Part shown: in pieces, positions 1-64,000 of the stretch | Layout of the letters: each line of letters opens with the position of its first letter | Position numbering within the stretch: the stretch's first letter is position 1 | Translations under genes and position numbers: made by a program | Origin: Acidobacteriota bacterium | Lineage (GTDB): Bacteria > Acidobacteriota > Terriglobia > Terriglobales > Acidobacteriaceae | Assembly: GCA_021804965.1 (NCBI GenBank) | Contig: JAJZGG010000002.1 | Coordinates: 1 to 64,000, forward strand | Length of the DNA: 64,000 bases | Direction of reading: 5' to 3' | Notes under the pieces: generated by a model | What the model was told of the DNA's origin: nothing | Database searches by the model: none | What the model saw: only the letters and a program-made list of their open reading frames with translations

Positions 1-1
1 A

Positions 2-439
2 GCACACCGCGAAGAAAATCGTCGGCTGTATCAGGAGAAGATTCTGGCGGGATTTGCCGGGTCCACGGCGGATGCTTTTTCGCTCTTTGGAAGATTTGAA
101 GCCAAGCTGGAGCAGTTCAGTGGAAACCTGGGGCGGGCTGCCGTGGAGCTGGCCAAGGACTGGCGCACGGACAAGATGCTGCGCAATCTGGAAGCGCTGC
201 TGATTGTGGCCGATGTGGGGCAGACCTTTCTGATCTCAGGCTCCGGCGATGTGATTGATCCGGATGAGGCCATTGCGGCCATTGGCTCCGGCGGCAGCTA
301 TGCGACGGCAGCAGCCAGGGCGCTGCTGGAAAACACGGAGCTGGGCGCGCGGGAGATTGCCGAAAAATCACTTCGGATTGCCGGCGAAATCTGCATTTAC
401 ACCAACGACAAGATTACGGTTGAGGAGCTGCGGGCCTAA
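2..439 (+). CDS. hslV: ATP-dependent protease subunit HslV (ClpQ), 5'-truncated by window edge
   Basis: Frame open from base 2 ([58 protein letters not shown]...[22 protein letters not shown]); immediately followed by hslU. Confidence 0.95.
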
Positions 440-472
440 GCGTCGGAAGACCGGGCCTGTGATGGGAAATTT

Positions 473-1978
473 ATGGCGATTACGTTGCCGGCAGTGGCAG
501 ACGATCAGGAGATTGTGCTGGAAGAGCTGACGCCACGGGAGATTGTGGCCGAGCTGGACAAGCATGTGGTGGGTCAGCGGGCAGCCAAGCGCGCCGTGGC
601 TGTGGCGCTGCGGAATCGGACGCGCAGGCAGAAGCTGCCGCCCGATCTGGCCGATGACATCATGCCGAAGAACATCATCATGATTGGACCGACCGGCGTG
701 GGCAAGACGGAAATTGCGCGCCGACTGGCCAAGCTGACGAACTCGCCGTTTTTGAAGGTGGAGGCCAGCAAGTTCACCGAGGTGGGCTACGTGGGTCGCG
801 ACGTGGAGTCGATGGTCCGCGACCTGGTGGAGATCGCCATCGACATGGTGCGCGAAGAGCGGCTGGAAGAGGTGGAAGACAAGGCAGAGCAGAATGCCGA
901 GGAGCGCCTGCTGGATCTGCTGCTTCCGCCGCCGCCGGAGGTGCAGCAGACCGACAGCGAAGGACAGCTGACGCTGCCGGGTACAGAAAGCTACGCACGC
1001 ACGCGGGAGAAGCTGCGGCAGCAGTTCCGGGAAGGCAAGCTGGATGAACGGATGGTGGAGCTGGAGACGCGCGAGCGCAATACGCCCCAGTTCGGAATCA
1101 TCTCCGGACAAAGCCCGGAGGAGATGGACATCAATCTGAAGGATATTCTGCCGAACATCTTTGGCGGAGCAGCCAAGAAGCGGAAGATGAAGGTTTCCGA
1201 AGCCTTCGATTATCTGATTCAGGAAGAAGAAGGACGCCTGATCGACATGGATCAGGTGACGCGCGCAGCTGTGGAGCGCGTGGAGACAAATGGAATTGTC
1301 TTCCTGGATGAAATCGACAAGATTGCAGGACGCGAGGGTGTACACGGGCCGGATATTTCGCGCGAGGGCGTGCAGCGGGATATTTTGCCGATCGTGGAAG
1401 GGACAACCGTCAATACGCGCTACGGCATGGTGCGGACAGACCACATTCTGTTTATTGCCGCAGGTGCGTTTCATGTCTCCAAGCCATCGGATCTGATTCC
1501 GGAGCTGCAGGGGCGATTCCCGATTCGCGTGGAGTTGCAGTCGCTGACCGTGGAGGATTTTCTTCGCATTCTGACCGAGCCCAAATCCTCGCTGACGCGG
1601 CAGTCGACGGCGTTGCTGGAGACGGAGGGCATACGACTGGAATTTGCAGCGGAAGCTCTGCGGGAGATGGCAGAGTTTGCATTTCGCGTGAATGAAATGA
1701 CGGAAAACATCGGTGCGCGCCGGCTGCATACGATCATGGAACGGGTGCTGGAGGAGATCAGCTTTCTGGCGCCGGATCTGGCGCGAGCCAATCAGGACCC
1801 AGCCCAGAGGGACGCGACCGCAGAGCTGGTGAAGGCGGAGACGACGGCTCCGCTGCCGTATGTGGAGCGCGAGACTGCAACCGGTGTGGAGAAGGTATTT
1901 GTGGTGAGCGATGTGTATGTGCGGCAGATGGTGGCTGAGATTGTGAAGAGCCAGGATCTGAGCCGGTACATTTTGTGA
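473..1978 (+). CDS. hslU: ATP-dependent protease ATPase subunit HslU (ClpY)
   Basis: 501 aa; [50 protein letters not shown] Walker [11 protein letters not shown] Walker B, C-terminal DLSRYIL. Confidence 0.98.
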
Positions 1979-2012
1979 GCCGGAAGTAGAAATCCAAAAC
2001 TGATTGAAGGCC

Positions 2013-3878
2013 ATGGCACGAAACCATCGAGGGAACTTCCCACCTGCGGTGTGGATGCTGGGGTTGGCGTGTGTTTGCGCACAGGCGCAGACCAATACGC
2101 TGCCCGGAGATGTGAATCAGAAACAAGACAAGACTGTGAAGCCGACACGGACAACGGTGGTGGTGCTGGGGGCAGCCTCGCCGATACCACTGTCGGAGTC
2201 GGCGCGCGTGGTCGAGGTGGAGCCGCTGCACCCCGGTCAGTTCATGCTGGCCACGCCGCTCGATCCGTTGCGGAACGATGCCTCCATTTTTCTGGAGCAG
2301 CGCGGAGCCGGGGGTGCGCAGACGGACATCACCCTGCGCGGTGGCAGCTTTGAACAGACACTGGTTCTGTTGAATGGATTTCGCATCAACGACAGCCAGA
2401 CGGCGCATCACAATCTGGATCTTCCGCTGCCGATGGAGGCGATGGATTCCATCCAGGTGCTGCACGGCGCCGGGTCCACGCTGCATGGCGTGGATGCGCT
2501 GAGCGGAGTGGTGGATTTTCTGACGGCTGCACCGCGCAACAACTCCCTGGAAGCCAGTGCCGGCTTTGGCAGCTTTGGCGAAAACGAGCAGGCGCTAATG
2601 GCAGAGCTGCTGCGCAGGCACTGGAGCAGCCGCCTGACCGGAACCCACAATCTCTCCACCGGATTCATGTATGACAGGGATTATCGCAATGAGACGGCTT
2701 CCGATGAGAGCTGGGTGGAATCGCGGCTGGGGCTGACGGATATTCTGCTGGCCGCAAGTGATCGATCCTTCGGCGCCAACCAGTTCTATGGCAACTTTCC
2801 TTCCTGGGAGCGGACCAAGGGATGGTTTGCCGCCATTCGGCAGGCGCTGGGAGCAAAGACCGAGGCGGATTTCGGGTATCGCCGCCATACGGATGAGTTT
2901 GTTCTGGTGCGTGACAACCCGGCGTTGTATGAAAACAATCACATCGATGGCTCATGGCAGGCTTCCCTGCATCGGACAGAAGCCTTTGGAGCGGGTACGG
3001 TCTTGCTGGGTGGGCTGGAGGCGGATGGCGACAGCATTCGCAGCAACAACCTGGGAGATCATGCGCGCAACCGTGCGGCCGGATATCTGGATATGGATCT
3101 GAATCCGGTGAAGCATCGCTGGGGGCTTTCCGTGGGAGCGCGCGAGGAGGGATTCTCCGGTGGATTCCCGATGGTATTTGCGCCGAATGTGGCTGGAAGC
3201 TATCGGCTGACCGATGCCGTGAAGCTGCGCGGGAGCGTGGGATATGGCTTTCGCATTCCAACCTACACGGATCTCTACTACTCGGATCCAACGACGATTG
3301 GCGATCCAAATCTGAAGCCTGAATCAGCCTGGAGCAGCGAGGCTGGTGTGGATTGGAGCCCCGGCACGCGATGGACCTTCTCGGCGACAGGATTCTATTC
3401 GCGCCAGCACGACACGATTGATTATGTTCGCGCGAGTGCAGCGCAGCGGTGGCAGGCAACCAACCTGAGCGGGCTGCGTTTTACCGGTGCAGAGGCAAGT
3501 GCAAAGGTGGAGCTGACCCGCAGCCAGGAACTGCAGCTGGACTGGACCAATCTTTATGGCGCACAGCAGGCACTGCACGGGCTGCAATCGGAGTACATTT
3601 TCAACTACCCGGTGGAAAATGCACACATGCTGTGGACGATGAATGTACACAACCGGTTGCGGGTTCGGAACAGCCTGCAAGTGGCACAGCGCTACCAGCA
3701 GACGCCGTATCCGGTTTGGGATCTGGCATTCGAATACGATGCCGGCCAACGGCAGAAGTGGCGGCCCTATCTTCGTCTGGCAAATCTGAGCAATACGGGC
3801 TATCAGGAGATTGAAGGCGTGGCGATGCCGGGGCGATCCATTACCGGCGGCGTGACGTATCTGCTGGGCCGTCGCTAA
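2013..3878 (+). CDS. TonB-dependent receptor
   Basis: Plug-domain signature (DITLRGGSFEQTLVLLNGFRINDSQTAHHNLDLP...IQVLHGAGSTLHGVDALSGVVDF) and C-terminal beta-barrel; ATG at 2013, a TTG at 2004 is possible. Confidence 0.85.
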   Translation: MARNHRGNFPPAVWMLGLACVCAQAQTNTLPGDVNQKQDKTVKPTRTTVVVLGAASPIPLSESARVVEVEPLHPGQFMLATPLDPLRNDASIFLEQRGAGGAQTDITLRGGSFEQTLVLLNGFRINDSQTAHHNLDLPLPMEAMDSIQVLHGAGSTLHGVDALSGVVDFLTAAPRNNSLEASAGFGSFGENEQALMAELLRRHWSSRLTGTHNLSTGFMYDRDYRNETASDESWVESRLGLTDILLAASDRSFGANQFYGNFPSWERTKGWFAAIRQALGAKTEADFGYRRHTDEFVLVRDNPALYENNHIDGSWQASLHRTEAFGAGTVLLGGLEADGDSIRSNNLGDHARNRAAGYLDMDLNPVKHRWGLSVGAREEGFSGGFPMVFAPNVAGSYRLTDAVKLRGSVGYGFRIPTYTDLYYSDPTTIGDPNLKPESAWSSEAGVDWSPGTRWTFSATGFYSRQHDTIDYVRASAAQRWQATNLSGLRFTGAEASAKVELTRSQELQLDWTNLYGAQQALHGLQSEYIFNYPVENAHMLWTMNVHNRLRVRNSLQVAQRYQQTPYPVWDLAFEYDAGQRQKWRPYLRLANLSNTGYQEIEGVAMPGRSITGGVTYLLGRR

Positions 3879-3913
3879 GGCGGATAGCGAAAGACCGGGA
3901 GCCGCAGCGGGCC

Positions 3914-4453
3914 CTATTGTGTGCGGGCAGGAAGACAGCCAGGCCTGCCATGGGTGAGGTCATCGCGCACCAGCCGCAGGCCATAGATGCACCGGTCAAA
4001 CCACTCGGCCAGCCGGGCAAACAGAGGAGCTTCGGCGGCATATTCGTCCAGGTCAAACTGGCTGACGATGAAGTAGCTTTCCTTGCCGATCTGCACGAGA
4101 TCTTCAAAACTCTGCTGGCCGTGGCGTCGCCTCCAGGGGTCCATCGACTCCGGGTACATGCCGGAAAGAAACAGGGCATAGTCGCCGATGTGCTTGCGTA
4201 CGGAGCGCTCGGCATCAAACGACGGCGCCGTGCCGTGGACAGGATCTGCCGCAAGCACCATCTCTTCCAGCGAGTAGACCGGCCTTCCGGCTTCATCGCG
4301 AACCTTGTAGAGATTCTCCGATTCGCTGAATTCGCAAAGCAGGTGGGCAACGTAGCAGGTGATCTCCGGATCGTGAATGCCGAGCTTGCCGACATAGTTG
4401 TTGCGGACAACCTGCTGAAAGAATGGCTCGAGGGGATGCGGGCTGGTGGACAT
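3914..4453 (-). CDS. Conserved hypothetical protein
   Basis: 179 aa ORF with globular composition; overlapping + strand ORF is low-complexity shadow. Confidence 0.7.
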   Translation of the reverse strand: MSTSPHPLEPFFQQVVRNNYVGKLGIHDPEITCYVAHLLCEFSESENLYKVRDEAGRPVYSLEEMVLAADPVHGTAPSFDAERSVRKHIGDYALFLSGMYPESMDPWRRRHGQQSFEDLVQIGKESYFIVSQFDLDEYAAEAPLFARLAEWFDRCIYGLRLVRDDLTHGRPGCLPARTQ

Positions 4454-4689
4454 CCTTTGCTCCTGTCTCTCCGCGGAAAGCGGGGCGATGCCGAGGCAGT
4501 GGAGTCATGGCTGCAGGACCGGCGGGAGCGGGTCGCGCTGCCGTTCATCGTTCTTTCACACAGAGCATATCGGAGCAGGGAGAAGTTTCAAGAGGGGAAA
4601 TGAAAATTGCTGGCACTGCCAGTGCCGGATTGCTACGGCGTCGGATCGGAAGTGGCTGGGAATCGAAGCCGCTGCGATATGCTCTAACG

Positions 4690-5403
4690 ATGAAGACTCC
4701 AGAAACAAACAGCGCGGGAACAGTTCGACCGATACGGGAGTTCCGCTATCTGGAGACGTTGACCATTGCCTTTGTCGTCATCCTGTTGGTCTCGAATCTG
4801 GTGGGTCCCAAGATCTGCCGCCTGGGTCCGCTGCTTGTCAGCGGGGCCCAGCTGCTTTTTCCCATCACGTACATCTGGAGCGACGTATTCACGGAAGTGT
4901 ATGGCTATGCGGCATCGCGACGCGCCATATGGCTGGGCTTTCTGGGCATGGCGCTGCTGGCAGTGATGGGGCAGGTGGCCGTGCTGCTGCCGCCGGCACC
5001 CGGATGGCAGGATCAGGCGGCATTTGCGCGTGTCTTCGGATTGGTGCCCAGATTCGCAGCGGCCAGCCTGGCGGCGTACTGGGCCGGGGAGTTCACCAAC
5101 AGCTATACCCTGGCCAGGATGAAGATATGGACCGGCGGGCGGCATCTGTGGAGCCGTACCGTGACCTCGACGGTGACCGGGCAGCTTGTGGATACCACGG
5201 TTGTGATTCTGATCGCGTTCTGGGGCACTGTTTCCCCGCATCACCTGCTGGTGATGATTGGCTCCTCCTATGGATTCAAGGTGGTGTATGAGGTGGTGGC
5301 CACACCGCTGACCTATCTGGTGGTGGGCTGGTTGAAGCGCGCGGAAGGCGTGGATGCCTGGGATGCGGGAACGAATTTCAACCCGTTTGCGTTTCACAGA
5401 TAG
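4690..5403 (+). CDS. Queuosine precursor transporter (YhhQ/Vut_1 family) membrane protein
   Basis: 238 codons from ATG 4690; multi-TM, FPITYIWSDVFTEVYGYAASRRAIWLGF and GQLVDTTVVILIAFWG motifs typical of the family. Confidence 0.9.
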   Translation: MKTPETNSAGTVRPIREFRYLETLTIAFVVILLVSNLVGPKICRLGPLLVSGAQLLFPITYIWSDVFTEVYGYAASRRAIWLGFLGMALLAVMGQVAVLLPPAPGWQDQAAFARVFGLVPRFAAASLAAYWAGEFTNSYTLARMKIWTGGRHLWSRTVTSTVTGQLVDTTVVILIAFWGTVSPHHLLVMIGSSYGFKVVYEVVATPLTYLVVGWLKRAEGVDAWDAGTNFNPFAFHR

Positions 5404-5534
5404 GGCCGATCGGGAGTCTCTGCCGAAATCACTGGCGTAGATTGCTGGTATTTGGTGCGATGCCGGATTTCTTCCCGCAATTCTGAAGCGTACCGAGCGC
5501 AAGCCGCATCCAAAATCTACCGATTGTCTCCGAT

Positions 5535-5576
5535 GGAGCCAGAGATGTGGAACCAGGGATGTGGAGCCAGGGATGG
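5535..5576. repeat. 14-bp tandem repeat, about 3 units
   Basis: ggagccagagatgt / ggaaccagggatgt / ggagccagggatgg. Confidence 0.75.
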
Positions 5577-5752
5577 CACGGAAGCATCCGCGGGTCGGTT
5601 TGTGCAGAGCGGTGGCAGCGGTTGCCATCCGGGCAGATCCGGCTTGGCGGAAATAGATCTTGACCGGTGACTGGATCAAGGACAGAAAGAACCATACAAA
5701 GCGCCTGGAAGAGCCTGAGGAGAAACCGAAGGGTCCAGGAAGTGAGGTTTGC

Positions 5753-6844
5753 TTGAAGTACTCTCGTTGGATTGTTTGGAGTGCCGGACTGGGATGCGCA
5801 TTGCTGGCCGGATGTCGGCAGGCGCCAGCGCCTGCTGCCGGTGCAGCAGCCATGCAGGCGATGCCGGTAGCAGTGGAAACGGTTTCCGAAAAACCGGTGG
5901 CCTCGAGCAGTGATTATGTGGCTACGATCAAGTCGCGACGGTCGGTCACGGTGATGCCGCAGGTGGATGGAAACCTGACTGCGATTGCGGTGCACTCGGG
6001 CGAACAGGTGCATGCCGGGCAGGTGCTGATGACGGTGGACCCCGCCAAGCAGCAGGCGCTGGTGAATGCGCAGCTGGCTACGGAGAAGCAGAAAAAGGCG
6101 CTCTACGACTACAACACGATCGAGATTGAGCGTGAACGAAAGCTGTTTGCCGACGGCGTGGTGAGTCGCGATGCGCTGGACCAGGCCGAGCAGCTTTACC
6201 AGAACACCCGTGCAGACTGGCAGGCTGCAATTGCAACCCGCAAGTCCCTGGAAGAACAGCTGGCCTACTACACCATTCGCGCACCGTTCGACGGCGTGGT
6301 GGGGGATATCCCGGTTCATGTTGGCGACTATGTGACCTCGTCGACGGCGCTGACAACGGTGGATGAAAATCGGGACTTTGAGGCCTACATTTATATCCCG
6401 ACGGAGCGCAGCAGTGAGGTGCGCATGGGTCTGCCTGTGCAGTTGCTGGATACCAACGGCAACGTTGTCGAAACCACGGCTGTGGATTTTCTCTCACCCC
6501 AGGTGGACAGCACGCTGCAGGGGATTCTGGTGAAGGCTCCCGTGCACTCGGGCGATCAACGGCTGCGTTCCGCGCAAATGGTGCGGGCGCGGGTGATCTG
6601 GAAGACCGCACCGATGCCCACCATTCCGATTCTTTCCGTCGTTCGACAGGGCGGGCAGAGTTTTGTCTTTGTTGTTGCGAGCGAGGGCGGTCATTCCGTG
6701 GCTCATCAGGTGAGCATCACGATTGATCAGACTGTGGGCAATGCGTATGCGGTCAGCGCGGGATTGAAGCCCGGCGATCGTGTGATTACGTCTGGCACCC
6801 AGTTCCTTGCCGATCACATGCCGGTGATGCCGCTGGGCGCTTAA
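5753..6844 (+). CDS. RND efflux periplasmic adaptor (membrane fusion protein), lipoprotein signal
   Basis: TTG start; lipobox LLAGC; VDGNLTAIAVHSGEQVHAGQVLMTVDPAKQQALV, IRAPFDGVVGDIPVHVGDYV. Confidence 0.9.
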   Translation: MKYSRWIVWSAGLGCALLAGCRQAPAPAAGAAAMQAMPVAVETVSEKPVASSSDYVATIKSRRSVTVMPQVDGNLTAIAVHSGEQVHAGQVLMTVDPAKQQALVNAQLATEKQKKALYDYNTIEIERERKLFADGVVSRDALDQAEQLYQNTRADWQAAIATRKSLEEQLAYYTIRAPFDGVVGDIPVHVGDYVTSSTALTTVDENRDFEAYIYIPTERSSEVRMGLPVQLLDTNGNVVETTAVDFLSPQVDSTLQGILVKAPVHSGDQRLRSAQMVRARVIWKTAPMPTIPILSVVRQGGQSFVFVVASEGGHSVAHQVSITIDQTVGNAYAVSAGLKPGDRVITSGTQFLADHMPVMPLGA

Positions 6845-6876
6845 GTCGCCAGCGCTACGCAGGAAGGATTCGTATT

Positions 6877-9800
6877 GTGTTTGTAGATTTCTTTATTCGC
6901 CGGCCCGTGTTTGCGACAGTCGTCGCGCTGCTGATCATTCTGGTTGGTGCAATCAGCATTCCCACCCTGCCGATCTCGCTGTATCCGCAATTGGCACCAC
7001 CGGAGGTGGAGGTGACCAGCTCGTATGTGGGAGCGGATGCGGAAACGGTGGAGAAAGCCGTAACGATTCCGCTGGAAGAGGCGATCAATGGCGTGGAGGG
7101 CATGCATTACATCACCTCCGCCAGCACCAACTCCGGAGTGAGCACCATTACGGTCACATTCCAGACCGGCTATGACCTGTCCATTGCCGCTGTGGACGTG
7201 CAGAACCGTGTGGCCAGCGTGAGTGGACGTCTGCCGGCCGCCGTGAATGCAGCCGGCATTACGATCACCAAGGCGAACAGCAACTTTGTCTTTGGCGCGG
7301 GATTCTATACGCGGGACAATCGCTACTCCAATGAGTTCATCTCGAACTACCTGGACGTCTATGTGGCCGATGCGCTGAAGCGCGTTCCGGGCGTGGGCAA
7401 CGTGCAGATCTTTGGTGAGCGCAAATATGCCATGCGCGTATGGCTGGATCCGAACAAGCTTGCCACCCATGGATTGACGGCCAGCGACGTGGTGAATGCG
7501 CTGGCGGAACAGAACATCGAGGTTCCAGCCGGACAGCTGGGACAGCCACCGTCCGACAACCGGCAGTCGTATCAGGTTGCCGTTCGCGTGGTGGGCAGGC
7601 TCAGCGATCCGAAGCAGTTTGACGACATCATCGTCAAAAGCAATCCCAACGGTCTGGTGTATCTGCGCGATGTGGGCTATGCCCAGTTGGGAGCCGAGGA
7701 CTATAGCTCCAATCTGAAGTATCAGGGACAGGCCGCGGTCGGCATTGGTGTGCAGCAGCTTTCCGATGCCAATGCACTGGAGGTGGATCGCGAAGCCAAG
7801 GCTGTGCTCAAGCAGTTGTCCGCACATTTTCCGCCCGGGTTGGAATACGCGGTTGCGTTCGATTCAACGACGATTGTCGGGGACTCGATTCATGAGGTGA
7901 TTGTCACGCTGGGCGAGGCAATCCTGATCGTGATCGTGGTTATCTTTCTCTTCCTGCTCGACTGGCGGGCGACGATCATTCCCGCCGTCACCATTCCGGT
8001 TTCGCTGATCGGCACGTTTGCGTTTATCAAGGCCTTTGGTTTTTCGATCAACTCGCTGACGCTCTTTGGAATTACGCTGGCGACCGGACTGGTGGTCGAT
8101 GATGCCATCGTCGTGATTGAGAACGTGCAGCGCCATATCTCGGCGGAGCACTCCGACCCGCACGATGCCACTTCCGTCGCGATGAGCGAGGTGACAAGCG
8201 CGGTCATCGCGACCTCTCTGGTGCTGATTGCCGTCTTCCTGCCCGTGTCGTTCTTTCCCGGCACCACAGGAATTCTGTACCGGCAGTTCTCGCTGACAAT
8301 CGCCTTTGCGATTGCCATCTCCGCGCTCAACGCGCTGACCCTGTCTCCGGCTCTGGCAGCGTTGTTTCTGCGCGGAGAAGAGGCCAAGTATCAGCAGTTG
8401 GACTTTCTGCGAGTGCCGCCGCTCTCGCGCGCCTGGGCGGCTGTCGCGCATGGCATCGACAATCTGATCAATGGGATTTCCCGTGCGTATGCCGGGCTGA
8501 TTCATGTCGCGCTCCGGTTGCGTTATCTGCTGGTTGTGGTCTTTTTTGCCGGGCTTGCGGCAACGGGCTGGATGTATCTGCACGTGCCGACCGGCTTCAT
8601 TCCCCAGGAAGATCAGGGCATGCTGATGGTGGTGGTGCAGGCTCCGCCGGGAGCCTCCCTGAGCGACACGACCGCAATCTCTGACCGGGCGCAGCGAGTG
8701 CTGGCAGCCGATCCGGATATTGTCGGTGCGTTTGCGGTCTCCGGATTCTCGCTTACAGGTAGCTCCCCGAATGCCGGCATGATCTTTGCCGCGCTGAAGC
8801 CTGCCGATGAGCGACGCGCCAAGGGACATTCCGCTGCAGACATCGTGGAGGCACTCACGCCGCGCCTGTTTATGGTTCCGGGCGGAACGGTGGCCATCTT
8901 CCAGCCCCCGGCGGTGCAGGGCATTGGCAGCTTTGGCGGATTCCAATTTGAGCTGCAGGATCTGGGGCAAAACACACTTGCCGATCTGGATCGCGTGGCA
9001 CACCGGATGATCGGCATGAGCCGCCAGAATCCAGGATTGGGGCTGACGGGTTTGTTTACCGACTTCTCCGCCAGTGATCCGCAGCTGCTGGTGCATGTGG
9101 ACCGCGAGAAGGCCAAGGCGCTGGGTGTTTCCTTCACGCAGATCGCCACCACGCTCAATGTCTTCATGGGATCGGAGTATGTGAACGACTTCGATTACAA
9201 CAATCGCACCTATCGGGTCTATGTGCAGGCCGATCAGCCGTTTCGCATGAAGGCCAGCGACCTGCACGCGTTTTATGTGCGGTCGGACACGACCAACCAG
9301 ATGATCCCGCTGGACAATCTTGTCACAGTGGAGAACACCTCGGGTCCGCAGGTCATCAGCCACTACATCCTCTTCCGCTCCGTGGAAATTGACGGCTCCG
9401 CCGCGCCGGGCAAAAGCTCCAGCGAAGGCATTGCCGCGATGGAAAAGCTGGCAAAGCAGGGGATGATGCCGGGCATGACGTACTCCTGGACAGGGCTGAC
9501 GCTGGAGGAGATTGAATCCAGTGGCAAGGCGGCTCTGATCTTTGCGCTGGGCCTGATCGTGGTCTATCTGACTCTGGCAGCACAGTATGAGAGTTTTGCG
9601 CTGCCGTTCATCATCCTGCTGGCCGTGCCGATGGCAGTCCTGGGTGCGCTGGGTGCGGTTGCAGCGCGCGGGCTCGCCGATGATGTCTACTGCCAGATTG
9701 GACTGGTCATGCTGATTGGACTGTCGGCAAAGAACGCGATTCTGATCGTGGAGTTTGCCGAGCAGCTGCGCGAGAAGGGACGAAGCATTGCGGAGGCTGC

Positions 9801-10056
9801 GATTGAAGCCGCAGAGCTTCGACTGCGACCGATCCTGATGACATCGTTTGCGTTCATTCTGGGAGTTCTGCCTCTGGTCTTTGCCACGGGCGCCGGAGCT
9901 CTGGGACGTCATTCCGTGGGCACGACGATCGTGGGAGGCATGCTGGTTTCCACGATCCTGAATCTGCTCTTCATCCCGGTGCTCTATGTCACCCTGAGCA
10001 ACGTGCTGGCCCGGCTGAAGCCGAAGCATGGAACCAAGCTTCCGGCCACACACTAA
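6877..10056 (+). CDS. RND multidrug efflux permease (AcrB/MexB family)
   Basis: 1059 aa; FFIRRPVFATVVALLIILVGAISIPTLPISLYPQLAPP, LATGLVVDDAIVVIENVQRH, GLSAKNAILIVEFAEQLREKG; start codon GTG. Confidence 0.96.
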   Translation: MFVDFFIRRPVFATVVALLIILVGAISIPTLPISLYPQLAPPEVEVTSSYVGADAETVEKAVTIPLEEAINGVEGMHYITSASTNSGVSTITVTFQTGYDLSIAAVDVQNRVASVSGRLPAAVNAAGITITKANSNFVFGAGFYTRDNRYSNEFISNYLDVYVADALKRVPGVGNVQIFGERKYAMRVWLDPNKLATHGLTASDVVNALAEQNIEVPAGQLGQPPSDNRQSYQVAVRVVGRLSDPKQFDDIIVKSNPNGLVYLRDVGYAQLGAEDYSSNLKYQGQAAVGIGVQQLSDANALEVDREAKAVLKQLSAHFPPGLEYAVAFDSTTIVGDSIHEVIVTLGEAILIVIVVIFLFLLDWRATIIPAVTIPVSLIGTFAFIKAFGFSINSLTLFGITLATGLVVDDAIVVIENVQRHISAEHSDPHDATSVAMSEVTSAVIATSLVLIAVFLPVSFFPGTTGILYRQFSLTIAFAIAISALNALTLSPALAALFLRGEEAKYQQLDFLRVPPLSRAWAAVAHGIDNLINGISRAYAGLIHVALRLRYLLVVVFFAGLAATGWMYLHVPTGFIPQEDQGMLMVVVQAPPGASLSDTTAISDRAQRVLAADPDIVGAFAVSGFSLTGSSPNAGMIFAALKPADERRAKGHSAADIVEALTPRLFMVPGGTVAIFQPPAVQGIGSFGGFQFELQDLGQNTLADLDRVAHRMIGMSRQNPGLGLTGLFTDFSASDPQLLVHVDREKAKALGVSFTQIATTLNVFMGSEYVNDFDYNNRTYRVYVQADQPFRMKASDLHAFYVRSDTTNQMIPLDNLVTVENTSGPQVISHYILFRSVEIDGSAAPGKSSSEGIAAMEKLAKQGMMPGMTYSWTGLTLEEIESSGKAALIFALGLIVVYLTLAAQYESFALPFIILLAVPMAVLGALGAVAARGLADDVYCQIGLVMLIGLSAKNAILIVEFAEQLREKGRSIAEAAIEAAELRLRPILMTSFAFILGVLPLVFATGAGALGRHSVGTTIVGGMLVSTILNLLFIPVLYVTLSNVLARLKPKHGTKLPATH

Positions 10057-10086
10057 CACCGCATACTCACCGGAATAAAGCAGGAT

Positions 10087-10118
10087 ATCGGGGTGCTCAA
10101 GGGCACCCCGATTCTTTT
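10087..10118 (+). terminator. Intrinsic terminator after RND operon
   Basis: Perfect 10-bp stem atcggggtgc/gcaccccgat, 6-nt loop, followed by tctttt. Confidence 0.85.
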
Positions 10119-10150
10119 GCCATGACTGCGCCCCGGGATTGCGTGCCCAG

Positions 10151-10432
10151 TTACTTGCGATGCGGACGATGAGCTACGATTTGATCCGCAATTCTGTCAT
10201 ACTCTGCGCGTGTAAGAATGCCGCGCGAATAGAGCTCATTCTTTGCCGTATAGGGGCGGAAGCGAAGGATGCGCTGCGCCCAGACCGGAGTGATGCCGGG
10301 GAGCTGAAGCAACTGCTGCAGCGTGGCGGAGTTGATATCGAGACGGGAATCTGAGTTGGCGGAAAGTGGGTGCGGAAGCAGAAACGCCAGTAGCAGTAGG
10401 CAGACAATGCGCCAATGAGAAGTGGATTTCAC
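10151..10432 (-). CDS. Helix-hairpin-helix domain protein (ComEA-like), signal peptide
   Basis: 93 aa; LDINSATLQQLLQLPGITPVWAQRILRFRPYTAKNEL typical ComEA/HhH_3. Confidence 0.8.
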   Translation of the reverse strand: MKSTSHWRIVCLLLLAFLLPHPLSANSDSRLDINSATLQQLLQLPGITPVWAQRILRFRPYTAKNELYSRGILTRAEYDRIADQIVAHRPHRK

Positions 10433-10495
10433 GTCATATCCTCAATTTCACAATTGAAAACGCTAAATGAATAGCGGAATTCCTCAAAAAATTAT

Positions 10496-10525
10496 TTGAC
10501 AAGCAGAATACATTTTGCTTATCTT
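10496..10525 (+). promoter_or_regulatory. Putative sigma70 promoter of the his operon
   Basis: TTGACA (10496-10501), 18-bp spacer, TATCTT (10520-10525); A/T-rich tract immediately upstream (cctcaaaaaattat). Confidence 0.6.
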
Positions 10526-10533
10526 CGCATTAG

Positions 10534-10599
10534 ATGAGTCTCGGCTTCCATCCTGATCTGCACCATTTGCATGGACTCCATGCATGCGGGCAGTCATGA
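10534..10599 (+). CDS. hisL: Histidine leader peptide (21 aa, MSLGFHPDLHHLHGLHACGQS)
   Basis: 5 His codons in 21 residues immediately upstream of an antiterminator/terminator pair and the his operon; below the ORF-track length cutoff. Confidence 0.85.
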   Translation: MSLGFHPDLHHLHGLHACGQS

Positions 10600-10650
10600 A
10601 GTGAGCTGAGGTATATAGACAGTAAAAGTATCCTCCTCTGGACTGCCCGC
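10586..10650 (+). promoter_or_regulatory. Putative antiterminator stem of his attenuator
   Basis: gcgggcagtc (10586-10595) is the exact reverse complement of gactgcccgc (10641-10650); overlaps 5' arm of terminator. Confidence 0.8.
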
Positions 10651-10678
10651 CGAACCCCATCGGCGGGCTTTATTTTTT
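10645..10678 (+). terminator. Intrinsic terminator (attenuator) between leader peptide and hisI
   Basis: 9-bp stem gcccgccga/tcggcgggc, loop acccca, U-tract tttatttttt. Confidence 0.9.
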
Positions 10679-10735
10679 CACGGAGCCCGCAAGCAACGCA
10701 TGCGGCCATGCGAATCGGAAAGTGACAAGGACACG

Positions 10736-11104
10736 ATGATGAATCCCGAGATTGACTTTAACAAGATGGATGGACTGATCCCTGGTGTTGTGCAGGATGT
10801 GGCAACCGGGGAGGTTCTGATGCTTGGATTTTTGAACGAGACGAGTTATGCCATGAGCCTGTCGAGCGGCTATGTGACTTTCTGGAGCAGGACGCGGCAG
10901 AAGCTCTGGATGAAGGGGGAGTCAAGCGGCAACCGGTTGCGGATTGTCACCGCATCCACGGATTGCGACAACGATGCGATTGTCTTTCGTGTGGTGGTGG
11001 AGGGCGATGGCCTGGTCTGCCACGAGGGCACCGTTTCCTGCTTTACGAAGTCGATTGTGACTGCAGAGAGCAAGCAGGCAGAAGAGGTGAGCTATGTCCG
11101 ATAA
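10736..11104 (+). CDS. hisI: Phosphoribosyl-AMP cyclohydrolase
   Basis: [59 protein letters not shown]; first gene of his operon; no HisE domain. Confidence 0.97.
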
Positions 11105-11969
11105 GCTACGGCTCGGCATTCCCAAAGGTAGCCTGCAGGATGCGACGATTGCCTTGTTTCGTCGTGCCGGATGGAACATTTATGCCGATGGTCGCTCCTA
11201 TTTTCCATCGATCGATGATCCGGAGATAGAGTGCATGCTGATCCGCGCGCAGGAGATGGCGCGGTATGTGGATCATGGGGCGCTGGACGCGGGCCTGACA
11301 GGAATCGACTGGGTGGTGGAGAGTGGACTGACGCTGACCAGCATTGCGTCGCTGACCTATGCCAAGCAGAGCCGGCGAAAGGTGCGTTGGGTTTTGGCCG
11401 TGCCGGAGGGTTCCGGCATCACCCGGGCAGAGGATCTGGAAGGCAAGATCGTGGCCACGGAACTGGTGGAGGTGACGCGTCGCTACTTTGCGCAGAAGGG
11501 TGTGAACGTCAAGGTGGAGTTCAGCTGGGGCGCAACCGAGGTGAAGCCGCCGATGCTGGCTGATGCCATTGTGGAAGTGACTGAAACGGGAAGCAGTCTG
11601 CGTGCCAACCGCCTGGCAATCATTGATACGGTGATGGAAAGCGAGACGCACCTGATCGCCAGCCGCAAGGTTTGCGAGGATCCGTGGAAGCGGCGCAAGC
11701 TGGATTCGATTGCGCTGATGCTGCGGGCGGCCATTGATGCCCAGTCCCAGGTTGGCCTGATGCTGAATGTGCGACGGGTGAATCTGGAGCAGGTGTTGTC
11801 TGTCCTGCCGGCTCTCAATTCCCCCACCATTTCCGAGCAGAGCAACCCCGAGTGGGCGGCAGTCAACACGATTCTGGAAGAGTCGGCCGTACGCGAAGTG
11901 GTGCCTCGTCTCAAGGAGGCTGGAGCGACGGGCATTGTCGAGTATCCACTGAATAAAGTGGTGCTCTAG
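11094..11969 (+). CDS. hisG: ATP phosphoribosyltransferase (HisG, long form)
   Basis: [60 protein letters not shown]-terminal regulatory domain present. Confidence 0.97.
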
Positions 11970-12038
11970 GCTGGTGCTCCAGGCTGGTGCTCCAGGCTGG
12001 TGCTCCAGACTGGTTCTGCAGGCTGGTTCTGCCACCAG
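11961..12038. repeat. 13-bp tandem repeat, 6 units, spanning the hisG stop codon and hisG-hisDC spacer
   Basis: gtgctctaggctg, gtgctccaggctg x2, gtgctccagactg, gttctgcaggctg, gttctgccaccag. Confidence 0.9.
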
Positions 12039-12081
12039 GCATGCATGGCAACTGCGCAAAGGGAAGTGGGAGACAGGGAAG

Positions 12082-14478
12082 ATGCAACTGTGGAATCTGC
12101 AGAGTCCGGACGCCGCTGAGCGCACCCAGGCGCAGGCAGCACTGCAACGACTGATTGATCGTGGCGCAGCGTTGGAGACAACGCTGCTGCCCGAGGTGAT
12201 CGCGATTGTGGATGCCGTGCGCACGGGCGGGGATCGCGCGCTGCGGCACTATGCCGAAACGTGGGATCAACTGCCGCAGGGCGCTGCATTTTCCATGGAG
12301 CCGCGTGCAATGCAGCAGGCGTGGGAGCGGCTGGAGCCTGCCATGCAGGAGGCGCTGCGAACTGCGGCGGCGCGCATCCGACGCTTTGCCGAGCGGCAGA
12401 TGCCGCGTGCATTGGAAGAGCGAGAGTCCAGCGGACTGCGCGTGGGGCAGGTGATTCGCGCGTTGGATGCAGTGGGTTGCTATGTGCCTGGCGGTCGGCA
12501 TCCGTTGCTTTCCACCATGCTGATGACGGTGATTCCGGCGCAGGTGGCTGGCGTGGAGCGCATCGTGGTGGTCTCGCCGAATCCTGCTCCGGAGACTCTG
12601 GCAGCGGCGCATCTGCTGGGCGTGAAGGAGTTCTATCGCGTGGGCGGTGCGCAGGCCGTGGCAGCGCTTGCCTGGGGCACGGAGTCGATTGCTCCGGTGC
12701 GGAAGATTGTCGGACCGGGAAATCGGTATGTGACGGCAGCCAAGACGCTGGTGGCCCGCAGTGCGCACTGCGGAATTGACATGCAGGCCGGGCCCACGGA
12801 GATTGTGGTGGCCAGCGAGAGTGGGGATGCGGATGCAATCGCTGCCGATCTGGTGGCGCAGGCCGAACACGATCCCGACGCACTGGCCGTGCTGGTGACT
12901 CCGCGCATGGATCTGGCACTGGCCGTGCGCGATGCGGTGCAGCGGGCTGCAGCGGGCAACGCGGTGGCCGGGCAGGCGCTGGAAGCGAATGGGCATCTGT
13001 TTGTTGCCGCCGATGCACAGCAGATGCGCGCGATGGTGAATGCCCTGGCACCGGAGCATCTGACGGTGGATGCTGCTGCGGATGTGGAGTGGGTGCGGAA
13101 TGCAGGCAGTGTCTTTGTGGGGGCCTGGTCGCCGCAGCCGATGGGAGACTATATCTCCGGGCCGAACCACACATTGCCGACGAGCGGGCAGGCAGCGCTG
13201 CGGGGAGGCCTGAGCGTCTTCGATTTTCTGAAGCTGATGACGGTGCAGGAGTATTCGCCGGATGCCTTGGCCCTCCTGGGTCCGCATGCGGCGCGGATTG
13301 CGCGGGCCGAGGGATTGACTGGGCATGAGACTGCGATTCTTGGGCGCATGGGCGGCGTTCGCGCTTCGGATGGAATCGCAACAGATGGAATCTGCTTTCC
13401 GGAGCCGCGTGCGCGCGTGCGGCAGATGCCGGAGTATCATCCCCCGCTGGGCAGCCGGGAAGCGCTGCGACTGGACTTCAATGAGAACACGCAGGGCTGC
13501 TCGCCACGTGTGCTGGAGGCTTTGGCCGCGCTCACGGAGGAGGCACTGACGCGCTATCCGGAGCGTGGTCCGCTGGAGGCGCGTGTGGCTGCGCATCTGG
13601 GCGTGCAGGCCGGTGAAGTTGTGCTGACCAATGGTGTGGATGAGGCGATTCATCTTCTGTGCCAGACCTATCTGGATGCAGGCGATGAACTGCTGCTGCC
13701 TGTGCCCACCTATACGATGTATGAAATCTATGCTGCTGCCACGGAGGCGCGCGTGGTGCGTGTGGCGGCGGAAGCGGATTTTCGCTATCCGGCGGAGCGA
13801 CTGCTGGCTGCGGTAACGCCGGCGACGCGATTGATTGCGATCGCCAATCCGAATAGTCCGACCGGAGCGGCAGCGGGTCGGGAGGATCTGCTGGCATTGG
13901 CAAAGGCAGCACCCCAGGCGATGCTGCTGGTGGATGAGGCCTATGTGCACTTCCTGGGGGAAACTGTCGTGGATGCCATTGCGTCGGTGCCGAATCTGGT
14001 GGTGGCACGCACCTTTTCCAAGGCCTATGGTCTGGCGGGACTGCGGCTGGGAGCTCTCGTGTCACGCGAGGAAAATCTCCGCTGGGTGCGGCGGGTGCTG
14101 TCGCCGTACAGCGTGAACACCGCGGCATTGGCTGCCCTGGATGCGGCGCTTGGCGATGAAGCGTATCTGGCCGGCTATGTGGAGGAGGTGCTGGCTGCAC
14201 GCGCTGAATTTGAGGCCGGCCTGGACAGGATGGCGGTGCGACGATGGCCATCCCATGCAAATTTTGTGCTCGCCGAGATTGGTCCGGAGCATGCAGCGTT
14301 TTGCCGCGCCATGCGGCAGCAGGGGGTACTGGTGCGGGATCGGTCGGCCGATCCGGGCTGCGATGGTCTGGTGCGCATCACCGTGGGAACGCGGGCACAG
14401 ATGCGTCGTGCACTGGCAGTGATGGAGCAGGTGCTGCCGAGGAATGCGAACGAAATGGCCGGGAAAGGGATGCAATGA
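12082..14478 (+). CDS. hisDC: Fused histidinol dehydrogenase / histidinol-phosphate aminotransferase
   Basis: Single 798-aa ORF: HisD motifs ([94 protein letters not shown]), then HisC motifs ([53 protein letters not shown]). Confidence 0.95.
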
Positions 14479-15107
14479 GTCAGCGTGCGGTGAAGGAGCA
14501 GGAGGCTGCAGTTCCAGCAGTTCGGCAGGCGGAAATCCTGCGGCATACAAGTGAAACGACGATTGTGCTTCGGCTCACGGTTGAGGGTCGGGGGCAATAC
14601 AAGGTGAGCACAGGAATTCGCTTTTTTGACCACATGCTGGAGTTGTTTGCCCGGCATGGAGGGTTTGATCTGGAGTTGAGCTGCAAGGGCGATCTGGATG
14701 TGGACCAGCATCATACGGTGGAGGATGTGGGGATTGCCCTTGGAGAAGCCTTTGATCGCGCGGTGGGCGACAAGCGCGGGATTCTGCGCGCCGGATACTT
14801 TGTGATGCCGATGGACGAGACGCTGGCCGTGGCTGCGGTGGATCTCTCCGGACGGACGGCGTTTGCCGTGGAGACGGCCGTGAAGACGCGTCTGGTGGGG
14901 GACCTGCAAAGCGAACTGGTGGTGGACTTCTTTGAGGGATTTGCGCGGGGTGCGCGGGCCAACGTGCATGTGAAGGTGATGTATGGCCGCAGCAATCATC
15001 ACAAGATCGAAGCCAGCTTCAAGGCTTTTGCGCGGGCCATGCGCGGCGCCTGCTCGCGGGACAGGCAGATGGCCGATCTGCTGCCCAGCACCAAGGGATT
15101 GCTGTGA
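14475..15107 (+). CDS. hisB: Imidazoleglycerol-phosphate dehydratase
   Basis: [50 protein letters not shown] overlap with hisDC. Confidence 0.97.
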
Positions 15108-15709
15108 TGGTGACGGTGGTCGATTATCGGGCGGGAAATCTGGCCTCCGTGGTGAAGGCACTGCAGAAGCTGGGTGCGGAGGTTTGCGTGACAAGCGATT
15201 GCGGCGACGTGGAAGCTGCGGAGCGGATTGTGCTGCCGGGCGTGGGGCATTTCCAGGCCACATCGCGCCTGGCCGAGAGCGGGCTGAAGCTGTCGATGCA
15301 GGCTGCGATGACGCGCGGTGTGCCGTTGCTGGGCATCTGTGTGGGCATGCAGTGGTTGTATGAAGGCAGCACGGAGGCTGCGGATGTGGCAGGCGCAGGA
15401 TGGTTTCCGAGCCAGGTGACGCGCTTTCCTTCCGGCGGGGAAAAGGTGCCGCATGTGGGCTGGAATCAGCTGGAGCAGGTGCGCGAATGTGCCCTGCTGG
15501 ACGGCATTGCGGAAGGCGAGTTTGCCTATTTCACCCATGCCTGGCGCGCTCCGGTGAATCCGGCAACGGTGGCGACGACGGAATATATGGGCAGCTTTGC
15601 GGCAGCCAGCCAGCGCGGAAATGTCTGTGGAGTGCAGTTTCATCCGGAGAAATCCGGCGCGACAGGATTGAAGATTCTAAGGAATTTTCTGGAGATGAAG
15701 CGATGCTGA
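15104..15709 (+). CDS. hisH: Imidazole glycerol phosphate synthase glutaminase subunit
   Basis: [55 protein letters not shown]. Confidence 0.97.
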
Positions 15710-16482
15710 CGCGAAGGGTGATTGCCTGCCTGGATGTTCGGGATGGGCGCGTCGTGAAGGGTGTGCAGTTTGTGGATTTGATCGATGCCGGAGATCCGGC
15801 GGAGCTGGCCTGGCGCCACGCCGAATCCGGTGCCGATGAGATTGTTCTTCTGGACATCACGGCCACGCACGAGGGGCGCGCGACCCTGCTGGACACAGTA
15901 CGACGAACGGCTGCGCAGTTGTTTGTTCCGTTGACGGTGGGTGGGGGCATTCGCACGCTGCAGGATGCCGAGGCGGTGTTTGCAGCCGGGGCCGACAAGG
16001 TGAGTCTGAATTCGGCAGCGCTGGCAAGCCCGGAGCTGATGACGGAGATTGGTTCGGAGTTCGGAGCGCAGGCCGTGGTGGTCGCCATCGATGCGCGACG
16101 CGACCCGCAGGCTGCCGACCCGGTGCGCAGTGCCCGCGTCTATACGCATGGCGGTCGGCGGGATGCCGGTCGAACGGTGGTGGAGTGGGCCTGCGAGGCG
16201 GAATCCCGCGGAGCAGGAGAGATCCTGCTGACGTCGATGGATGCGGACGGTACGCGTTCCGGATTTGATTGCGAGCTGACGGCCGCTGTGAGCACTGCGG
16301 TGGGGATTCCGGTGATTGCCTCGGGCGGCGCCGGCAGCGTGGGCGATTTCGCAGAGGTGTTTACGGCAGGCCATGCGGATGCGGCTCTGGCGGCGAGCAT
16401 CTTTCATTTTGGCGTGGCCAGCGCGCGTGAGCTGAAGGCGCAACTGGCAGCACAGAAAATTGCAGTGAGGTATCCGTGCTAA
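15703..16482 (+). CDS. hisF: Imidazole glycerol phosphate synthase cyclase subunit
   Basis: [60 protein letters not shown]; internal ATG of track ORF 15400. Confidence 0.97.
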
Positions 16483-17162
16483 TTCCTTCGATTGATCTGA
16501 TGGGTGGTCGCGTGGTGCAGCTGGAGCAGGGCGAACGGCTGCGCATTGCGAGCGAGGATCTGGAGTATTGGGTGGAGCGCTTTGCCGCCTATCCGCGTGT
16601 GCAGCTGATTGATCTGGATGCTGCGATGGGGCGGGGCGACAACACGGCACTGGTGGAGCAGATTGCGCGGCGGCTGCCGGTGCAGGTGGGTGGCGGCATT
16701 CGCTCCGTGGAGGCAGCGCGTCGCCGGCTGGATGCCGGAGCCGAGCAGCTGATTCTTGGCTCCGCATTGTTCGTTGAGATGGATGGTCACGGCATGGTGA
16801 AAACGGAGTTTGCCAGCGAGATGGCGGAAGCCGTGGGTGCGGCGCGGATCCTGGCCGGGATTGATTCCCGCAGTGGTCGGATTGCCATCAAGGGTTGGAA
16901 GACCACGATTGCATTGACGGCAGAGGAGGCAATCGCGGATCTGGATGCGTATGTGGATGGATATCTCTATACGCATATCGATGGCGAAGGGATGATGCAG
17001 GGGTTTCCGCTGGAGACAGCGCAGAGACTGCGGACGAAAACGACACGCAGGCTGATCGTTGCCGGAGGCATTCGCAGCCAGAGCGAGATTGATGCCTTGG
17101 AGTCGATGGGCGTGGATGCCGTGGCAGGAATGGCGATCTATACGAACCTGCTGCCTGCCTGA
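16476..17162 (+). CDS. hisA: HisA-type phosphoribosylformimino-AICAR isomerase
   Basis: [79 protein letters not shown]; last gene of his operon. Confidence 0.93.
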
Positions 17163-17179
17163 GTTGCAGCGGCAAAAAT

Positions 17180-17210
17180 GGGGGACAGCGCATATGCTGT
17201 CCCCCGTTTT
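17180..17210 (+). terminator. Intrinsic terminator at end of his operon
   Basis: 10-bp stem gggggacagc/gctgtccccc, loop gcatat, then gtttt. Confidence 0.9.
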
Positions 17211-17239
17211 GCGTTCCAGGCGCTGCTGAGCCTGCGGCC

Positions 17240-18286
17240 CTAGCCCAGGGTCTTCATGTCGAGCACGAAGCGGTACTTCACATCCTGACGCAGCATCCGT
17301 TCAAAGGCTTCGTTGATCTGGTTGACAGGGATCACTTCAACGTCGGCGGTGATGTTGTGTTTCCCGCAGTAGTCGAGCATCTCCTGTGTCTCCGGCATGC
17401 CGCCAATCATGGAGCCGGCGATGGAAAGCCGCTTCGTGATCAGGGAAAAGACACTGACGGCGGGAGGCTTTTCCGGCAGACCGACGAGCGCGAGTGTACC
17501 GTCCTGCTTGAGCAGGGAGAGATACGGATCGAGGTCATGCGGGGCCGAAGCCGTATCGAGAATGAAGTCGAAGCTGCGCGCATGGCGGGCCATCGCGTCG
17601 GCGTCGGTGGAGAGCAGCACTTCGTTGGCACCCAGGCGCAGGGCATCCTCTTTTTTCTTCAGGGAGGTTGTGAGCTGCACAACGTGAGCACCGAAGGAGT
17701 GGGCGAATTTGAGTCCCATGTGGCCGAGTCCGCCCAGACCCACAATGCCGACCTTCATTCCTGGTCCCACCTTCCAGTGGCGCAGCGGGGAGTAGGTGGT
17801 GATGCCGGCGCAGAGCAGGGGAGCGACGCCTGCCAGATCCAGATTGGCAGGAACGGTGTGGGCAAAGCGCTGATCGACGACGTAGTTGCTGGAGTAGCCG
17901 CCCATCGTAATGGAGCCGTCCACGCGGTCGGGCGCTGCATAGGTGAGCGTGGCGCCCTTTTCGCAGTAGTGTTCCTGGCCGGAGTTGCATGGGGAGCAGG
18001 CGCGGCAGGAGTCCACGATCACGCCGATGGCGGCAATATCGCCAACCTTGAAGCGGGTGACGGCGGAGCCGACAGCGGTCACGCGGCCAACGATCTCATG
18101 ACCGGGAACCATGGGATAAACCGCCTGGCCCCACTCGTTGCGGGCCATGTGCAGATCACTGTGGCAGACCCCGCAATAGAGGATGTCGACGACGATGTCG
18201 GTGGCAAGGGGTTCGCGACGTTCAAACGAAAACGGAGCAAGGGGCGATTGCGCGCTGGTGGCGGCGTAGCCTTTGGAAGCAGTCAT
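17240..18286 (-). CDS. Zinc-dependent NAD(P) alcohol dehydrogenase (CAD/YahK-like)
   Basis: YCGVCHSDLHMARNEWG, VPGHEIVGRVTAVG, GLGGLGHMGLKFAHSFGAHV. Confidence 0.95.
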   Translation of the reverse strand: MTASKGYAATSAQSPLAPFSFERREPLATDIVVDILYCGVCHSDLHMARNEWGQAVYPMVPGHEIVGRVTAVGSAVTRFKVGDIAAIGVIVDSCRACSPCNSGQEHYCEKGATLTYAAPDRVDGSITMGGYSSNYVVDQRFAHTVPANLDLAGVAPLLCAGITTYSPLRHWKVGPGMKVGIVGLGGLGHMGLKFAHSFGAHVVQLTTSLKKKEDALRLGANEVLLSTDADAMARHARSFDFILDTASAPHDLDPYLSLLKQDGTLALVGLPEKPPAVSVFSLITKRLSIAGSMIGGMPETQEMLDYCGKHNITADVEVIPVNQINEAFERMLRQDVKYRFVLDMKTLG

Positions 18287-18389
18287 GGAAAACCTCGAAA
18301 GTGTGAGTTGGAAAGTTGCGCATATGGAAGAGCTTCCCTGGATATGCGATGCGACAGATTCAGTTTAGATGCAGGGTGGCATCGTTGGC

Positions 18390-19283
18390 TTACGGATTGG
18401 GTTGGACTGCCAGTGCGATCCGCGGAATCTGCTGGTAGTCGGGTAATGTTTCAATCCCATGAAAACCCGATGCGGCAAGAAGCTCTGCGATGGGCTGCTG
18501 CTGACCAAAGCCGAACTCCAGCGCCAACAGGCCGCCGGGAGCAAGGTGTCTACGCGTGGCAGGAATGAGCCTGCGATAGACAGCAAGCCCATCGTCACCG
18601 GCAAAGAGCGCCAGTGCCGGCTCGTGGTCGCGGACCTCGACGGCAAGTGTGGAAGCGTCCTGCAGCGGCACATAGGGAGGGTTGGAGACGACGACATCAA
18701 AGCGCTGGCCGGAGAGCGCAGAAAAAAGATCGCTTTCCAGGAAGTGGATGCGGTCGGCCAGCCCATGACGGTGTGCATTCCGATGAGCCAGATCGAGGGC
18801 TGCAGGGGATAGATCCACCGCGACGAGATGCGCCTGCGGCAATGCAGCAGCCAGGGCAATGGCAATGGCTCCGGAGCCGGTCCCGATGTCCAGGATGCGA
18901 GGCGATGCCAGAGTCCGGGCGACAGCCAACACTTGTTCGACGAGCAGTTCCGTCTCAGGCCGGGGAATAAGTACGGCAGGACTGACGGCAAAATTCAGTC
19001 CAAAGAACTCGGTTTCGCCGAGGATATACTGCACCGGCTCACCGGCAGCACGGCGCAGCAGCAGCGGCTGCAACAGCCTGTGGATACGCTCGGCTTCTGC
19101 GGCAGGCAGCGGCGTCAGGCCATGGGCAACGATCCAGGCCTTGTCCCGTTGGAGCACGTGTCGCAGCAGCAACTCCGCATCCGCCCGGGCACGCTCCGGC
19201 TGCTGGCGCAGGCAGGATGCGGCCTGCACCAGCAGCGAGCGCAGGGTTTGCGGCTCGGGCTGCAGGTGGACCTCAGGCGGCAT
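18390..19283 (-). CDS. prmC: Peptide chain release factor N5-glutamine methyltransferase
   Basis: [29 protein letters not shown]; overlaps prfA end. Confidence 0.95.
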
Positions 19284-20349
19284 GCGCCGTATCGGCCTTA
19301 AGCTGCTCGGCCTGGGCATGCGCGATGAGCGCATCAATGACCGGCTGCAAGCGGCCCTGCATGATCAGATCCAGCTGATGAAGCGTCAGTCCGATGCGGT
19401 GGTCGGTCAGGCGGTTCTGGGGGAAGTTGTAGGTGCGGATCTTTTCGCTGCGGTCTCCCGTGCCCACCTGCTGTTTGCGCTCGCGGGCAAGCTCGGCATG
19501 CTGGCGTTCCATCTCGACCTCGTAGAGGCGCGAGCGGAGAACGCGCATGGCCTTTTCGCGATTCTTGATCTGGGATTTCTCGTCCTGGCAGCTGACGACG
19601 GTGTTGGTGGGCAGGTGGGTGATGCGAACCGCCGAGTAGGTGGTGTTGACGCTCTGTCCGCCCGGGCCGGAAGAGCAGAAGGTATCCACGCGTAGATCCT
19701 TGGCTTCGATCTTGACGTCCACCTCTTCCGCTTCAGGCAGCACGGCAACCGTAATGGCAGAGGTGTGGACGCGGCCCTGTGTCTCCGTTGCCGGAACGCG
19801 CTGCACGCGATGGACGCCGCTCTCATACTTCATCTGGGAGTAGACGCGCTCGCCCTCAATCAGGGCGATGATCTCCTTCATGCCGCCGACGGCCGACTCG
19901 GAGCTGGAGAGGATTTCCACCTTCCAGCGGTGCTGCTCGGCCACACGAAGATACATGCGGAAGATCTCGGCAGCAAAGAGCGAGGCCTCGTCGCCGCCGG
20001 TGCCGGCGCGAATTTCCAGAATGACGTTCTTGTCGTCATTGGGATCCTTCGGCAAAAGCAGCACCTTCAGCGCGGATTCAATCTGTGCCAGGCGCGGCTC
20101 CAGCGAGGCCACTTCCTCTTCGGCCATCGCGCGCAGATCCGGGTCAGTTTCCGCCAGCATCAGGCGTGCCTCTTCCAGCGCCTGCTGCGTCTGCTTCCAG
20201 CTGCGATAGGTCTCCACCGTCTCTTCCAGGTCGCGATGCTGTTTGGCTGTTTTCTGGTAAGCTTCCCGATCCTGCTGGATTTCGGGTTGGGCAAGCTGGT
20301 CGCCGAGTTCCTGGAAGCGGGCTTCAAGCTGTTCGAGTCGATCAAACAT
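19273..20349 (-). CDS. prfA: Peptide chain release factor 1
   Basis: [31 protein letters not shown] (GGQ motif), [22 protein letters not shown]. Confidence 0.98.
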
Positions 20350-20651
20350 GGGATATTCCTGGGTGGAAATGTCAGCGGATGGCAACGCCGGTCAGGGTTG
20401 AAGGGGGATGGGTTGGAGTGGGATGCGTACGAAGGGCTCGGGAGACAAGGATCCGGCGGCTGGAGCCGCTAGCGGAATGCCGTGATGGAAACATGAGCGC
20501 GCATCTGCCTGCATTGATTTTACCGCGAATCCGTCTCCCTTGCTCACGAAAACCCAAGGGGCACATCCCCGGAAGGAATGCACCCCTTGGCTTGCGGTGA
20601 ATTTCCGAATGTACGGGAATCCACCCATGGCTGGGTGCAGATGAGACCGCG

Positions 20652-22820
20652 CTACGGCATCACGGGCAGCTGCAGGTGCGATGGATGCTCCGGGTCGGCA
20701 ACGATGGAGATGGTGGCCTTCTGGTAGGCCGAGGCGGGTGCGGTCATGATGTTGGGCACAAAGGTCTGGGGATTCCGGTCATAGAGCGGAAACCAGCTGC
20801 TTTGCACCTCCACCATGAGCGTGTGTCCCTTGCGGAAGACGTGATCGACATCATGCAGACTCCAGCGGAATTCGGTAGTCTTGCCCGGAGTAACGGACTC
20901 CGGATGCTCGAAGCCATCGCGATATCGCCCGCGGAAGATCTCCATATTCGTCATCAGCTGATACCCACGCATGGCGGGATCGGGATCATCGTCGGGATAC
21001 TGATCGATGAGCTTGACGACAAAGTCGCCGTCCGAGCCGGTGGTGCGGGCAAACAGGTCGGCAAAAACCTCCCCTGTCAGCGTCAGGTCATGATCGAGCG
21101 GCATGCGCCATACGGCCACATCGCTGCGGCCTGTCACAAAGCGCTGGTCTTCCACCATCCAGGTGTACCATTGCGAGCCTTTGCCGTAGGTGGGCTGAAT
21201 CGGCCGGTGGCGATAGGGTACGGGATTGGCCGGGTCCGAAACGTAGGAGACGCTGCCTGCCGCGCAGTTGTCCCCCGATTGCAGGCGATGGTCGGCACCC
21301 AGACAGAAATCCGTAAGGCGTGAGTCGGGTGGAGGAAAGTGCGCATAGTACTTCCACGCGTTCGATCCGGTCTGGAAGCTGGCCGTATCCACAAGCGCAA
21401 ATCCGGATGGGTTTGTTCCGGGCGCGTCCTTCAGGTAGTGGGCAAAGAAGCGAGCTTCAATCTGCTGGCGATATTGCTCGCCGATGGCAGCGCCGTACTG
21501 CAGCGCGCCGATGTGCCGCGAGGTGGCAGCCCAGGAGCCGTGGCGCCACGGACCCAGCACAAGAAAATTCTGGTGCGCTGCGTCGTGCGGTTCCAGGCGT
21601 TTGTACTCTTCCTGCGGACCCCACATGTCTTCCTGATCGTAATAGCCGCCCACTGTGAGCGTCGGGACGGCCACAGCGTTCAGGTGGTACTCAACTCCAC
21701 GCGAACGCCACACGGGATCGTAGGAGGGATGCTCAAGGAAATCCTGCCAGGTGGGCAGGGATTTTTTCACACCGGATTCGGCCACATCCTGGGCAAAACT
21801 GCCGCGCTGCAGGAAGAAGTTGTAGCCATCCTGAGGCTGTCCGGAAGCATCCTTGCCGTAATCGTCAAGAACGTTTTCCTTGCTGCTCTCCAGCATGATG
21901 CCGTAGTCGTAGCCGTAGGTCTGGCGGAACGCGCCGTTATGAAAGAAGTCATCCCCGCGCCAGACGTCGATCATGGGAGCCTGGGGCGAGATGGCCTTGA
22001 CGGCCGGATGGGGATCGATACCTGCCATCGTGGTCAGGAAGCCGGGGTAGCTGATCCCCATCACGCCGACGCGTCCGTTGTTCCCGGGCAGGTGCTGGAT
22101 GAGCCAGGCAACCGTGTCATAGGCATCGGTGCTTTCATCGGTGGCCTTGGGGTCATGATGATCGGCCAGCGGGCGCATCATGCGGAAGGTTCCCTCCGAA
22201 CCGTAGCGGCCGCGAATGTCCTCCTCCACGCGGATGTAGCCATCGCGCGCAAGCTGGGGCTGGCTGCCCACAAAGGAGGCCGGAGTGGTGCCGCTCACGC
22301 CATAGGGAGTGCGCGTCAGCAGGATGGGCAACGGCTCATGGATGTCGGTCGGCGTAAGGATCACGGCATGGAGACGAACACCGTCACGCATGGGAATCAT
22401 GGCTTCGCTGCGTTCGTAGTGGTGAAAGACATGGTGCTCAGCGGGACCGATGCGCTGGAGAGTGATCGGATCACGGCCCGGCGCCGTGAGCAGCACAACC
22501 CAGCCGGCTGGCTGATGCTCGAAGCGGTAAACGTCATTCTCATCGCTCCGGAAGGCTGTCCCGGAGATGGCATGCAGCGCCATGGGCATCTGCCGCTCGC
22601 TCTCCATCACCAGTGTGCCCTTTTGCGGAGAAAAGCTGAGCGGCGTATCCGGCTCGGCGGAATCGGCGTATGCCCCGGCAAAGGTTGCCAGCTTGCCGGA
22701 GTGGATATGGGCCACGGCTGCCGGTTGCATTGCCACGGCAAGCACCAGCAGAGAGACAGGCAGAAGTGCGCGGCCGGGGCGCAAAGCAGACTGCAGGAAG
22801 GAAGTGGAAAGACCGATCAC
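20652..22820 (-). CDS. CocE/NonD family hydrolase (X-Pro dipeptidyl-peptidase-like), secreted
   Basis: MIPMRDGVRLHAVILTP, GRVGVMGISYPGFLTTMAG, C-terminal X-Pro DAP jelly-roll. Confidence 0.9.
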   Translation of the reverse strand: MIGLSTSFLQSALRPGRALLPVSLLVLAVAMQPAAVAHIHSGKLATFAGAYADSAEPDTPLSFSPQKGTLVMESERQMPMALHAISGTAFRSDENDVYRFEHQPAGWVVLLTAPGRDPITLQRIGPAEHHVFHHYERSEAMIPMRDGVRLHAVILTPTDIHEPLPILLTRTPYGVSGTTPASFVGSQPQLARDGYIRVEEDIRGRYGSEGTFRMMRPLADHHDPKATDESTDAYDTVAWLIQHLPGNNGRVGVMGISYPGFLTTMAGIDPHPAVKAISPQAPMIDVWRGDDFFHNGAFRQTYGYDYGIMLESSKENVLDDYGKDASGQPQDGYNFFLQRGSFAQDVAESGVKKSLPTWQDFLEHPSYDPVWRSRGVEYHLNAVAVPTLTVGGYYDQEDMWGPQEEYKRLEPHDAAHQNFLVLGPWRHGSWAATSRHIGALQYGAAIGEQYRQQIEARFFAHYLKDAPGTNPSGFALVDTASFQTGSNAWKYYAHFPPPDSRLTDFCLGADHRLQSGDNCAAGSVSYVSDPANPVPYRHRPIQPTYGKGSQWYTWMVEDQRFVTGRSDVAVWRMPLDHDLTLTGEVFADLFARTTGSDGDFVVKLIDQYPDDDPDPAMRGYQLMTNMEIFRGRYRDGFEHPESVTPGKTTEFRWSLHDVDHVFRKGHTLMVEVQSSWFPLYDRNPQTFVPNIMTAPASAYQKATISIVADPEHPSHLQLPVMP

Positions 22821-22893
22821 GTAAGGGAAGACCTCCAGAATCTGGAAACCATGCGGAGGGATGCAAACCGCGATGCAGGCAGGGTATCACGCC

Positions 22894-23850
22894 CTAGTGT
22901 GCGTGGGGATGATGGTGCCCATGATGATGTCCATGATGGCCGCAGTCGGTGGCCAGCTCCTCCATGGGAATCACGCAGCCTTCGCGGATCACGCAACCTT
23001 CGTGCTCAAACTGGATGGTCGAGTGGGCAATGTGGAACTCCCGGCGGAGCAACTCCTGCAGGTGAAGCAGAATGCACTGGCTTTCCGAAGGGGGAATATC
23101 TTCAATGCGTACATGGCAGGCCAGAGCGCGGGATTGCGAGCCGAGACTCCACACGTGCAGATCATGCACATCCAGCACGCCATCCACAGACTGCATCCGG
23201 GAGCGGATATCCCCAACCACCAGGCCTTGCGGCGTGCCCTCGAGCAGAATGTTCAGTGTCTCCCGCACAATGCCGAAGGAACTCCACAGAATGAGTGCTG
23301 CAATCACGAGCGAGAGTGCCGGATCAATCCAATACTGACCCGTGAGATGAATGATGAAGCCACCCACGATGACCGCCAAGGTCGAGATCGTATCCCCGGC
23401 CATGTGCAGGAAGGCGCTGCGCATGTTCACATCGCGGGCAACCCCCCAAAGCAGCGCCGCAATCAGGCCGTTCATCAGCACACCGGCAGCGGCAACCTCC
23501 ATCATCAGGTGAGGCTCCACGGCCACCGGAGCGGCAATCCGATGGATGGCCTCGACGCCGATCCAGATGGAAATCACCAGCAGCGTGGATGCGTTCAGAA
23601 AGGCAGCCAGGACGCCGGCACGCTGGTAGCCGAAGGTCTTCAGATCGTTGGCCGGGCGTTGCTGGAAATAGACGGCTACGAAGGAAAGCGCAAGAGCCAG
23701 AAAGTCGGATGCATTGTGTCCGGCCTCTGAGAGCAATGCCAGGGAATGCGCCCGCCAGCCGGCATAGAGCGTGACGCCGACATAGGCCAGCGTGGCGGCC
23801 ATGGAGATCCAAAGAACACGGCTGGTTCGCGAAGGGGCATGCACATGCAT
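22894..23850 (-). CDS. Cation diffusion facilitator family transporter
   Basis: LLSEAGHNASDFLALALS, HMAGDTISTLAVIVGG; His-rich C-terminus HHGHHHGHHHPHAH. Confidence 0.95.
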   Translation of the reverse strand: MHVHAPSRTSRVLWISMAATLAYVGVTLYAGWRAHSLALLSEAGHNASDFLALALSFVAVYFQQRPANDLKTFGYQRAGVLAAFLNASTLLVISIWIGVEAIHRIAAPVAVEPHLMMEVAAAGVLMNGLIAALLWGVARDVNMRSAFLHMAGDTISTLAVIVGGFIIHLTGQYWIDPALSLVIAALILWSSFGIVRETLNILLEGTPQGLVVGDIRSRMQSVDGVLDVHDLHVWSLGSQSRALACHVRIEDIPPSESQCILLHLQELLRREFHIAHSTIQFEHEGCVIREGCVIPMEELATDCGHHGHHHGHHHPHAH

Positions 23851-23911
23851 ACCTGCCCAGTGTACTGAGAGATATGGGCCAGGCGCTACAGAAGCGTGAA
23901 CCGCCTGTCAC

Positions 23912-24397
23912 TCAGCCGATGGCGCGCGTGGGACGGGGATGGGCCAGATGGGAGCGCAGAAACGGGCTTTCCGGGCGCAGAGCGCGCGGGGCACCATGCG
24001 TCCGCAGGCCGCTCCACGTCTCCGCCAGCACTATGCTGTTTTCCGGACTTCCCGGCTGGTACCGAACCGAGCAGGGAAGCCCCACAGGAATCTGTCCGGC
24101 ATGCAGTTCGTCATGCAGGGCCGTAATGTCCTGCGCGCATTCATAATGCACGCCGGCGATCTCATACTGATACAGCAGCAGGATTCGCGTAGAGCCGTTC
24201 TGCACGGGAACCTCTGCCTGATCAACCAAGAGGCCATCCACAAGCCGCCCAAAGCTGACCAGCCGCAGCCGTCGCTCCCGCTCCAGCTCTTCCGCCGTCG
24301 GCTTGCGATGCTGCAGCAGCCAGACAAGCACGCCGACACAGGCAAGCAACGCTGCCACGAGCGATGTCCACTGCCAGGTTTGGGCCAGAAAATGCAT
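23912..24397 (-). CDS. Hypothetical protein with N-terminal TM helix
   Basis: ORF from MHFLAQTWQWTSLVAALLACVGVLVWLL; conserved-looking composition. Confidence 0.6.
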   Translation of the reverse strand: MHFLAQTWQWTSLVAALLACVGVLVWLLQHRKPTAEELERERRLRLVSFGRLVDGLLVDQAEVPVQNGSTRILLLYQYEIAGVHYECAQDITALHDELHAGQIPVGLPCSVRYQPGSPENSIVLAETWSGLRTHGAPRALRPESPFLRSHLAHPRPTRAIG

Positions 24398-24625
24398 GAA
24401 TGCGAGGAGTCTCCCGGTGACTCTAGGGAGAGCATAACCCAACTGCAAATAGCAGAGAATGCACCAGGGGCGGGAATTTTTGCAGAAAAGGAATCCGGAA
24501 CCGAAACGGGCAACAGGGAGCCTGTTTGGTGCAGACTCCCTGTTCCTTCTGCGGATGCAAAGGGAAACCGAAATACCGTCTCAGATTGGCACACCGGCGA
24601 CCATCCGCCAGTGCGCCAGCACTCT

Positions 24626-26335
24626 TCAGTGCATGCTCTTCTGGCGTGCAGCGGCAAATTCATCCCCTGCATTCCAGACGATGGTCGAGGGTTGCGTCAG
24701 GGCCTGCCAGCCGAGCGCCATGCCGAAGCGCACCAGTTCGGCGTTGCCGGAGAAGTCCCAGTCGGCATGATAGTTGTCGGTGAAATTGTGGTAATCATGC
24801 TCCTCGAACTGCTGAAATTTCTGAACTCCCCAGGCGCGGTCATGACCGGCATAGAGCGTGCCCGGATCAATGGAAAAAGCCGGGATGCCCACTCGCGACA
24901 ACGAGAAATGATCCGAGCGATAGTAGCTGCCTGCCTCCGGTCGCGGATCCGGCACGATGGTCAGGTGAAACTGCCGCGCAACCCGCTGTACGGTGGGATA
25001 AAAACTGGTCCGTTGTGCGCCGTTCACGTTGACCTCCTGTGGCATGCCCAGGGGCAGAATCATGTCGTAGTTGATGTCGAGGGCGATCTGGCCGGCCGGG
25101 ATGGGCGGATGTTCGCCAAGGTACTGCGAGCCGAGCAATCCCTGCTCTTCCGCCGTGACAGCGGCAAACAGGATGGAGTGAGGCGGGCGAACACCACTGG
25201 CTGCCCAGGCATGGGCCATCTCCAGCAGCATGCCCACCCCGGTTGCGTTGTCGGCTGCACCGTTGAATACATTGTCTCCCGCCATGCCCGGGACAAACCC
25301 GAGATGATCGTAGTGGGCCGTGTACAGCACCGCCTGATCGAGCGCAACGCTGGTAGCCGCAGGCAGCATGGCAACCACGTTGGGCGACTCGAAGTTGCGC
25401 ACCGTGCTGCTCACATGGGCGTGCAGCCGAACGTTGAGCGGAATCGCGTGAAAACCACGCTGTCCGGCGGCAGCAAAGGCATGATCGAAGTCCACTCCCG
25501 CTGCAGTGAACAGCCTGCGCGCAACATCCAGCTGGATCCAGCTGGCGGCGCGCAGATGGGGCGCAGGATCGTCGCGCAGGGAGGTCTGTTCGCTGGTGTT
25601 TGAGTTCTTCACCACGTCCCAGCCGTAGCTGGCCAGATCCGTGCGGTGAATGATGAGCGCCCCGACTGCTCCCATGCGTGCCGCCTGCTCAAATTTATAG
25701 GTCCATCGTCCGTAGTAGGTGAGGGCGCGGCCGGCAAAGAAGGATGGATCATTCGACGGAGGGTCGCCCACGATGCAGACGATCACCTTGCCTTTGACGT
25801 CGATCCCCTTGTAGTCATCCCAGTGATACTCCGGTGCCGTGATGCCATAGCCCACAAAGACAAGGGGAGCATCGATTGTGGTCTCCGGAGTAAGGGTGCG
25901 GTTGGTGACGGTATAGTCGTCGCCAAAGCGAAGCGGGATGGGCGCTCCCGTCGCCGGCAGAAACTCCATGGAAGTGGATGCCGGTTTGACGGTCATGCCG
26001 ACAAAGCGAACCTGCTGCAGGTAGCTGCCGTTGTCTCCGGCAGGCTTCAGGCCGTCGAGCGCAAACTGGGTGGCAATATATTTGGCAGCCAGTTCTCCCC
26101 CGCGCAGGCCGGGATACCGACCTTCGAGAAGGTCGTCGGAGAGAAAGCGAACATGGGCACGAATATCCTCGGCGCGAACGTTGCGTTCCGCCTTCAGCAG
26201 GAGGTCATGGGTGGTGGACTGGGCGGCATGTGCCTGGGCCGCAGCGGTGGAACCGGCTCCCGCTGCAACCAGCAGGGCGCTCAGACACAGGGAGACACAA
26301 GGCCGATGAGCCAGACAGGTGATTTTTCTTTGCAT
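24626..26335 (-). CDS. M28 family peptidase, secreted
   Basis: YTAHYDHLGFVPG, NGAADNATGVGMLLEMA, AAVTAEEQGLLGSQYL zinc-ligand motifs. Confidence 0.93.
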   Translation of the reverse strand: MQRKITCLAHRPCVSLCLSALLVAAGAGSTAAAQAHAAQSTTHDLLLKAERNVRAEDIRAHVRFLSDDLLEGRYPGLRGGELAAKYIATQFALDGLKPAGDNGSYLQQVRFVGMTVKPASTSMEFLPATGAPIPLRFGDDYTVTNRTLTPETTIDAPLVFVGYGITAPEYHWDDYKGIDVKGKVIVCIVGDPPSNDPSFFAGRALTYYGRWTYKFEQAARMGAVGALIIHRTDLASYGWDVVKNSNTSEQTSLRDDPAPHLRAASWIQLDVARRLFTAAGVDFDHAFAAAGQRGFHAIPLNVRLHAHVSSTVRNFESPNVVAMLPAATSVALDQAVLYTAHYDHLGFVPGMAGDNVFNGAADNATGVGMLLEMAHAWAASGVRPPHSILFAAVTAEEQGLLGSQYLGEHPPIPAGQIALDINYDMILPLGMPQEVNVNGAQRTSFYPTVQRVARQFHLTIVPDPRPEAGSYYRSDHFSLSRVGIPAFSIDPGTLYAGHDRAWGVQKFQQFEEHDYHNFTDNYHADWDFSGNAELVRFGMALGWQALTQPSTIVWNAGDEFAAARQKSMH

Positions 26336-26448
26336 ACTCTCTCTCCGGGGAAGTATTCTCGCAGCAAGTCCATACAGACTTCTGAATAGCATTTGCAGAA
26401 GATTGTATCGATCCTCGTCGACCTGGATGGGAATGACAGGAGAGATTC

Positions 26449-27492
26449 ATGATTGATTTGCGCGCTTCGGCCTGGTTCCAACGTCTTGCAACTGCTCTGC
26501 GTCCGGTACTTTTGGCGGCTCCCGTTCTCTTGTTGATTGCACTGCCTGCCCGCGGCGTCACGCCGAAGGAAAAGTCCAAGGCACCCAATGGTGCCTGGCA
26601 GCCGGCCGCCGGGACAGTGACCATGCCGCTTTGGCCTGGCGAACCACCCGATGGTCGTACGCAGCCCGGTCAGCTCCGCAACCCGGCCACGGCTCCGGAA
26701 CACAACACCACGCGAGCCAGCGACCCCTTGATCGCAGGCAAGCCGGTGATTCGGATTGGCGATGTATCCATTCCTACGCTGACCCTGTATGCGCCAAAGG
26801 CCAACAACACGCATGTTGCGGTGCTGGTTTTTCCCGGCGGGGCATATCACATTCTGGCCATCGATCTGGAAGGCACGGAGGTCTGCAGCTGGCTGAACTC
26901 CATTGGCGTCAACTGCATTCTGGTGAAATATCGGGTGCCCGACTCAGGCCCCTATCCGAAGTCGGCATCGGCCCTGCAGGACGCGCAGCGGGCCATGGGG
27001 CTGGTACCCGAACCTGACGCCGAATGGAAAATTGATCCCGATAAGGTGGGCGTACTGGGCTTTTCTGCAGGCGCCCATCTGGCCGCAGCCCTGAGCACGC
27101 ACCACACCGAGCGGATGTATCCCAGGGTCGATGCTGCCGATCAGTTGAGCTGTACGCCAAACTTCGCCGTGGTGCTCTATCCGGGCTATCTGGCGATTGC
27201 CGAGGATCATTACTCGTTCAATCCGGATTTGCCGGTGAACTCCCGCACGCCGCCTACCTTCCTGCTGCAGACGGAAGATAATCATGTGGCGCACGTGGAA
27301 AGCTCGATTGCCTATTTTCTGGCCCTCAAGCATGCGGATGTTCCCGTGGAGATGCACATTTACACCGAAGGGGTTCATGGATACGGACTGCGACGGACGG
27401 CCCTGCCCGTGACGCGGTGGCCGGAACTGGTCACACGATGGCTGCGAACGATTGCCATCCTGCCACCCTCCGGAGCGAAGACAAGCCATTAG
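26449..27492 (+). CDS. Alpha/beta hydrolase (BD-FAE/acetylxylan-esterase-like), secreted
   Basis: VLVFPGGAYHILAIDLEG, VGVLGFSAGAHLAAALSTH, GVHGYGLR. Confidence 0.9.
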   Translation: MIDLRASAWFQRLATALRPVLLAAPVLLLIALPARGVTPKEKSKAPNGAWQPAAGTVTMPLWPGEPPDGRTQPGQLRNPATAPEHNTTRASDPLIAGKPVIRIGDVSIPTLTLYAPKANNTHVAVLVFPGGAYHILAIDLEGTEVCSWLNSIGVNCILVKYRVPDSGPYPKSASALQDAQRAMGLVPEPDAEWKIDPDKVGVLGFSAGAHLAAALSTHHTERMYPRVDAADQLSCTPNFAVVLYPGYLAIAEDHYSFNPDLPVNSRTPPTFLLQTEDNHVAHVESSIAYFLALKHADVPVEMHIYTEGVHGYGLRRTALPVTRWPELVTRWLRTIAILPPSGAKTSH

Positions 27493-27634
27493 ACCCGGAT
27501 GCAAGTGGAAGCAATCCTTCCAGTTATGCGTCGGCTGAAGTTTGCCGTCCGAATGTCGATAAAGGAGAGGCGGGGATGGATTCGGTCTGTCCCTCGCAGA
27601 GTGCATTGCTGCACACAATGATCTCCGGAGACCC

Positions 27635-29092
27635 ATGGCAGACGCGGTGCCCAAGCAGAGGTTGACGCCCTTGGCAGACAGCACCCTCGAGCGCAACGAA
27701 GTAAGGAAAAGCTGTCCCGATCCAACCCGGATCGCCGCGCTGCATGCGCTGCAAATCCTGGATACAGATCCGGAAGACCGCTTTGATGCAATTGCCCGTA
27801 TGGCTGCGGCTCAGCTGCAGGCCGATGTGGCATCGATTGACTTTGTGGATGCCACGCGGGTCTGGTCAAAGTCTGTCTGGAATGGACGCCTCCGGGAGTT
27901 TCCCCGGACGGAATCCTTTGCCGAGTGGATTGCCAAAACCGCAAGCATGCTGGTGGTGCCGGACATGCAGTCAGGCGGGAGATTGCGCGGGTTTTATCGT
28001 CCGGATACCGTGCTGCAGACGCGTTTCTTTGCCGGGGTTCCGATCCTGAGCTCCAGCGGCGTCGTGCTGGGCGCGCTGTGTGTGGCCGGCAGGCAGCCGC
28101 GCACCGACCTGAAACCGGAAGAGATGCTGGCGCTGGAAAATCTGGCCAGTCTCGTCACCGATCAGCTGGAGCTGCGGCAGTTGCGACAGCGGACAGCACT
28201 GGATGGGAGCAGGCAGCCGGAGACATTGCCGGTCGGGGAGCAGCTGCAGGAAAGTCTGCAGGAAAGCGAATGGCCAACCGCAGCGGAGCTGGAATATGCC
28301 CTGGAACGCGATCAGTTTTTGCTCTTCTTTCAGCCCGAGGTGGAGATTGCCACAGGTCGTATCGTCGGTCTGGAGGCGCTGATTCGCTGGCAGCATCCCC
28401 GGCGGGGATTGCTTTCTCCGCAAAGCTTCATCCCACAGGCGGAGTCGAACGGCATGATCCTGCCCATAGGCGACTGGGGGCTGGCCCATGCCTGTCGGCA
28501 GCTGCAGGCATGGAAGCAGAATCGACCCTGGCTGGATCATCTGCGCGTCTGCGTGAATCTGTCCGCGCGGCAGTTCACGCGCAATGGACTGGCGGACCAC
28601 ATCCAGTCCCTGCTCATGTCCACAGGACTTCGCGGGCACCATCTGGGGCTGGAGATGACCGAGTCAACCCTGATTCCATCCATCAGCAAAACTGTGGGCG
28701 TGCTGAACAGCCTGCAACGGCTGGGCGTATCGCTGCACATGGATGATTTCGGCACCGGCTACAGCTCGCTGAGCCACCTGCATCGCTTCCCCTTTGATGT
28801 TCTGAAGGTGGATCGCTCATTTGTGAAGCGCATGACGATGGGAAACCAGCCCTTGCAAATTGTGAAAACGATACTCGAACTGGCACGCGTCCTGGGCATG
28901 GATGTGGTGGCGGAGGGAATTGAAACAGAGGAGCAGCGGATGCTGCTGGAAAAGCTGGGCTGTCGCTATGGGCAGGGCTATCTGTTTTCGCCTCCGCTCA
29001 GTGCAGAAGCCATGGAAAAGCTGCTCGAATCCCCCGAGATCCGCATCGGATTCTCGCCGGAAGAGCAGGGGCTGCGACCAGCGGCATCCTAG
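27635..29092 (+). CDS. GAF-EAL protein, probable c-di-GMP phosphodiesterase
   Basis: GAF-like N-terminus (PEDRFDAIARMAAAQLQADVASIDFVDATRVWSKS), EAL catalytic motifs LEALIRW, NLSARQF, HMDDFGTGYSSLSHL, KVDRSFV, VVAEGIET, GQGYLFSPPL; no GGDEF. Confidence 0.93.
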   Translation: MADAVPKQRLTPLADSTLERNEVRKSCPDPTRIAALHALQILDTDPEDRFDAIARMAAAQLQADVASIDFVDATRVWSKSVWNGRLREFPRTESFAEWIAKTASMLVVPDMQSGGRLRGFYRPDTVLQTRFFAGVPILSSSGVVLGALCVAGRQPRTDLKPEEMLALENLASLVTDQLELRQLRQRTALDGSRQPETLPVGEQLQESLQESEWPTAAELEYALERDQFLLFFQPEVEIATGRIVGLEALIRWQHPRRGLLSPQSFIPQAESNGMILPIGDWGLAHACRQLQAWKQNRPWLDHLRVCVNLSARQFTRNGLADHIQSLLMSTGLRGHHLGLEMTESTLIPSISKTVGVLNSLQRLGVSLHMDDFGTGYSSLSHLHRFPFDVLKVDRSFVKRMTMGNQPLQIVKTILELARVLGMDVVAEGIETEEQRMLLEKLGCRYGQGYLFSPPLSAEAMEKLLESPEIRIGFSPEEQGLRPAAS

Positions 29093-29222
29093 CGCTTTCC
29101 TGACATCGAGTTCTTCCTGAAATCGAATCCTCCAGGTTTGGATTCCCGAATCAGGAGTTGTTCCCCGGAAACTGCGGGAAAACCCCTCATGGTCAAGCAC
29201 AGAAGCGCGTAGCCTGCAGGGT

Positions 29223-30518
29223 ATGGGAACGATGATGCATACCACGAGCGCGCTGGGATCGGCAGCGGCAGATTTTGCCTCGCTGCTGGAGGCGGTTGCC
29301 CTTGATCCGGAGGCGTTGCTGGGCAAGGCAGCTTCGTCCCGGGACAGAGCCAAGGATCGCTCGCAGGCTGTCCCGTTCCAGAAGCGACCGAGGGTGGGCA
29401 GCGCTGCTGCAGACATGGAATCCCTGACATCGCAGGCGAGCCATCGCGAGGCTTCCCCCAGCGTTCCCGCGTCCAGGCGTGGCTCAGCAGAAACGCAGCT
29501 GCCGACAGTAGATCCTCGAACGAAGGCGCAGAAGTTGAACGCCTCCTCCGAATCGCTGAGCCAGCCTCGGAATGCTGAGCGTCGGCTGGGTCTGGAAGCC
29601 GAACTTCCAGAGAGCAGGCCGACCAGAAAGGCTGGTTCCAAACGGCCCTCGGCTCGTGCCTCCCAAATGGCGAAAGCAGAGTCCTCTCAGGCAGAACGCG
29701 CGATCGGAAGATCGTCGGCATCATCTCGAGGCATCCGGTCCCTGGAGTCTGCGCCGAACATTCATGCCCGTCGGGAGCAGGCGCAGCAGATTGCAGTTGT
29801 GCCGAAGCAGATGCCGGGACTCGATTCCGGGCAGGCCACCGGCTCGAAGACGCTGCGTAGAGACGCCAAGGGCGACGGGATGCGCAACAACGTGGATGGG
29901 GCGGCGATTCCAAAGAGAGATCGCAAGCCTCCCCGATCTCTGCGCTTGCGAACCAATGTTGCCGGACAGTGGCATGCTGTGGCTGCTCCGGTCAATCCGG
30001 GCGTTCCAGAGATTTCTGGCGAGGAAGCATTGCCAGCCGCTCTTGCTGAGGCCTTGCTGGCCGACGATACCGTAGCCATTGGTCATCCGGGATTGTCATC
30101 GGAGGCGGATTCACCGATCCGACTGTCGAAGAGCGAGCCCCTGCAGCGATCGCAGGATGCCGAGCCTGTTCCGGTTGTGCGCAGCCGGACGCGTGCGCGG
30201 CGCAAATGCGTGACCATCTCGGTGCGATTGAACGAAGCAGAAGCAAGGATGCTGCGCGGCAGGGCGAGTGAGTCTGAGCTCTCCGTCTCGGACTACCTGC
30301 GCTCCTGTGTCCTTGAGGCGGACCAGCTGCGCATGCAGGTCAAGCAGGTTCTGGCGGAGATGCGCACTCGCGCACAGGAGACAGCCGCACAGAAGGAGTT
30401 CCTGCCTTCGGCCGATGTCCCGGCCCAGCCACCGGTTCCCGAACCGCGGTGGAAGCGCTGGTTGTCTGCCATGCGCAGCCCGGCACACGCAGTCGCCACT
30501 GCAGCCACCCACTCCTAA
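29223..30518 (+). CDS. Long disordered N-terminus with C-terminal ribbon-helix-helix / MobC-like domain
   Basis: C-terminal KCVTISVRLNEAEARMLRGRASESELSVSDYLRSCVLEADQL; about 300 aa Ser/Ala/Arg-rich N-terminus. Confidence 0.7.
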   Translation: MGTMMHTTSALGSAAADFASLLEAVALDPEALLGKAASSRDRAKDRSQAVPFQKRPRVGSAAADMESLTSQASHREASPSVPASRRGSAETQLPTVDPRTKAQKLNASSESLSQPRNAERRLGLEAELPESRPTRKAGSKRPSARASQMAKAESSQAERAIGRSSASSRGIRSLESAPNIHARREQAQQIAVVPKQMPGLDSGQATGSKTLRRDAKGDGMRNNVDGAAIPKRDRKPPRSLRLRTNVAGQWHAVAAPVNPGVPEISGEEALPAALAEALLADDTVAIGHPGLSSEADSPIRLSKSEPLQRSQDAEPVPVVRSRTRARRKCVTISVRLNEAEARMLRGRASESELSVSDYLRSCVLEADQLRMQVKQVLAEMRTRAQETAAQKEFLPSADVPAQPPVPEPRWKRWLSAMRSPAHAVATAATHS

Positions 30519-30675
30519 TGGAAGCGATTTGCCGCAGCTGTTCCGGGCCGCAAATCTTCGTTCAATCCATTGCAATGCAACCGGATCTTCTTCGGAGTCG
30601 ATCCGCCGCTGATGCCGGCAAGGTCTCCGCTGCCTGACCCCGATTGGGTTGGCATCAGGCAGCGGCCAGGGTGGT

Positions 30676-31857
30676 TCAGCGTGCGGACGTTTCTTCCAGC
30701 GTGGGGTAGTCGGTGTAGCCCTTGTCTGTGCCGCCGTAAAAGCTGGAGCGGTCATAGGGCTGCAGGGCTGCGCCCAACTGGAGGCGACGTGGAAGATCCG
30801 GGTTGGAGATGAACCAGCGTCCGAAGGCGATGGCATCGGCTTCACCCGAAGCGACGGTGCGGCTTGCGCTCTCGCCCAGAAATCCTCCAGCGGCGATCAG
30901 CGTTCCGGGGAAGGCCTTGCGGAAGCTGGCTGCTGCGTCGGGAGCGCTTGTGTCCAGAGAGCCGTCGGCGCCGCCGTTCGCGCGTGGTTCCACCAGGTGC
31001 GCGTAGGCAATGCCACGGGCAGAGAGCTGCTCCAGCACGTAGGTGAAGAGCGGCACGGGATTGGAGTCGCTCATGGAGTTGAATTTGCCCCAGGGCGAAA
31101 GACGGACGCCCACGCGCCCCGCTCCCCAGACGGCAATGACGGCATCGACAACTTCCAGCAGGAGTCGGGCGCGGTTTTCCACCGAGCCGCCGTAGGCATC
31201 CGTGCGCTGGTTGACGCCGTCTTCCAGGAACTGATCGAGGAGGTATCCGTTGGCCGAGTGCAGTTCAATGCCGTCAAATCCTGCCGCCTTCGCACTGCGA
31301 GCGGCGTGAACGTAGTCGGCAACCACCCGGGGCAGTTCCTCGATGGCGAGTGCGCGCGGCGTCTCGAAATCCACCGGCTGAAAGGCTGCATTCAGCGTTT
31401 TGCCTTCTGTCGGTACCACTGCAGAGGCGGAGACGGGCAGACCCTGCTCCGGATGGAGCGAGCTGTGGCTGATGCGGCCAACATGCCAGAGCTGGGCAAA
31501 GAGATAGCCGCCCTTGGCATGCACGGCATCGGTCACGACGCGCCAGCCGGCAATCTGTTCTTCCGAGTAGATTCCCGGTGTCGCCGGATAGCCTTTGCCT
31601 TCCAGCGAGATCTGTGTGGCTTCACTGATGAGCAGTCCGCCGGGCGTGGCTCGCTGCGCGTAGTAGGTGGCATTCAGCGCATTGGGCACATCGCCGGGCT
31701 GGGTGGAGCGCATCCGGGTCAGGGGTGCCAGCACCACGCGGTGGGCCAGACGGAGATCCCCAACCGTCAGCGGCGTGAAGAGTGGAGCGTTCTGCAGCGG
31801 TGTCTCCGCAGCATTTTGCAAGGAAGAGGAGGAATGATCCGGTGTGGCAACTGTCAT
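30676..31857 (-). CDS. NADH:flavin oxidoreductase (old yellow enzyme family)
   Basis: LFTPLTVGDLRLAHRVVLAPLTRMRS, AGFDGIELHSANGYLLDQFLEDGVNQRTDAYGGSVENRARLLLE. Confidence 0.96.
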   Translation of the reverse strand: MTVATPDHSSSSLQNAAETPLQNAPLFTPLTVGDLRLAHRVVLAPLTRMRSTQPGDVPNALNATYYAQRATPGGLLISEATQISLEGKGYPATPGIYSEEQIAGWRVVTDAVHAKGGYLFAQLWHVGRISHSSLHPEQGLPVSASAVVPTEGKTLNAAFQPVDFETPRALAIEELPRVVADYVHAARSAKAAGFDGIELHSANGYLLDQFLEDGVNQRTDAYGGSVENRARLLLEVVDAVIAVWGAGRVGVRLSPWGKFNSMSDSNPVPLFTYVLEQLSARGIAYAHLVEPRANGGADGSLDTSAPDAAASFRKAFPGTLIAAGGFLGESASRTVASGEADAIAFGRWFISNPDLPRRLQLGAALQPYDRSSFYGGTDKGYTDYPTLEETSAR

Positions 31858-31937
31858 ACCGGAGTAGATGATCGAGCGGGCAGGAAAGTCGCAAGGCCGA
31901 GATTTGCAGCAGGAAAAACGGTACGGCTGCCAGCGGA

Positions 31938-33440
31938 TCAGGACGGCGTGTTCTGCGCGGAGTCCTCACTGGCGGCAAGGGATAGCTGCGACCCGAAGCC
32001 AGCATCGGCGTCCTCGTCCAGAGCGCGGGCAACGAGCGGCTGCGGGAGGGTTTTGGAGGGTTTGACGCCCAGCTGCTTCAGCTTTTCCACCTGTCCAATC
32101 AGGTTGCCGGCTCCGGTGCTCAGCTTGCCCATCGCGGAGTCAAAGCTGGTGCGCGCCTGTCGCAGCCGGTCGTCCAGTTTCTGCATGTCGTCCACAAAGC
32201 CGACAAACTTTTCATACAGCCGTGCCCCGCGGTCGGCAATCTCGCGCACGTTGCGTGCCTGCTGCTCCTGCTGCCAAAGGTTGTCAACGATGCGGATGAC
32301 GAAGAGCAGCGTGGTGGGTCCGGCGATCAGAATGTTGGAGCGATATGCGTCCTGCCACAGGTCGGCATCCGACTGCAGGGCGGTCAGCGCCGCCGGTTCA
32401 ATGGGAATGAACAGGACCACAAAGTCCGGCGTGGCCAGTCCATTGAGGTTGTGATACTGCTTACCCGCCAGGCCCTTGATGTGGGAGCGGACACTGGCCT
32501 GATGGCGCTTCAGTGCTTCTGTGCGGGTGGATTCCTCGGTTGCGCTGGTGTATTCGGTCCAGGCCGTGAGCGAAACCTTGGAGTCAACCACAAGCTGGCG
32601 GCTGCCGGGCAGGTGGAGGATGACATCGGTGCGCGAGGGCTCGCCGGTGGCACTGTCTGCCGCGGCAAAACTCTGCTGGAAGGTGAATTGCTGGCCCTGG
32701 CGCAGTCCTGCCTTTTCCAGCAGGTCCAGCAGAATAAACTCGCCCCAGTCGCCCTGCGTCTTGGCCGAGCCGCTCAGTGCCTGGGTAAGTGCCTTGGTCT
32801 TGTCGGCCAGCTCCTGATTCATGCCGGTCAGTGTGCCGATCAGCTCGCGCAGGCCGGATACGCTTTTCGCCGAGTCAAGCTGCGATTCCTCGACTTTTTT
32901 GCGGAAGCCTTCCAGTTGTTCGCGGAGCGGCCCAAGCAGGTCGGCGATCTCCTTGCGGCTGGACTCCGAGTAGGACTTGGCCCGGGCGTCGAGCACCTGA
33001 CCGGCGAGTGCCTGAAACTGTGCGGTCAGGGCCTGCTGCGCGTTCTGGAGGAGCTGCAGGTTTTCCGCCGTGCGGGAGCGCTCGGAATCGAGGGCCTCGC
33101 GCAGGCCATGGATTTGCCCGGTAAGCTGCTTCTCTGTTTCCGCCTTCTCGCCCTGTATCCGCGTCAATTCGGTTTGCAGACCCTCCCGCTCGTTTTTTGC
33201 CGCTTCGAGCATGCGCAGGCGCTCTTCGGCAAAGGCACCGGCGGCAGCGCTTGCCGTCTCCGCTGCGGTGCGCCCGGCTACAGCCGACTGCAGCGCAGCG
33301 TTCAGCCTGGCCAGCTCCGTCTGCGCCGCTGTTTGCAGGGTGCGACTGCTTCGTTGGCCGAGGAAGAAACCCAGGACAAGAGCCACAAAAAGGCTGGCAA
33401 TGCCGAGAATGAGGGTGAGCATGAGCGGACTCCGGGGCAA
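31938..33440 (-). CDS. rmuC: DNA recombination protein RmuC
   Basis: QGDWGEFILLDLLEKAGLRQGQQF, VDSKVSLTAWTEY, FVVLFIPIEPAALTA. Confidence 0.95.
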   Translation of the reverse strand: MPRSPLMLTLILGIASLFVALVLGFFLGQRSSRTLQTAAQTELARLNAALQSAVAGRTAAETASAAAGAFAEERLRMLEAAKNEREGLQTELTRIQGEKAETEKQLTGQIHGLREALDSERSRTAENLQLLQNAQQALTAQFQALAGQVLDARAKSYSESSRKEIADLLGPLREQLEGFRKKVEESQLDSAKSVSGLRELIGTLTGMNQELADKTKALTQALSGSAKTQGDWGEFILLDLLEKAGLRQGQQFTFQQSFAAADSATGEPSRTDVILHLPGSRQLVVDSKVSLTAWTEYTSATEESTRTEALKRHQASVRSHIKGLAGKQYHNLNGLATPDFVVLFIPIEPAALTALQSDADLWQDAYRSNILIAGPTTLLFVIRIVDNLWQQEQQARNVREIADRGARLYEKFVGFVDDMQKLDDRLRQARTSFDSAMGKLSTGAGNLIGQVEKLKQLGVKPSKTLPQPLVARALDEDADAGFGSQLSLAASEDSAQNTPS

Positions 33441-33743
33441 GTGGATCGAATGGCTACATTGTATGTGCCGCGCCGGTCTCCTGCCTGTTGTTTCTCTGCT
33501 TTACACCGGGGTGTGGTGCCCGATAGACTCGATATGGTTTGAATGCAGCAAAGCATGAGTTCCAAGCACAGAGACGCGCAAATGATGCGCATTTGTGGTA
33601 GGCTGCGATGCGGTGGTCTGCTGGATACGGTTGCCTTGATGCTGAGGCAATAAGGCGGCAGGCACGCAGGTAGACGTAAGGAATTGCGGGCTTTGAATCG
33701 GAAATATCAGGAATCGCTGGATCAGGAACAAGGAGAAGCCAAG

Positions 33744-33986
33744 ATGGCAGTGGAAGAAAAAGTCAAGCAGATTATTGTGGAACAGCTCCAGGTGGACGAA
33801 GCCGAAGTGACTCCGGGAGCCAGCTTCCAGGAAGATCTGGGCGCCGATTCCCTGGACGTGGTGGAGTTGGTGATGCAGTTTGAAGAGGCCTTCGATCTGG
33901 AGATTCCGGACGAGGATGCCGAGAAGATCAAGACCGTCAAGGACGCGATCGACTACATCGAGAAGAACGCGAAGGCGGGCAAGTAG
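33744..33986 (+). CDS. acpP: Acyl carrier protein
   Basis: [62 protein letters not shown]. Confidence 0.98.
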
Positions 33987-33989
33987 CGC

Positions 33990-35237
33990 GTGAAGCGAAG
34001 GGTCGTCATCACCGGAATTGGACTCATCTGCGGCGTGGGCAACACCACGGACGCAGTATGGGAGCAGCTGATTGCTGGAAACAGCGGCGTCGAGGCCATT
34101 CGGTCCTTCGACGCCAGCGAGTATCCGGTGAATTTTGCTGCTGAAGTGAAGAACTTCGATCCGCTCAACTTTGTGGACAAAAAGGAATCGCGCAAGATGG
34201 GTCGCTTCATCCATCTGGCGATTGCGGCCACCGAGGAGGCGATTCGACAGTCCGGACTGGTGATTACCCCGGAGATGGAAGAGCGGGTGGGCGTATTTAT
34301 CGGCTCAGGGATTGGCGGTTTCGAGATTATTGAGCGCGAGCACGCCAGCCTGCTGGCCGGTGGTCCGCGCAAGATCTCCCCATTCTTCATCCCCGCAGCC
34401 ATTGTGAACATGGCCGCCGGTCATGTGAGCATTCGCTACAACGCCAAAGGGCCGATCTCAGCCACAGCCACGGCCTGCGCCACGTCGGCGAACTCGATTG
34501 GCGACTCCTTCCATATGATCCAGCACGGAGAGGCCGACGTGATGATTGCCGGCGGCTCCGAGGCTGCGGTCACGCCTCTTTCCGTGGGCGGATTTGCTGC
34601 CATGCGGGCACTCTCCACCCGGAATGACGACCCCAAATCCGCCAGCAGGCCCTTCGACAAGGATCGCGATGGATTCGTCCTCGGCGAAGGTGCGGGCATG
34701 CTCATTCTGGAAGAGCTGGAGTTTGCCAAGGCACGCGGGGCAAAGATTCTAGGTGAAGTGCTCGGCTATGGCATGAGCGCCGATGCGTATCACATGACCG
34801 GCATTGCCCCGGAAGGCGCCGGAGCGCAGCGCAGCATGCGTGCCGCGCTGAAGGATGCCGGCATCGCTCCGCATCAGGTGGGCTACGTGAACGCGCATGC
34901 GACGTCCACTCCGGCCGGAGATGGCAACGAGTCGCGGGCCATTGAACTGGTCTTTGGCGAGCACGCCACCAGTCACACGTTGAAGGTGAGCAGCACGAAG
35001 TCCATGACGGGGCACCTCCTTGGTGCAGCCGGCGGTCTGGAAGCTGGCATCACGGCCATGGCACTGCTGAAGCAGCAGCTTCCGCCGACCATCAACCTGG
35101 GTACGCCAGGCGAGGATTGCGTGCTGGACTACGTCGCGAACAAGGCCATTGCGGCATCCGTGGATGTTGCCTTGTCGAACTCGTTCGGCTTTGGCGGAAT
35201 CAACGCCTCGCTGGTGATGCGGCGCTGGACGGAATAG
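33990..35237 (+). CDS. fabF: 3-oxoacyl-ACP synthase II
   Basis: RRVVITGIGLICGVGNTTD, SATATACATSANSIGDSFHMIQ, NAHATSTPAGDGNES, STKSMTGHLLGAAGG. Confidence 0.97.
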   Translation: MKRRVVITGIGLICGVGNTTDAVWEQLIAGNSGVEAIRSFDASEYPVNFAAEVKNFDPLNFVDKKESRKMGRFIHLAIAATEEAIRQSGLVITPEMEERVGVFIGSGIGGFEIIEREHASLLAGGPRKISPFFIPAAIVNMAAGHVSIRYNAKGPISATATACATSANSIGDSFHMIQHGEADVMIAGGSEAAVTPLSVGGFAAMRALSTRNDDPKSASRPFDKDRDGFVLGEGAGMLILEELEFAKARGAKILGEVLGYGMSADAYHMTGIAPEGAGAQRSMRAALKDAGIAPHQVGYVNAHATSTPAGDGNESRAIELVFGEHATSHTLKVSSTKSMTGHLLGAAGGLEAGITAMALLKQQLPPTINLGTPGEDCVLDYVANKAIAASVDVALSNSFGFGGINASLVMRRWTE

Positions 35238-35387
35238 CACCCATTCCCTCTCTCATCGCAGAATCTGGACGAGCCTGTATCGACAGCTCTCCGGCTGGGA
35301 TTGCGTCTGGATTCAGCGCAGGATCCAGCTTCCATCAACCCCTCGTAAACAGGCGATAGAACTGCCTGGGGCAATGGCTGTGTGTCC

Positions 35388-35546
35388 TCACACAACCATC
35401 ACGATCCCGACGATCCCGAAGAGCACGAACCAGGCGATCCATCGAAAGAATCACCAGACGAGGGTTGCGGCCAGTGGCGAGAGTGGCTGGACGGGTGGAG
35501 TTTCCAGCGGTTGTAGGCTTTGCAGGGAATCTTCCGAATCTGTCAT
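35388..35546 (-). pseudogene. Small single-TM protein ORF interrupted by an in-frame TGA (nonsense, error or recoding)
   Basis: RBS GGGAGG six nt before ATG; MTDSEDSLQSLQPLETPPVQPLSPLAATLVW-TGA-FFRWIAWFVLFGIVGIVMVV-TGA; TGA at 35451-35453. Confidence 0.6.
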
Positions 35547-35591
35547 ACCGCGCCTCCCGTGGTGCTGGCCGCTGAGCCAGCTTGCTGGGGA

Positions 35592-35615
35592 CGAGCTTGC
35601 CCGGGGGCAAGCTCG
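35592..35615. repeat. 11-bp inverted repeat
   Basis: cgagcttgccc gg gggcaagctcg, intergenic between the interrupted small ORF and the Yip1 gene. Confidence 0.7.
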
Positions 35616-35662
35616 CCGGGGGTGGAAACGCACTGCTGAAGAACGATATTCGCTACAACTTC

Positions 35663-36418
35663 TCAGGAAAATGCGACGCTGGCTCCAACGCCGATCAGCA
35701 CCATCAAGATCCACCAGCCAAAGACCGCCGTCAGCCCGCTGCTGCGCTTGGTGCGGGCCACCACAGACAGCCCGATGCCCATGAGCACCAGCGTCCACAG
35801 CATGACCAGGTCAACCTGGCTGGCCAGCGTATAGAAGGCCTTGGGCGTATCCGTGGGATTCAGGTAATAGCCAAGGTTTGTGCCTGCGGGATTGTTGATC
35901 TGGAAGCCCTCGGGGTCCAGGCCTGCCATCAGCGCGAGAATGGCGAGCAGAAATTTCAAGAGTCCGGGAAGGCCGGCGTACCAGGTGACGGCATATACCT
36001 GCCAGAAAGCGGCGCGGCCGCCAAAGACAAAATTGATGGTCCCCAGCAGCACGGCAGCTTCAATGGCGGCAAAGAGCAACGTGAGGATGGGCATGCCCAG
36101 CCATACCCCCTGGGTGAAGCTGACGGCAATCTTTTCCGAGTTGGCGCGTTGCTCCGGCGTCAGATTTTCCAATTGCTGTGCCTGCTTGGGGGCAAGCCGG
36201 AGGTTGTTTTCGTAGACCTGCTTCCAGCCCACCTTTGCCGTGACGGAGAAATAAAAGAGATAGATCACGATCATGGTGAACAGGAAGGGCATCCACCAGG
36301 ACGGGCGTCGAGCGATGGACTCAAAGACCTGAGTCGGCTTGTGAAAGACGCCGGGAACGCAGGCAGCGGGCGAGAGCAAGGCGGTAGGTTCAGGCGGGTT
36401 GGGCAGGGCGTCGTTCAA
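35663..36418 (-). CDS. YIP1 family membrane protein
   Basis: FHKPTQVFESIARRPSWWMPFLFTMIV, multi-TM. Confidence 0.8.
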   Translation of the reverse strand: MNDALPNPPEPTALLSPAACVPGVFHKPTQVFESIARRPSWWMPFLFTMIVIYLFYFSVTAKVGWKQVYENNLRLAPKQAQQLENLTPEQRANSEKIAVSFTQGVWLGMPILTLLFAAIEAAVLLGTINFVFGGRAAFWQVYAVTWYAGLPGLLKFLLAILALMAGLDPEGFQINNPAGTNLGYYLNPTDTPKAFYTLASQVDLVMLWTLVLMGIGLSVVARTKRSSGLTAVFGWWILMVLIGVGASVAFS

Positions 36419-36552
36419 GGGTAGTCTCCTTCAGCGCAGGAAATAGAAAGATTGGGAGAACAGAGGCATTGTAGCCTGAAATCGGGTCCAGCTTCGCATT
36501 TCCATGAACAGGCAGTTAAGATCAGGGGAGCGGTCATCCGGGCAGATTTTGG

Positions 36553-37617
36553 ATGGCAGGGATGGGGTTGATGAACGAGCAGGCGATGCGATTGAAAACA
36601 TTGGAGTTCCCTCAGGAGTTCTGTCCTGGCGCGCAGCAGGCCGTGGAGACCTGTCTGCGTGTGGAATCCTCCGAGAAAGTGACACTGATCTTCGATCGCA
36701 TCACGGAGCCCATTGCCGCGTCCCTGGCCCAGGCGCTGGAGCGAGTGGGCTGCCGGTGGAATGCCTTCCTTTTGGAAGAGTTGGCGGAGCGGCCGCTGCA
36801 GGAGATGCCGTCTGCCGTTCTGGCGGATATGGAGTCCTCTGATGTCTCCATCTTTGCCGTGACCGTACAGCGTAACGAGTTGAAAAGCCGCATGCAGATG
36901 ACCGATGTGGTGAATCGCCGCCGAATGCGCCACGCCCACATGGTGAATATCACGCCGGAGATCATGTGCCAGGGCATGCGCGCGGACTATGCCCGAGTGG
37001 ACCGGCTCTCCCAGCGGGTGATGGATCGCGTGACCCGTGCGCGACGGATTCGAGCAACAACCCCGGCAGGAACCGCCATCACCGCGGACCTGAATCCCGA
37101 CTATCGTTGGTTGAAGACCAGCGGGATCATCAGCCGGGACAAATGGGGCAATTTGCCGGGCGGTGAGTGCTTTACGACCCCCGGCGAAGTGAATGGGCGG
37201 TTTGTCGTGGATGGGGTGGTGGGCGACTGGCTCTGCGCGCGCTATGGCTTGCTTGCCGATGCTCCCTTGACGATTGAGATTGCAGGCAACCGCGTGGTGG
37301 ATTGTTCCAGCGCGAACAAGGCGTTGGAAGCGGATTTTCGGGCCTATATCGCCACGGATGAGAATTCCAACCGCGTGGGCGAGTTTGCGATCGGGACGAA
37401 TGTCGGCGTCGAGCGGGTCATCGGCAACATCCTGCAGGACGAGAAGTTTCCGGGCATCCATATCGCCTTTGGAAATCCCTACGGAGAGCACACCGGTGCC
37501 GCCTGGCGCTCCGGGACCCATATCGACGTGGTCGGGCTGAAGTTTGATATCTGGCTGGAATATCAGGCCGGTGAAGAGCAGATCATGCGCGATGGCCGGT
37601 TTCTGATCGAAGATTAA
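36553..37617 (+). CDS. M29-family (thermophilic) aminopeptidase
   Basis: NLPGGECFTTPGEVNGRFVVDG, VGEFAIGTNVGVERVIGNILQDEKFPGIHIAFGNPYGEHTGA...HIDVV. Confidence 0.88.
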   Translation: MAGMGLMNEQAMRLKTLEFPQEFCPGAQQAVETCLRVESSEKVTLIFDRITEPIAASLAQALERVGCRWNAFLLEELAERPLQEMPSAVLADMESSDVSIFAVTVQRNELKSRMQMTDVVNRRRMRHAHMVNITPEIMCQGMRADYARVDRLSQRVMDRVTRARRIRATTPAGTAITADLNPDYRWLKTSGIISRDKWGNLPGGECFTTPGEVNGRFVVDGVVGDWLCARYGLLADAPLTIEIAGNRVVDCSSANKALEADFRAYIATDENSNRVGEFAIGTNVGVERVIGNILQDEKFPGIHIAFGNPYGEHTGAAWRSGTHIDVVGLKFDIWLEYQAGEEQIMRDGRFLIED

Positions 37618-37681
37618 CAAGATCGCGGGGAAGGACTCTGCGTCCTTGCAACGAATTGCCTGCAGGAGCATCTGAATTGGT

Positions 37682-38662
37682 ATGACCACACAACATTCTT
37701 TTGCACGGAAACGACTCGGAAACTCGGATCTTGAGCTGACGTCCATTGGCTTCGGCGCGTGGGCAATTGGCGGCGGGAACTGGGAGTTTGCCTGGGGACC
37801 GCAGGACGATGAAGCCTCCATTGCGGCGATTCATGCCGCGCTGGACACGGGAATCAACTGGATTGACACGGCTGCCGTCTACGGACTGGGCCACTCGGAA
37901 GTGATTGTGGGCCGCGCGGTGAAGGGCTTGAGCGAAAAGCCGCTGATCTTCACCAAGTGCTCGATGCGCTGGGATGGGGAACGGAAGATCTATCGCTCGC
38001 TGAAGGCTGCCAGCGTGGCGGAGGAGCTGGACCAGTCGCTGCGGCGATTGGGCGTGGAGACGATTGATCTCTACCAGATTCACTGGCCAAATCCGGAGAC
38101 GGAAATCGAAGAGGGCTGGGCGGAGCTGGCCCGGCAACAGAAGGCCGGCAAAATCCGCTGGATCGGTGTCTCCAACTTCAACGTGGACCAACTGAAGCGG
38201 GCACAGTCGATTGCTCCTGTCACCAGTCTTCAGCCGCCCTACTCCATGCTGCGCCCCGCCGTGGGCGAGTCCATCCTGCCCTACTGCCTGGAGCAGGGGA
38301 TTGGCGTCATCAACTACTCGCCCATGGTCAGCGGTCTGCTCACCGGGCGGATGACCGCAGAGCGCGTCGCTCAGATGCCGGCCGATGACTGGCGCCGCCG
38401 GGCGGTGGAGTTCAATGAGCCCAGACTGAGCCGGAATCTTCGTCTGGTGGAGCTTCTCCGCTCCATTGGCAAACCGCATGGAGTGGAACCCGGTGTGGTT
38501 GCCATCGCCTGGACGCTGCACAATCCGGCAGTGACTGCGGCGATTGTGGGTGGGCGCAGCCCGGAGCAGGTGAAGGGCGTGGCTCCGGCACTCAGCTTCC
38601 GCCTGCAGGACGAGGAGTATGCACAGATTCAGCGCTTTCTGGCAGAGAACCCTGTCGCTTGA
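37682..38662 (+). CDS. Aldo/keto reductase
   Basis: GFGAWAIGGGNWEFAWG, GINWIDTAAVYGLGHSEVIVG, DLYQIHWPNP, RWIGVSNFNVDQL. Confidence 0.96.
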   Translation: MTTQHSFARKRLGNSDLELTSIGFGAWAIGGGNWEFAWGPQDDEASIAAIHAALDTGINWIDTAAVYGLGHSEVIVGRAVKGLSEKPLIFTKCSMRWDGERKIYRSLKAASVAEELDQSLRRLGVETIDLYQIHWPNPETEIEEGWAELARQQKAGKIRWIGVSNFNVDQLKRAQSIAPVTSLQPPYSMLRPAVGESILPYCLEQGIGVINYSPMVSGLLTGRMTAERVAQMPADDWRRRAVEFNEPRLSRNLRLVELLRSIGKPHGVEPGVVAIAWTLHNPAVTAAIVGGRSPEQVKGVAPALSFRLQDEEYAQIQRFLAENPVA

Positions 38663-38677
38663 ACTCGCAATTCATCA

Positions 38678-38719
38678 CAAAGAGCAACGCCCCAGCCTTG
38701 GCTGGGGCGTTGCTCTTTG
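38678..38719. terminator. Bidirectional intrinsic terminator between convergent genes
   Basis: Perfect 20-bp inverted repeat caaagagcaacgccccagcc/ggctggggcgttgctctttg with a 2-nt centre. Confidence 0.85.
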
Positions 38720-38737
38720 CAGCGTGAGACGCGCGGA

Positions 38738-39271
38738 TTACATGGCAGCTACAAAGCTGGGCAGCTGCAGAGCGGCATGCTCCTGCATGATCCGGGTGAG
38801 GCGTGCAGCCATCAGGACGTAAGTTTCCGCAGCGCGCCAGGCATTGACGCGAACTCCGGCAGTGGCAGAGCTGACCGCATACTGCGCGATGGCCATCAGA
38901 ACACAAAGGCGAATCTGCATGGCATCGGTACGGATCGACTCAAGAAGCAGTGGATCAACGGGGTTGTCGGGGGAGGCGTGTTTCGCTGCATAATCCGCCA
39001 TCTCCAGCAGGACCCGGGCGTTCTGGTGCATGACCCACAGACCGAAAGGTCCGTTGACCTTGTCCCAGATGTCGTGGTGGGTGGCGGTAAGGCCCTCATT
39101 CCACAGCAGATGATCTGCCACGGTGTGAGCGCTCCAGTCCGTGCGAAGCTGGCAGAGAAGCTGATCCCAGCTCTTGATATTGCGGCGGCGCATGCTGCCC
39201 CGCCACTTGGCGAGATACAGCAGCAAGGCACCGAGGAAGATAACCTGAAGTAACGGCAGCAACATTACCAA
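38738..39271 (-). CDS. Hypothetical membrane-anchored protein
   Basis: N-terminal TM (VMLLPLLQVIFLGALLLYLA) then cytosolic helical domain; 5-bp gap from the upstream 7TM gene. Confidence 0.75.
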   Translation of the reverse strand: MVMLLPLLQVIFLGALLLYLAKWRGSMRRRNIKSWDQLLCQLRTDWSAHTVADHLLWNEGLTATHHDIWDKVNGPFGLWVMHQNARVLLEMADYAAKHASPDNPVDPLLLESIRTDAMQIRLCVLMAIAQYAVSSATAGVRVNAWRAAETYVLMAARLTRIMQEHAALQLPSFVAAM

Positions 39272-39276
39272 ATCCC

Positions 39277-40116
39277 CTAACGATGATTGTATTTGCCCGG
39301 TTTCTTCTTGACAGCAGTTTCAAGCGCAAGTCGATCCGCTTGAAGTGATCCTCCTATTGATACCAGAAAACGCATCATTTGTGGGCTGATTTTTCGAGCT
39401 TCAGGCTCTTTTTGCGCAAAACTGACCACCCAATAGGCCAGTGTACCAAGGTAACCAAACGAGGTTACCAGGTCGAGCCAGTGGTATTGCGGACCAACCG
39501 CCTGATGGGTGTGGAGTACCCATATCACCAGAGAAAGAATGGAATAAAAGCCTAGACCGGAAGCGATCTGGAGTTCGCGATCCCTCCAACCGATGGAAAG
39601 AAACTGACTGAAGGCTACAAGGGCAAGCAAAACTATAACTCGAAGCAAAGAAATAGTTTGTTGAATGATGACGAGTTCGTATCCGTGCGTGCTGAGTCCA
39701 GTTGGCACAGTAAATCCTGCCAAAGGCCAGCAAATCAAGCTTAGAACGACCAAAAGGCCCGGTACGAACCAGGCGACACCCTTTGGCAGAGATGTCCGAA
39801 TGGGACGAAGTACAGCCCAGCCAAGCTCCAACAGCACAAAAAACTGAAGTACGGAATCGATGGAAATTTCAACGATATAGTTCTTCAGATTGTCTTGATA
39901 TATCTGCGGAAATAACAAAAAACTGAGATCACTCAGGATCGTCCACAACAGATAGACGAAGAATGTGGGATATTTTCTCCACGATCTTCGCCAGAGCAGG
40001 ACGGAACAGACCAATATCTCACCGGCCACGCTTGCTATTACGGTCTGAACATCTTGAATCATGCTTGTAATACAAATACGACTTTGGCAGATCAGAAGTT
40101 CAATTGCTGTAGACAA
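39277..40116 (-). CDS. Hypothetical multi-TM (about 7TM) protein
   Basis: 279 aa with about 7 hydrophobic segments; visibly lower GC than neighbours; TTG start at 40116, alternative ATG at 40062. Confidence 0.75.
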   Translation of the reverse strand: MSTAIELLICQSRICITSMIQDVQTVIASVAGEILVCSVLLWRRSWRKYPTFFVYLLWTILSDLSFLLFPQIYQDNLKNYIVEISIDSVLQFFVLLELGWAVLRPIRTSLPKGVAWFVPGLLVVLSLICWPLAGFTVPTGLSTHGYELVIIQQTISLLRVIVLLALVAFSQFLSIGWRDRELQIASGLGFYSILSLVIWVLHTHQAVGPQYHWLDLVTSFGYLGTLAYWVVSFAQKEPEARKISPQMMRFLVSIGGSLQADRLALETAVKKKPGKYNHR

Positions 40117-40253
40117 ATATCCTGATTCATATAGTCAACCACGCTACGACTATTGAATTGAGCATCAAGATATTAGGCGGAGCCGCGAGAATTAAAGCAC
40201 TTGCGGTGATCGTATCGAACCTCTGTGTGCAGCTAAAAATTTGATCGCTCGAG

Positions 40254-40433
40254 TTAGCCTTTAGTTGTCGGCAGAGGGGAAGGGATTCCGGGGCCGAAGT
40301 TGCTGGCAGCGAAGCCTTTGGTTGTCGGCAGAGGGGAAGGGATTCCAGGGCCGAAGCTCGGACTCGCGAAGGCGGCGGACGAGGTGAGGGTGAGGGCGGT
40401 GACGGCGGCGAGGTGAATGAGATTGAGCTTCAT
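40254..40433 (-). CDS. Small secreted repeat peptide precursor (59 aa)
   Basis: Not in ORF track (59 aa). AGGAG eight nt upstream of ATG; MKLNLIHLAAVTALTLTSSAAFA signal peptide then SPSFGPGIPSPLPTTKG FAASNFGPGIPSPLPTTKG. Confidence 0.8.
   Translation of the reverse strand: MKLNLIHLAAVTALTLTSSAAFASPSFGPGIPSPLPTTKGFAASNFGPGIPSPLPTTKG
40258..40356. repeat. Two copies of a 42-bp element, period 57 bp, encoding the duplicated peptide
   Basis: cctttagttgtcggcagaggggaagggattccggggccgaag / cctttggttgtcggcagaggggaagggattccagggccgaag. Confidence 0.95.
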
Positions 40434-40466
40434 GGGGTGATCTCCTGGATCGAAAAGAATGTCAGT

Positions 40467-40485
40467 GTTTGGCGGTGCGCCAAAC
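40467..40485. promoter_or_regulatory. Palindrome in the 5' region of the small peptide gene
   Basis: gtttggcg-gtg-cgccaaac, 8-bp arms. Confidence 0.5.
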
Positions 40486-40687
40486 TAAGGCAAGGGTAAC
40501 CCAAAAGTGGTAACCAGAATGATGCTTTTTGGTAATTTTTTTCGTGTTGAGAGTTTGGTTACGGGTTGTTTTCAAGGGCTAAATTCGGTTTTCATGGGAT
40601 GCATTCGGAGGCTGGTCGCGGACGTGTGGAGTGAGCCTTCGGGTACTCTGGCAGGAAGCGGCTTTCTGGTGCCGGTATGGGGGACGG

Positions 40688-42004
40688 ATGATCGAGCAGC
40701 TTCGTAGGGAATTCCTCGCGGGCTTTCACTTGGAGGCCTATCAGGAACTTCTGGTTGAACTGGAACGGACCTGCGGTACGCTCATTCGCTTTCGCGTGGC
40801 CGAGACGCCGGTCTTTTTCCCGGCGAGTCTGCTGGAGAATCTGGCGGAGACCGGGCGGGAGTTGACCGAGCGCCTGCTGGCCAGCCAAACCTATCTTGCC
40901 GCTGCCGAGCAGGAGATTCCTCCGGGATATCGGGTTGCAGGCCGGTCCTCGCATCCGAACTTTATGACGGCAGATTTTGCGCTGGTGCGTGGGAGATCGG
41001 GAGAACTGGAGCCAAGGCTGGTGGAGCTGCAGGCTTTCCCCTCGGTGTTTGGCTATCAGGCGGAGCTGGCAAAGGGCTATCGGCGGGCATTTGGACTGGA
41101 TCCGAATCTCGAGATCTTTCTGAGCGGACTGACCGAGGATGGCTATTGGAATCTGCTGCGGGAGACGATTGTTGGCCGGCATGATCCTTCCGAGGTTGTG
41201 CTGACGGAGGTGGATCCTGAGAACCAGAAGACACTGCCGGATTTCCGGGTAACGGCCCATCGACTGGGCATTGCTGTGGTGGACATCACGCGACTGGAGG
41301 CGGTCGGCAGGCGCCTGGCCTATCGCGATGCCAGTGGGCGCCAAGTCCTGATTCGTCGCATTTACAACCGGGCGATCGCCGATGAGATGATGGCGCGGCA
41401 GATTCGGCCGGGTGTGGATCTGGAGGCGGAATGGGATGTGGAGTGGGCCGGGCATCCGAACTGGTACTTCCGCGTGAGCAAGTTTGCGCTGCCCTGGCTG
41501 AGCGGAACGGTGAGCGGCGACGTCAAGGCGCATGCCTGCGTGCCGCCGGCAGCATTTCTGGATGATTTTCTGGAGGGTGCAGGATATCTGGCGCTGCAGC
41601 AGGCGGGTGTGCCCCTGCCGGAACTGACCCAATCTGAGACAGTATTTGAGCATCTGCTGCTGAAGCCGCTCTATTCCTTCGCCGGAAAGGGAATTGTCTT
41701 TTCGCCGACTCTTGCCGAATTGCAATCCATTTCTCCGAAGGAGCGCAGGCAATATCTGGTGCAGCAGAGGATGCAGTTTGAGCCGACGGTGGAAACGCCC
41801 GCGGGGAGAACGCAGGCGGAAATCCGCATTCTGTATGCCTGGCCGGAGGATGGAGCCATGACTGCGGCGATCAGTCTGGTGCGCCTGGGTCGAGGCCGGA
41901 TGATGGGCGTGGATCACAACCGGGACCTGGAATGGGTGGGAGCATCGGCGGCTTTTGGGGTCCGCAATGCGCAAAAACTTGAAAAAAGTACACCTTTTCG
42001 GTAG
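40688..42004 (+). CDS. Conserved hypothetical protein, possible ATP-grasp-like fold
   Basis: About 438 aa; LLLKPLYSFAGKGIVFSPT, QYLVQQRMQFEPTV, AEIRILYAW are ATP-grasp-like; fold assignment tentative. Confidence 0.7.
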   Translation: MIEQLRREFLAGFHLEAYQELLVELERTCGTLIRFRVAETPVFFPASLLENLAETGRELTERLLASQTYLAAAEQEIPPGYRVAGRSSHPNFMTADFALVRGRSGELEPRLVELQAFPSVFGYQAELAKGYRRAFGLDPNLEIFLSGLTEDGYWNLLRETIVGRHDPSEVVLTEVDPENQKTLPDFRVTAHRLGIAVVDITRLEAVGRRLAYRDASGRQVLIRRIYNRAIADEMMARQIRPGVDLEAEWDVEWAGHPNWYFRVSKFALPWLSGTVSGDVKAHACVPPAAFLDDFLEGAGYLALQQAGVPLPELTQSETVFEHLLLKPLYSFAGKGIVFSPTLAELQSISPKERRQYLVQQRMQFEPTVETPAGRTQAEIRILYAWPEDGAMTAAISLVRLGRGRMMGVDHNRDLEWVGASAAFGVRNAQKLEKSTPFR

Positions 42005-42138
42005 GCAGATACCCCAAAAGGATGATTGTTTTCGGTACCTTGGATACAGTACTTTTGGGTTGATGCAGAAACTTTGGTTTTCTCGCAGCGACCAAAGGGT
42101 TCGATACAGTGTCTCCTAGGAGGCGCTGACGGGATTCT

Positions 42139-42498
42139 ATGGACGAATCAAAACCATGGTTCAAGGACGTGTTAAAGATTGCGCAACCGGAAAAAAGCCC
42201 GGGTGTGCGATCGGCGGTACGGTTTCCGTTGCAGCTTACAGCCATTCTTACCGTGAATGGGCGAGAGCTGGAAGCGAAGACGGAGAATGTATCGGCAAAT
42301 GGAATTTCCCTATGGATCGCTGAACGCGTGATGCCGGGGCAGGAAATTCGATTCCAGCTGAAGATGCAGGGCGACGTACTGGGGACAACGAGGGATGTTC
42401 TTGTGACCTGTGAGGGACGTGTGGTTCGCTGTGAGGCGGTGGACGACGCATTTCAGGTGGCAGCCACAATCGATGCGTATCAGTTTTCCGAACCCTAG
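42139..42498 (+). CDS. PilZ domain protein
   Basis: RSAVRFPLQLTAILTVNGRELEAKTENVSANGISLWI resembles PilZ RxxxR / D-N-xSxxG layout. Confidence 0.8.
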   Translation: MDESKPWFKDVLKIAQPEKSPGVRSAVRFPLQLTAILTVNGRELEAKTENVSANGISLWIAERVMPGQEIRFQLKMQGDVLGTTRDVLVTCEGRVVRCEAVDDAFQVAATIDAYQFSEP

Positions 42499-42526
42499 CG
42501 TGGAGAATCCGGTGACGGGGCAGACA

Positions 42527-43267
42527 ATGACAGCAAAGAAAAAGAACGAAGGGATCGAGCCGGAAGATGTGGCCGGCGCGAATCCGAATGCGATTCGCAT
42601 CATTCTTGCAGACTCACAGGCGATTTATCGCGTGGGCATCCGCAAGATTTTTGCGCTGGAAGATGATCTGCGTGTGGTTGCCCAGGCAGATACGATGGAC
42701 AATCTCTATGCTGCGGTGGAGCGTTTCCCCAGCGATGTGCTGCTGATGGAGGCTGGCCTGCTGACGGGCACCACGGATGCCATTCCCAGGCTGCTGCAGA
42801 TTGCCCCTGAGCTGAAGATCATTGTGCAGGCCTCGCAGTCGGACGAACAGGGAACCGTGGAGATGTATCGTCGCGGGGTGCGTGGAGTGATCTCCCGCGC
42901 CATCTCTCCCGATCTGCTGGTCAAGTGTGTGCGCAAGATTGCCCACGGGGAGACGTGGATCGACAATCAGTCCGTCAACCTCGTGATTGAAGCCTATCGC
43001 TCCCAGGCCCAGTCGCTCGTGCATCCGAAGTCGCAAACCAAGCTGACGGCCAAGGAGATCACGATCATCACAGGAATTACGCAGGGCAAGCGCAATAAAG
43101 AGATTGCCTATATGCTGGGAACCTCCGACCAGGTGGTGAAGAATTATCTACGCAAAATCTATGACAAGCTCGGCGTCTCGGACCGGCTGGAGCTGGCGCT
43201 CTATTGTCTGCACAATAAAATTATTCCCAATGATGACGCCAGCGAGTCGCGAAGCGCATCCGCATAG
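42527..43267 (+). CDS. LuxR/NarL-type response regulator with degenerate receiver domain
   Basis: Receiver-like IRIILADSQAIYRVGIRKIF...DVLLMEAGLL; HTH KLTAKEITIITGITQGKRNKEIAYMLGTSDQVVKNYLRKIYDKLGVSDRLELA. Confidence 0.9.
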   Translation: MTAKKKNEGIEPEDVAGANPNAIRIILADSQAIYRVGIRKIFALEDDLRVVAQADTMDNLYAAVERFPSDVLLMEAGLLTGTTDAIPRLLQIAPELKIIVQASQSDEQGTVEMYRRGVRGVISRAISPDLLVKCVRKIAHGETWIDNQSVNLVIEAYRSQAQSLVHPKSQTKLTAKEITIITGITQGKRNKEIAYMLGTSDQVVKNYLRKIYDKLGVSDRLELALYCLHNKIIPNDDASESRSASA

Positions 43268-43387
43268 CACTCATTCCCATGGAAACTCTATCTATCTCCG
43301 TGGGATTACGCTGCAATGAACCGTAAGAAATAGAGCGGATTCTCTCCGGAAGCTGCACCCGTTCGAATCCGTCGCGATGGTGCCGCG

Positions 43388-43867
43388 TCAACTCTGGTCG
43401 CCGGGAGTGTTCGCAGGCACCAGAATCTTCTGTAAAAGCTGATTCAATTCCCGCATCTGCTCGGCGGTGAGGGAGTTCAGCAGTCGCCTTGGTGCCTCAA
43501 ACACGATCGGATCCAGCGACTGAAGGAGTTCCAGCCCCTGGGCCGTGATGCAGGTCCAGACGACGCGACGGTCGGCGGCATCCCGATGCTGTTGCACCAG
43601 TTTGCGGGACTGCAGCCGTGCCAGCAGGCGAGTGATATCCGGGACGGAAGTGATCATGCTGCGACCGATGGCTGAGCAGGTAAGTCCGGATGGGCCGGCT
43701 CCGCGCAGAATGCGCAGCACGTTGTACTGGGGATGGGTGAGGGCAAACGGACGCAATATCTGGTGAAAGGCGCGGTCCAGTTGATCGGAGACGCGGAGAA
43801 GACGCAGAAACAACTCGGTCTGGGGATTCGGATAGCGAGTTGTGAGAGGCGTTTCTGGTTGGCGCAT
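43388..43867 (-). CDS. MarR family transcriptional regulator
   Basis: ALTHPQYNVLRILRGAGPSGLTCSAIGRSMITSVPDITRLLARLQSRKLVQQHRDAADRRVVWTCIT. Confidence 0.92.
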   Translation of the reverse strand: MRQPETPLTTRYPNPQTELFLRLLRVSDQLDRAFHQILRPFALTHPQYNVLRILRGAGPSGLTCSAIGRSMITSVPDITRLLARLQSRKLVQQHRDAADRRVVWTCITAQGLELLQSLDPIVFEAPRRLLNSLTAEQMRELNQLLQKILVPANTPGDQS

Positions 43868-44025
43868 CGGAGGATCCTGAACTGGCCTTGTCCGGAACGG
43901 ATGCGACAGCGTGACCATCCGCAGTGAATTTGCATTTGCCGGAGGCTCATCTTCCGACAGAGGAAGCAGAGCCTCCCGGCAGGGTGGATTCCGCCGGGCG
44001 ACAGATCCGCCCGGCAGCATCGGAG

Positions 44026-44601
44026 TTACTGCTGTGCGACGTCGAGATCGATTTCGATCGAAACGTTGTCGCCCAGAATGGCAGCCGGGAAGCTGGTGCC
44101 AATGCCCCAGTCCTGGCGGCGAATCGTCGTGGTGGCCGAGAAGCCGACGTGCTGCTTCTTGTCCATGCCGGTCACCGGAGCCGTCGGTCCCACAACATTG
44201 AGCACGACAGGCTTGGTGACGCCGCGCAGAGTGAGATTGCCGGTGACGGTCATGCCATCGGCCGACTTGACGACCTTGGTGCTCTGGAAGGTGGCGGTGG
44301 TGTACTTGCTGACATCGAAGAATGCATCGGTCTTCAGATGGTTGTCGCGTGCGGTCTCGCCGGTGTCCACGCCTGCAACGTCGATGGTTGCGGTGACGGT
44401 GGACTTGGCGATGTCGGCTGCGTCATAGACAACGGTGGCATTGACGGCACCGAAGCGGCCATGCACGTTGGTCAGCGACATGTGCTTGATGGCGAAATCC
44501 ACCTCCGAGTGGACCGGATCGGACTTCCAGGTGGTGGTTTGGGCAAGAGCCAGTGGTGCGGCAAGGACCAGAGCCAGGGCGGCGGTGAGGCTGCGTTTCA
44601 T
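44026..44601 (-). CDS. YceI family periplasmic protein
   Basis: TWKSDPVHSEVDFAIKHMSLTNVHGRFG, GNLTLRGVTKPVVLNV. Confidence 0.95.
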   Translation of the reverse strand: MKRSLTAALALVLAAPLALAQTTTWKSDPVHSEVDFAIKHMSLTNVHGRFGAVNATVVYDAADIAKSTVTATIDVAGVDTGETARDNHLKTDAFFDVSKYTTATFQSTKVVKSADGMTVTGNLTLRGVTKPVVLNVVGPTAPVTGMDKKQHVGFSATTTIRRQDWGIGTSFPAAILGDNVSIEIDLDVAQQ

Positions 44602-44782
44602 GTGCTTCCTTTCAATTCAAACGGGAGATGCGATTCCCGGGCCCGGATTTGGAAGAGCAGGGATCGTCTGTACATGGGATGCAGGGAGTAAAGTACTCGT
44701 TGCAACAAATAAATATCTTTTTTGCGCACTGTCGATGGGGAGCCGCTTCCGGTGAGCGAGACCATGGCGCAGGAAGGGACGG

Positions 44783-46048
44783 GTGTCTGATATGCTCCGG
44801 GCTATGCCGGACAAAGCCAAGCCTTGGAGCGCGTGGACGCGTGGGCAGCGGAATGCCTTTCTGGCCGCGATGCTGAGCTGGACGCTGGATGCGCTGGATT
44901 TCTTTCTGCTGATCTTCTGTATGCCGGCCATCGCCGGCAGCTTTCATGTGGATGTGGCCGGGGTGGCCGAAGCCGTTTTTCTGACGTTGGCGTTGCGGCC
45001 GGTGGGTGCCCTGCTGTTTGGTGCTGCTGCGGATCGCTGGGGACGAAAGCCGACGCTGGTGGCCAATATTCTTTGCTACTCGGTGGCAGAGATGGGCTGC
45101 GCCTTTGCGCCGTCGCTCCATGCGCTGCTGGTGTTGCGTGCGGTCTTCGGTGTGGCCATGGGGGGCGTCTGGGGTGTGGGCGCGGCGCTGGCATTTGAGA
45201 CATTGCCGAGCGAAGGGCGCGGGTTTTTCTCCGGTGTCCTGCAGGAGGGCTACGCAATCGGCTATCTGCTGGCTGCGGGTGCCTTTGGCCTGGGCTTCCG
45301 CTGGTTGGGCTGGCGTGGATTGTTTGCGCTGGGCGCTGTCCCGGTGCTTCTGGTTCCCTTTGTGCTGCGCGGTGTGAGCGAGTCGCCGGTGTGGGAAGAG
45401 CGCAGAAGGCGGCTGGCCACAAAGACTCGCGATGGGGAGAGTTGGCGGGAGCGGTTGCTCGCCTTGCGTGGCCACCTGCCGATCTTTCTGTTTCTTGTCG
45501 TGCTGATGACGGCCTTTACCAGCTTTTCCCACGGGACGCAGGATATTTACCCCACGTTTCTGCTGAAGGGGGTTGGATTTACCGCCGCCGCTGTGGGCGT
45601 GATTGGAGTGGTCTATAACGTGGGTTCGCTTGCCGGAGGCATGGTCTTCGGCAGCCTGAGTGAGCGATGGGGCCGTCGGCGCGCGATTATCGCTGCGGCA
45701 TTGCTGGCGATTCCCGTGGTACCGCTCTTTGCCTACGGGCACTCCGCTCTGGCGCTGGGCGCAGGAGCCTTCCTGATGCAATTCATGGTGCAGGGGGCAT
45801 GGGGTGTGGTTCCGGCGTACCTGACGGAACTGTCGCCGGCAGCGGTGCGTGCTGTGCTGCCCGGGGTGGCCTACCAGCTGGGCAATCTGCTGACCTCGCG
45901 CAATCTGGTCATCCAGACGCATCTGGCGGAGCGATGGGGCAGCTATCGTCCTGTGCTGGCCGGAACGGTGGTGCTGGCCGGGCTTGCCCTGGCGGCGGTC
46001 ACTGCGCTGGGCCGGGAAAGCCGTGGAGCCCGCATCGGCTCCGAGTAA
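44783..46048 (+). CDS. MFS transporter (metabolite:H+ symporter-like)
   Basis: SWTLDALDFFLLIFCMPAIAGSF, ALRPVGALLFGAAADRWGRKPTLV, FGSLSERWGRRRAII. Confidence 0.93.
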   Translation: MSDMLRAMPDKAKPWSAWTRGQRNAFLAAMLSWTLDALDFFLLIFCMPAIAGSFHVDVAGVAEAVFLTLALRPVGALLFGAAADRWGRKPTLVANILCYSVAEMGCAFAPSLHALLVLRAVFGVAMGGVWGVGAALAFETLPSEGRGFFSGVLQEGYAIGYLLAAGAFGLGFRWLGWRGLFALGAVPVLLVPFVLRGVSESPVWEERRRRLATKTRDGESWRERLLALRGHLPIFLFLVVLMTAFTSFSHGTQDIYPTFLLKGVGFTAAAVGVIGVVYNVGSLAGGMVFGSLSERWGRRRAIIAAALLAIPVVPLFAYGHSALALGAGAFLMQFMVQGAWGVVPAYLTELSPAAVRAVLPGVAYQLGNLLTSRNLVIQTHLAERWGSYRPVLAGTVVLAGLALAAVTALGRESRGARIGSE

Positions 46049-46072
46049 AGCGAGCAAAGAAATCGCCGGCCC

Positions 46073-46108
46073 TGGATTGCATGCCGGTGATGGATTGCAT
46101 GCTGGTGA
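46073..46108. repeat. 18-bp tandem duplication
   Basis: tggattgcatgccggtga / tggattgcatgctggtga. Confidence 0.85.
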
Positions 46109-46137
46109 TGACCTGGTGTGGGGATTGAGGTTCGGGA

Positions 46138-46803
46138 TTATTTGGGACGGACAAGGTCAAAGCGATCGCGTGTCGTGGCCCAGGTATTGCCGGCCATGCG
46201 GCCGACAGCATCCAGTCCCTGCGGGTCGATCCGGTAGTTGTCAATCAGGTCAGGACGGACGTGGAAGCGCACGATCTGGCCGAGGACGACGACTCCGGCG
46301 CCAACGCCCTGTCCGGTGAAGACGATCTGCAGCAGCTTGCATTCCAGCTGTGCCGGAGACTCGGCCACGCGGGGAGCGCGAACGACTTCGCTGGGAATGG
46401 GTGTCAGGCCGGCAAGCGCGAACTCATCGACGGCAGGAGGGACCGATGCCGCGCTCAGGTTGGTCGGATGGGCAATGGCTTCGGAGACGATGTTGATCAC
46501 GAACTCACCGGTCTGCTCGACATTGCGCAGGGTGTCCTTGCGGTCGTCCGGGTGGTCTGGAGTGGGTGCCGAAGGCGGTGCGGTGAGGGAAGGGCAGAAG
46601 AGAACCGTTGGAGGATTGGAGCCAACTCCGGCGAAAAAGCTGTACGGAGCCAGATTGCGGACCCCTGCCGCATCCACCGTGGAAACCAGCGCGACGGGCC
46701 GGGGAACGATCAGGCCGGTCATCAGTTTGTAGGTTTCCTGGGTTTGCAGCCGGGTGGGATCGATGGAGAGATGCTGCGGCGCAGAAGGCGATGTATGCGA
46801 CAT
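46138..46803 (-). CDS. Flavin reductase family protein (FMN-binding split barrel)
   Basis: LMTGLIVPRPVALVSTVDAAGVRNLAPYSFFAGVGSNPPTVLFCP. Confidence 0.92.
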   Translation of the reverse strand: MSHTSPSAPQHLSIDPTRLQTQETYKLMTGLIVPRPVALVSTVDAAGVRNLAPYSFFAGVGSNPPTVLFCPSLTAPPSAPTPDHPDDRKDTLRNVEQTGEFVINIVSEAIAHPTNLSAASVPPAVDEFALAGLTPIPSEVVRAPRVAESPAQLECKLLQIVFTGQGVGAGVVVLGQIVRFHVRPDLIDNYRIDPQGLDAVGRMAGNTWATTRDRFDLVRPK

Positions 46804-46978
46804 GATGGCAGGATACATGGCCCGGGCAGGGATGTGGCACCGGGGCGCGGGAGGGGTTGTGATGGCGGGAACATTCCCGAAAATAACTGCCTTGGTGCGC
46901 TTGCTGAAGATGGAAAGCGCGAAATTTTTACTCTGATAACACGGAATCAGGCAGAATGGTGAGATAGGAGTTTTCATC

Positions 46979-47650
46979 GTGCCGCGGATTCATTTTCAAC
47001 AACAGCTGGCCGAGCTGAAGGACAAGATCCTGGCCATGGCCGCACTGGCGCAGCAGGCCGTGCAGAGTGCCGTGGAGGCCTATCTGCAGCGCGATGAGGC
47101 TTTGTGCGCCTATGTCCGTGAAAATGAGACGGCTATCAACTCGGCCCAGCGGGAGCTGGACGAGATGGCCTATGAGCTGCTGGCCAAAGAGCAGCCCATG
47201 GCGATCGATCTGCGCTTCATCCTGGCTGTGATCAAGATGAATGCCGATCTGGAACGCATTGGCGACCAGTCCATGAGCATTGCGATTCGCGCCCAGGACG
47301 TGATGCGCATGCCCGAGGTGGAGTTGCCGGTGGATTTTGAGAGCATGGGCGAATATGCCAGCCGGATGATCCGCACCGCTCTGCAGGCGCTGCTGGATGG
47401 CGATGCCCAGGTGGCCGAAACCGTGCGCGCGATGGACGATGAAATCGATCGGATGAACCGGCTGGCACAGACGGATCTGCTGGCCTTGATTCAGAGCCAC
47501 CCGGAGGTCACTCCGCAGGCGCTGCATGCCCTGCTGATCGCCCGCAACCTGGAGCGCATTGCCGATCATGCCACCAATATCGCCACGGATGTGATCTTCT
47601 GGATCCGCGGTGCGGATGTGCGCCACGCACTGAGCCTGGCATCGGACTAG
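46979..47650 (+). CDS. phoU: Phosphate transport system regulatory protein PhoU
   Basis: GTG start, AGGAG upstream; IKMNADLERIGDQSMSIAIRA and IARNLERIADHATNIATDVIFWIRG repeats. Confidence 0.95.
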   Translation: MPRIHFQQQLAELKDKILAMAALAQQAVQSAVEAYLQRDEALCAYVRENETAINSAQRELDEMAYELLAKEQPMAIDLRFILAVIKMNADLERIGDQSMSIAIRAQDVMRMPEVELPVDFESMGEYASRMIRTALQALLDGDAQVAETVRAMDDEIDRMNRLAQTDLLALIQSHPEVTPQALHALLIARNLERIADHATNIATDVIFWIRGADVRHALSLASD

Positions 47651-47823
47651 CCTTTCCGAGGATCAGCACAGCCTCCCGCAATGCAGCTGGTGGATTCTGC
47701 GCTCCGCTGGAGATGACGCCCTCATAGATGACGTCTGGATGAAGTTTTGCGGCTGCCATCTGCTCCCCGCGAAGAATCCTGCACCGATTCGCCCAAAAAC
47801 CACGTCCAAAGAGCATAGGCCTG

Positions 47824-49320
47824 GTGACAGAAACGGGTGCGCCTGCAGGCTGGGAACTGCAGGCCGGGCGTGACGATTGTCGTCTGGGCCAGAAAGCGAG
47901 CGAATCGATGCAGGCGGTTGCCGGGGTTGAGCGCAAGGTGGGACTGCAGGATCAGTACGAGCAGACTGTGAATCCGCAGTGGGCGCGGCTGCTGCGCCTG
48001 CTGGGCATGGATGCCGAGTATCGGCGTTGCGAAGGGGAGACCCTGGAGACGGCCGATGGGCAGCAGATTCTGGATTTTCTCAGCGGATATTGCGTCTACA
48101 ACACCGGGCATAACCACCCGGCCATCGTTGAGGCGCTGCATCGGGAGTTGGATGCCAAGGGGCCTCTGATGCTGCAAAGCCATGTGAGCAGCCCGGCGGC
48201 GGAGCTGGCCGGTCGCCTGCTGCAGATGGCGAACCGCTCCCGGAAGGGTCATCTGAGCAAGGTGTACTTTTCGACCTCAGGAGCCGAGGGCGTGGAGACG
48301 GCCATCAAGTTTTCACGGGCTCACACGGGTCGTTCCGGCTTGCTGGCCGCTCGGGGAGCCTTTCACGGATTGACCTGCGGTGCGCTGGCGCTGATGGATG
48401 CTCCATTCTGGCGGGAGGGCTTTGGCGAACTGATCCCGGGTGTGGAGTTTGTGGACTTTGGGGATCTGGACCAGCTGGAGGCGGCGCTCAACACGCGGCG
48501 CTTTGCCGCGTTGATCCTGGAGCCAATCCAGGGCGAGGCAGGAATTGTTCTGCCTCCGGAGGGATATCTGGAGCGGGCGCAGGAGCTGTGTCGCCGCAAC
48601 GGGACGGTGTTTGTGCTGGACGAGGTGCAGACCGGGCTGGGGCGGACTGGCGCGATGCTGGCAGCACACCACTGGAATCTGGAGCCGGACATGGTGGTTC
48701 TGGCCAAGGCGCTGAGTGGCGGACTGGTGCCGGGCGGTGCGGTGCTGATGACGGAGGCGATCTATGAGAGCGTCTATCCCTCGCTGCGGCGCGCGATTGT
48801 GCACACCTCCACCTTTTCCGAGAATGGCCTTGCGATGCGAGCAGGCCTGGCCACGCTCGATGTGCTGGAAAAGGAGAATCTGGAGCAGGAGAATCTGGAA
48901 CCGGAGAATCTGGCCGCACGAGCGGCCCGGCTGGGAGAAGAGTTCCGGCAGCAGCTGCGAGAGCGGCTGGCAGGTTTCGAGATGGTCCGTGAAGTTCGCG
49001 GCATGGGTCTGTTTTCCGGGATCGTCTTCGGTGCTCCGCAGTCGCTTGGGTTGCGACTGAGCTATGAGGCATTTACGCGTGTCCATCCGGCGATGTTTGG
49101 GCAGATGCTGGTCATGCGGCTTTATCGGAAGCACGGGATTCTGACGCAGATTTGCGGCAACGCCTTTCAGGTGCTGAAGGCGGCTCCTCCACTGGTGGTC
49201 AGCGAGGCATCCCTGGAGCATTTTGTGGATGCAATCCACGAAACCATGGAGACCATCCACAGTTCGCGCAGCTTTTGGACGGATGCACTCCGGCTGGCAG
49301 CGCGCGCGGTGCGGATTTAA
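47824..49320 (+). CDS. Class III (acetylornithine-type) PLP aminotransferase
   Basis: FSTSGAEGVETAIKFSRAHTGR, FVLDEVQTGLGRTGAMLAA, VLAKALSGGLVPGGAVL; possible internal start 47908. Confidence 0.92.
   Translation: MTETGAPAGWELQAGRDDCRLGQKASESMQAVAGVERKVGLQDQYEQTVNPQWARLLRLLGMDAEYRRCEGETLETADGQQILDFLSGYCVYNTGHNHPAIVEALHRELDAKGPLMLQSHVSSPAAELAGRLLQMANRSRKGHLSKVYFSTSGAEGVETAIKFSRAHTGRSGLLAARGAFHGLTCGALALMDAPFWREGFGELIPGVEFVDFGDLDQLEAALNTRRFAALILEPIQGEAGIVLPPEGYLERAQELCRRNGTVFVLDEVQTGLGRTGAMLAAHHWNLEPDMVVLAKALSGGLVPGGAVLMTEAIYESVYPSLRRAIVHTSTFSENGLAMRAGLATLDVLEKENLEQENLEPENLAARAARLGEEFRQQLRERLAGFEMVREVRGMGLFSGIVFGAPQSLGLRLSYEAFTRVHPAMFGQMLVMRLYRKHGILTQICGNAFQVLKAAPPLVVSEASLEHFVDAIHETMETIHSSRSFWTDALRLAARAVRI
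48865..48909. repeat. 15-bp in-frame tandem repeat, 3 units, in the aminotransferase
   Basis: ctggaaaaggagaat / ctggagcaggagaat / ctggaaccggagaat, encoding LEKEN LEQEN LEPEN. Confidence 0.9.
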
Positions 49321-49427
49321 GCCGTGCGAAAACAAAAATGCAGGCCCTTGAGGCTGCCTGGGATGGAAGCGCCTAGTATGGCAGCAGCAGGAACGAAGAC
49401 CAAAGGCATAAGGAAAGCAGACCGGGC

Positions 49428-50507
49428 ATGAGGATTGCGGGGACAAAAATGGCTTTTCCGCCCTACTACTTCCGTCAGGAGGAAGTGGTGGCCGCACTGA
49501 AAAGCTACTGGGACGAAGGGATGGAGAACCCTGCGGTGCTGGAGCGGCTGCACGGGCGCACCGGCGTGGACGGGCGATATTTCAGCCGTCCGCTGGATGC
49601 CTACAAGGAGCTGGATACCTGGGGCAAGACCAACGATGTGTGGATTGAGACAGCGGTCCAACTTGGCGAGGAAGCCATCGGCGGTCTGTTGCAGGAAACG
49701 GGCCTGAATCCGGAGAAGCTGGGCACGATCATCAGCGTGTCGGTGACGGGCGTTGCCTGCCCCACGGTGGAGGCGCGGCTGATCAACACCATGGGGCTGC
49801 CGGTGCATGTGAAGCGCACCCCGATCTTTGGATTGGGCTGTGTGGCAGGGGCTTCGGGGCTGGCGCGCGCGGCAGATTATGTGAAGGCGTATCCGGATCA
49901 GGCGGCAATCCTGCTGAGCGTGGAACTGTGCTCGCTGACCTGGCAGCGTGGCAACAGGAACATGCCCAATCTGATTGCCTCCGGCCTGTTTGGCGACGGC
50001 TGCGGCGTGGCACTGCTGGTGGGCGAGCAACTGGCGGCAGAGATGACCGGCGGCAATCCGGAAAGGCTGGGGCCGCGCGTGATGGACAGCCGTGCCACCT
50101 TCTATCCCAACAGTGAAGAGGTGATGGGCTGGGCCATCTCCGAGAAGGGATTTCAGATTGTGCTCTCCGCCGATGTGCCCACGGTGGTCAAGCAGCATCT
50201 GGGAGCGAATGTGGATGCCTTTCTGGCCACGCACGGGATGACCCGGGCCGGGATTGCCTCTTGGATCATGCATACCGGCGGTCCCAAGGTGCTGGACGCC
50301 AATGCCGAAGCGCTGGGATTGACGCGCGAGGATTTCCATCTGAGCTGGGAAGCGCTGCGACGCGCCGGCAATCTGTCGTCGGCCTCGGTGCTGATGGTGC
50401 TGGATGAGGTGATGCGCGCGCACCGGCCCAAGGCGGGATCGCGCAGCCTGCTGGTGGCCATGGGACCGGGATTCTGCTCGGAGATGCTGCTGCTGGAGTG
50501 GAGTTGA
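49428..50507 (+). CDS. Type III polyketide synthase (chalcone/stilbene synthase-like)
   Basis: Cys-His-Asn triad contexts: IFGLGCVAGASGLARAADY, SWIMHTGGPKVLDA, AGNLSSASVLMVLDEV; C-terminal GPGFCSEMLLLEW. Confidence 0.9.
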   Translation: MRIAGTKMAFPPYYFRQEEVVAALKSYWDEGMENPAVLERLHGRTGVDGRYFSRPLDAYKELDTWGKTNDVWIETAVQLGEEAIGGLLQETGLNPEKLGTIISVSVTGVACPTVEARLINTMGLPVHVKRTPIFGLGCVAGASGLARAADYVKAYPDQAAILLSVELCSLTWQRGNRNMPNLIASGLFGDGCGVALLVGEQLAAEMTGGNPERLGPRVMDSRATFYPNSEEVMGWAISEKGFQIVLSADVPTVVKQHLGANVDAFLATHGMTRAGIASWIMHTGGPKVLDANAEALGLTREDFHLSWEALRRAGNLSSASVLMVLDEVMRAHRPKAGSRSLLVAMGPGFCSEMLLLEWS

Positions 50508-51727
50508 AGCAGGCGATGCACAGCACGGATGCGCTGATTGTGGGGGGTGGGCCCGCGGGGCTGACGGCGGCTCTGGCTCTCCGGCAGTGCGGCATGGACG
50601 TGACGGTTGCCGATGCGCTGCACCCGCCGATCGACAAAGCCTGTGGGGAAGGATTGATGCCGGATGCGCTGGCGGAGTTGCGCCAGTTGGGCGTGGAGCT
50701 TTCACCGGAAGACGGCGGAGTCTTTGGAGGCATCCGGTTTGTGAGCCATGCGGACCAGACTGCCGGGGTTGAGGCTGCAGCCGAGGCGCGCTTTCCCCGC
50801 AGGAAGGACTGGCCCGGCAGGGAGGACTGTCTCGGCAGGGCGGACTGTCAGGATGCACTCGGCGTCAAGCGTCCCCTGCTGCATCAGCGATTGGAGCAGG
50901 CTGCGCGGCAGGCTGGAGTGCGGCTGCGATGGAAGACTCCGGTTCAGCTTTTGCCGCAGGGTTCGGTGCTGCTGGCTGGAGAGGAATGCCGCTACGGGCT
51001 GCTGGTGGGTGCCGATGGGCAAAGCTCGCGGGTGCGCCGTTGGGCGGGATTGGAATCCGGCCAGGTGCTGAGCCGGCGCTTTGGATTTCGTCAGCACTAT
51101 CGCGTGGAGCCGTGGAGCGATGTGGTTGAGGTGCACTGGGGGCAAAGCGGCCAGGCCTATGTGACCCCGGTGGGCGGCAATGAAGTCTGCGTTGCCACCG
51201 TGACGCACACTCCGCACAGCCGGGTGGATGCCCTGCTGGAGGAGCTTCCGTGGCTGCGAGAGAGGCTCACGCCGGGCAGGGAGTTGCTGCGTACGGATCG
51301 CGAACGAGGCGCACTGACCACAACCCGACGGCTCCGGCGAGTGGCGACCGGTCGCGTTGCCCTGCTTGGCGATGCTTCCGGGTCAGCCGATGCCATCACC
51401 GGGGAAGGCATGGCGATGGCCTTCCGACAGGCACTGCTGTTGGCGGAATCCGTGGAGAGACTCCCGATGAACGCAGCACTGGAGCGGTATAACCGGCACC
51501 ATCCGGAGATTCTTCGCCTGCCGCAGAGGATGGCACAGGTGATGCTGCTGATGGATCGTTGGCCGGCTCTGCGCCGACGCGCGATTCACGCGCTGGAGAC
51601 GGAGCCGCAGCTGTTTGCCCGGTTGCTGGGTGTCCATGTCGGTGCCGAATCCATGGGGCACTTTGTGGTGACGCGTGGGCCGCAATTTGCCTGGCGGCTG
51701 GCGGTTGCCCGCAGCCAGGCCGGATAA
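50498..51727 (+). CDS. FAD-dependent oxidoreductase/monooxygenase
   Basis: DALIVGGGPAGLTAALALRQCGMDVTVAD, RVALLGDASGSADAITGEGMAMAFRQA; overlaps the PKS gene by 10 bp. Confidence 0.92.
   Translation: MELKQAMHSTDALIVGGGPAGLTAALALRQCGMDVTVADALHPPIDKACGEGLMPDALAELRQLGVELSPEDGGVFGGIRFVSHADQTAGVEAAAEARFPRRKDWPGREDCLGRADCQDALGVKRPLLHQRLEQAARQAGVRLRWKTPVQLLPQGSVLLAGEECRYGLLVGADGQSSRVRRWAGLESGQVLSRRFGFRQHYRVEPWSDVVEVHWGQSGQAYVTPVGGNEVCVATVTHTPHSRVDALLEELPWLRERLTPGRELLRTDRERGALTTTRRLRRVATGRVALLGDASGSADAITGEGMAMAFRQALLLAESVERLPMNAALERYNRHHPEILRLPQRMAQVMLLMDRWPALRRRAIHALETEPQLFARLLGVHVGAESMGHFVVTRGPQFAWRLAVARSQAG
50797..50850. repeat. 18-bp in-frame degenerate tandem repeat, 3 units, in the FAD oxidoreductase
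   Basis: ccgcaggaaggactggcc / cggcagggaggactgtct / cggcagggcggactgtca. Confidence 0.85.
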
Positions 51728-51806
51728 GTCCAGGCCGGACAAGTCCAGACCGGATAAGCCCGGGCCGGATGTGCCCAGGCCCTATCAGCGCAGGCCGGTT
51801 GAGCAA
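51717..51806. repeat. 15-bp tandem repeat, 6 units, containing the FAD oxidoreductase stop codon
   Basis: aggccggataagtcc, aggccggacaagtcc, agaccggataagccc, gggccggatgtgccc, aggccctatcagcgc, aggccggttgagcaa. Confidence 0.88.
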
Positions 51807-51822
51807 TTGATCGAATGCCCGA

Positions 51823-53310
51823 CTACCGGCGGCCTGCATGCAGGCTTGCCAGCGCAGGGTAAAGCCTGCGCCAGTGAGCATAGCCCTCCCGGTAGGCTGC
51901 CACCGATTCCGCGTCGGGGAGGATGCGTTCCGCGACGGTAATGGCTGCCGCACAGGCATCGTCCAGCGAGGACCAGTGCCCGGCACCCACGCCAGCCATC
52001 AGGGCTGATCCGAAGGCGCCACCTTCCTCGGCGGTGAGGATCTCCACGGGCTGACCGTATACGCCAGCCTGAATCCTGCGCCAGAGCGGACCTCTGGCGC
52101 CTCCGCCACCCAGCCGGATGGCCGAGACGGGGATACCCAGCTCGGCGAAGAGCGTGAAGGAGTCTCCCAGAGAGTAGGCAACCCCCTCCAGCACTGCCCG
52201 CGTGAAGTGGGCAGCGGTGTGGCTGGAGTGAATTCCGGCAAAGGCAGCGCGGACCTCCGGATCAAGATGCGGCGTACGCTCCCCGAGCAGGTAGGGAGCC
52301 CACATCAGCCCGTCACTGCCGGCGGCAATGGCACTGGCCGCAGCGGTGAGTGCATCGTAATCCTGGCCGGCAAAGAAGGTTTCCCGCAGCCAGCGAAGGC
52401 TGAGTCCAGCCGATTGCGTGACACCCATGACATGCCAACGGCCGGGAACGGCGTGGCAGAAGGTGTGCAGACGGCCCTTGGGATCACGAATCGGACTGGC
52501 TGTGGCCGCAAAGACCACGCCCGAGGTCCCGATGGTGGCCGAGACGGAGCCGGGAGCCAGAATGCCCATGCCCACGGCGCCTGCACCCTGATCTCCGGCG
52601 CCAGCCACAACGGGTGTTCCGGCGGTGAGTCCGGTGACGGTCGCCGCATCGGGGCTGATGGTGGCGCATACATCGGTGGATTCGTACACGGGCGGCAGCC
52701 ATGCCATGGGAATGCCGGCGGCTGCAGCCACCTCAGCGGACCAGCGCCGGTGTGTCACATCGAGCAGAAGCGTCCCGCTAGCCTCCTGCACATCGATGGC
52801 ATAGCTGCCCGTCAGACGGAAGCGGACATAATCCTTGGGGCAGAGAATGTGCGCGGTCTGGGCAAAGATCTCCGGTTCGTGGGTTTTGACCCAGAGCAGC
52901 TTGGTGAGGGTGAAGTTGGGCAGGGCAGGATTGCAGGTGAGCTCGATCAGCCGCTCGTAGCCGATCTGTTCATGGAGCCAGTCGCACTCCGGCTGGGTGC
53001 GGGTATCGCACCAGATGAGCGAGGGTCGAAGGACATTGCCGGCCGCATCCAGAAGCACGGCACCGTGCATTTGTCCGGTGAGTCCAATGCCTCCGATCGG
53101 CTGGACCGGAGTGGGAGCAGCCGCAAGGGTGGCGCGGATGGCTTCGACGGCGGCCCGCCACCAGTCCTCGGGGTCCTGCTCGGCCCATCCTGGCTGTGGC
53201 GTGCGAAACGGCGCATGTTCTGCCGAGGCGGAACTCACAATGGCGCCGTCTTCATTGACCAGCACGGCCCGTGTGCCGCCGGTGCCAATATCCATGCCAA
53301 GAAACCACAT
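51823..53310 (-). CDS. xylB: Xylulokinase
   Basis: MWFLGMDIGTGGTRAVLV, GIGLTGQMHGAVLLD, SLIWCDTRTQPECDW, RLGGGGARGPLWRRIQAGVYGQPVE. Confidence 0.95.
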   Translation of the reverse strand: MWFLGMDIGTGGTRAVLVNEDGAIVSSASAEHAPFRTPQPGWAEQDPEDWWRAAVEAIRATLAAAPTPVQPIGGIGLTGQMHGAVLLDAAGNVLRPSLIWCDTRTQPECDWLHEQIGYERLIELTCNPALPNFTLTKLLWVKTHEPEIFAQTAHILCPKDYVRFRLTGSYAIDVQEASGTLLLDVTHRRWSAEVAAAAGIPMAWLPPVYESTDVCATISPDAATVTGLTAGTPVVAGAGDQGAGAVGMGILAPGSVSATIGTSGVVFAATASPIRDPKGRLHTFCHAVPGRWHVMGVTQSAGLSLRWLRETFFAGQDYDALTAAASAIAAGSDGLMWAPYLLGERTPHLDPEVRAAFAGIHSSHTAAHFTRAVLEGVAYSLGDSFTLFAELGIPVSAIRLGGGGARGPLWRRIQAGVYGQPVEILTAEEGGAFGSALMAGVGAGHWSSLDDACAAAITVAERILPDAESVAAYREGYAHWRRLYPALASLHAGRR

Positions 53311-53493
53311 TGCTCACCTCAAAGGGAAACGGGATATAAATCGGTTTTCTGTGCGAAAAATTCCGATGCAGAGTGAGGATAGCAGTCGGGGCGGTGCAGG
53401 GCAAGGATTCGGTGGATCAAAAAAACTTTGCGGACAGTGGGGTGAGCACTGTCCGCATGGGTTGCAACGGTGTGTTGCCGTCGAGCGCGTCCG

Positions 53494-54444
53494 TCAATCC
53501 ATTGGACTGCCGTTGGGATGGTAGACGAAGACCTGCTCCGGGGCAGTGGCTTTTGCGTCCTTCACATCCAGATGGAAGTGCATGGAGAGCATGGAGTCCT
53601 TGCCACTGTAAGGGGCCTTGACGGTCATCTCATACTGGTTGCGGAGCCGCTGGTTCAGGTCGTTGAGAAATGGCTCGAAGGAAACCGGATTTCCGAAGCC
53701 CTGCCAGTAGGAGTATCCGCCGGTTGCACTGGAGACTTCCATGAGGAGATTCTGGCCGCCATTGCCCACATAGGAGCTGCTGCCGGGATTGCCGCGTCCG
53801 TGCCAGTAGAGGGTGTAGACCACAAGTCGCGCCCGTGTTGCGTCTTGAATCGCGGTCTGCACGTAGGGATCCTCCGGATCAAAGCGCCGCTCGTAGTTAT
53901 CGATTCCGTCGGTGATCATGAGCACTTCGCGCTGCGCCTTCATGTCCGACGAAGGCCAGTGCTTGGCAAGCTCCGAAAGGCAGAAATAGGGGCTGCCATT
54001 CGAGTATGCCGGTCCACTGGTGATGCGCAGGCTCTTCATGACGGCATCCCGGTTATGGGTCAGCGGCGTGGCCATCTGGACGGAGCCGTAGTTCATGTAG
54101 CCGAGGGCAACACGAGCATTGGGCGGAAGATTGCGCACGAAGTGTCGGATGTCACCAAATTGAATGGCCAGGCTGGCTCGCGCGGTGTTGTCAATCAGGA
54201 TCACGAACTCGATACGCGCATCGGGAGATTGCGAAGCGACCAGCGAGGCAACCTGCGCGGGCTTTCCGTCCACGGAGACTTTGATGTCGGACGGAGAAAC
54301 TGCGGGAGCAGGCGACTTGTCTTGCTTGGACAGCACAGTAATGATTGCCCGGCCTTCGGTGCTGTTCGTGTCCTGAGCCTGAACGGCGGTGCCTGCAGCC
54401 AAAGCCAAGGCAAGCATGGGTAGAAACAGATGTTTGGCGTTCAT
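53494..54444 (-). CDS. VWA domain protein (VWFA-related acidobacterial type), secreted
   Basis: Signal peptide; IEFVILIDNTARASLAIQFGDIRHFV, REVLMITDGIDNYERRFDPEDPYVQ. Confidence 0.88.
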   Translation of the reverse strand: MNAKHLFLPMLALALAAGTAVQAQDTNSTEGRAIITVLSKQDKSPAPAVSPSDIKVSVDGKPAQVASLVASQSPDARIEFVILIDNTARASLAIQFGDIRHFVRNLPPNARVALGYMNYGSVQMATPLTHNRDAVMKSLRITSGPAYSNGSPYFCLSELAKHWPSSDMKAQREVLMITDGIDNYERRFDPEDPYVQTAIQDATRARLVVYTLYWHGRGNPGSSSYVGNGGQNLLMEVSSATGGYSYWQGFGNPVSFEPFLNDLNQRLRNQYEMTVKAPYSGKDSMLSMHFHLDVKDAKATAPEQVFVYHPNGSPMD

Positions 54445-54811
54445 GGTCTTGCTTCCTTTCTGCGATACATCGGCCGGATCGGGTGTGACCCATGCTTCAA
54501 AGCCGGAATCCGGATGATCCGGAATGGGATGAGTCTTACACCGTTGGCCGACAGGTGCATCCTGCGTCCCACCATGGACGCTTCCATGGAGTAAGACGCG
54601 CCCTGCATGGGATTGAACCCGGATTTTCCAAAAAAGTCTTCATGCAGTGAAACTCTAGCATTAATTGCGCGATTTCTGTGCTTTGCCGCAGGGGCAAGGG
54701 AAGGTTTTTGAGCAGGAGTGTGACCTTGGACACAGGCTCACCGTACGGTTGTGGGTGGATGATACAAGGAGGGTGGAGATTGCATCCAACCAAATGGATG
54801 GAGGGAATGGA

Positions 54812-55801
54812 ATGAGCGATCTGGCAACGCTTGCCGAGTCAGTTACGGTGGACCCGCTGGTGGAGCATCCGCAGGACTATCATGTGTTTCACAAATTTCT
54901 GGATCGTTGCCGCGAGATTCCCGCGCTGACGACGGCGGTCTGCTGGCCACTGTCGGAGGTGGCATTGAGTGGCGCTCTGGAGGCTGCCGAGGCAGGACTG
55001 ATCCAGCCAATCCTGGTTGGCGACGGAGCGGAGATGCGCAGACTGGCCGCAAGGATGGGGGTCAGCGTTGCGGGACTGCCCGTGCTGGAAGCCGCCACGG
55101 AGGCAGCGGCAGCGCAGGCCAGCGTGGATCTGTGCCGCAGCGGCAAGGCGCAGGCAATGATGAAGGGCAGCCTGCACACCGACGAGTTGATGCGCGTGGC
55201 CATGGCGCGCGATACGGGGCTGCGGACCAGCAAGCGGATCAGCCATGTATTCGTGATGGATACGCCGGCCTATGATCGCACGCTGCTCATCACCGATGCG
55301 GCGATCAACATTGAGCCGGAGCTGGAGGACAAGATCCATATTGTGCAGAATGCGATTGACCTTGCGCATGCGCTGGGGATTCCCGAGCCCAAGGTCGCGT
55401 TGCTCTCTGCCGTGGAGACGGTGAACCCCAAGATTGCTTCCACACTGGATGCGGCAGCCTTGTGCAAAATGGCCGATCGCAAGCAGATTGTGGGTGCGGT
55501 GCTGGATGGCCCACTGGCGTTTGATACGGCGGTGAGCGAAAAGGCAGCGGAGATCAAGGGGTTGAAGTCACCGGTTGCCGGCAAGGCCGATATTCTCGTT
55601 GTTCCGGACCTGGAATCCGGGAATATGCTGGCCAAGCAGCTCGAGTATCTGGGCGGTGCGCAGCTGGCCGGCATCGTGCTTGGAGCCCGTGTTCCGGTGA
55701 TCCTGACCAGCCGCGCCGATTCTGCAGCAACGCGACTGACTTCCTGTGCCGTGGCAGCGCTGCTGGAGCAGGCGCAGAAGGCTGTGCAAAGCCAGAATTA
55801 A
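54812..55801 (+). CDS. pta: Phosphate acetyl/butyryltransferase
   Basis: KAQAMMKGSLHTDELMRVA, RISHVFVMDTPAYDRTLLITDAAINIEP, KVALLSAVETVNPKIASTLDAAALCKM. Confidence 0.9.
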   Translation: MSDLATLAESVTVDPLVEHPQDYHVFHKFLDRCREIPALTTAVCWPLSEVALSGALEAAEAGLIQPILVGDGAEMRRLAARMGVSVAGLPVLEAATEAAAAQASVDLCRSGKAQAMMKGSLHTDELMRVAMARDTGLRTSKRISHVFVMDTPAYDRTLLITDAAINIEPELEDKIHIVQNAIDLAHALGIPEPKVALLSAVETVNPKIASTLDAAALCKMADRKQIVGAVLDGPLAFDTAVSEKAAEIKGLKSPVAGKADILVVPDLESGNMLAKQLEYLGGAQLAGIVLGARVPVILTSRADSAATRLTSCAVAALLEQAQKAVQSQN

Positions 55802-55869
55802 CGCGGAATCCCTGCTCCGTTGCCATGGATGCCTGGCATCGATTGCCCGGGGAGCTTATCCAGATGGAA

Positions 55870-55911
55870 ATGCCGGCCTGCGGCAAGGTGTCCGCAGGCC
55901 GGCATGTTTTT
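55870..55911 (+). terminator. Intrinsic terminator after pta
   Basis: 14-bp stem atgccggcctgcgg/ccgcaggccggcat, 8-nt loop, then gttttt. Confidence 0.9.
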
Positions 55912-55919
55912 GTCTAGGA

Positions 55920-58493
55920 TTACTTCGCGCTGATCGCCGAGACGGAGGCCTCCAGTGGAGTGGACTCCGAGGAGTCTCCCACGTGGAGCAGGAACTTTGC
56001 CGCATCCATCTTCCAGGCGTGAGTCGTGACATCCCAGTAGGAGAATGCACGACGGTTCAGCGTGAGCGAGACGTGCTGCGTTGCTCCGGGAGCCAGGCGC
56101 ACCTTGAGGAAGCCCTTGAGTTCGCGCTCCGGCCTTTCGACAGGGGCATGGGGCTCGGAGACGTAGAGTTGCGCCACATCCGCCCCGGCCATCTTGCCCG
56201 TGTTGGTGACATCAAAGCTGACGGTGACATCCTCACCCATGCGGAAGGTGGGCTTGACCTGCAGATGCGAAAAGGCAAAGGTCGTGTAGCTGAGTCCGTA
56301 TCCAAACGGGTACAGGGCATGGCGTCCGGTGGTGGTCCAGTAGCGATAGCCCACCATCAGCTTTTCGTTGTAATGCACGTGCTGCAGACCGTCTGCTTCC
56401 CGCTTGGAGTAGTAGTTGGGATACGTGGGATCTTCCTCAAACGTGCGGTCAAAGGTGACTGGAAGCTTGCCTTCGGGATTGATTTTGCCCAGCAGTGCTT
56501 GCGCAATGGCCGTGCCACCCTCCTGCCCGGCGTAGTAGGTTTGCAGGAATGCCGGGACCGAACTGAGCCAGCTGCGCGTATCCACCGCACCACCGGCTGT
56601 CAGCACCACGGCAGTCCTGGGATTGCTGGCAGCGACTGCGTGGATCAGCGCATCCTGCCCCCAGGGAAGCGCGAAGCTGCGGTCATAGCCTTCGCTTTCT
56701 GTCACGTCGTTGAAGCCGACGGAAAGCACAACCGCATCGGCATGGGCCGCCAGGCGGAGCGTGTCGGCTGGAATGAGGCTGGCAATGGCACGCAGCCCCA
56801 GGGCAAGCCGTACGCCGGGAGCGCGCGGAATGTAATTCGCCACAATGTGGATCGGCGTTCCGGCGGTGAGGTGGAGGGTGGTGGAAAGCGGATACTGCCC
56901 TTCGCGGTGCGGCTGTTCCAGCGCCTGCCTGCCATCCACTGTCACCGTGTAGGAATCCTCACCGGATGCGCCGGCCAGGAGCAGATAGTCCCCGCTTGTG
57001 CTCGGGGTGTAGGTGGCAGAGTAGCGAAGTCCGTGCGGATGAGGATCGACCACATCCCACATGGCCGGCTTCAGGTCATCGACGAGCGTCTGATGCGTGG
57101 TGGAGGATGGCGCTCCGGTGAAGGTGTGATTGTCAAAGTGCTCCACGGTGACCGGCGCGTCAAAGTGCGTGGAATCGAAGATCTCATGTTCGCTGGGAAG
57201 GCCGCGAGCGTAGAGAACATGGATCCCTTCCTTGTCGGCGAGGTTGGCCAGCCCGGTCAGAATGCTGACGGGATCAAAAGCCGTAGCCTGCGATGAGCCG
57301 CCACCGCCTGGTACCGCAGGATAGGCGTCGGGACCGATGACGGCAATGGTCTTCACACTCGAAGGTTCAAGCGGCAGGAAGTGGTGCTCGTTTTTGAGCA
57401 GGGTCAGGCTTTCCTGCGCGCCCTGGAGCGCGATGGCGCGGTCGGCCACGGAGTAAAGCGGAAGGGAATCCACCTGCTGCGCGCGTGCGTTGGGACCAAT
57501 CCAGCCATAGCGCAGCGCAACGCGGAAGAGACGCATGAGCTTGTCATCGAGGGTGGATTCACTCACCTTGCCCGAGCGCACGGCCGGCAGCAGGGTCTGC
57601 TCGTTCATGAACTTGGCCGATGGCATCTCCAGGTCCAGTCCGTTATTGGCTGCGGCAACGCCATCATAGGTCGCATCCCAGTCCGACATCAGCAGCCCTT
57701 GAAAGCCCCACTCCTGCTTCAGCAGGCGGATATTCAGGTCGTGGTTCTGGGTTGCGTGCACGCCATGGAGCATATTGTAGGAGTCCATGACGGCAGTGAC
57801 ATGAGCTGTTTTGACAGCAGCTTCAAAGGGCGGCAGATAGAGCTCGCGGAAGGTGCGCTCATCGATGTCGGAGCTGACGTTATGGCGGTCATATTCCTGA
57901 TTGTTGCCGGCAAAGTGCTTGACCGTGGCACTGACTCCCTGCGACTGCACTCCCTCGATATAGGAAACCGCCATCTGGGCATTGAGATAGGGATCTTCCG
58001 AGAGATATTCAAAGTTGCGTCCGTTGACCGGAGTGCGCGAGATGTTGACGCCGGGAGCGAGCAGGAAATCCACCCCGCGGGCGCGGGCATCCCGGCCCAA
58101 TCCTTCGCCAACGTTTCGGGCAACTGTCGGATCCCACGTTGCCGCCAGAGCTGCTCCTCCGGCATAGGCCGTGGTCGGCCCCCAGGATCGGACGCCCATC
58201 GGACCATCGGACATCTTCAGGCGCGGAAGATCAATGGATGGCATGGCCTGCGTGAACATGTTGTCCACGCCGCCGAGCAGGTGGATCTTCTGCTCCAGAG
58301 TGAGCTTGCTGACCATGGTTCGGGCCTGCTGCTCGAAGGCAGGAGAATCCGGTGCCGGACCCCAGGTGGCTGTGGGGGCCTGGGCATGAGCCGTTGCCAG
58401 GCAGAGCAGGACTCCGGTGGTGATTGCGGCAGCGAAACGCGTTGCGTGCAGGGTGCTGCCAAGTGGGAAGCGAGGACGAAGCATGATTTTCAT
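55920..58493 (-). CDS. Glycoside hydrolase family 3 beta-glucosidase with PA14-like insertion, secreted
   Basis: KMSDGPMGVRSWG, VKHFAGNNQEYDRHNVSSDIDERTFRELYLPPFE, GLLMSDWDATYDG nucleophile motif, fibronectin III-like C-terminus. Confidence 0.96.
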   Translation of the reverse strand: MKIMLRPRFPLGSTLHATRFAAAITTGVLLCLATAHAQAPTATWGPAPDSPAFEQQARTMVSKLTLEQKIHLLGGVDNMFTQAMPSIDLPRLKMSDGPMGVRSWGPTTAYAGGAALAATWDPTVARNVGEGLGRDARARGVDFLLAPGVNISRTPVNGRNFEYLSEDPYLNAQMAVSYIEGVQSQGVSATVKHFAGNNQEYDRHNVSSDIDERTFRELYLPPFEAAVKTAHVTAVMDSYNMLHGVHATQNHDLNIRLLKQEWGFQGLLMSDWDATYDGVAAANNGLDLEMPSAKFMNEQTLLPAVRSGKVSESTLDDKLMRLFRVALRYGWIGPNARAQQVDSLPLYSVADRAIALQGAQESLTLLKNEHHFLPLEPSSVKTIAVIGPDAYPAVPGGGGSSQATAFDPVSILTGLANLADKEGIHVLYARGLPSEHEIFDSTHFDAPVTVEHFDNHTFTGAPSSTTHQTLVDDLKPAMWDVVDPHPHGLRYSATYTPSTSGDYLLLAGASGEDSYTVTVDGRQALEQPHREGQYPLSTTLHLTAGTPIHIVANYIPRAPGVRLALGLRAIASLIPADTLRLAAHADAVVLSVGFNDVTESEGYDRSFALPWGQDALIHAVAASNPRTAVVLTAGGAVDTRSWLSSVPAFLQTYYAGQEGGTAIAQALLGKINPEGKLPVTFDRTFEEDPTYPNYYSKREADGLQHVHYNEKLMVGYRYWTTTGRHALYPFGYGLSYTTFAFSHLQVKPTFRMGEDVTVSFDVTNTGKMAGADVAQLYVSEPHAPVERPERELKGFLKVRLAPGATQHVSLTLNRRAFSYWDVTTHAWKMDAAKFLLHVGDSSESTPLEASVSAISAK

Positions 58494-58692
58494 GGCGTGT
58501 GCAGAGTACACGCGGCAGATGTGGAATGGCAAGGGGGAAACAAACGATTGTTATTTGGCATGCCGAATGCAAGCCACCTGGGACGTACTGGGAAACATGA
58601 CAGAAATGTCTCTATTTGCTAAGGAAAAATCGCAGTATACTTACGCTTGCCTGTGGGATATGTCACTTTCCCGTGTGTTCGAGGTCACGACG

Positions 58693-59412
58693 ATGATGAC
58701 ACCATTCAAGCAAATACACTCCCATCCCGATGATTGTGTGCATTGTGAACATCGGCACTTGCGCCTGTTCTGCAATCTGCCGCAGGAGGCATTGGAAGAG
58801 TTTGACCGAATTGGTGTGCTGGTCAGTCATGCTCCCGGAGCCAAGCTGTTTGCCGAAGGGGATGTGGCGCGCAACGTCTTCGTTCTGTGCAGTGGACAGG
58901 TGAAACTTTCCACGACCTCCCGCGATGGGCGCACGATGATCCTGAAGATTGCCGTTGCCGGTGATCTGCTGGGATTGAATGCTGCGCTTGCGGATACACC
59001 GCATGAGGTGACTGCGGAGACGATCGAGCCGTGCACGATCAAAACCGTTCGCCGGGAGCAGTTTGTGGACCTGTTGCAGAGCCATGGGACAGCCAGCATG
59101 AAGGCGGCGCAGTCCCTCTCGCTCGAATATGGAGCCGTCTTTCGCGATGCCCGGCGGCTGGCTCTGTCGACCACGGCAGGGGGAAGATTGGCGCAGTTGT
59201 TGCTGGAGTGGGCGCGGGCCTCACGCTGCGGCGAAAGCGAGATGAAGTTCACTATGGCGCTGACGCATGAAGAGATTGCGAACATGGCCGGGACCTCCCG
59301 CGAGACCGTGACGCGATTGCTGAATCAGTTCCGCCGCCAGCAGTGGATTCGCATCCACGGATCGCGGGTGACCATCCTGAATGAAGCGGAACTGGACAAG
59401 CTGACGGCCTGA
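58693..59412 (+). CDS. Crp/Fnr family regulator, FNR-like with Cys cluster
   Basis: DDCVHCEHRHLRLFC N-terminal Cys; cNMP domain; HTH THEEIANMAGTSRETVTRLLNQFRRQQWI; alternative ATG at 58660. Confidence 0.9.
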   Translation: MMTPFKQIHSHPDDCVHCEHRHLRLFCNLPQEALEEFDRIGVLVSHAPGAKLFAEGDVARNVFVLCSGQVKLSTTSRDGRTMILKIAVAGDLLGLNAALADTPHEVTAETIEPCTIKTVRREQFVDLLQSHGTASMKAAQSLSLEYGAVFRDARRLALSTTAGGRLAQLLLEWARASRCGESEMKFTMALTHEEIANMAGTSRETVTRLLNQFRRQQWIRIHGSRVTILNEAELDKLTA

Positions 59413-59530
59413 GTTGTTTCAGTCCTGTACGCGGCGGTCCTGCTGTTCAAGAGTCCCGGAATATGGGCGATGAACAGGGTACGGCAGGTTGTGGTCCACC
59501 GGACGACAACCTGCTGCGAGGCCAATCAGC

Positions 59531-59986
59531 GTGCCCATTACAGAATCACAAATTGAGCAGGCAAACTCGCAATTCTGGGGTCAGATGCTGGGCGTGGAGA
59601 TGCGCCTGGTGGCCCAGGAGGCGGCTGGCTGGATGGAGGATGCGCATATTGCCGGCTGGTGTCAGCTCTCCGGCGCCTGGAGCGGACGCATTGAGGTGCG
59701 CATGACACACGGACTGGCGGCCATGGCCACGCAGACGATGCTTGCTGTTCCGGAGGACTCCGTGCAGGAGTCCGACGTGATGGATGCGGTGAAGGAGATT
59801 GCCAACATGATTGCCGGAACCATCAAGTCGACCCTGCCGCGCCCCTGTTCGATGACCGTTCCCGAAGCAATGGTGGAGACGGCACTGCCGGTGTCTGCGG
59901 AGAGTGCGGCATGCAGCGCACAGTTTCAGCACGATGCAGGGCAGCTGATGGTGCGGCTGGTGGAGCGTACCGGCGAAAGCCAATAG
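59531..59986 (+). CDS. Chemotaxis protein CheX-like
   Basis: ESDVMDAVKEIANMIAGTIKSTLPRPCSMTVPEAM; GTG start. Confidence 0.8.
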   Translation: MPITESQIEQANSQFWGQMLGVEMRLVAQEAAGWMEDAHIAGWCQLSGAWSGRIEVRMTHGLAAMATQTMLAVPEDSVQESDVMDAVKEIANMIAGTIKSTLPRPCSMTVPEAMVETALPVSAESAACSAQFQHDAGQLMVRLVERTGESQ

Positions 59987-60066
59987 GGTATCGGTGCAGG
60001 ATACCAGTGCAGAATGAGCAGGAGCATTCGCCGGAAAATGGCGGAATGCCCCTGCCGGAGCAGCAA

Positions 60067-61287
60067 TCAGGAGAGATGGCTGAACGGAGTGCGGCGCAGT
60101 CGTGGGTGCAGCGGTGCCGGTTCCAGCCCGGCCGTATCGGTGGGCATGACCTCGAGGAAGGCTTTCCGGAACGCAGCCATTTCGCTGTCCGTGCCGACGG
60201 TGATGCGGACAGAATCCGGCCATGCCGGCCAGACGCGACCAATGTAAATCTCCTTTTTGGCCAGGGCTGCCTGAACCTGTCCTCCGGGGCGGCGTACGTT
60301 GAGCATGAAGCAGTTGCTGACCGAGGGAGTGACGGCGTAGCCATGGCTGCGCAGAAAGCCGATATTCTCCTCGCGCAGGGAGGCCATGATCTTTCGGCGC
60401 GTGGGAACAAGCTCGGGGTCGAGCAGGCTGGCTTTGGCAGCAGCCACTGCGGTGATGGGCAGGGGATTCTGCCCGCCGAGCGGAGTGACCTTCTGGAGCA
60501 GATCGGGGCGTCCGACCAGGAATCCCATGCGAATGCCGGCCATTCCATACAGCTTGGAGAAGGTGCGCAGAACGAGGACGTTCTTGCCCTGCTTGACCAG
60601 CCCGATGCAGGAAGGCATTTCCGTGAAGTGGATATACGCCTCGTCCACCAGCGCGACACTGCCTTCCGGAAGCTGGTCGATGGTTTCTTCGATCTCCGCG
60701 AAGGGAGTGGTCGTGCCGGTGGGGTTGTTGGGATTGCAGATGTAGATCACTCCGGGCGTTTTGGAGGCCATTCGCATGGCCTTCATGTCATGCGTTGCCG
60801 CACCCTTGGGATCGGCCAGAGGCACCTTCAGGATGGGAGCCTGGGCTGCCTGCGCGGCCCAGGTGGGAGCCTCGTAGGTGGGATCGGCCACGACGAGCGG
60901 TCGGTTGGCCGAACAAAAGGCAAGCACCGTCAGGTGGAGTGGCTCACTGGAGCCGGCGTAAGCGACCACCATCTCCGGATCGAGACCCTGCTGATGAGCA
61001 AAAAGCTCGGAGAGCCCCGCTTCCTTATCGAAGAGATAGCGACCACCCCTTGGGATCATGGCCGCGATGGCCTGACGCGCTCCTTCGGAAGGTCCCATGG
61101 GGTTTTCGTTGGCATCGATGTGGATGCCCTGGTCCGAAGGGGCAAACTTCGGGATGGCGGCATGGGCCAGGTGGGATTCGGTCACAAACGGGAGTCCGGC
61201 AAGCGCGGATGAGGCGGCTGCGGCACGCAGGAAGTTGCGGCGGGAGAGTCCGCCAGAGAGGGAAGTGTTTGCGGGTGGGAATGGCAT
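60067..61287 (-). CDS. HisC-like class I/II aminotransferase with Tat signal peptide
   Basis: LSRRNFLRAAAASSALAGLPF Tat motif; IHIDANENPMGPS, ICNPNNPTGTTTP, LVDEAYIHF, LRTFSKLYGMAGIRMGF. Confidence 0.92.
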   Translation of the reverse strand: MPFPPANTSLSGGLSRRNFLRAAAASSALAGLPFVTESHLAHAAIPKFAPSDQGIHIDANENPMGPSEGARQAIAAMIPRGGRYLFDKEAGLSELFAHQQGLDPEMVVAYAGSSEPLHLTVLAFCSANRPLVVADPTYEAPTWAAQAAQAPILKVPLADPKGAATHDMKAMRMASKTPGVIYICNPNNPTGTTTPFAEIEETIDQLPEGSVALVDEAYIHFTEMPSCIGLVKQGKNVLVLRTFSKLYGMAGIRMGFLVGRPDLLQKVTPLGGQNPLPITAVAAAKASLLDPELVPTRRKIMASLREENIGFLRSHGYAVTPSVSNCFMLNVRRPGGQVQAALAKKEIYIGRVWPAWPDSVRITVGTDSEMAAFRKAFLEVMPTDTAGLEPAPLHPRLRRTPFSHLS

Positions 61288-61408
61288 GGCAGGATTCCTT
61301 TTGGGTAGAGATTGGGAAGTGACCGCAGAGGAACTATTCGCTTGTAGGCGGAAAAGCGCATTCCATGCCTCAACTTAGCCTTGAATCGGGTGGAATACAA
61401 GGGAAAAA

Positions 61409-61465
61409 TCGGGATTGGGCCGGGATTGGGCAGGGAATGAACCGGGATTCGTCCGGGATCAGGCT
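61409..61465. repeat. Degenerate 11-13 bp tandem repeat, about 4 units
   Basis: cgggattgggc / cgggattgggca / gggaatgaac / cgggattcgtc / cgggatcagg. Confidence 0.5.
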
Positions 61466-61516
61466 GGGGAATATGCGAAACGGCCGAGGGTGGATGCAGA
61501 GAAACAGGAAGAAAAC

Positions 61517-61550
61517 TTGACAACTGTATAACTAAACCAATTTACTGGTT
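61517..61550 (+). promoter_or_regulatory. Putative promoter with overlapping operator-like inverted repeat
   Basis: TTGACA (61517-61522), 18-bp spacer, TTTACT (61541-61546); AACCA-N6-TGGTT (61535-61550) overlaps the -10. Confidence 0.5.
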
Positions 61551-61617
61551 GGACGTGAGGCTTGTGTCCGCTGCCGAAAGCAGCCGGGAAATGCGAGCTT
61601 GAGGTTATGATGCTGCC

Positions 61618-63390
61618 ATGTTGACCGCACCTGTACTTTCCTTGGGCAATTCCCTGCCTGCTGCCACGGCTGTGGCGCTCACCACGACTTCCCTGGCTCG
61701 TCTGGGCGGGCTGGATATCGCCGTCATCGTCGTCTATTTTGCGATGGTGATGTGGATTGGCTATTACCTGAAGAGTCGCGCCAATACGAGCGAAGAGTTC
61801 TTCATGGCCGGTCGTGAGATGACCGCCTGGATTGCCGGACTGAGTTTTGTTTCGGCAAATCTGGGATCGCTGGAGTTGATGGGCTGGGCCGGTTCCGCCT
61901 ACCAGTATGGAATTCTGGCCGCGCACTGGTACTGGATCGGTGCCATCCCGGCGATGCTGTTTCTCGGCATTGTGATGATGCCGTTCTACTACGTCTCGAA
62001 GACGCATTCCGTGCCGGGCTACCTGAAGCTGCGCTTTGGGCAGGGTTCCAGCACGGTGGCTGCGGTTTCGTTTGCGTTCATGACGATCCTGATGAGCGGC
62101 GTGAACATGTTCTCCATGGCGCTGGTGATGAAGGTGGTGCTGGGTTGGAATATCACGTTCAGCATCGTGGTTTCCTCGCTGGCCGTTGCTGCCTATGTGG
62201 CACTGGGCGGGCTGCGTTCGGCCATCTTCAATGAGGTGCTGCAGTTCGTGCTCATCTGGGGCGGTGCGCTGCTGGTGCCGATTCTGGGCATGATTGACGC
62301 CGGTGGCTGGACGGGATTGAAGAATCGGATCCTGACCAACTTTCAGGGGCAGGATTATCTGCATCTGTGGCGCGGACTGGGCCACTTCCATGACAACCCG
62401 ATGGGCGTGCACTGGACGGGCATTATCTTCGGCCTGGGCTTTGCCATCAGCTTTGGCTACTGGACGACAGACTTCCTGGTGGTGCAGCGCGTGCTGGCCG
62501 CCAACAGCCTGCGCTCGGCGCGCATGGCACCGGTGATCGGGTCGTTCTTCAAGATGGCGGTTCCGTTTATCGTCATTCTTCCCGGCATTCTGGGCTTGGT
62601 CGTGCTGCATAATCCCGATGGCAGCCTGATGCATCTGGTGGGCGAGAATATTGTGAGTGCGCATCCGGGTGCCGGTTTGCACAGCTACAACGAGGTGCTG
62701 CCGTTGATGCTGGTGCGCTACTGCGGACCCGGACTGCTGGGCCTGGGGATCACGGCGCTGATTGCCGGCTTCATGAGCGGCATGGCGGGCAACGTGAGCG
62801 CCTTTGCCGCGGTCTGGACCTATGACATTTATCAGCCGATGCTGCGGCGCAATGCGCGTGATGAGCACTATGTGACCGTCGGTCGTTGGGCGACGGTGCT
62901 GGGCGTGGTCATCTCGATTGGCGCGGCGTATCTGGTGATGAACGCGCAGGGCATCATGGACTATGTGCAGGCCCTCTTCAGCTTCTTCATCGCGCCGCTG
63001 CTTGGCGCCATCCTGATGGGGATGTTCTGGAAGCGAGCCACGCGTCAGGGCGGCTTCTGGGGATTGCTGATTGGAACCGTGACCTCGGTCTCGCTGTGGG
63101 CGTGGGTTCACTTTGATCCCTCTGCGCTGCGCTATGTGGCTCTGTCGCCGGATGCCAGGGATATGGCGGAGAATATGTATCGCGCCCTATGGAGCCTGAG
63201 CATTACGGTGATCATCACCTTCGTGGTGAGTCTGTTTACCAAGCCGAGAGATGCGGGCGAATTGAATGGGCTTGTGTACGGCGCGACGGTGTTGCCGGCG
63301 GAAGATCCGGTGGCGTTTTACAAGAGTGAGCTTTTCTGGGCTGCCATTGCGGTGGTGGTGTTTGTGGCTCTGAACGTGATGTTCTGGTAG
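61618..63390 (+). CDS. Sodium:solute symporter (SSS/SGLT family)
   Basis: 590 aa; SEEFFMAGREMTAWIAGLSFVSANLGSLELMGWAG, AAYVALGGLRSAIFNEVLQF. Confidence 0.95.
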   Translation: MLTAPVLSLGNSLPAATAVALTTTSLARLGGLDIAVIVVYFAMVMWIGYYLKSRANTSEEFFMAGREMTAWIAGLSFVSANLGSLELMGWAGSAYQYGILAAHWYWIGAIPAMLFLGIVMMPFYYVSKTHSVPGYLKLRFGQGSSTVAAVSFAFMTILMSGVNMFSMALVMKVVLGWNITFSIVVSSLAVAAYVALGGLRSAIFNEVLQFVLIWGGALLVPILGMIDAGGWTGLKNRILTNFQGQDYLHLWRGLGHFHDNPMGVHWTGIIFGLGFAISFGYWTTDFLVVQRVLAANSLRSARMAPVIGSFFKMAVPFIVILPGILGLVVLHNPDGSLMHLVGENIVSAHPGAGLHSYNEVLPLMLVRYCGPGLLGLGITALIAGFMSGMAGNVSAFAAVWTYDIYQPMLRRNARDEHYVTVGRWATVLGVVISIGAAYLVMNAQGIMDYVQALFSFFIAPLLGAILMGMFWKRATRQGGFWGLLIGTVTSVSLWAWVHFDPSALRYVALSPDARDMAENMYRALWSLSITVIITFVVSLFTKPRDAGELNGLVYGATVLPAEDPVAFYKSELFWAAIAVVVFVALNVMFW

Positions 63391-63400
63391 AGGTGCAGAG

Positions 63401-63613
63401 ATGGAAGGATCGCGAGAGATACCGATCTGGTTTTTTATCGGAGTGCTGTTATCCATCTACGGCGTGATGATCTTCGGCTATGGGCTCTGGGAGCTCATCA
63501 CCGGACATCTGGCGCACGTGGTGCTGGCCCGGTTGCATGCCCCTGTCTGGTGGGGAGCGATCATGCTGGTTCTCGGTCTGTTCTATCTGGTGCGATTCCG
63601 GCCGGGTCGCTGA
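63401..63613 (+). CDS. Small two-TM membrane protein
   Basis: 70 aa; IPIWFFIGVLLSIYGVMIFGYGLWEL...WWGAIMLVLGLFYLVRF; directly downstream of the symporter. Confidence 0.75.
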   Translation: MEGSREIPIWFFIGVLLSIYGVMIFGYGLWELITGHLAHVVLARLHAPVWWGAIMLVLGLFYLVRFRPGR

Positions 63614-63760
63614 CAGCCGGGGATCGTATGCTGAAAGTGCGACTGGAGCAAAGTTGCGCAGACGCATGGATCGAGAAATGGATCATCCAATTCGGAGATG
63701 CAGGGCAGTGCCTGGAGCAGGTGCGAACGCCAATTTCCGCTGAAGAGAACGAAACATAAC

Positions 63761-64000
63761 ATGGGAGTGACTGAGATGGCAGCGCAAAGGCAGTTGACGT
63801 ACGGTGTGGTGGTGGGCAATCGCGGCTTTTTTCCGGATCAGCTTGCAAAGTCCGGCCGCGAGGAGATGATTCAGGCAATCACGGCCACTGGTGCGAAGGC
63901 GATCGTGCTCACCGCGGAGGAGTCCAAGTTTGGAGCGGTGGAGACATTTGCAGAGGCACAGCGTTGCGCGGAGCTGTTCAAGAAGCACGCCGCCGAGATT
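63761..64000 (+). CDS. L-fucose/L-arabinose isomerase family-like protein, 3'-truncated by window edge
   Basis: Open from ATG 63761 to window end: MGVTEMAAQRQLTYGVVVGNRGFFPDQLAKSGREEMIQAITATGAKAIVLTAEESKFGAVETFAEAQRCAELFKKHAAEI. Confidence 0.65.
   Translation, partial: MGVTEMAAQRQLTYGVVVGNRGFFPDQLAKSGREEMIQAITATGAKAIVLTAEESKFGAVETFAEAQRCAELFKKHAAEI

Follow-up and report, generated by a model that had tools for sequence, protein, structure and literature searches.

Leader-peptide attenuation has been documented mainly in Proteobacteria, with further cases in Actinobacteria (for other amino acids) and in scattered Firmicutes. Attenuators with a histidine leader have been described from Proteobacteria and from a small number of Firmicutes lineages (PMC9413887; PMC2965389). 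The Firmicutes His-leaders stand before his genes or before hisS/hisZ and contain three to five consecutive His codons (PMC9413887, PMC2965389). In Actinobacteria, no His-leader attenuators were found before his genes (PMC1262725), and his control in Corynebacterium is T-box-like (PMC3896937). Here we examined a candidate his attenuator in a member of the Acidobacteriaceae and its relatives across the Acidobacteriota. The window, that is, the whole stretch of DNA analysed, comprises 64,000 nucleotides of contig JAJZGG010000002.1 (assembly GCA_021804965.1). It contains a promoter and a short His-rich ORF followed by a his operon:

10496..10525, plus strand: promoter, with a -35 element TTGACA (10496-10501), an 18-nt spacer and a -10 element TATCTT (10520-10525)
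10531..10534, plus strand: predicted transcription start, 0-3 nt 5' of the leader ATG, placed by the 8 nt that separate the -10 element from that ATG
10534-10599, plus strand: leader peptide ORF MSLGFHPDLHHLHGLHACGQS*, 21 codons with 5 His, read from the sequence
10549..10581, plus strand: sensor codons, with His at 10549, 10561, 10564, 10570 and 10579, read from the sequence
10736..11104, plus strand: hisI (PRA-CH), first gene of the operon
11094..11969, plus strand: hisG, long form with a C-terminal regulatory domain
12076..14478, plus strand: hisD-hisC fusion, joining histidinol dehydrogenase and a class I/II aminotransferase in a single reading frame, putative start
14469..17162, plus strand: hisB, hisH, hisF and hisA, putative starts

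The operon downstream of the leader is complete: hisI, hisG, hisD-hisC, hisB, hisH, hisF and hisA. Within it, 5.3 tandem copies of a 13-bp unit (TGGTGCTCCAGGC) are found at 11959-12027, between the hisG end and the hisD start. An in-frame TAG (10531-10533) lies immediately 5' of the leader ATG. The His codons of the window leader are scattered and do not form one run. Among the 734 window ORFs that start with ATG and have 10-40 codons, three matched the leader in His richness, the leader itself included. Another His-rich short ORF, MEELATDCGHHGHHHGHHHPHAH, was seen on the minus strand at about 22895-22965; the frame further upstream suggests a larger protein, probably a cation transporter, of which this ORF is only the His-rich C-terminus. 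Eight leader peptides searched against Pfam and NCBIfam gave no match.

The RNA that spans and follows the leader can adopt alternative structures, with the following parts:

10539..10611, plus strand: protector (anti-antiterminator, 1:2) hairpin of the minimum-energy fold, in which the leader ORF folds on itself
10586..10595, plus strand: region 2, the 5' half of the antiterminator, GCGGGCAGTC, within the last leader codons
10641..10650, plus strand: region 3, the 3' half of the antiterminator, GACTGCCCGC, overlapping the 5' arm of the terminator
10645..10678, plus strand: intrinsic terminator, with arms 10645-10653 and 10660-10668 and a U-tract at 10669-10678

Regions 2 and 3 are exact complements over 10 bp. 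The terminator has a 9-bp stem with 8 G-C pairs and a loop of 6, followed by TTTATTTTTT, and a folding energy of -18.8 kcal/mol; 57 nt lie between its end and the hisI start. Antiterminator and terminator are mutually exclusive. The leader ORF with its five His among 21 codons, regions 2 and 3, and the terminator with its U-tract all lie where the original prediction had placed them. That prediction saw no clear 1:2 protector stem; such a stem does exist, and it is built from helices 10539-10547/10603-10611 and 10554-10564/10588-10596 with an apical 7-bp helix (10568-10574/10578-10584). Region 2 pairs there with 10554-10564, UGA-CUGC-CC with GG-GCAG-UCA, interrupted by two single-base bulges. 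The leader alone had a folding energy of -35.1 kcal/mol, and the 195-nt region folded more stably than 200 of 200 dinucleotide shuffles (z = -3.5).

Ribosome masking was simulated by hiding bases up to 14 nt past the start of the A-site codon and folding the remainder. When the A site was placed at 10549, 10552, 10558, 10561, 10564 or 10570, with polymerase just past region 3, the 2:3 helix formed at -27 to -36 kcal/mol. Placing it at the last His codon (10579) or at the stop (10597) hid region 2, and only the terminator formed. Simulated stalling at any of the four earlier His codons thus favoured the antiterminator, and a ribosome at the fifth or at the stop favoured the terminator. The full-length minimum-energy fold showed a slight preference for the terminator when the A site was at 10558 or 10561, and antitermination for stalls at these codons would require the antiterminator to form ahead of the terminator as transcription proceeds. 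The scattered His codons of the window, and a stall at 10579 that would mask region 2 and favour termination, count against the attenuation reading. In these folding simulations, ribosome position selected the structure of the window leader, as the original prediction had anticipated.

Conservation was assessed in the family. We searched for hisI in 200 family genomes and retrieved the upstream DNA from 80, plus 30 loci from the search itself, which gave a family set of 94 non-redundant hisI upstream regions. A leader was called as a short ORF with at least 4 His in twelve residues. Such an ORF was present upstream of hisI in 94/94 regions, compared with 1/94 on the reverse strand and 56/4000 random 330-nt windows. 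Leaders in the relatives had a median of 7 His; MTTLVHRHHHHHHVLIVSAETCG and MQIHRHHRHHHHHHVTSVSANPYGLE are typical for the family, and few leaders in the set are poorer in His than those of the window and its closest relatives (L032, L035 and L293). A terminator was detected at 90/94 family loci and 35/41 others, with a median energy of about -21, by a finder that tolerates internal mismatches; a strict finder overlooked many mismatched hairpins. When 100 family genomes were scanned with a promoter-start-His-run pattern, the matches lay mainly upstream of hisI with a few scattered elsewhere, and the reversed pattern matched in 2 genomes. A simple search of ten family genomes for Trp-rich leaders before trpE and Leu/Ile/Val-rich leaders before leuA revealed no convincing recurring one, so that his appears to be special in having a leader when compared with trpE and leuA in these genomes.

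These counts bear on the idea that the hairpin is merely a constitutive or small-RNA terminator and the His-rich ORF incidental. Terminators between operons are common, and the ORF is just 21 codons long. However, the RND gene upstream has a terminator-like site of its own at 10087-10112, and the promoter intervenes on the his side of it. The presence of a His-rich ORF at the same place in every family relative, together with pairing that is specific to the terminator, makes this idea very improbable.

The evidence for specific pairing comes from the relatives. In nearly every locus the leader 3' codons beyond the His run can pair with the terminator 5' arm. In most relatives the antiterminator is GTCAGCGG : CCGCTGAC or GCCGGCGG : CCGCCGGC; in the window the register is shifted to GCGGGCAGTC : GACTGCCCGC. 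This shift is present in the window and L032, whereas their close relatives L035 and L293, which retain the same terminator arm, do not have it. The duplex between leader 3' codons and terminator 5' arm had a mean energy of -20.8 kcal/mol (122 loci), against -18.2 ± 0.23 kcal/mol (lowest -18.9) in 200 permutations of the arms among genomes, and at variable helix positions, which alternate between G-C, G-U and A-U, standard pairs stood above the permuted level (74 vs 67, maximum 72; 65 vs 58, maximum 64); as related genomes are not independent, these permutation figures overstate significance and give the direction rather than an exact value. Within the family, the duplex fell to -16.1 after synonymous recoding and to -13.9 after shuffling, and the real duplex was stronger than its own recoded mean in 86/88 cases. 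In other families the corresponding values were -20.6 (real), -17.2 (recoded) and -14.3 (shuffled). The spacing had medians of 35 nt from the first His codon to region 2, 8.5 nt from the last His codon to region 2, and 26 nt from the stop codon to the terminator arm. Folding of the leader alone also paired region 2 with sequence upstream of it, at a mean probability of 0.71 compared with 0.53 when the 5' part was shuffled; this pairing exceeded the shuffled control in 103/120 loci.

Leader ORFs near structural genes are thought to boost translation by re-initiation in many phyla including Acidobacteria (PMC4833913), and the leader might accordingly work by translational attenuation or coupling, through re-initiation at hisI or through RNA folding that occludes the ribosome-binding site of hisI. 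The distance from leader stop to hisI in the window is 136 nt, however, far over the 10-16 bp range of re-initiation (PMC4833913). The alternative hairpin is also GC-rich with a U-tract, and nearly all relatives have such a hairpin downstream of the leader. Control at the level of translation is highly improbable on these grounds.

The position of the leader start relative to its promoter was similar across loci. TTGAC was found 33-43 nt 5' of the leader start in 107/129 loci, compared with 1.4% of 31,886 control ATGs. A strict scan left 12/129 loci without a promoter, some of them owing to a wrongly chosen ORF start. The promoters follow a TTGACA/TAnnnT pattern, which in nearly all genomes ends about 8-10 nt short of the leader start. 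The gap between the -10 element and the start codon had a mode of 8-10 nt, and a Shine-Dalgarno-like motif was seen at 6/129 loci. Transcription usually starts about 7 nt past the -10 element. Because of this and the 8-10 nt gap, the RNA is predicted to begin with the leader start codon; the 5' UTR expected from the promoter spacing is 0-4 nt long at most loci. The leader cistron is therefore predicted to be leaderless, usually without a Shine-Dalgarno sequence. Groups in which leaderless genes have been predicted include the Acidobacteria (PMC3160421).

A T-box, riboswitch or protein-binding leader could in principle control the operon, with the ORF a by-product, and his operons of Firmicutes and Actinobacteria do use T-boxes (PMC9413887; PMC3896937). 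Yet the window and 20 relatives had no match to any Rfam family at the gathering score, RF00514 His_leader and the T-box models included, and permissive thresholds returned low-scoring, unrelated matches only. Moreover, with the transcript 5' end predicted at the leader start codon, little space would be left for an aptamer. We consider such a leader extremely improbable.

The reading of the element as a ribosome-mediated transcription attenuator of the his operon, sensing charged tRNA-His, is very probably correct. This was the core of the original prediction, and it gained support from the conservation of His codons and terminator, the partner-specific pairing and the ribosome-masking simulation; His-rich uORFs and alternative stems, whose lack in relatives would have spoken against it, are conserved. 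From the observed anatomy we infer that the leader is translated, that ribosomes stall in it and that the operon responds to histidine. Transcription would begin at or a few bases from the leader ATG, and ribosomes would load at a 5'-terminal start codon that lacks a Shine-Dalgarno sequence. When charged tRNA-His is scarce, a ribosome would stall at the early His codons (10549-10570) and cover region 1, leaving region 2 (10586-10595) free to pair with region 3 (10641-10650) as it emerges; with 2:3 paired, no terminator would form and hisI-G-DC-B-H-F-A would be transcribed. When histidine is plentiful, the ribosome would advance as far as the last His codon or the stop and mask region 2, the 10645-10668 terminator would form and transcription would end near 10678. 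If the leader were untranslated, region 1 would hold region 2 in the 10539-10611 hairpin and the terminator would form as well.

Beyond the family, the putative element precedes the his operon in at least 6 other families of the class and in about eleven families of other classes. In the same class, it was seen before hisI in families labelled f2, f80, f82, f83, f84 and f87; it was not seen in f81, f85 and f86, in which no hisI was located beside hisG. Families of other classes carry it before hisI (f14, f23, f43, f45 and f75), hisG (f16, f17, f20 and f66), hisZ-hisG (f24) or hisD (f4). The weakest cases are the single-locus families f17 and f4, in which His codons are few or the terminator is unclear. 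Named carriers are Granulicella rosea DSM 18704, Granulicella sp. S156 and Terracidiphilus gabretensis S55, and further carriers are one Vicinamibacterales MAG and Bryobacterales MAGs; the element was not seen before hisI in Geothrix fermentans. Locus L108 and the T. gabretensis record have identical leader peptides. Automatic calls at L159, L170 and L179 were judged spurious on reading, and leaders missed automatically at L188, L194 and L205 were visible on reading. The 44 non-acidobacterial hisI loci are an unfair negative control, since another gene may come first in their operons.

Two arrangements were seen at single loci. At L175, around 13.4-13.8 kb on the minus strand, two tandem His leaders (MVTATLSRLHHHHHPIIGPGTGAHAV and a second ending in FHAHHHHHFHLPSG), each with its own terminator, stand before hisG in an apparent double attenuator. 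At L148, from another acidobacterial family, a His leader at 966-1020 (MNLRTSARHHHRHHHLV) and a downstream terminator precede a hisZ-like ORF that overlaps hisG.

The original prediction allowed that, in an acidobacterial host, the element might be an undescribed instance. The host is acidobacterial, as that prediction had considered possible. No his attenuator in Acidobacteriota was found described in the open-access literature searched, which agrees with the idea of an undescribed instance; the element is not an isolated instance, being family-wide and common in the phylum. Its spread suggests either an old ancestral mechanism or one that is easily and repeatedly invented. We give about even chances to the fuller view that this is an old, phylum-wide histidine attenuator of the Acidobacteriota, unrecognised by RF00514 and possibly separate in origin from the proteobacterial one, in which ribosomes load a leaderless 5'-terminal start and leader C-terminal motifs (e.g. 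V-S-A-E) are conserved as codons of the antiterminator strand. The phylum is abundant in soil and its regulation is poorly known; more than 130 sequences are now available for comparison, and the element is present in the cultured members G. rosea DSM 18704 and T. gabretensis S55. A leaderless start, if true, would mean that initiation at the very 5' end sets the timing of coupling.

Compared with known systems, the element is a predicted leaderless variant of a known attenuator mechanism that falls outside RF00514, is widespread in the phylum and, as far as we found, is undescribed in Acidobacteriota. With the enterobacterial his attenuator (hisL; RF00514) it shares a leader with His codons, mutually exclusive protector, antiterminator and terminator structures, a position before the his operon and the same predicted logic. 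It differs from hisL in lacking a match to RF00514, in having its hairpins within about 150 nt with region 2 in the last leader codons, and in a leader start that is predicted to be 5'-terminal, without a Shine-Dalgarno sequence. The first gene here is usually hisI, whereas in the enterobacterial operon it is hisG. The Firmicutes His-leaders (Bacillus cereus group, Peptostreptococcaceae and Erysipelotrichales; PMC9413887, PMC2965389) likewise combine a short leader containing a His run with a terminator and an antiterminator. Compared by description rather than by sequence, the published Firmicutes examples are confined to a few lineages, whereas the element here is near-universal in the family and recurrent in the phylum. 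The closest parallel for the leader start is trpL/peTrpL of S. meliloti, where the attenuator transcript also starts at the ATG of the leader ORF (PMC7298713). That system responds to tryptophan in an alphaproteobacterium and its 5' end is reported (PMC7298713), whereas the element here concerns histidine and its 5' end is predicted.
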